Virus record (IMG/VR): IMGVR_UViG_3300049440_000359
Coordinates: 1-20,485 of that record
Direction: 5' to 3' (one strand)
DNA length: 20,485 nt
From: a virus
The notes under the pieces are model-generated. The model saw nothing but the letters and a program-made list of their open reading frames with translations, had not been told where the DNA came from and did no database searches. Shown here one piece after another: positions 1-20,485 of this stretch; the stretch's first letter is position 1; each line of letters opens with the position of its first letter. A program made the translations under genes and the position numbers.

Positions 1-452
1 GATAGCGTATAGGTGATCGAGGCCGAGGCCACCAACTCGTAGCCCAGGTACGAGCCCCATGGCCCGTGCCGCACCAGTCCCGCGCCTAGCGTGCGGATGC
101 CCTGCGCGGTTCCTGCCGTGTCAGTCTGCAGTACTGACGGGTCGTTAGCCGAGACACCGGGAGCAGCGCCCGTGACTGTGGCCGGTATGGTGTTCTGCGA
201 TACCAGCCGGGCCGTGAACGTTTTGGGGCCGGCCGTGACCTGCGGGAAATGCACGAGGTCCCAGCTGCCGTATCCGTCTCCGGTGGTCAGGTAGAAATCA
301 GCAGTGCCCGATGCCGCGGTGACCTGCAGGGTAACGACCAGCTCGCTGAACCGGTCTAACTCCGGCTCGAACGCCGGCGCGGAAAAGTTGGCGGTCTTGG
401 TAACGGCACTGGCGAGCAGGACATGGAATACATCTCGTTGGGTTCTTCCCAT
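1..452 (-). CDS. Phage structural protein, truncated by left window edge
   Basis: The minus-strand frame opens at an ATG (450-452) and stays open to base 1, giving at least 150 residues, so the 3' end lies outside the window. A GGAGG sits four bases before the ATG, a clear ribosome binding site. The product starts MGRTQRDVFHVLLASAVTK and is rich in Thr, Val, Ala and Gly with alternating hydrophobic residues, as in beta-rich virion proteins. There are no cysteines and no membrane segment. It follows the capsid gene and the 169 aa gene in the same direction, the place where head-completion, neck or tail genes start in such modules. I do not recognise the family. A structural role is inferred from position and composition. 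Confidence 0.7.
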   Translation of the reverse strand, partial: MGRTQRDVFHVLLASAVTKTANFSAPAFEPELDRFSELVVTLQVTAASGTADFYLTTGDGYGSWDLVHFPQVTAGPKTFTARLVSQNTIPATVTGAAPGVSANDPSVLQTDTAGTAQGIRTLGAGLVRHGPWGSYLGYELVASASITYTL

Positions 453-501
453 TTTGCCTCCGGTTTTGAGGGGCAGAAGCCGGTAAGCTCCTGCCCTTCT
501 G

Positions 502-1011
502 CTAGCCCATGCGTTTGAACTCGCACGTGATGACCACGTTGGCCGCGGCGGTCGTCGCGCTGGGCGCCCACATAGCGAGTTCGTCGCCGTCCGCGAATTG
601 CGAATTGGCAGCGGTCGCGTGGAGCACGCCGTTCTGGTTGGTGTCCGCCGGCTGCGTTAGATCGAAGGCCGTCGCCAGACACGGCAGGCCCGACGCCTTA
701 GCCGTGCCGGACGGGACCTTCGTCGGCATGACGGTGCCGGCCGACCCAGCCGTCTCGTGCCGCTCCCGGGCCGAGGTAAGCTGCCAGACGGGACCGGTGG
801 CGCTCGCGCCGGTCGGGTCCCGCGGAATGTTGATCGCCGGGAAAATGTAGACGCCGCCGTAATTCGTCGATGTGGCCGCGTCCGCTCCCTTCAGGACGAA
901 CTGAACGGTTAAGCGGGAGAGCCCGACCTCGCCTCCGCCTCTGCGCTGCGCGGTCGAGCCGGGAACCTGGGAGGTGCGTTGACTGCCGAAACGGGTTTCG
1001 CCTCTCGCCAT
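502..1011 (-). CDS. Putative virion protein downstream of the major capsid protein
   Basis: 169 residues. The ATG lies only three bases after the capsid stop codon and no Shine-Dalgarno is visible, so translation is probably coupled to the capsid gene. The N-terminus is basic (MARGETRFGSQR). The remainder is Ala/Thr/Val-rich and beta-like, with a Gly/Tyr stretch (NYGGVYIFPA) near residues 50-60 and the ending VVITCEFKRMG. No catalytic motif, signal peptide or helix is apparent. Genes directly after the capsid gene commonly encode decoration, head-tail joining or tail proteins. I cannot choose between these. The open frames in the other phases over this interval show no independent coding signals. 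Confidence 0.7.
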   Translation of the reverse strand: MARGETRFGSQRTSQVPGSTAQRRGGGEVGLSRLTVQFVLKGADAATSTNYGGVYIFPAINIPRDPTGASATGPVWQLTSARERHETAGSAGTVMPTKVPSGTAKASGLPCLATAFDLTQPADTNQNGVLHATAANSQFADGDELAMWAPSATTAAANVVITCEFKRMG

Positions 1012-1014
1012 AAC

Positions 1015-1938
1015 TTAGGCCCCCGGATTTCCATAGATCCCGCGCCAGCCGTAAAACCCGAAATCGGCGCGGTACCGCATGTACACGTAGCCGACCTCGT
1101 TCTTCTCGAGGTAATCGGACTTGGTGTAGGGCTGCTTGCGCCACAGCCACATGGTTTCGGTGTCGTTCGGAGGAGCGACTAAGAACCAGGCGTCCGGGTC
1201 GGTCAGGAACGACCAGATGATCGGGTCGATCGTGCCGCCGTTCTCGGTGTACTTGAAGGCGTTCGTTGCGCGGTTGGCGGTGTCCGAGCGGTCCTGAGAT
1301 TTCAGGATCTCGTACGCGTTCCAGCGATTGCTGGGATGGATCAGCACGTTGGGAGTCGGCAAGAGCTGCAGAAAACCCTCGTGCGTTTTGGTGACTTCCC
1401 AGTCGGTCATGGCCAGCTCGAGAGAGGTGATGTCGAGGTCCGCGGCGGTGCCGAGGTTGGTCTGCGTGCCGCCGGCTTTCACTAACGGGTGGATGGCGGA
1501 GCACAGAGGCTGTCCGTCCGGGCCGGGGTAGTTGGTGCCGTCGAAGGCGTTGTTGTAGACGCTGGCTCCCTGGATCTCGATCGTCTGGTTGATCGAGTTG
1601 GCGAGAGCAACTGCGCGCTTCGAGATGATGCCGACCTGGTCGTCTTCGACCAGCTCCTGCGAGGCCGCGATGCCCAAGCCGAACTTGGCCGGCTTGAACG
1701 TCTTGTTGTAACCCTGTACGAAGGTATCTACCGGGGTGTCCGCGCCTTCGTTGATCTTGCTTGCGAGTCCTACGCCGGCCATCTGCGAGAACTGCTCGAT
1801 CATGCGGTTGGTGGTGTCGGTGTTCAACAGCTTGGCGTATAGCTGCTGCTTCTGGTTGTAGGTTTTCCAGATCTTGGCGTTGAGCGCCGGCAGCATCGTG
1901 GTGTCGAAGAAGTCGGAGAAATTGCCGCGAATCATCAT
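1015..1938 (-). CDS. Major capsid protein (HK97-fold type)
   Basis: 307 residues, the expected size for a small HK97-fold capsid subunit without a large N-terminal delta domain. Features seen: an N-terminal helical arm (FFDTTMLPALNAKIW), a central helix (SQELVEDDQVGIISKRAVALANSI) and an A-domain-like segment, LPTPNVLIHPSNRWNAYEIL, where P-x-V-L-I-x-P followed by a helix is typical of phage and Mu-type major head subunits. Near the C-terminus it carries YVYMRYRADFGFYGWRGIYG, rich in aromatic residues. It directly follows the decoration-like gene (two-base gap) and is downstream of portal and scaffold-like genes, the classical head-module order. Fold assignment rests on motif and context; a structure prediction would settle it. 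Confidence 0.85.
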   Translation of the reverse strand: MMIRGNFSDFFDTTMLPALNAKIWKTYNQKQQLYAKLLNTDTTNRMIEQFSQMAGVGLASKINEGADTPVDTFVQGYNKTFKPAKFGLGIAASQELVEDDQVGIISKRAVALANSINQTIEIQGASVYNNAFDGTNYPGPDGQPLCSAIHPLVKAGGTQTNLGTAADLDITSLELAMTDWEVTKTHEGFLQLLPTPNVLIHPSNRWNAYEILKSQDRSDTANRATNAFKYTENGGTIDPIIWSFLTDPDAWFLVAPPNDTETMWLWRKQPYTKSDYLEKNEVGYVYMRYRADFGFYGWRGIYGNPGA

Positions 1939-1940
1939 GG

Positions 1941-2486
1941 TTAGATACCTGCCTTTTGGTCCGCTCCGACCAGGTTATTGAAGGTGACTTCTACGCGGGC
2001 AAATGCTGCCGCCACGTTGTCGGGAGACTCCCACAGCTTGCGTACCTTGAGATCCCACGTGTTGGTTATCGCGAGCGTGCTCTCGTCCAATTGGTGTTTG
2101 GAGAGCTTGAGGGAGGGGTTGCCTGCGGTCAGTTTGATCTTGGCGCACAGACTGAGTGAGGCGGGAACTAAGAAGATGGCGCCGGTGCCGTCTCCCTGTG
2201 TCAGGAAAACCGCTCCGCCGTCGCCGAGAACTACGAGGTGATCGGTCGCGGTCGAAGCCGCGCCCCAGATCAGGTTGACTCCCAGCACCGGCGTGCTGCC
2301 GGGTGAGATGGCTGCGTCTATGCATGCGGTGGGCTTGGTGCCTGCCGCTGCGTGAGTAACTGCGTCGTTGATGAACAGGGCAGTCCCGTAGCCCGCCAAT
2401 TTGTGGGCCGCGACCGCTTCTACCTGCCCGCCGGCCATCGTCCGCATGAGCGGACGGAACCCGAACGGGTTATTTACATTTGCCAT
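1941..2486 (-). CDS. Capsid decoration/stabilising protein-like
   Basis: 181 residues starting MANVNNPFGFRPLMRTMAGG, an N-terminus I recognise from a family of small phage virion proteins encoded just before the major capsid gene (pattern MAN-x-N-x-PFGFRP). It continues with a beta-rich domain (ALFINDAV, PVLGVNLIWG, AVFLTQGDG). GGAG six bases before the ATG supports the start. The gene follows the non-coding repeat region and is separated from the capsid gene by two bases, so the two are very likely co-translated at high level. The role as a capsid-associated or decoration protein comes from family resemblance and position. A head-fibre role cannot be excluded. Confidence 0.7.
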   Translation of the reverse strand: MANVNNPFGFRPLMRTMAGGQVEAVAAHKLAGYGTALFINDAVTHAAAGTKPTACIDAAISPGSTPVLGVNLIWGAASTATDHLVVLGDGGAVFLTQGDGTGAIFLVPASLSLCAKIKLTAGNPSLKLSKHQLDESTLAITNTWDLKVRKLWESPDNVAAAFARVEVTFNNLVGADQKAGI

Positions 2487-2629
2487 TCTTCGCTCCTATT
2501 TGAGTTGGGGAACAATTGCCTCAAGGGAGCGAAGACTTCGACGTCTGAGGTGATCCGTCCTCGGCGTTCCGGGGGGCTGTTTTAGGCCACAATGAAACGC
2601 ACTGGCTTCGCAGGGGTGTTACTTACTGA

Positions 2630-2806
2630 CTAGTTACTAACTTCGCGTAATTCGCTGGCTTCGGCTTTTAACTGCTGCTTCAGTTTGGCCTCTGCACAAC
2701 GGGCACAGAACTTACCGCAGCTTCCGTTCCAGCGGTCAAAGACTTCTTTGCTGGCGCGTTTGGGACACGCCGCGCACTTGACCTGAAGATATTTGAGATA
2801 GGCCAC
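2630..2806 (-). CDS. Small zinc-finger protein, start uncertain
   Basis: About 58 residues if the GTG at 2804-2806 is used. Sequence: VAYLKYLQVKCAACPKRAS, then WNGSCGKFCARCAEAKLKQQL and a Lys/Glu-rich helix. CxxC near residue 11 and CGKFCARC near residue 30 look like a small treble-clef or zinc-ribbon motif, common in phage accessory proteins. The same frame stays open upstream to 3070, but that part is only translated repeats (EAAG, GSCG, KLR) and is unlikely to be protein. No good Shine-Dalgarno is seen before GTG. One exact copy of the 11-base interspersed repeat (2715-2725) falls inside the second zinc-binding segment and encodes GSCG, so the repeat family and this gene have become entangled. 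Confidence 0.45.
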   Translation of the reverse strand: MAYLKYLQVKCAACPKRASKEVFDRWNGSCGKFCARCAEAKLKQQLKAEASELREVSN

Positions 2807-3149
2807 AACGTCGTTCTTGACCCGCAGCTTCCGGTGCGTGCGTTCTACCGTGCTCCCGCAGCTTCCAGACTTCGCAAACCCCGCAGCTTCCGAGCCAATC
2901 CGGCGGCACCGCAGCTTCCACGGTGACGGGCATGCCGCAGCTTCCCGCACATCGCAAAGGCGTCCCGCAGCTTCCCGGCCAGTTGGGCACCACCCGCAGC
3001 TTCTACCGGTGAACTGCCCCGCAGCTTCCGCGACCAGGCGGGCCGCATGCCGTAGCTTCCCGGTGGCCAAGCGAACAGCCCGCAGCTTCCGGCAATTCGG
3101 TCCGCCTGCCCGCAGCTTCCTGTCTTCCGAACCTGGTCCCGCAGCCGCC
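2715..3149 (-). repeat. Interspersed 11-base repeat array, copy A (GGAAGCTGCGG)
   Basis: On the plus strand the unit reads CCGCAGCTTCC, often with a further C in front. Copies start at 2715, 2822, 2856, 2881, 2909, 2935, 2965, 2994 (last base T), 3019, 3050 (GTAG variant), 3080, 3110 and 3139 (degenerate, joined to the head element). From 2822 on, start-to-start spacing is 34, 25, 28, 26, 30, 29, 25, 31, 30, 30 and 29, so spacers are 14-23 bases and none resembles another. In the three minus-strand frames the unit encodes GSCG, EAA(G) or KLR, and all three appear among neighbouring copies. The array therefore keeps no reading frame. Function unknown; it fills most of a gap in an otherwise tight operon. 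Confidence 0.9.
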
Positions 3150-3279
3150 GGTAAAAATTCAGTGGAAGCTTACGCGGCTGCCGCGGCCTAATGCGCGGAT
3201 ATCGCGTACGTTTAGCAGCTTTCCGCGGACGTTCGGGCCGGCAAGCGTGCCCGACGGTGACCGCGCTGCGCCTGACGGT
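3138..3279 (-). repeat. Conserved head block of repeat element, copy A
   Basis: This block aligns without gaps to 18781-18922 at about 108 of 142 identical positions (counted by eye). Both copies are in the same orientation, with the short-repeat array on the low-coordinate side. Mismatches fall 11, 12 and 11 on the three codon positions of the minus-strand frame that is open in both copies, so nothing suggests purifying selection on protein. That frame gives similar peptides (RKAAKRTRYPR against RKAVKRTGYSR), but copy B meets a stop where copy A reads Tyr. Each copy can form a GC-rich hairpin (CGCG arms near 3183-3198 here). Best read as a non-coding DNA or RNA element. Confidence 0.8.
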
Positions 3280-3300
3280 GGCGCTCAAGTCCTATTCTGC

Positions 3301-3332
3301 GGGTTGTGGGTTATGGGGTGATGGGTGATGGG
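3301..3332 (+). repeat. G-tract heptad repeat (telomere-like)
   Basis: Five G-runs on the plus strand: GGG TTGT GGG TTAT GGGG TGAT GGG TGAT GGG. The period is 7 bases with one extra G. The pattern satisfies the usual G-quadruplex rule of four or more G3 runs with short loops. It lies between the head block and the second short-repeat cluster. Related tracts with the same period occur at 8612-8642 and 11542-11565 with the G-rich strand inverted. Confidence 0.85.
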
Positions 3333-3352
3333 CAGGCCACCCTGTGCATATC

Positions 3353-3480
3353 CCGCAGCTTCCATTTGTTGCAGCATCCCGCAGCTTCCAGGCACAAACA
3401 CCCGACGTGTGCCCGCAGCTTCCTGATCAAGGTCATCTACCCCGCGGCTTCCGCTATACCCGCATTGTCCCGCAGCTTCC
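3353..3480 (-). repeat. Second cluster of the 11-base repeat
   Basis: Five units of CCGCAGCTTCC (plus strand) start at 3353, 3379, 3413, 3442 (GCGG variant) and 3470. Spacing is 26, 34, 29 and 28 bases, the same range as the main array. The last unit ends 13 bases from the stop codon of the 198 aa gene at 3494. Between 3280 and 3352 only the G-tract heptads are seen; no gene is supported there. This cluster makes copy A a head block with arrays on both sides. Confidence 0.88.
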
Positions 3481-3493
3481 GCTGCCATCATAT

Positions 3494-4090
3494 CTAATCG
3501 GCCACGGCTGTTCTGCCGCCCTCTTCGAGGTACTGTTGCTTGACCTGCCCGAGCAGCTTGTTGCCGTGCTCCCGTACGGCCTTGTTGCGGGCCACGGCTA
3601 CCGACTCCGGCATCATGGCAAGAAACTGATTCCGGACTTTGACCTGCTTGCCGTCCGCGTCGAGCACCGGCACCCAGCCGCGCATACCGCGCCGGTCGAC
3701 TACAGACGGCGACAGGAACCGTCCACGCATGCCGGGCGGGATGTGCTCGGCCATCGCTTCCTTCATCGGGTTCGGCGCGTCCGACAGCGTCATGCCGAGA
3801 TCGACCACCGCGTCTTTGCGGTGCTCGAGTGCCTTGCTGAACTCGTCGCGCGTGACCCGTGCCGCTGATTCGCTCTTGCCCTCGTTAGCCTCGGCGATGC
3901 CTTCGTCGGTCTGCTGGTACAGGATGCGTCCCTGAGCCTCGATCGGCATATCCGACACCAGCACACCGCCCACATGCAGATCGAGCACCGGGTTTGCCGG
4001 GAAGTCGTCAGGCGGGGTGCGCGTCAGCACCGGGCTATCGCCGATGCCTGCGGCTTCTGCGCCGGTATCAAACTGTTTCTTGTTTGGCAT
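3494..4090 (-). CDS. Hypothetical phage head-module protein
   Basis: 198 residues starting MPNKKQFDTGAEAAG. GGAGGAG lies seven bases before the ATG, and the stop codon of the upstream scaffold-like gene abuts the ATG with no gap, so the two are co-translated. The protein is hydrophilic and mostly helical, with an acidic middle (EGIAEANEGKSESAARVTRDEF) and a basic helix near the C-terminus (ARNKAVREHGNKLLGQVKQQYLEEG). No catalytic motif, cysteine pair or membrane segment is visible. Position between scaffold-like and decoration genes suggests a head-assembly or internal head protein. The first residues resemble those of the preceding gene (MPN), but the rest is unrelated. Family not recognised. 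Confidence 0.75.
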   Translation of the reverse strand: MPNKKQFDTGAEAAGIGDSPVLTRTPPDDFPANPVLDLHVGGVLVSDMPIEAQGRILYQQTDEGIAEANEGKSESAARVTRDEFSKALEHRKDAVVDLGMTLSDAPNPMKEAMAEHIPPGMRGRFLSPSVVDRRGMRGWVPVLDADGKQVKVRNQFLAMMPESVAVARNKAVREHGNKLLGQVKQQYLEEGGRTAVAD

Positions 4091-4939
4091 TTATCGTCTC
4101 CTCCGCATGCCGTCCGTTTTCTTCTTCTCAGTCAGGAATTCCTCGTTGGTGATTCCCATCTGCTTGACCAACTGCTTCGCCTGCGGGCCGAGGCTGTCGT
4201 CGGGGTCTTCGAGCGGTGCGCGTCCGGGCCGGTTATCCTGTGCCGCTACGCGGGCACGCCGGTCGGTCTCCACGCGGTCGTACTCGTCGCCGTCGTCGCC
4301 GTCGTCCTTTTTGCTGCGCGCCTCCATCGCCAGGCGGGACTTGGCCGCTTTGGCCGCGGCGAACAGAGTTGCCGGCGATTTTTTCGCCTGCGGATCGAAC
4401 GCAATCAGCTCCTGAAACTCTTCCGCCGTCGCGCGGAACAGAGCGGACTTGTTGTCGGCCAGTTCCGGGAATTTCGTCATCAGCTGCGAGTCGGTCGAGA
4501 TCTTGCCGCGCTCCACATCGACCGTGCGCCGGGCTACCTTCGCCGCGATCTCGGCGACCTGCTGCGCGTTGACGTACCCCTCGGTGGCCTTGGCCACCAG
4601 AGCCTGGATGGCGCGCGGTCCTTTACTGATCGCCTCGAGCCACTTGTCGGGGTCATGGAAGATGGCTTCGTCTACGTCCGACGTGCCGGTGACTGCCGGC
4701 GGCAGCAAGTCGGATGTCTCGATCGGGTCTTCTTCTTCGGCTGGCGCAGCTTGCTGCGGGTGCCCGTTGCCATTGCCGCGGGCGCGGTCTGCCCAGAACC
4801 GTTCGCTGGCGCGGGCCTCGCCGAGCTCGCGCTCCATGCGGGCCAGCTCGGCTTTCGATACGGTGACGGTTTCCGCCTGGCCTTTCGGCGCTGCGGGCTG
4901 GTCTACTGCCTCGTTGTCGAGGACGTCTTCATTAGGCAT
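4091..4939 (-). CDS. Scaffold-like head assembly protein
   Basis: 282 residues, highly charged and predicted almost wholly helical. Residues about 25-50 form a short coiled coil (SKAELARMERELGEARASERFW). A disordered Gly/Asn/Gln/Glu-rich linker follows, then a helical centre with repeated Ala/Lys/Glu, an acidic run (KKDDGDDGDEYDR) and a basic C-terminus (EKKKTDGMRRRR). An acidic helical body with a basic tail that can bind the capsid is the usual design of phage scaffolding proteins, and the gene lies between portal and capsid, where scaffold genes normally sit. The ATG directly follows the stop codon of the zinc-ribbon gene. No protease motif is seen. The scaffold role is inference. Confidence 0.65.
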   Translation of the reverse strand: MPNEDVLDNEAVDQPAAPKGQAETVTVSKAELARMERELGEARASERFWADRARGNGNGHPQQAAPAEEEDPIETSDLLPPAVTGTSDVDEAIFHDPDKWLEAISKGPRAIQALVAKATEGYVNAQQVAEIAAKVARRTVDVERGKISTDSQLMTKFPELADNKSALFRATAEEFQELIAFDPQAKKSPATLFAAAKAAKSRLAMEARSKKDDGDDGDEYDRVETDRRARVAAQDNRPGRAPLEDPDDSLGPQAKQLVKQMGITNEEFLTEKKKTDGMRRRR

Positions 4940-5287
4940 TTAACGCAATCCTGCTTTGTATCCGAACTCCGTAGGGCCATACAGCTCCTTCCGTTTCTTC
5001 ACGTACTTGGCGTCGCACGCCAGGCACATCATCCGGTAGACGCCGTTTTCCATATGGCACACCATGCGGTTCTGGCCGATTGCCCGCAGCGTGTCCCACG
5101 GCGTGTGACACTCGCTGCACTCGGTCGGAGGCGTGCCCGTGGCCAGCGCGTGCAGTGCCTCCTCGTGCCGGTGGAAGCAGTCGACACACTGACTAAAGCC
5201 GGTGTGCCGGATCATGTCGTACGGACTGCGGAACCGCCGGCAGGACGGGCAAATCTCGGCTACGTGTACCGCTGCCGGTGCGGTCAT
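4940..5287 (-). CDS. Double zinc-ribbon protein
   Basis: 115 residues with four CxxC pairs: CPSC (about residue 13), CVDC (about 34), CSEC (about 57) and CLAC (about 88), plus extra Cys/His between them. This suggests two zinc ribbons in tandem. The C-terminus is basic (KYVKKRKELYG). AAAGAGG a few bases before the ATG is a plausible ribosome site. It is the first minus-strand gene after the plus-strand toxin-antitoxin cassette, so this segment of the operon may restart transcription in the 61-base divergent gap 5288-5348. Zinc ribbons of this kind bind nucleic acid or protein partners; no enzyme domain is present. Exact function unknown. Confidence 0.75.
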   Translation of the reverse strand: MTAPAAVHVAEICPSCRRFRSPYDMIRHTGFSQCVDCFHRHEEALHALATGTPPTECSECHTPWDTLRAIGQNRMVCHMENGVYRMMCLACDAKYVKKRKELYGPTEFGYKAGLR

Positions 5288-5312
5288 AAAACCTCTTTAG
5301 TACTCTGGTACC

Positions 5313-5342
5313 TTGCTGCTATTCCGCGTGACGGCATAGAAT
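5313..5342 (+). promoter_or_regulatory. Candidate promoter of the toxin-antitoxin cassette
   Basis: TTGCTG (5313-5318) and TAGAAT (5337-5342) are separated by 18 bases and resemble sigma-70 -35 and -10 boxes. The ATG of the DUF433 gene starts only seven bases after the -10 box and has no Shine-Dalgarno, so the transcript could be leaderless. Placement in a divergent gap supports a promoter. Hexamer matching alone is weak evidence. Confidence 0.4.
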
Positions 5343-5348
5343 AAAGCT

Positions 5349-5585
5349 ATGGCCCCTTCTAATCAAGTGATCGTCAGTGATCCGGAACTTATGGGCGGCA
5401 CGCCGTGCTTCCGTGGCACGCGCGTACCGTTTGAAAACCTGATCGACTACCTCGAGAGCTATGAAGCTCTGGATGAATTTCTAGATAACTTTCCATCGGT
5501 TACTCGCGAAGAAGCGATTGCGGCGCTCGAGCACGCGAAAGACTTAGTTCTTGCGGAGGCGCACGCTGAAACTACTTCTCGATGA
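5349..5585 (+). CDS. DUF433-family antitoxin
   Basis: 78 residues. The motif GGTPCFRGTRVPFENLIDYLE followed by EFLDNFPSVTREEAIAALEHA is the hallmark of DUF433 proteins, small winged-helix-like proteins usually encoded directly before a PIN-like DUF5615 gene and thought to be the DNA-binding antitoxin of the pair. That is the arrangement here: the stop codon overlaps the start of the next gene. There is no Shine-Dalgarno before the ATG and a -10-like box ends seven bases upstream. The cassette runs opposite to the phage operon, as expected for an autonomously expressed moron. By family analogy it binds and neutralises the partner and represses its own promoter. Confidence 0.9.
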   Translation: MAPSNQVIVSDPELMGGTPCFRGTRVPFENLIDYLESYEALDEFLDNFPSVTREEAIAALEHAKDLVLAEAHAETTSR

Positions 5586-5895
5586 ATGTCTGCCGACCGC
5601 TCTGAGACGGCGCTTTCGTGAGCACGAGTGCTGTACGGTGCGTGAGATGGGCTGGGCCGGTAAGAAGAACGGCGCGCTCCTGGATCTTGCTATCAGCGAG
5701 CAGTTTGATGTTTTGATCACCGCCGACAAAAACATAGAGCATCAACAGAACTTCGCGGGCCGCAAGATAGCCTTGCTCGTACTCGGGGCGCATTCGACGA
5801 AGATAAAAGATTTGCTGCCGCTCCTTCCGGCTGCTCGTACCGCGCTCGATCGTCTACAGCCTGGAACTGTCGTGCGCGTGGCCGCGAAATCTTAA
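5551..5895 (+). CDS. DUF5615 PIN-like toxin
   Basis: Up to 114 residues. The core KLLLDECLPTALRRRF ... HECCTVREMGWAGKKNGALLDLA ... DVLITADKNIEHQQN is typical of DUF5615 PIN-like nucleases, with acidic residues in LLDE, in LLDLA and in TAD forming the likely metal site. Start choice: TTG at 5551 has no ribosome site. A CTG at 5566 gives the family's usual first residues (M)KLLLDE and has GGAGG six bases upstream, so CTG may be the true start. The frame overlaps the antitoxin gene by 20-35 bases, pointing to translational coupling. The likely target is RNA, by PIN-family knowledge. The pair would act as an addiction or phage-defence module in the prophage. Confidence 0.85.
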   Translation: MRRRTLKLLLDECLPTALRRRFREHECCTVREMGWAGKKNGALLDLAISEQFDVLITADKNIEHQQNFAGRKIALLVLGAHSTKIKDLLPLLPAARTALDRLQPGTVVRVAAKS

Positions 5896-5896
5896 A

Positions 5897-6199
5897 ATGC
5901 CCAAATCACCAAGAACTCTGCCGCCAACTCACCCTGGCGCAATCCTGCTCGAAGACCTACAGGATTGCGGAGTCAGTATTAACGGTCTGGCTCGTGCCAT
6001 TGGCGTGTCGCCTAGCCGCATCAGCCAGCTCGTGAACGGGAAACGCGACATTACCGCAGACACTGCCGTGCGGCTTGCCCGTTACTTTGGCTGCTCGGCG
6101 CAGTACTGGCTGAACCTTCAGAATCATTTTGATCTGGAATCTGTGGCTGATCGGCAAAGCATCGAAAGCCACGTCGTCCCGTATAAGAAGAGCGCCTAA
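5897..6199 (+). CDS. higA: HigA-family XRE antitoxin
   Basis: 100 residues. It begins PKSPRTLPPTHPGAILLEDL, the HigA-family lead-in (P-x-HPG-x-x-L), followed by a helix-turn-helix (SINGLARAIGVSPSRISQLVNGKRDITADTAVRLARYF) and the family tail AQYWLNLQNHFDLE. The ATG comes one base after the stop of the PIN-like gene, so it is the third gene of the cassette. HigA normally pairs with a RelE-fold HigB toxin encoded just before it; no HigB is present and the preceding gene is the PIN-like one. It may serve as an added transcriptional repressor of the cassette or be an orphan. Its last four bases overlap the end of the convergent minus-strand gene. Confidence 0.9.
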   Translation: MPKSPRTLPPTHPGAILLEDLQDCGVSINGLARAIGVSPSRISQLVNGKRDITADTAVRLARYFGCSAQYWLNLQNHFDLESVADRQSIESHVVPYKKSA

Positions 6200-6432
6200 A
6201 GGCCACCGATTCCGCCGCCGCCCCGTGAGCGTCCGCCCGGCGGTGCCGACTCCATCATTGCCGCAATCTTCTTCCAAGCCGGTGTACCGGCACCCGCCAG
6301 CGGCATGCGTCCCTGCTTCCGCTTTTTGGCGGCCTGCACTTCACCGAAGCTCGGGCCGCCCGGCGCTCCCGGAGGGGGCGAAGCCGCCTGTAACGGTAGC
6401 GGTCCTGCTGCACCTCGTTTTGGCCATGCCAT
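6196..6432 (-). CDS. Small Pro/Gly-rich hypothetical protein
   Basis: 78 residues. AAAGGAG lies about eight bases before the ATG, a strong ribosome site. The sequence is low in complexity: MAWPKRGAAGPLPLQ, a Pro/Gly segment, a Lys/Arg patch (AAKKRKQGR), then a Pro/Gly/Arg-rich C-terminus with a Gly run (SRGGGGIGGL). No domain is recognised. It is the last minus-strand gene before the convergent toxin-antitoxin cassette, with a 4-base overlap at their 3' ends. No intergenic terminator fits there, so opposing transcripts would run into each other. Possibly a minor virion or linker protein; function unknown. Confidence 0.6.
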   Translation of the reverse strand: MAWPKRGAAGPLPLQAASPPPGAPGGPSFGEVQAAKKRKQGRMPLAGAGTPAWKKIAAMMESAPPGGRSRGGGGIGGL

Positions 6433-6447
6433 ATCGTTGTTCTCCTT

Positions 6448-6747
6448 TTATCTATGCCAGCCGTGCTTCCGCGGCGCTTCCGCCTTGTCAGCTACCGGCG
6501 CTTCGGACGGCGGCGCGGCGGCCACGGCGTCAGCCGGCGGTTGTTCCGGCGGCGCATAGACCAGCTCGCAGATGGCGTCCACTATTTCGAGGGCCCGTGC
6601 CGCCAGGTCGGACGGAGGAATGCCGCCGGCGTCGACGCCGTGCGGTGCGACCAGTCCGGAGGTCACAATGGCCGCTGCCTGGACGCGCTGTTCCGGCGGT
6701 ATCGGAGAGGCCGCGGCCTCGGTTGCTGTTTGTCGTTCTTGCTTCAT
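6448..6747 (-). CDS. Small phage protein, paralogue of the 7923-8213 product
   Basis: 99 residues from the ATG at 6745-6747, which has GAGGA in front of it. An upstream in-frame extension to 6969 would run into the beta-propeller gene and is rejected. Residues about 15-66 match the product at 7923-8213 at 40 of 52 positions, including HG-[VI]-DAGGIPPS-[DE]-LAARALEIV. The C-terminus is a Pro/Ala/Glu-rich linker ending in a basic HGWHR. The conserved segment is one predicted helical domain. The two copies flank the beta-propeller gene and one 88 aa gene, which suggests local duplication. No known family is recognised; a virion-associated role is plausible from location. Confidence 0.75.
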   Translation of the reverse strand: MKQERQTATEAAASPIPPEQRVQAAAIVTSGLVAPHGVDAGGIPPSDLAARALEIVDAICELVYAPPEQPPADAVAAAPPSEAPVADKAEAPRKHGWHR

Positions 6748-6755
6748 AGTGTTCC

Positions 6756-7649
6756 TCAGCCGTGCAGAACAATCGAGAACGGGTAGATCCCCACCTTCTC
6801 GAGCGTGCTCTTCACCGTGTTGCTGGCGGTGTCGATCGTGGTGAGCGAATACCCGTAGCCGTTGGTGACATGCGCCGTCTTGCCGTCCGCCGAGACGGCC
6901 ACGGCAGTCGGCAGGGCAGCGACCGGAATCTTGGCTCTTACCGCCAGCGACGAACGGTCGAGCGCCCACACCGTTTGACTGTTGGCGTTGACCACATACA
7001 ACTGGCTGCCGTCCGGGGTTACGGCCACGGCATTGGGGGCCACCATGTCGGAAACCTTGGTCAGGATCGTGCCAGTAGCCAGGTTGTGAACCGAGAGCGT
7101 GCAGGCGTACTGGTTGGCGACATAGACCTTGTCCTCGAAGACCGCGATACCGGCAGGCCCGGACAGCGCCGTCCAGACAGCCGAGCCGCCCTGGCTGCCG
7201 GTGTCGATCACCGAGATGTTGGAGCTTGCGATATTGGCGATCAGCACGCGACTGCCGTCGGGAGTGACCGCCAACGCGTTAGGCTTGTCGCCGACAGGAA
7301 CGGTGGCCACTACGGACGCCTCCAACGTATCGATCACCGACACGTTGTCGTCCTTGGCATTGAGAACGAGAGCGTACCGGCCGTCCGGAGTAAACGCGAT
7401 CTGCACCGGGCCGGAACCGACGGCGATGTGGCCAACCACCGCGTAGGTCGCGGTATTGATGACGGCCACCGCGTTTTTGCTCTGCTCGCAGACGTACAGC
7501 AGGCTTTTATCCGGCGTGAGCGCACAGCCGCCGACGCCGGAGGCGCTCAGGCTGATCGTGGCGAGGATCTTGCCGGTGTGGAAGTTCACTACCGTGACGT
7601 TGTTGCCGGAGGTGTTTGCGACGTACGCGATATTTTGTTTTTCAGCCAT
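6756..7649 (-). CDS. YVTN-type seven-bladed beta-propeller protein
   Basis: 297 residues made entirely of about 40-residue repeats of the YVTN/NHL-like kind: AYVANTSGNNVTVVNFHTGKI, LYVCEQSKNAVAVINTATYA and five more, each followed by ALTPDK, AFTPDG, AVTPDG or AVSADG turns. Seven blades can be counted, enough for one closed propeller. There is no signal peptide and no membrane anchor, unlike most cellular YVTN proteins, which are exported. The ATG follows the upstream stop by three bases with AAAAGG as ribosome site. Placed between portal and scaffold-like genes, it may be a capsid or neck-associated adhesin, or a moron. Such propellers bind proteins or sugars; no catalytic residues are evident. 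Confidence 0.85.
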   Translation of the reverse strand: MAEKQNIAYVANTSGNNVTVVNFHTGKILATISLSASGVGGCALTPDKSLLYVCEQSKNAVAVINTATYAVVGHIAVGSGPVQIAFTPDGRYALVLNAKDDNVSVIDTLEASVVATVPVGDKPNALAVTPDGSRVLIANIASSNISVIDTGSQGGSAVWTALSGPAGIAVFEDKVYVANQYACTLSVHNLATGTILTKVSDMVAPNAVAVTPDGSQLYVVNANSQTVWALDRSSLAVRAKIPVAALPTAVAVSADGKTAHVTNGYGYSLTTIDTASNTVKSTLEKVGIYPFSIVLHG

Positions 7650-7652
7650 TAG

Positions 7653-7919
7653 TTACCTTTTCGCTTTTTGAGATATGAGTCCGGTTATTTCAGTCCGCAG
7701 AATCACCGGCAGGTCCAACGCGTCCCGCAGGGCCTTGACGTAGCCGCGCAGGTAGCAAGTCTTCGGATAGTCGCCCTCGCGCTCGAGGTCGTTGCGGGTC
7801 CACTCGATCATCTTGTCAATGCGGGCCCGCACCAGCTCGTAGCCGCGGTCCCGCTTCAGCTTCAGCTCTTCGAGCGCGTCCAGATCGCCGGTATCCCACT
7901 CTGTCGACACAGTGTCCAT
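7653..7919 (-). CDS. Hypothetical phage protein, helical
   Basis: 88 residues: MDTVSTEWDTGDLDALEELK, then a charged helical stretch with REGDYPKTCYLRGYVKALRDALDLP and a basic end (SQKAKR). It is predicted all-helical and soluble, with one cysteine. The ATG comes three bases after the stop of the preceding gene and the stop is three bases before the beta-propeller ATG, so it is part of a tightly coupled run. Its composition and size resemble small phage proteins found between portal and scaffold genes. No family recognised. Confidence 0.7.
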   Translation of the reverse strand: MDTVSTEWDTGDLDALEELKLKRDRGYELVRARIDKMIEWTRNDLEREGDYPKTCYLRGYVKALRDALDLPVILRTEITGLISQKAKR

Positions 7920-7922
7920 ACG

Positions 7923-8213
7923 TCAGACCGGCGTCAGCGTAATCACGCCGCTGACGGCCTCGCCGCCGGCGCCTGGAGGCGGGATCACGATCGGATGCTC
8001 CGGCACGGCAGGCGGCTCATAGACCGCCTGGGTAATCGCGTTCACGATTTCGAGAGCCCGCGCCGCCAGTTCGGACGGAGGAATGCCGCCGGCGTCTATG
8101 CCGTGCGCGGATACGAGGCCGGAGGCGACGATTGCCGCGGCCTGTACCTGCTGTTCCGGCGTGATCGGATTGCCGGCGGCCAGCTCCAATGTTTTTAGCC
8201 GGACGAGTTTCAT
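7923..8213 (-). CDS. Small phage protein, paralogue of the 6448-6747 product
   Basis: 96 residues starting MKLVRLKTLELAAGNPITPEQ. The central 52 residues match the 6448-6747 product at 40 positions (QAAAIV, DAGGIPPS, LAARALEIV). The C-terminus differs: a Pro-rich linker then AVSGVITLTPV, a beta strand like the end of the neighbouring Ig-like protein (GGDITFTPAAK). The ATG overlaps the stop of the preceding gene in an ATGA. Two paralogues so close together with divergent tails suggest duplication followed by tail exchange, with each copy perhaps fitting a different virion partner. Family unknown. Confidence 0.75.
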   Translation of the reverse strand: MKLVRLKTLELAAGNPITPEQQVQAAAIVASGLVSAHGIDAGGIPPSELAARALEIVNAITQAVYEPPAVPEHPIVIPPPGAGGEAVSGVITLTPV

Positions 8214-8554
8214 TTGGCGGCTGGCGTAAACGTGATGTCGCCGCCCTGGGCTTCGCCGCCGATGACCGTGATGTCGATCGTCGAAGTGACCGGCCGCACG
8301 CCCTCACCCATGTCCGCGTCGGCAGTGGCCTGTATCTGCACCGTGCCGATCGGGCCGGGCGCATAGCAATTCGCGATCAGCGGATTGCCGGTGGCCACCA
8401 CGCATTCGAGCGTGAGCGGGTCAGACGATACCCACGTCGTGGGGCCGTCTACTTTGGCCGATTGTCCGTTCGCGTCGTTCCACTGCACGTGAGCAGTGGC
8501 GCGGCCTCCTACTGTCAAGGTGCCTGTCGCCTGCTTCGATGTTGCCTGTCCCAT
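8210..8554 (-). CDS. Ig-like (Big-type) domain phage protein
   Basis: 114 residues from the ATG at 8552-8554, chosen because AAGGAG lies six bases upstream; a longer frame to 8626 lacks such a site and would begin within the G-tract repeat. The sequence TGTLTVGGRATAHVQW ... VDGPTTWVSSDPLTLECVV ... GTVQIQATADADMGEGVRPVTSTIDITVIGG has the strand pattern and W-S-S-D-P turn of bacterial Ig-like domains. Such domains decorate phage capsids and tails and bind weakly to cell-surface sugars. It directly follows the portal gene and starts the run of small genes. A decoration role is likely but not shown. Confidence 0.7.
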   Translation of the reverse strand: MGQATSKQATGTLTVGGRATAHVQWNDANGQSAKVDGPTTWVSSDPLTLECVVATGNPLIANCYAPGPIGTVQIQATADADMGEGVRPVTSTIDITVIGGEAQGGDITFTPAAK

Positions 8555-8611
8555 TGGTTTCTCCTTTTCTAGGTCAAATTCCACGATGTCGACATGTCGT
8601 CGGCTGCGTTG

Positions 8612-8642
8612 CCCAACACCCAGCACCCAAGACCCAGCACCC
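8612..8642 (-). repeat. G-tract heptad repeat after the portal stop codon
   Basis: On the plus strand CCC recurs exactly every 7 bases, five times, with loops AACA, AGCA, AAGA and AGCA. The minus (coding) strand therefore reads GGGTNNT repeats and fits the G-quadruplex rule. It begins three bases after the portal stop codon. No gene occupies 8555-8645. An RNA quadruplex or a stop signal for transcription is possible. Confidence 0.85.
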
Positions 8643-8645
8643 GCT

Positions 8646-11045
8646 TTACAGCATGCCGTTCTGCGCCTGCGGAGCCGCGCTCGAGCCGACTCCCGGAGGC
8701 GGCATCGGCGGCACGCCCGGGGTTTGCGGCCCCTGCGGTGCGCCTCCCGGCGCCGGACCCGGCGGTGGCATTCCCGGCGGCATTCCGGGCGGGCCGCCTC
8801 CTGGCATGCCGCCTTGCTGGTGTACTTGCTGGATCAGCTGGTCCATGGGGTTCGAAGGCGGCTGGTTCTGCGGCTGGATGGACTGCACCAGCTGCTGGGT
8901 CAGAGCCTGCACCGCCATCTTCGAGGCCTTCTGCTGCTGCTGTTCCTGGATGTGCCGCACGAGCAGGTGATGGGCCTGCACGTCCGGGTTCGGCTCGGCA
9001 CGCTCGGAGGCAAGCTGCTTGGCGTGCTGCTGCAGGTGGTAATCGTCGTTATCCTGCGGGTTCGGGTGGACGTCGTCGTCGCCCTCGAGCATCTTGGTCC
9101 ATTCCTGATCGGGGCTGATCGGCTGATCGAGGTCCGGAGGCTGCGGAATGATGTCGGAAAAGTCCTGGACACCGAGGGCCTTTGCCGTTTCGTTTAACAG
9201 CATCCACAGCGCGCGCGGGTTCTGCATGACCAGCGGGTTCTGCATGGCGAGCGAGTAGAACGTGAGCTGCTTCTGGGCCTGCGCTTCCCGCGACCAGGCC
9301 GAGGTGGCAAACTTCAGCCGGAAGTCGAACCGCCCGCCGAACTCTTCGGGCGTCATGTAGGCGCCGCCTTTGGCCACGTCGAAGCCGGCCGCGCCGATCG
9401 AGGCGCTTTCCGTTACCCGAAACCAGATGCCGGGGTCTTCTTTGGGCGCCAGGTCGCAGTCCATGTACCAGAAGTCCGCGATGATCTGTTCCATGTCCTC
9501 GCGCAGCACAGTGCTGTCGAGATACGCGCGGACGTTCCCCTCCTCGATCAGGGCAAGCTGGCCTGTTGCCGTGCGGGGCGCGTTCGGCCGGTCGATGGCG
9601 CGGCCGAGTGACTGGTCGGTGATGCCGGTGACCCGTTCCGCGGTGGCCAGCGTTTCCTGGTTCTTGGCCATCGCATATTCGAGGTTCGGCGTCAGTCGGA
9701 TCACGTTCACGCCGGCAGGGTCTTCGGTCGGAATGGCCATTCCCGGCTCGAGCCGCATGAGCTTGGGATTCATGCCGCCTCCGGGCTTGTAGAAGATGAT
9801 CGGCCACACGCCCAGCTCGCCGCAGGCCGTAAGCAGCCGCGAGTTTGCCGTAGCTTCGTCCTCGATCGACTCGAGCAGTGCCCCGAATCCCTGGCCCCAG
9901 TAATTGCCGTCCTTGATCAGCGAAGACTCGCAGAACGGGCGGCGCTTGCGCATGCGCGGGTACAGCTCCATCAGGTCCTGTACGCCAACGATCTTCCGCC
10001 AGCCGGGGATGAACCGGACCACCCAATCGGCTTCGAAGGGCTGCCGTGCGTCCAGATCGTCCTGTGCGCCATCCGCGGTGCCCCTCTTGAGCGGGCGCCA
10101 CTTGCCGAACCATTCCCAGAGCCAGATGATGCGCCGGGCCGCCGGATTGCCGGAGTCGTAATCGATGCCCTGGGACTGCTCGACCTCGGTCTGCACCGGG
10201 TCCTGCGCCCCCAGCATGTAGTCGTTGTAGCCGTTCTTGGCCCAGTTGATGGCTTCCTTGACGAAGTCCGGATCGGAGGTTCCCTGGTACAGGCTGCCGT
10301 CGCCGTGCTGCAGGTCGTCTACCGTCACCGGCACGCGCCGGATGACATAGGAGAAGTCCTGAATGGACTGCACCCCCCTTTCTGGGGGTACGACGATGTA
10401 ATCGGGCTCGCACGGGAAAAAGCCGGGACCGCGGTAGTCGCACACCCTCTTTCGCTTTCCGTTCTCCATCCAGTCGAACTCGCGCTCGTACCAGGGCCGG
10501 TACGCGATCGCCCGCCCGAACAGGATGCGCCGGAACTGAAAGACCGCCAGCGGGTTGAGCAGTTCCATCTGGTCGAATACCCGCGACGTCATGTACGCAC
10601 CGACCTTGCGGGCCGCCGCGGCGTCCGACGGTCCTGTGGGCCTGGCCGTAATTTCGGCGTCGTCCCCGATCAGCGCCTGAAGATCCCGGGCCATCTTCGC
10701 GAAGCACTGCCACTGGGTGAGCGGGACGGTGTGGTTGGGCTTGTCCTCGTCGCCCATCTGCGGAGGGTCGACGCGGTTTTCCCACCGCTGCATGTAGCTC
10801 GCAAACTTCTGGCACCGCGCCATGTGACTGGCCTTCGCCATCTGGAAGTCCTGCTCGATGCGGTTGATCAGCCGGTTCTGTTCCGCCTCGCTGAGCTTGA
10901 TCTGAAACGATCTGCCCGACCGCGGAGCGGGCTGGCTGCCGTCGCCGTATCCGTTGCCGTTGCCGGGCGCAGCTTGCCCGTTGGCAGGCTGGCCGCCCTG
11001 GATGCGGCTGAAGATACGGCTAAGTAAATTGGGCGGACTTGTCAT
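8646..11045 (-). CDS. Phage portal protein
   Basis: 799 residues, in the range of large portals of podovirus-like or P22-like type. It has a helical N-terminal region (LSEAEQNRLINRIEQDFQMA), a central section with WYEREFDWMENGKRK and FFPCEPDYIVVPPE, and the segment IIADFWYMDCDLAP, consistent with wing and stem domains. The last roughly 120 residues are Gln-rich then Pro/Gly-rich (GMPGGGPPGMPPGMPPPG), an unusual disordered tail that could lie inside the capsid. It follows the terminase gene in the usual order. The ATG at 11043-11045 has no Shine-Dalgarno. Portal identity rests on size, position and motif feel rather than one diagnostic motif. It would form the dodecameric DNA entry ring. Confidence 0.85.
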   Translation of the reverse strand: MTSPPNLLSRIFSRIQGGQPANGQAAPGNGNGYGDGSQPAPRSGRSFQIKLSEAEQNRLINRIEQDFQMAKASHMARCQKFASYMQRWENRVDPPQMGDEDKPNHTVPLTQWQCFAKMARDLQALIGDDAEITARPTGPSDAAAARKVGAYMTSRVFDQMELLNPLAVFQFRRILFGRAIAYRPWYEREFDWMENGKRKRVCDYRGPGFFPCEPDYIVVPPERGVQSIQDFSYVIRRVPVTVDDLQHGDGSLYQGTSDPDFVKEAINWAKNGYNDYMLGAQDPVQTEVEQSQGIDYDSGNPAARRIIWLWEWFGKWRPLKRGTADGAQDDLDARQPFEADWVVRFIPGWRKIVGVQDLMELYPRMRKRRPFCESSLIKDGNYWGQGFGALLESIEDEATANSRLLTACGELGVWPIIFYKPGGGMNPKLMRLEPGMAIPTEDPAGVNVIRLTPNLEYAMAKNQETLATAERVTGITDQSLGRAIDRPNAPRTATGQLALIEEGNVRAYLDSTVLREDMEQIIADFWYMDCDLAPKEDPGIWFRVTESASIGAAGFDVAKGGAYMTPEEFGGRFDFRLKFATSAWSREAQAQKQLTFYSLAMQNPLVMQNPRALWMLLNETAKALGVQDFSDIIPQPPDLDQPISPDQEWTKMLEGDDDVHPNPQDNDDYHLQQHAKQLASERAEPNPDVQAHHLLVRHIQEQQQQKASKMAVQALTQQLVQSIQPQNQPPSNPMDQLIQQVHQQGGMPGGGPPGMPPGMPPPGPAPGGAPQGPQTPGVPPMPPPGVGSSAAPQAQNGML

Positions 11046-11068
11046 CTGCGGTAATAAACTGAGCGTTA

Positions 11069-11374
11069 ATGACTGACTACGAGTACTTCGGTGAACTGAA
11101 CCGGTGGTTAGCTCTCGACCCGCCGGTCATGGGCGCGTTCTGTCTGACGTTGGCGACCGCCGCGCACTGTCTCGGGTATCGTGTGACCTTCGATCAGATG
11201 CGGCAGCTTGCGGGATGCGCAAGTCCCCAGGAAGGGCATATGCTGGCCGCGCAATTCTGGGGTCCGTTCTTCTTTCAGCGGTTCCAGGCCCGTGCGCCGG
11301 AACCTGAACACCGGAATCTGGAGCCGATAGACCGGCACCGCTTCAGTCACCGTCCGCGGCCTTCTGTGGGGTAG
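11069..11374 (+). CDS. Plus-strand small hypothetical protein
   Basis: 101 residues. The first 70 look like a folded protein (WLALDPPVMGAFCLTLATAAHCLGYRVTFDQMRQLAGC), with two short hydrophobic helices. The last 30 are Arg/Pro/His-rich and disordered. There is only a weak GAG before the ATG. It lies between portal and terminase, transcribed against both and divergent from portal with 23 bases between start codons. Such reverse-strand genes inside a head module are usually morons. No family is recognised. The overlapping frames in other phases look less protein-like. Moderate confidence that it is translated. Confidence 0.45.
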   Translation: MTDYEYFGELNRWLALDPPVMGAFCLTLATAAHCLGYRVTFDQMRQLAGCASPQEGHMLAAQFWGPFFFQRFQARAPEPEHRNLEPIDRHRFSHRPRPSVG

Positions 11375-11379
11375 GTTCT

Positions 11380-11571
11380 ATGCCCGAACACAACTACCGG
11401 CTCAAACTGCTTAAGATGGTCGCCGACGGAAAGGTGCCGACAAGCGGACTCTGGCACACCAATATCCGGCACGATGACTGGTGCAACTCGTTCTGCGGAG
11501 GGTACTGCAATTGCGATCCCGATATTCAGTTCGTTGAAGAACCCAACACCCAGAACCCAAAACCCAACTAG
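11380..11571 (+). CDS. Small Cys-rich protein (HDDWC ... GGYCNCDPDI motif)
   Basis: 63 residues. LLKMVADGKVPTSGLWHTNIRHDDWCNSFCGGYCNCDPDI matches a pattern I have seen in small phage and bacterial proteins, in which HD-x-WC and CxCDP form a compact zinc-like site. The remaining residues (EEPNTQNPKPN) are simply the translated CCCANNA heptad tract at 11542-11565, so that tract may have extended the frame. It follows the 101 aa gene by five bases. No convincing ribosome site is seen. Its last four bases overlap the stop end of the terminase gene. Probably a small metal-binding accessory protein; function unknown. Confidence 0.6.
   Translation: MPEHNYRLKLLKMVADGKVPTSGLWHTNIRHDDWCNSFCGGYCNCDPDIQFVEEPNTQNPKPN
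11542..11565 (-). repeat. G-tract heptad repeat after the terminase stop codon
   Basis: Four CCC runs on the plus strand at a 7-base period with loops AACA, AGAA and AAAA. On the minus strand this is GGGTNNT-type and starts two bases after the TerL stop codon (11568). It has the same unit, phase and relation to a stop codon as the tract behind the portal gene. Confidence 0.82.
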
Positions 11572-13319
11572 TCATCGTCAGCCTGCCGCTTCGGCCTGCG
11601 GTAGTTAGTGCTTTCCCACTGCTTGTACTCGTCGACCGCGCGCCGCTTGCGGTACGCAAAGGCCCGCCGCGCCTTCGGCAGGCCGACGACAGCCAGGGCC
11701 ACTCCGAACACGTCGTCATCGTGCTTGATGCCCTCTTCCCTGCCGTTCGGCTTGCGGACGAACTGCCGCAGCTGCTGCATGGTGGCCGCGTCGTGCAGCT
11801 TGATGCTGCCTTCGCGGATCGCCGTGTCGAGAGCACTGATCAGAACGGGCCGCAGCACCGTGTTGGTGTCGAAGCCTAATTCCTGCAGCAAGGCCGGCCG
11901 CCGGTCGGACGGGTCGCGCTCCGCACTGTAGATCAGCTCGAGCGGATAGCCGCCCTCGATCTCGAGCAGATGCCCGATAACCGCTTTGCCGACAGCCTTC
12001 TGCTCCGGCGTGATGTACGCCCACTGGTAAAACCGTGCCAGCCAGTACACCCGTTCGGCCCACGGTCTCGGCTCGTACCGTTCCGAGATCTTGGCGACCT
12101 CTTCGCCGGTATCTGCGTCCAGGATCGTCATGGAACAGTAATCCGGATCCGATACGCCGTCCTTGGCGCCGGGGTCAATCCCCTCGGCATGGTCTGCGCC
12201 GGCGGCGTAGTTCCTGCCCTTCTCCGGCAGCTTGTAGATGGCCAGCTCGCCGCGGCCGTCCTCCGACTGGATGAACTGCACCCGCTTCTCGATGCCGACC
12301 GTGACCACTTCCAGGCGGCCGCGCACCGGGTTCTGCACCGTCGGCATCCTCGACAAAGCAGCCATGTCGAAGATCGTTCTGCCGGCACCTTGGAAGCACT
12401 CCTGCGGGTTGGCGCCGTGCTCCTGCCGGAACCGCTGCAGCTTGCCTTCGCAGGACGTTTCCAGGACAAAGCGGCGCCAGGCCAGCTGTTCGAGGTTCAG
12501 GTTGTACTTGCTGCGCTCTTCCTGCTCGAGTCCGGACAGCGTGCGTTGAAACGCGCCCGGGTCTTTGTAGCCGAGCCGTTCCGGAGACATGCGGTTTTCC
12601 GGGTGCTCGTGCCAGCCGAAGAAAACAAAGGCCCATCCGGACTTGCCGGACATGGCCAGCTGGCACAGGTCGTAGAAGTCCCCGCCCTCACCCGACGGCG
12701 TCGATTCCACGATCACGCCCGAGTCCGGACTGTTCGGAACCCGCTGCATCAGGCCGGTCATCACCGCGCCTAATGCCCGGTAGAACGCAGCCTCGGACAG
12801 TTGCGCCCAGTTGAACGGAGCAGAACGCCCGATGTCTACGTTGTTCGAGGTGCCGACCAGGATCGACGAGCCGTTGTTCCAGCGCAGGTGCTGGTCGGTG
12901 TCTTTGTCCAGCTTCGGCAGCTCCACCGCGCAGTTCCATTCCGCGCCGTACGGATTGTCGCTATACGACTTGATGTACTGCTCGTAATATTCGAAAACCA
13001 GATCCGCGTGCTTCTGCGAGTCGGCCAGGATCAGGGCACGCCGGCCGGGGAAAAACGGCACGCGCCGGAAGATCTCGGTGGCCGCCGAGCTGGACATCCA
13101 GACCTGCGAGGCTTTCAGGACTACTTGCCGCACAGGGACGCCGGCCAGTTCCTGCTTGCGGATCGAGGCGTTCAGCTTCAGGCCGGCCGCACTGGCCCGG
13201 TACGGTACCGCGATGCCTTCCTTGTTGCGGATCTGCAGGTGGTCGCAGAACTTCGCGTGGTTCGCGAAACCCTGGATCATCTCCTGCATCTCTGCGTGGG
13301 CGAGCGGGGCGGCGGTCAT
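11568..13319 (-). CDS. terL: Terminase large subunit (TerL)
   Basis: 583 residues, standard for TerL. ATPase domain: a Walker A-like segment VVLKASQVWMSSSA (about residues 66-79), adenine-side strand RALILADSQKHADLVF, a Walker B-like region FNWAQLSEAAF (about 169-179) and motif III VIVESTPSG (about 202-210). Nuclease domain: YAAGADHAEG (first Asp near 376) followed by DPDYCSMTILD, then ELIYSAERDP and GIKHDDDVFGVALAV (533-536), the acidic cluster of the RNase H-like fold. The Walker A lacks the usual Gly after Gln, and Walker B has Ser-Glu instead of Asp-Glu. Together with TerS it drives headful-type packaging through the portal. The ATG at 13317-13319 is eight bases after the small zinc gene. 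Confidence 0.92.
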   Translation of the reverse strand: MTAAPLAHAEMQEMIQGFANHAKFCDHLQIRNKEGIAVPYRASAAGLKLNASIRKQELAGVPVRQVVLKASQVWMSSSAATEIFRRVPFFPGRRALILADSQKHADLVFEYYEQYIKSYSDNPYGAEWNCAVELPKLDKDTDQHLRWNNGSSILVGTSNNVDIGRSAPFNWAQLSEAAFYRALGAVMTGLMQRVPNSPDSGVIVESTPSGEGGDFYDLCQLAMSGKSGWAFVFFGWHEHPENRMSPERLGYKDPGAFQRTLSGLEQEERSKYNLNLEQLAWRRFVLETSCEGKLQRFRQEHGANPQECFQGAGRTIFDMAALSRMPTVQNPVRGRLEVVTVGIEKRVQFIQSEDGRGELAIYKLPEKGRNYAAGADHAEGIDPGAKDGVSDPDYCSMTILDADTGEEVAKISERYEPRPWAERVYWLARFYQWAYITPEQKAVGKAVIGHLLEIEGGYPLELIYSAERDPSDRRPALLQELGFDTNTVLRPVLISALDTAIREGSIKLHDAATMQQLRQFVRKPNGREEGIKHDDDVFGVALAVVGLPKARRAFAYRKRRAVDEYKQWESTNYRRPKRQADDD

Positions 13320-13326
13320 AACCCGG

Positions 13327-13428
13327 TCAGCGTTTAAACCAGGGCGGCAGAGCCATGACCCTGCATTGGAGACAGCGTTTATACCAGAGCGGCATGATCC
13401 TGCCGCACGCGCATCGTTTGCCCTTCAT
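13327..13428 (-). CDS. 33-residue double half-site zinc peptide
   Basis: This frame encodes MKGKRCACGRIMPLWYKRC and then LQCRVMALPPWFKR before a TGA at 13327-13329. The CxC and CxxC pairs are separated by ten residues, a tiny zinc ribbon. The two halves repeat each other: C-x-C-x-R-I-M-P-L-W-Y-K-R and C-x-x-C-R-V-M-A-L-P-P-W-F-K-R. The DNA shows the same duplication (22 bases with two mismatches, at about 13328 and 13373). It ends eight bases before the TerL start in the same direction. No strong ribosome site is seen. Too short for statistics, but the Cys spacing and repeat make it worth keeping. Confidence 0.45.
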   Translation of the reverse strand: MKGKRCACGRIMPLWYKRCLQCRVMALPPWFKR

Positions 13429-13445
13429 TTATGATGCGCCCGGCT

Positions 13446-14291
13446 TCATACGGCTATGAATAGTTGCGGCAACGAACGCAGAACAGCCACCAACCCCGCA
13501 TACTCCTTCTGCTGCTGCTGAATGGCTTTGATCTCGTTCTGCCACTGAGATACTATGTCCGGGTCTGGTTCCCCATGTTCCTCGATCGTCTTACGCCGTG
13601 CTTCCGCAAATTCTTCCTGGCAGAGTTTGGGGGCGAGTCGGGCAGCCCGCTTGTCACACTCGCGATCCAGGCCCTGCGCCCTACACTCGTCATAGGAAAG
13701 ATTGCGGTCCTCCCTCGCCTTCCTTTCCATTCGGTTGGACAATCCGTAAATGTAGGAGGCTGACGTAGGCTTGGCTCTGATCTCTAAAAGATGCCCGTGC
13801 AGATCGATCAATGTATGAGCCGTTGTGGTGTCGAGCAACCCGTGAATTACACCGACCGGAGAGTCGTAGCGCATCTCCAGCGTATGTTTTGGCGCCTCAC
13901 CCGAGTTGTACGAGTGACTCTTGCGTGTGATTTCCGGGTGGCACCCGTCCAGCCTGTTCAGTAAGTCATACAGAAACAGGTCGGTCACTACGTCGTCTAA
14001 ACGGCCCCTGGCGATTTGCCTATGAGAATCCGGCAAGTAGTCAGTAACGCAGGACCGCCGCAGTTCCTCTCCCTTTTGCCAAACCACATGCAAGTGGGTC
14101 GGTTCACAAGGTGGCGGAAAATAATTGACCGTACCCCACGGCACGCCGGCCAGGACAGGCCCCGGCAAGATCAGGGGCTCGTTCTGCAGTTGGCGGAAAA
14201 CCGCCAGGGTGACCTGTTTCCCGCTGACCGTCAGAGTCTTGACGCTGACAGCGACTGTGGATATCTCCGCGGAATGGACGTCTATTTTCAT
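13446..14291 (-). CDS. Hypothetical phage protein, 281 aa
   Basis: The ATG at 14289-14291 overlaps the stop of the preceding gene as ATGA, which decides the start over a longer frame to 14372. The protein begins MKIDVHSAEISTVAVSVKTL. A segment with FRQLQNEPLILP, GVPWGTVNYFPPP and THLHVVWQKGEELRRS resembles proteins I have seen beside phage packaging genes, but I know no function for them. The second half carries a charged helical region with Cys-containing motifs (RNLSYDECRAQGLDRECDKR) and ends in a short coiled coil (QWQNEIKAIQQQQKEYAG). No nuclease or ATPase motif is evident. It lies immediately before the terminase gene. Confidence 0.7.
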   Translation of the reverse strand: MKIDVHSAEISTVAVSVKTLTVSGKQVTLAVFRQLQNEPLILPGPVLAGVPWGTVNYFPPPCEPTHLHVVWQKGEELRRSCVTDYLPDSHRQIARGRLDDVVTDLFLYDLLNRLDGCHPEITRKSHSYNSGEAPKHTLEMRYDSPVGVIHGLLDTTTAHTLIDLHGHLLEIRAKPTSASYIYGLSNRMERKAREDRNLSYDECRAQGLDRECDKRAARLAPKLCQEEFAEARRKTIEEHGEPDPDIVSQWQNEIKAIQQQQKEYAGLVAVLRSLPQLFIAV

Positions 14292-14575
14292 GGCCGCTTG
14301 CAGTAGTCCGGATAATAGTTGAGGGCTTTGCACCCGAGGTCTATCACGCGGCCTAGCAGCCTGACCGGCCATGACGGGCGCGGAAGCGTCAGGCCATAGT
14401 GCTCTTCAACCACGCGTATCGTGCCTGCTAGCGTATCTTCACGGGCCACCAGAGGCACGATGCGCCCTAGCTCCGCTTCGTCCGGCGCCTGGCCCTCTTC
14501 TGTCACTCCGCAGACTTTCATCGCCATCAGCGTCAAGGTGCGCCCGTCGTCGTCGAATAGCAATTGCACGCTCAT
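14288..14575 (-). CDS. Hypothetical phage protein, 95 aa
   Basis: The product begins MSVQLLFDDDGRTLTLMAMK, with a beta-hairpin-like start, continues through an acidic middle (TEEGQAPDEAELGRIVPL) and ends in a hydrophobic and aromatic patch (LLGRVIDLGCKALNYYPDYC). The ATGA overlap with the 281 aa gene indicates co-translation, so the two products may act together. No domain is recognised. The 27 bases upstream (14576-14602) contain no strong ribosome site. Confidence 0.65.
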   Translation of the reverse strand: MSVQLLFDDDGRTLTLMAMKVCGVTEEGQAPDEAELGRIVPLVAREDTLAGTIRVVEEHYGLTLPRPSWPVRLLGRVIDLGCKALNYYPDYCKRP

Positions 14576-14602
14576 ATCACGCCGAGCAGGTATCTGGAAT
14601 AT

Positions 14603-14929
14603 TCATGCGAAGAGTTCCGCCAGTTCCCGCGCCCGCTTTTTAGCGTCGCGAAGTTTCTGTTCAGTGGTAAACCCGAAATTGTGCAAGAGATGAACCAGAT
14701 GGTTATCGATATCTTCCCAAAGGGTGTATCCCCACTGCCGCGCCATTGCCTGGTAGTCACATTGCCCTTTGTGAAGGTGCAGGCATGTCCTGCCGGTCTC
14801 ATCGGATGATTCCTCGCCACGCCACACCGCAATGCCGCCTGGCGACTCACCTGCCTTGATGGGTGTGCGGCATTGATCGCAGATGACCCTCGGGCACCAC
14901 CTGCCGTTCTCATATCTGACTTCGATCAT
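14603..14929 (-). CDS. Small zinc-finger protein, 108 aa
   Basis: Start chosen at the ATG 14927-14929, which has AAGGAGG four bases upstream and overlaps the previous stop as ATGA; a GTG 15 bases earlier would place the ribosome site inside the gene. CPRVICDQCRTPI near residue 15 and TCLHLHKGQCDYQ near residue 50 give a CxxC plus CxHxHxxxC set, as in a treble-clef zinc finger. A basic coiled helix closes the protein (TEQKLRDAKKRARELAELFA). The fold suits binding to nucleic acid or a protein partner. It is one of four small Cys-pair proteins in this phage module. Confidence 0.75.
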   Translation of the reverse strand: MIEVRYENGRWCPRVICDQCRTPIKAGESPGGIAVWRGEESSDETGRTCLHLHKGQCDYQAMARQWGYTLWEDIDNHLVHLLHNFGFTTEQKLRDAKKRARELAELFA

Positions 14930-15438
14930 TCCGCCTCCTTGCACAGGAGTCCAGGATGAGCCATCTGGGACTTGCTCCGCAAATAGAGCACGGTATCGAA
15001 CATGGCGGCCTTGGCTTCGTCTACGCCGGCATAGCTCGCCTTGGAGGGTATTGCTTCCTCAGTCATCGTGTTCGTAACGCGGAAACACCATCGCTCCCCG
15101 TAGCGGAAAATCACCGCATGGATATTCCCGCGAGCCGTGGTATACGGATTTCCTTTGCGGGAGATTCGCCATGGACGATTCAGCCATCTCCGGCGTTGCC
15201 CCGCGATCTTCGACCTTTCCCGGCGCGCGTACCTGCCCTCGAGAGAGTCCGGGTCCGGAACGACGGGCTCGTCCTGCTGCCGCTTCGGCTGACCGTAACG
15301 CTCCCGCCATCTTTCGGCCCACTCTACGGGCAGGCCGGCATAGCGGTCAGGGTCCGACAGGATAATCCAGGCCGCGCCCTCATTGCACCGGTGCGCTTCT
15401 TCGCGCTTTGCGCGTTGGCTCTTGGGTGCAGTCGCCAT
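14926..15438 (-). CDS. Hypothetical phage protein, 170 aa
   Basis: Basic N-terminal half (MATAPKSQRAKREEAHR ... RYARRERSKIAGQRRRWLNRP) followed by a mixed alpha/beta section (IHAVIFRYGERWCFRVTN) and a helix near the C-terminus. It is probably nucleic-acid-binding from its charge, but no defined domain is seen. Its first 59 bases overlap the end of the coiled-coil gene in another frame, and no clear ribosome site stands before the ATG, so the true start may be further in. The 3' end overlaps the zinc-finger gene as ATGA. Confidence 0.65.
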   Translation of the reverse strand: MATAPKSQRAKREEAHRCNEGAAWIILSDPDRYAGLPVEWAERWRERYGQPKRQQDEPVVPDPDSLEGRYARRERSKIAGQRRRWLNRPWRISRKGNPYTTARGNIHAVIFRYGERWCFRVTNTMTEEAIPSKASYAGVDEAKAAMFDTVLYLRSKSQMAHPGLLCKEAE

Positions 15439-16108
15439 CCAGTAACGAAGGGGGAATCCGCGCGAACTTTCCGCCTACCCGGAAGCGCGCGATGTGCTTT
15501 TTCGCCACCATGAGCCTGAGCAATACCGGCGTCGGTTTGACGTCCAGTTCCGGCCAGGGGCGAAACAATTCCCGCAATTCCTCTTCCTGTTCCCGGCTTT
15601 TGGCCATCCAGCCCACGGTATCCGCATAATGCTGACTCAGAATCTCCTCAATGGTCAGCGGGTGTTTTTCCCAAGGTACGAAATTCAATGCGCGATAGCC
15701 GGGGTGGCTGCCGCCTATGGGCGAGCGCAGGTTCTGTGTGACCTGCTCGCGCAGCCGGTTTACTTCCTCTTCTAAAGCACGGGTCTTGCCTCGAAGGGCC
15801 GCGGCATCGCCGCGCTCTTCATTGAGCGTCTTTTCCAGGTCCCCGGCTCTCAGGCGCCATCGCTCCGGAGTGGTATGCTGCTGACGCCGTATAGTCTCAT
15901 GCGCGTGTGCCAGTTCCGTTTCCAGCTGCACGTTTCGCTGGCAGAATCCTTCCAGGGCTACATGCTCGCTGTGGTGAGCACTTTCCATTTGAGAAATCTG
16001 GCTTATCAGGCCACGATTCTGGCTCATTAGCGCGCGATTGCGCTCTTCCAACTCGAGGACTTGCTGTCCCAACTTGCGCCCACAGGCGTACAGCAGTTCC
16101 GGCGTCAT
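15380..16108 (-). CDS. Coiled-coil phage protein, 242 aa
   Basis: Residues about 8-115 form a long coiled coil (LGQQVLELEERNRALMSQNR; LEEEVNRLREQVTQNL), broken once near residue 80 by TTPERW. The C-terminal part (HPLTIEEILSQHYADTVGWM, VLLRLMVAKKHIARFRVGGK) looks globular and basic. The ATG lies six bases after the TerS stop. A protein with this layout next to terminase genes could help packaging or act as an assembly factor, but I recognise no family. It also lacks transmembrane segments, which argues against a spanin-like role. Confidence 0.7.
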   Translation of the reverse strand: MTPELLYACGRKLGQQVLELEERNRALMSQNRGLISQISQMESAHHSEHVALEGFCQRNVQLETELAHAHETIRRQQHTTPERWRLRAGDLEKTLNEERGDAAALRGKTRALEEEVNRLREQVTQNLRSPIGGSHPGYRALNFVPWEKHPLTIEEILSQHYADTVGWMAKSREQEEELRELFRPWPELDVKPTPVLLRLMVAKKHIARFRVGGKFARIPPSLLDGDCTQEPTRKARRSAPVQ

Positions 16109-16114
16109 CTCTTT

Positions 16115-16666
16115 TTATGATGCCTCCGGAGCCGTGGTCATCCGGTACAGAATCAGCAGCTCCTCGAACGTGCCCGTAAACCGCCGCGCCACCGGCGACC
16201 GGTCCTCTTCCCGTTCTTCCGACCACTGGCCGAGCTCCTGGGCCGCCTGTTTCTCGTGCAGCCTCATTTCAGCAAGCAGGCCGGTATCGACCCGGTAGAT
16301 CGGCTGGGTGGCATCTTTGCCCTTGAAATCACGCACCAGCAGGCCGGTGGTTCCGCCTGGGACGGTGGCGAAATCCGGGGACTCGCCGCGCTCCTTGATC
16401 ACTCGATTCAACAGGTTCAAGCGGTGCTGCAGGAGCTTTACGCGCGCGGTGCGCTCCGCTACCTCGACGGCAACGCTTACCGCGGCCATCGCGGCGGCCA
16501 GTTCCTTTACACGGGCTGCGATGTTAGCATTTCGGAGCAACCGGGCCGCCGAAGGCGCGGCGCCGGCGGCTGAGTATCCGACGGAAGTGTATGCCTCGCT
16601 TGGTTTTACTCCGCGCGCAATTCGTTGGGCGAAGTTTTCATGCCTTGTGTTCTTCAGTGCTTCCAT
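16115..16666 (-). CDS. terS: Terminase small subunit (TerS)
   Basis: 183 residues from the ATG at 16664-16666 (MEALKNTRHENFAQRIARG). The segment FAQRIARGVKPSEAYTSVGYSAAGAAPSAARLLRNANIAARVKEL is the typical N-terminal DNA-binding helix-turn-helix of Terminase_2-type small subunits (F-x-x-x-x-x-x-G-x-x-x-x-x-A-Y-x-x-x-G-Y, then A-x-x-L-L-x-N-x-x-I-x-x-R). A helical oligomerisation region follows. It would recognise the packaging site and recruit TerL, which lies six genes downstream, an unusually wide separation. A longer frame to 16729 is less family-like. The ribosome site is weak. An AT-rich palindrome about 80 bases upstream may be its control region. Confidence 0.85.
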   Translation of the reverse strand: MEALKNTRHENFAQRIARGVKPSEAYTSVGYSAAGAAPSAARLLRNANIAARVKELAAAMAAVSVAVEVAERTARVKLLQHRLNLLNRVIKERGESPDFATVPGGTTGLLVRDFKGKDATQPIYRVDTGLLAEMRLHEKQAAQELGQWSEEREEDRSPVARRFTGTFEELLILYRMTTAPEAS

Positions 16667-16747
16667 GTTGTGAAATGCTCTGCTGCCGGCCGCCCAAAAA
16701 CAGGCCGAAACAGGCCCGGAAACCGTCAAAATAGCGTATTAGAATGG

Positions 16748-16759
16748 ATATTATAATAT
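16748..16759. promoter_or_regulatory. AT-rich palindrome with TATAAT on both strands
   Basis: The 12-base perfect palindrome ATATTATAATAT stands out in GC-rich surroundings and contains a consensus -10 box on each strand. It sits in the 189-base gap between the membrane-protein gene and terS, about 80 bases before the terS start. No good -35 box is found at the right distance on either strand, so it may be an operator rather than a promoter. Confidence 0.4.
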
Positions 16760-16828
16760 TGCAATGCGTTTTGGCGGCACGTAGAGGGCCAAACCTAAAG
16801 AGCCGACTGCCCATTCTCGTGCTTCGGC

Positions 16829-16852
16829 GTTTTCCTATTTTATTAGGAAAAC
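16829..16852. promoter_or_regulatory. Nine-base inverted repeat between membrane gene and terS
   Basis: GTTTTCCTA (16829-16837) and TAGGAAAAC (16844-16852) are exact reverse complements around a six-base TTTTAT loop. The hairpin starts three bases past the stop of the membrane-protein gene. It has no following T-run on the minus strand, so it is not a standard terminator. A protein-binding site or RNA-stability hairpin is equally likely. Confidence 0.5.
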
Positions 16853-16855
16853 CGG

Positions 16856-17047
16856 TCAGCCCCGCGCCGGCCCCACGATGTAGTGGCCGGTCAGCCCGAA
16901 CACGTTGAGCAACCAGAGAATCAGGAACAGCACGATCACCACGTTAATGATCATTTTGATCGGCTGAGCGATCGGCAGGTAGGTCTGCACCAGATACAGG
17001 CACACGCCCACGATGATCAGCACCACCAAAACCTGAATGATGTCCAT
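16856..17047 (-). CDS. Two-helix small membrane protein (Thivi_2564-like)
   Basis: 63 residues with two strong hydrophobic helices: IIQVLVVLIIVGVCLYLVQ (about 3-21) and MIINVVIVLFLILWLLNVFG (about 32-51), separated by a Pro-containing turn (TYLPIAQPIK). The sequence closely resembles the Thivi_2564 family of small bacterial membrane proteins (NVVxxxxxxWLLNVFGL). GGAG five bases before the ATG supports the start. Being next to phage packaging genes, it could serve as a holin, but this family is normally cellular and no endolysin or spanin is nearby. The ATG lies inside the 3' end of the upstream gene. Confidence 0.75.
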   Translation of the reverse strand: MDIIQVLVVLIIVGVCLYLVQTYLPIAQPIKMIINVVIVLFLILWLLNVFGLTGHYIVGPARG

Positions 17048-17351
17048 CTAAGCTCCAGTGAACCCAAAACCGCGGGTCCAGATAACGGAAGGTGATTACC
17101 CGAGGCGGGTTATCGTCGTTCTCGTTGTCGTGCGTATACTTGCTGGCCGAGGCACCCCGCGACTTCTCGCGGTAACTCTCGCCGAAGTCCAGGATCTCGA
17201 GGGCCACAATTTGCCGCTTCTTGAAACCGCCGCGAATGGCGCGCACGTTGGGGCCGTTCAGTAAACACGCAACACGCTCCCGCCCGGCCAGCTCGATCAC
17301 GCGCTCACCGGCGAGCACGGGCACCTTGTACTTCGGGGAACTACTATTCAT
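16944..17351 (-). CDS. Hypothetical phage protein, 135 aa
   Basis: The first 100 residues look genuinely coding, with G/C in most third positions: YKVPVLAGERVIELAGRERV, NVRAIRGGFKKRQIVALEIL, then an acidic Asn/Asp stretch and VITFRYLDPRFWVHW. The last 35 residues overlap the membrane-protein gene in another frame and are probably an unconserved tail. There is no good ribosome site before the ATG. It is small, basic and soluble. It is transcribed with the preceding genes after an 89-base gap that holds a hairpin (17402-17419). Family not recognised. Confidence 0.55.
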   Translation of the reverse strand: MNSSSPKYKVPVLAGERVIELAGRERVACLLNGPNVRAIRGGFKKRQIVALEILDFGESYREKSRGASASKYTHDNENDDNPPRVITFRYLDPRFWVHWSLDGHHSGFGGADHRGRVPVSGADLPADRSADQNDH

Positions 17352-17401
17352 TTGTCAAAGAACGCAGATGTCTTGCACTCACTACGGCGAGATATCTTTT
17401 C

Positions 17402-17419
17402 GGACCGTCCCGCCGGTCC
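17402..17419. terminator. Short GC hairpin after the 118 aa gene
   Basis: GGACCG and CGGTCC pair perfectly around a six-base loop, 22 bases past the stop codon of the 17441-17797 gene. On the minus strand it is followed by GAAAAG rather than a T-run, so it would be a weak terminator at best. On the plus strand a TTTT run precedes the hairpin, again the wrong order. Confidence 0.25.
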
Positions 17420-17440
17420 TGTGCGCACCGCCTGGCTGCT

Positions 17441-17797
17441 TCAGCCCGGGATGTACACGCCGCCGTCAGCTTTATTGAAATAGCTGACGCCGCGGTAGGT
17501 GAAGCTCACGCCGCTGTTGAACGCAATCCGTTTCAGCTGCGTGTCATCCGGGCCGCCGCCGGCGTCCTGGATGATGATGATCTGGTTGAGTACGCCCGTC
17601 CAGTCGGCCCATTCCTGGTAGGCCGCGTTATGCATCGCGGGGTCTTGCGGGCCGGCGCCCCCGTGCGGTAAAGACGGCGGTTTCGGCGGTTCCACGCCGG
17701 CAAAAGCCGCGTCCACATCGAGCAGCACTTTCGTCGGGTACTGGCGGGCAGGATTGCCGTACAGCGATGCTGGGTCAGCGGCCGTCTTAGTTATCAT
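17441..17797 (-). CDS. Hypothetical phage protein, 118 aa
   Basis: Start at ATG 17795-17797, which overlaps the stop of the upstream gene as ATGA and has GGAAAGG in front; a longer frame to 18259 is an out-of-frame shadow of the upstream gene. The product begins MITKTAADPASLYGNPARQY. A Pro-rich linker (AGVEPPKPPSLPHGG) joins it to a C-terminal part with YQEWADWTGVLNQIIIIQDAGGGPDD and SGVSFTYRGVSYFNKADGGVYIPG, a beta-rich end. No domain is recognised. Co-translated with the 148 aa gene. Confidence 0.7.
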   Translation of the reverse strand: MITKTAADPASLYGNPARQYPTKVLLDVDAAFAGVEPPKPPSLPHGGAGPQDPAMHNAAYQEWADWTGVLNQIIIIQDAGGGPDDTQLKRIAFNSGVSFTYRGVSYFNKADGGVYIPG

Positions 17798-18240
17798 GCT
17801 TTGCCTTTCCGTTTCGGGACAGCTTTCAGCCTGCTCTTGGTCAGCCGCGGGAATGCTTTCAGGTGCCGCGGGCCCGTGCAGTTCAGTTCTGTGTACAGCC
17901 CTTCGCGGTCTTCCGGATCCGGCAAGTTCTTCAGATACACGATGCATTTGTCCGCGAACGTGCGCGGACCCCACAGCTTCTGCAGCCGGATTTTGCCATC
18001 CGAGGTGACCTTCCGCTCGTTGTCCCGCGGCGTGATCACTACCGTTGCCTGGTCCCCGTCGACTGTCGTACCTGCCTCGGCGGGCAGGTTGGCGTACCAA
18101 CCCAGAATCAGCTCCCGCAGTTTCTCGTGACGGGTGATGACGGGCCGCAGCCGGGCCAACTCGGCATCCAACGCCGCGTATTCGTCGATGACCGGCCCCC
18201 GGCCTTCGACGACCGCGGCGGCTCGCGCTGTGGATGCCAT
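17794..18240 (-). CDS. Hypothetical phage protein, 148 aa
   Basis: First gene of the minus-strand packaging cluster, divergent from the LuxR-like gene. It has an N-terminal helix (IDEYAALDAELARLRPVITRHEKLRELILGWYANLPAE), then a beta-rich centre (GTTVDGDQATVVITPRDNERKVTSDGKIRLQKLWG) and a basic end (RLTKSRLKAVPKRKGKA). The layout resembles small phage proteins of unknown role found near replication or recombination genes, but I cannot name a family. The ribosome site before the ATG is weak. The 56-base gap to 18297 holds the palindrome at 18276-18295 and would carry the cluster's promoter. Confidence 0.7.
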   Translation of the reverse strand: MASTARAAAVVEGRGPVIDEYAALDAELARLRPVITRHEKLRELILGWYANLPAEAGTTVDGDQATVVITPRDNERKVTSDGKIRLQKLWGPRTFADKCIVYLKNLPDPEDREGLYTELNCTGPRHLKAFPRLTKSRLKAVPKRKGKA

Positions 18241-18275
18241 TCTGCGTATTATGAGTCACAGCTTGTGGAAAAAAA

Positions 18276-18295
18276 TAGAGTAGAAAGTTACTCTA
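18276..18295. promoter_or_regulatory. Seven-base palindrome in the divergent gap (candidate operator)
   Basis: TAGAGTA (18276-18282) and TACTCTA (18289-18295) are perfect reverse complements around GAAAGT. The site lies 13 bases before the ATG of the LuxR-type HTH gene and 36 bases before the first gene of the minus-strand cluster. The position suits an operator for the HTH protein controlling both directions. No independent evidence of binding. Confidence 0.45.
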
Positions 18296-18308
18296 GTTGA
18301 AGACCAAA

Positions 18309-18641
18309 ATGCGATTTATGGTGCAGGTAGCCGATGACCAACCCGTGCCGCAGGTTCGCCTGTCACGGCTCGAACGGTCCATTCTGCGACTGTTAATCCG
18401 CTGCTATTCGACCAAACAGATTGCCGATATGCTCGGGATTCGCCCGCAAACCGTCAGCAATTATCTGAGCACGCTCAGCATCGAGCTGGGCGCGACCGGA
18501 CGTGCCCGCCTGGTGCGGTGGACGCTGCTCTATCCGCGCGTGCTGGCCGGCGCCGCAGCTCCTGTCACGCTGCATGCCGAGGGCTGCCGGTGCTCGGCTA
18601 GTTACTGCCAGGCCAGCTCTTTCGGGGAAATGCACGGCTAG
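18309..18641 (+). CDS. LuxR-type HTH regulator without a receiver domain
   Basis: 110 residues from the ATG at 18309; a TTG at 18297 and an ATG at 18318 are alternatives. Residues about 18-70 (RLSRLERSILRLLIRCYSTKQIADMLGIRPQTVSNYLSTLSIELGA) show the LuxR/GerE helix-turn-helix pattern, with I-A-x-x-L-x-I-x-x-x-T-V-x-x-x-x as the recognition part. No response-regulator or ligand domain precedes it. A Cys-containing tail (EGCRCSASYCQAS) follows. It is the only phage-side regulator in the window and is divergent from the packaging cluster, so it may control late transcription. Its stop lies 15 bases before repeat copy B begins. Confidence 0.75.
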   Translation: MRFMVQVADDQPVPQVRLSRLERSILRLLIRCYSTKQIADMLGIRPQTVSNYLSTLSIELGATGRARLVRWTLLYPRVLAGAAAPVTLHAEGCRCSASYCQASSFGEMHG

Positions 18642-18655
18642 CCGGCCTGATCACA

Positions 18656-18754
18656 CCCGCAGCTTCCGCGCACGCGCGAGCGGCTACGCGGGCAGCGGCC
18701 GGCTTTACCGCACCAGCGCATCCCGCAGCTTCCGCGCACGCGCGAGCAGCTACG
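18656..18754 (-). repeat. 11-base repeat array, copy B, with 33-base direct repeat
   Basis: CCGCAGCTTCC (plus strand) occurs at 18657 and 18723, with a degenerate unit at 18782 that starts the head block. Units 1 and 2 carry the same following spacer: 18656-18688 and 18722-18754 match over 33 bases with a single G/A difference, spaced 66 bases apart. Copy A has no such shared spacers. No gene is supported between 18642 and 19495; minus-strand frames here translate repeat peptides only. Confidence 0.85.
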
Positions 18755-18780
18755 GCCCAATCCGAACTGACTGAACTGCC

Positions 18781-18922
18781 CCCGCAGCTGGCGCTAAAAA
18801 CAAAGTGGAAGCCCACGGGGCTGCCGCGCGGCGAACCGCGAATATCCCGTGCGTTTAACAGCCTTCCGCGAGCGGCTGGGCCGGTAAACGTACCCGCCGG
18901 TGATCGCGCTGGGCTTGTCGGT
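18781..18922 (-). repeat. Conserved head block of repeat element, copy B
   Basis: Gapless partner of 3138-3279, about 76% identical. It preserves a GC hairpin around 18828-18841: CGCGG and CCGCG pair around a CGAA loop, at the place where copy A has CGCG arms with an eight-base loop, while the sequence between differs. The minus-strand frame across it contains a TAG/TAA-type stop where copy A reads through. It has the same orientation as copy A relative to its array. Confidence 0.8.
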
Positions 18923-18940
18923 AGCCCAAAATGGTCGAAC

Positions 18941-18970
18941 ATTTCCACAGAATCCACAGGAATTCACAGA
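18941..18970. repeat. Three tandem DnaA-box-like units
   Basis: TTTCCACAG, AATCCACAG and AATTCACAG follow each other with 9- and 10-base periods. Each differs from the DnaA box TTATCCACA by about two bases. They lie 19 bases beyond head block B. They may be an iteron-like protein-binding array or simply a small tandem repeat. Confidence 0.4.
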
Positions 18971-19099
18971 ACCCGCGAGACGGTGGCTCAAAAAAAAGCC
19001 GGTTTCACCCAAAGGTCAGAGTGATAAACTGAACCACGTAATTTAAGGGCGACAAATTTCGGGTTCCCCCCAGCCCGAACCGTAAACCTAATCTGACTG

Positions 19100-19157
19100 C
19101 CGATTTTCCTTGAGCGGGAGAAGACAGTTCGGGTCAGGTCTTCCGGCTCGGAATCGG
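19100..19157. ncRNA. Candidate structured RNA: three stacked stems
   Basis: CCGATT (19100-19105) pairs with AATCGG (19152-19157), GAGC (19112-19115) with GCTC (19146-19149) and GAAGAC (19120-19125) with GTCTTC (19138-19143), closing a 12-base loop. The 16 pairs are nested with small internal loops, as in a natural RNA hairpin. There is no T-run, so it is not a simple terminator. Strand and transcription unknown. Confidence 0.35.
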
Positions 19158-19353
19158 GGGGCCTTCGTATGCAAGGCTACGATAACACATGCGGCGCGTC
19201 ATTTCTGCACGCGCTGCGGCTAATTCCACATAGACAGACGCGCAATCTAGTCCTGGATCTGCCATGCGCACATTCTTTCTTTACCTGGACTTGCACACAT
19301 GCCGCTCATCTGTGGGATACTGGTCAGCGCCGGTTTGCTCCCGGCATAAGTGT

Positions 19354-19409
19354 TGAGGGCGGCGCGGGCCGTGGCTCCCGCTGCGGGTTGACCCCGCGCC
19401 GTACCCTCA
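19354..19409. ncRNA. Candidate structured RNA: long GC stem
   Basis: TGAGGG and GGCGCGGG (19354-19368) pair with CCCGCGCC and CCCTCA (19393-19409), interrupted by a one-by-three internal loop. The 24-base loop contains a smaller CCCG/CGGG hairpin. A GTTGAC in the loop end can alternatively pair with GTCAAC at 19417-19422, so two competing folds exist. Confidence 0.35.
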
Positions 19410-19495
19410 AACCCCAGTCAACGGGGATGCAGATCAAATCAGAAACTGAGCATCTACGGAGCAGTGAACCGGAGGCAAGCGGCCCCGGAGGTCAC

Positions 19496-20455
19496 TTAGA
19501 GGCCAATCAAGCCGGCAGCGCAAGCGTTAAACAGACCTATCGGTCTGAAGTAAGTTTTGAGGCTGTCCAAAGATCGATGGCCGGAGGTGGCCGCTATAAC
19601 GAGTGGCGAGACTCCTGCGATTCCTGCTTCGGTGATGAGGCCGGCCCTAAGCGAATGGGGTCCGCAGAGAGCCGCATCGAGTCCAGTCGCTGCGATCGAT
19701 TTTTTCACAATCTTGCCGATGGCGTTGAAGCTCAGCGGCTCCAGATCACTCTTCCGGTTGCTATCCAGCCGCGTGAACAGTGGCCCGCTCTCCGAACCTC
19801 TGATAGCCAGCCATCGATTCAGCGCCCGTACAGGACAGGTAGATTCGTTGGTTCCGCGCGGCACGGCGATCAGACGCCCGATGCTCTGCCGGTCGTTTTT
19901 TTCGCGTCTGACCAGCACGACGAATCCCTTATCGCAAAATGTGATGTCTTCCCTGCGGAGCATCGACAGATTCGATCTTCTGAGAGCACTTGCGAATCCG
20001 ACCAGCAGAAGGCCGCAATCCCTTATTGCGGGAGGCGTCCCTTTTTGGCTGAGTATGAGTGCAGCCTGGCGAAGTTCCTGGACAGCGAGAGGCCGCATCT
20101 GCCTAAGCTGCTCGCAGCGCAACCGGCGGGCCCCGCGGAGCAGCTGGCGTACCGAAGTATCCGCCGGCGACGGATAGCCTGCCCGCTCGTGCATGTAAGT
20201 GACAGCCGCAGCGCGCCGCGAAACGGTCGATACCTTTTTGCGGGTGAGTTGATCAACCAGAAAAAGCGAAAGTGTCTCGCTGGTCGCGGGCATGGGGACG
20301 CGTTCGACCCAGGCGCACCACTTACAAAAGTTTTCCCAATCGCGTTTATATCCATACTCGGTGATCGGCGCCAGTTCCGCAGCCCGCAGTCTACGGATTT
20401 CGGTACGAAGCGATTCCAGATCAGGGCGAGAGGGAATAGAGGAAATTACAGTCAC
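19496..20455 (-). CDS. int: Tyrosine recombinase / phage integrase
   Basis: 319 residues from a GTG at 20453-20455. The frame remains open through the last 30 bases of the window, so the true start could lie outside. N-terminal SAM-like core-binding domain (about 1-110: YKRDWENFCKWCAW, SLFLVDQL, VSRRAAAVTYMHERAG), then the catalytic domain with Arg159 in ALRRSNLSMLRREDI, Lys186 in RREKNDRQ, HxxR at 267-270 (PHSLRAG), His293 in SGHRSLDSLK and the nucleophile Tyr302 in TYFRP. All active-site residues are present, so it should be functional. It would integrate or excise the prophage. No excisionase is seen. It is followed by the structured non-coding region. Confidence 0.92.
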   Translation of the reverse strand: MTVISSIPSRPDLESLRTEIRRLRAAELAPITEYGYKRDWENFCKWCAWVERVPMPATSETLSLFLVDQLTRKKVSTVSRRAAAVTYMHERAGYPSPADTSVRQLLRGARRLRCEQLRQMRPLAVQELRQAALILSQKGTPPAIRDCGLLLVGFASALRRSNLSMLRREDITFCDKGFVVLVRREKNDRQSIGRLIAVPRGTNESTCPVRALNRWLAIRGSESGPLFTRLDSNRKSDLEPLSFNAIGKIVKKSIAATGLDAALCGPHSLRAGLITEAGIAGVSPLVIAATSGHRSLDSLKTYFRPIGLFNACAAGLIGL

Positions 20456-20485
20456 ATGCCCGAGTGTGGCGTAACCGACCGGGCT

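What the first reader, a model, noticed from the sequence alone, without database searches (positions are those of the whole stretch)
2715..3480. Regularly interspersed 11-base repeat array that keeps no reading frame
About 18 copies of CCGCAGCTTCC (with C in front in most) recur within 770 bases. Spacing inside the clusters is 25-34 bases, with spacers of 14-23 bases that are all different. All three frames of the repeat (GSCG, EAA, KLR) appear among neighbours, so it is not a protein repeat. It resembles a CRISPR only superficially: the repeat is far too short and no cas gene is present. It could be a multi-site binding array (partition, packaging or silencing), an RNA scaffold or an expanding selfish repeat. 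It breaks a compact head operon just before the decoration and capsid genes.
Basis: seen in the sequence. Interest (0 to 1): 0.85.

Follow-up and report, generated by a model that had tools for sequence, protein, structure and literature searches.

The report
Phage CRISPR array with 12-base repeats
A soil bacteriophage carries four arrays of guide-RNA units whose CRISPR repeat has shrunk to about 12 bases, together with a CRISPR protein of the Cas12f type that has lost its DNA-cutting residues, so the phage probably uses many short guides to bind, rather than cut, other DNA.

Summary
The repeat array is real: 14 exact and 4 near copies of CCGCAGCTTCC at 2715-3480, against 0.02 expected by chance. 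It is neither a protein repeat nor merely CRISPR-like. The window lies whole (100% identical) inside a 46.6-kb contig of the same phage. That contig has four such arrays, each with a ~150-base element that folds into a covarying RNA structure. Next to array C lies a 403-residue homolog of Cas12f. Its RuvC-I aspartate is replaced, and the chain ends before RuvC-III. Nineteen gene hits in other viral contigs (16-17 further phages) carry the same nuclease-dead protein. In about 14 of these contigs a model built only from this phage's four elements finds the same RNA, identifying it as tracrRNA plus first repeat. Several have ordinary 36-37-base CRISPR repeats, four mix full and truncated repeats, and three others have only 8-12-base repeats. 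The short repeat matches the 3' end of the full repeat, and short-array spacers are about 15 bases instead of 38. Best reading: a multiplex guide array of a phage-borne, nuclease-dead type V-F CRISPR system, coding for little more than mature crRNAs. Silencing of competitor or host genes is inferred; no protospacer was found.

The parts
3353..3480 (-). Five truncated repeat-spacer units (RNA strand reads GGAAGCTGCGGG + spacer of 14-22 bases), upstream of the tracrRNA-like element on the RNA strand
3137..3290 (-). Element A: tracrRNA-like RNA fused to one full-length repeat; homologous to three more elements in the same phage and to RNA elements of other viral contigs that carry the dead Cas12f gene
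   Evidence: (11 of 47 pairs with double-sided changes)
3138..3177 (-). Inferred first, full-length repeat at the 3' end of element A; its 5' part CCGCGTA pairs with the tracr anti-repeat TACGCG, its 3' end ends in GGCTGCGGG
   Evidence: boundary inferred by comparison with L083, L060, L089
2822..3120 (-). Eleven truncated repeat-spacer units downstream of element A; spacers 13-22 bases
2715..2725 (-). Solitary exact repeat copy 95 bases beyond the block, inside small ORF 2630-2806 (encodes GSCG there); may be an outlying unit or part of the gene
18780..18933 (-). Element B: second tracrRNA-like element of the window
18656..18733 (-). Two repeat units of array B (18656-18667 and 18722-18733), each with a longer ~33-base near-identical extension also seen in array C
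3494..4090 (-). Head-operon gene whose stop codon lies 13 bases from the array edge (function unknown); boundary only
1015..1938 (-). Major capsid protein (Phage_capsid_4), neighbour that shows the phage head context

Best explanation
The array codes for guide RNAs of a phage-borne, nuclease-dead Cas12f (type V-F-like) CRISPR system, in a stripped-down format. Each unit keeps only the 3' ~12 bases of an ancestral ~36-base CRISPR repeat plus a 13-22-base guide, about what a mature Cas12 crRNA contains. The ~154-base element in each array is the tracrRNA joined to one retained full-length repeat. The effector gene lies elsewhere in the same genome (G001 28620-29831), beside array C. Mechanism: the array and tracrRNA are transcribed from the minus strand of the window, short crRNAs and tracrRNA load the dead Cas12f dimer, and the complex binds matching DNA without cutting it. 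The effect would be to block transcription or replication of competing phages or to silence host genes. Shown by computation: homology of the effector, loss of catalytic residues, structured and covarying tracr element, repeat/anti-repeat covariation, recurrence of full and truncated repeats in relatives. Inferred: transcription, loading of the 12-base units, DNA binding, silencing, and the identity of the targets.
For: 1) The window is 100% identical to bases 1734-22218 of a 46.6-kb contig with four arrays A-D. An independent 7.2-kb assembly carries the same array as far as its end. 2) g42, next to array C: PADLOC Cas12f 2.4e-6. Foldseek of two AlphaFold models: all top hits Cas12f, E about 1e-14. 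Profile of five homologs: OsCas12f 1.7e-8, SpCas12f1 9e-7. Eight relatives scanned, seven hit Cas12f at 3e-4 to 2e-13. 3) Nuclease-dead: the RuvC-I Asp aligns with Thr and no homolog covering that region has Asp there; RuvC-II Glu is mostly Asp; chains end before RuvC-III. 4) Four elements of this phage: 11 of 47 pairs with compensatory changes, 0/500 shuffles as high, slid controls 0-1. 5) A covariance model from those four finds the element in about 14 other contigs of the family at E <= 0.001, best 7e-14, on the gene strand; 18-sequence covariation score 0.454 against 0.146 shuffled. 6) tracr anti-repeat and repeat 5' end covary across phages: TACGCG/CGCGTA, CTTGGG/CCCAAG, TCACGG/CCGTGA, GCGAGG/CCTCGC, CTACGG/CCGTAG. 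7) Relatives show the series: 36-37-base repeats (L065, L080, L083, L085, L088, L089, L092), mixed full and truncated (L059, L060, L079, L094), truncated only (L082, L086, L093, this phage). In L060 the short repeat is the 3' 12 bases of its own 36-base repeat. 8) Spacer length drops from median 38 to 15 with the repeat. 9) In Cas12f the crRNA has 17 repeat-derived and 20 guide bases, and the second repeat:anti-repeat duplex can be deleted with considerable activity left (PMC8053092).
Against: No protospacer was found for any spacer in this phage, its relatives or public phage records, and one L060 spacer pair matched nothing else in the viral contigs. Guides of 8-14 bases in some units are short for a Cas12. 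Short-repeat arrays might be decaying. No transcript data exist. The strand rests on homology and gene order, not on RNA evidence. Pairing of the 12-base handle with the tracr loop (the AR:R1 duplex) could not be shown convincingly. Array D runs on the other strand, against its flanking genes. The effector model has moderate confidence (pLDDT 75, pTM 0.48).
Confidence: 0.82

Rival explanations
1. Decaying CRISPR relic: the arrays descend from a Cas12f CRISPR but the truncated units are dead remnants left by deletion and recombination.
For: Degenerate units occur at the far ends of otherwise full arrays (L060, L094, L079). No adaptation genes were recognised and no targets found.
Against: Within the truncated arrays the 12-base core is kept (14 of 18 exact here) while its former 24-base partner is gone and spacers are uniformly shortened. 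L082, L086 and L093 have dozens of units, and the tree needs at least three changes of the truncated-only label on well-supported branches. The four tracr copies keep pairing by compensatory change. Random decay would not keep the part that a mature crRNA needs.
Confidence: 0.1
2. Decoy or anti-CRISPR: the dead Cas12f, tracr copies and arrays sequester a host Cas protein or host crRNAs (compare RNA anti-CRISPRs and phage-encoded inactive Cas9c).
For: Phages are reported to carry repeat mimics and an inactive Cas9 for this purpose (PMC11656645). The effector is dead in all homologs.
Against: A decoy needs neither dozens of different spacers nor its own co-evolving tracrRNA and anti-repeat. No host with matching repeats was found.
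Confidence: 0.07
3. Multi-site protein-binding array (partition, packaging, stoperator-like repression) unrelated to guides.
For: Short, one-sided, clustered, repeat conserved while spacers vary.
Against: Each array contains a structured RNA that is also found with the dead Cas12f gene in other phages. The repeat differs between phages together with the CRISPR repeat's 3' end. Orientation against neighbouring genes is not constant.
Confidence: 0.03
4. TIGR array (Tas-type tandem guide RNA) rather than a CRISPR derivative.
For: A relative of the phage, L051, carries a TIGR-Tas gene and an array with exact 18/36-base periodicity.
Against: The window arrays have one repeat, spacings of 25-34 instead of a constant dual-repeat 36-base unit, and no Nop-domain protein was recognised among the gene products scanned; the linked effector is Cas12f-like.
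Confidence: 0.02

Closest known systems
Type V-F CRISPR-Cas12f (Un1Cas12f / AsCas12f)
   Same: Effector fold, tracrRNA whose 3' end pairs with the repeat, array next to the gene; about 400-residue effector
   Different: RuvC catalytic residues lost and the chain truncated; repeats of 8-12 bases and ~15-base spacers in this phage; four dispersed arrays each with its own tracrRNA copy; no adaptation genes recognised
Subtype V-M (Cas12m) and type IV CRISPR of plasmids
   Same: Nuclease-inactive effector on a mobile element that binds targets and blocks transcription (PMC11656645, PMC11013384)
   Different: Other Cas12 branch (structure search ranks Cas12f far ahead of Cas12m); phage-borne; truncated repeats
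TldR (TnpB-like nuclease-dead repressors) of phages
   Same: Phage-encoded, RuvC-dead member of the TnpB/Cas12 superfamily used as RNA-guided regulator (PMC13418256)
   Different: Here there is a multi-spacer CRISPR array and separate tracrRNA instead of one guide RNA
dCas12f-gRNA complex (PDB 9n9c, 9n9m)
   Same: Cas12f-type complex labelled dCas12f, with a gRNA; among the closest structure matches
   Different: Only the PDB titles were seen here; its biology was not checked
Viral CRISPR mini-arrays and single repeat units
   Same: Virus-carried minimal CRISPR parts
   Different: Those have one or two spacers and full host-type repeats (PMC11656645); here dozens of units with truncated repeats and an own effector
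TIGR-Tas
   Same: Short repeats and short spacers in phage arrays; one member occurs in a relative of this phage
   Different: Dual edge/loop repeats with 36-base period and a Nop-domain effector (PMC12045711)

Membership tests
Type V-F CRISPR-Cas12f | Effector homologous to Cas12f | tested here: met
Type V-F CRISPR-Cas12f | Active RuvC nuclease (D-E-D) and C-terminal zinc-finger region | tested here: not met
   RuvC-I Asp absent in every homolog covering it, RuvC-II Glu mostly Asp, chain ends before RuvC-III
Type V-F CRISPR-Cas12f | tracrRNA with anti-repeat complementary to the repeat | tested here: met
Type V-F CRISPR-Cas12f | CRISPR array of direct repeats of normal length with unique spacers | tested here: not met
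   12-base repeats here; met in relatives L065, L080, L083, L085, L088, L089, L092 with 36-37-base repeats
Type V-F CRISPR-Cas12f | Processed crRNA, RNA-guided DNA targeting | not testable with these tools
   needs RNA sequencing and binding assays
CRISPR (general) | Spacers match protospacers in foreign DNA | tested here: inconclusive
   no match found; the pool searched with most spacers was small; one G007 spacer matches its own tracr exactly over 35 bases
TIGR-Tas | Two alternating repeats, constant ~36-base unit, Nop-domain protein | tested here: not met
   irregular 25-34 spacing and one repeat; present in relative L051
Protein-coding repeat | Spacing a multiple of three, one frame kept | tested here: not met
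   spacings 25, 26, 28, 29, 30, 31, 34 mixed

The most novel reading that the evidence does not exclude
A functional CRISPR format in which the genome encodes little more than the mature crRNAs: repeats of 8-12 bases followed by ~15-base guides, up to about 50 units per array, used by phage-borne nuclease-dead Cas12f proteins as a multiplex RNA-guided repressor. It would have evolved at least three times from normal 36-base arrays, and would work without the repeat part that normally pairs with the tracrRNA's 3' end.
Probability: 0.5. Interest if true: 0.92.

Novelty: new variant of a known kind. Interest (0 to 1): 0.87.

Why it matters
If the short units work, they show the least that a Cas12 guide cassette needs, give a compact multiplex format (about 28 bases per guide), and reveal a family of about 17 phages carrying RNA-guided binders. 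The series from full to mixed to truncated arrays makes CRISPR array compaction testable. A TIGR-Tas system in a relative of the phage suggests that RNA-guided systems replace each other in this lineage.

Tried and rejected
Protein repeat: spacings are not multiples of three. Rfam: no hit. Exact-array search in 84,980 genomes: 16 hits, mostly in-frame protein repeats or isolated pairs, no comparable array. L014/G003 is a 30-base protein repeat, not an array. Element search in phage and plasmid records: nothing. Spacer targets in own genome, relatives and phage records: nothing. First orientation (window plus strand) and the duplex energies computed on it were wrong or uninformative; one search showed that homologs carry the element on the opposite strand, and one search replaces that analysis. 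The idea that the repeat's 5' part was 'built into the tracrRNA as a hairpin' was replaced by 'one full repeat kept directly after the tracrRNA'. The GU/AC count as a strand test is biased by the model and was not used.

Full report
OBSERVATION. The array is there. Fourteen exact copies of CCGCAGCTTCC, three with one mismatch and one with two lie at 2715-3480, all in one orientation; dinucleotide shuffles of the whole window give 0.02 exact matches. Two more exact copies lie at 18657 and 18723. The copies at 2822-3120 (11) and 3353-3480 (5) flank an element at 3137-3290 that recurs at 18780-18933.

THE WHOLE PHAGE. The window is a 20,485-base virus record, 100% identical to bases 1734-22218 of IMGVR_UViG_3300047089_000265 (46.6 kb, 'G001'). 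G001 has four array loci. A is at 4448-5213 (= window 2715-3480), B at 20389-20466, C at 27900-28613, and D at 43387-43874 on the other strand. Each contains one copy of the element, 75-86% identical. Another metagenome assembly (L012) carries the same array up to its end. Phage genes surround the arrays: capsid, terminase, integrase. Arrays A, C and D fill the space directly next to a stop codon.

THE EFFECTOR. g42 (G001 28620-29831, minus strand) lies next to array C. Pfam gives nothing, but PADLOC gives Cas12f at 2.4e-6. The structure predicted from alignments of 3 and 5 homologs matches Cas12f structures first, E about 1e-14 (model confidence is moderate, pLDDT 69 and 75). A profile of five homologs hits OsCas12f at 1.7e-8 and SpCas12f1 at 9e-7. 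In these alignments the RuvC-I Asp (GVDxG) falls on Thr, the RuvC-II Glu on Asp, and the chain ends before RuvC-III. All homologs that cover RuvC-I lack the Asp. This is a family of naturally nuclease-dead Cas12f proteins.

RELATIVES. A search with the five-sequence alignment gave 20 loci in IMG/VR, about 17 phages besides G001. Downstream of the gene, several have canonical CRISPR arrays. L083 has CCCGTAGTGGACACAGGAAAGAGTGTCTGCTGCGGG, L092 CTCTCAGTACTCATCGGAAGCTGAGAGTGCTGCGGG, L085, L088, L089 and L080 similar, and L065/G007 nine repeats running across the contig ends. Others mix full and truncated units. L060 has fourteen 36-base repeats CCAAGCGCAACCAAGGGAATGCGCGGAGGCGCTGGC, then units with only GGAGGCGCTGGC and spacers of 8-22 bases; L059, L079 and L094 are similar. 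Three others have only truncated repeats: L082 (GGTCACTTCGGG, 36 units), L086 (about AGATCGGTCGGG, at least 20), L093 (AGCYTCGGG, 47). The truncated repeat is the 3' end of the full repeat. Spacers fall from median 38 to 15 bases. On the protein tree the truncated-only arrays lie in separate places; at least three changes are forced by well-supported branches.

THE RNA ELEMENT. Among the four G001 copies, 11 of 47 predicted pairs have compensatory changes on both sides. None of 500 shuffles is as high, and sliding the partner by 1-3 columns leaves 0-1. A covariance model built from these four alone finds the element in about 14 other contigs of this family at E <= 0.001 (best 7e-14), directly downstream of the dead Cas12f gene in most loci inspected, on the gene strand and opposite to the strand I had modelled. 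So the RNA strand in the window is the minus strand, the repeat reads GGAAGCTGCGGG, and its spacer follows. On 18 sequences the covariation score is 0.454 against 0.146 shuffled and at most 0.096 slid; this alignment is fitted to the model. The element ends with the first repeat. The tracr sequence before GATAT pairs with the 5' end of that repeat, and the two change together across phages: TACGCG/CGCGTA and CACGGG/CCCGTG within G001, CTTGGG/CCCAAG in L060, TCACGG/CCGTGA and CTACGG/CCGTAG in L082, GCGAGG/CCTCGC in L089. That is the expected behaviour of a tracrRNA anti-repeat. In G001 only this first repeat is full length.

MECHANISM. In Cas12f the mature crRNA has 17 repeat-derived and 20 guide bases, and removing the second repeat:anti-repeat duplex leaves considerable activity (PMC8053092). 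A unit of 12 repeat bases plus 13-22 spacer bases is therefore close to a ready-made crRNA. I infer that the short units are transcribed, loaded with tracrRNA on the dead Cas12f, and guide DNA binding without cleavage, as shown by others for Cas12m and phage TldR (PMC11656645, PMC11013384, PMC13418256). The purpose, silencing of competing phages or of host genes, is not shown. No spacer matched its own genome, the relatives at hand or phage records. One spacer of G007 is the exact reverse complement, over 35 bases, of its own tracr gene, which would suit self-regulation by a non-cutting protein.

RELATION TO KNOWN SYSTEMS. By homology the effector and tracrRNA belong with type V-F. By the tested criteria of an active nuclease and a normal repeat length, this phage's system does not meet the definition of an ordinary V-F system. 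It works, most likely, like Cas12m or TldR. It is not TIGR, although a relative (L051) has a TIGR-Tas gene (NF052498, 6e-58) with a 36-base dual-repeat array. My literature searches showed no report of CRISPR arrays with 8-12-base repeats, but most subscription papers and most preprints are missing from that library.

LIMITS. No RNA data, no targets, unknown host, strand inferred, pairing of the 12-base handle with the tracr loop not demonstrated. Searches show that the exact repeat is not arrayed in the genomes held, so the host is not represented or lacks it.

Noticed in passing
L051 905-1850 and about 2823-3262, gene 1857-2705: TIGR-Tas system in a phage related to this one by its terminase: NF052498 at 6e-58, array of alternating GAGCGAGCCG / GAGAGAACCG with exact 18-base steps. 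In L051 it lies next to an apparent relative of the gene that flanks array B.
   Followed up: partly
L073 372-406 (G007 75372-75406) and L074 array: A CRISPR spacer of G007 is the exact reverse complement (35 bases) of its own tracrRNA region: possible self-regulation, tolerable because the effector is nuclease-dead.
   Followed up: partly
window array A and G001 arrays C, D: Eight of 35 spacers begin with ATG directly after the repeat (RNA strand), far above 1 in 64; unexplained.
   Followed up: partly
window 18656-18755; G001 27900-28041: Five units share a near-identical longer sequence (CCCGCAGCTTCCGCGCGCGTGCGAGCGGCTACG on the plus strand) instead of a unique spacer; a repeated guide or another structural element.
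   Followed up: no
L060 5028-5135; L085 7479-7667; L092 2884 and 3105: Pairs of near-identical spacers differing by a few bases or one indel within one array, as if variants of one target were stored or spacers diverge by duplication.
   Followed up: partly
window 2630-2806 minus: Small cysteine-rich ORF (CxxC...CGKFCxxC) that contains the outlying repeat copy as codons GSCG.
   Followed up: no
window 5551-6199 plus: Toxin-antitoxin-like pair (DUF5615/PIN-like and HTH_3) on the strand opposite to the head operon.
   Followed up: no
window 8011-8169 and 6548-6706: Two ~80% identical 160-base stretches (duplicated small gene) in the virion operon.
   Followed up: no
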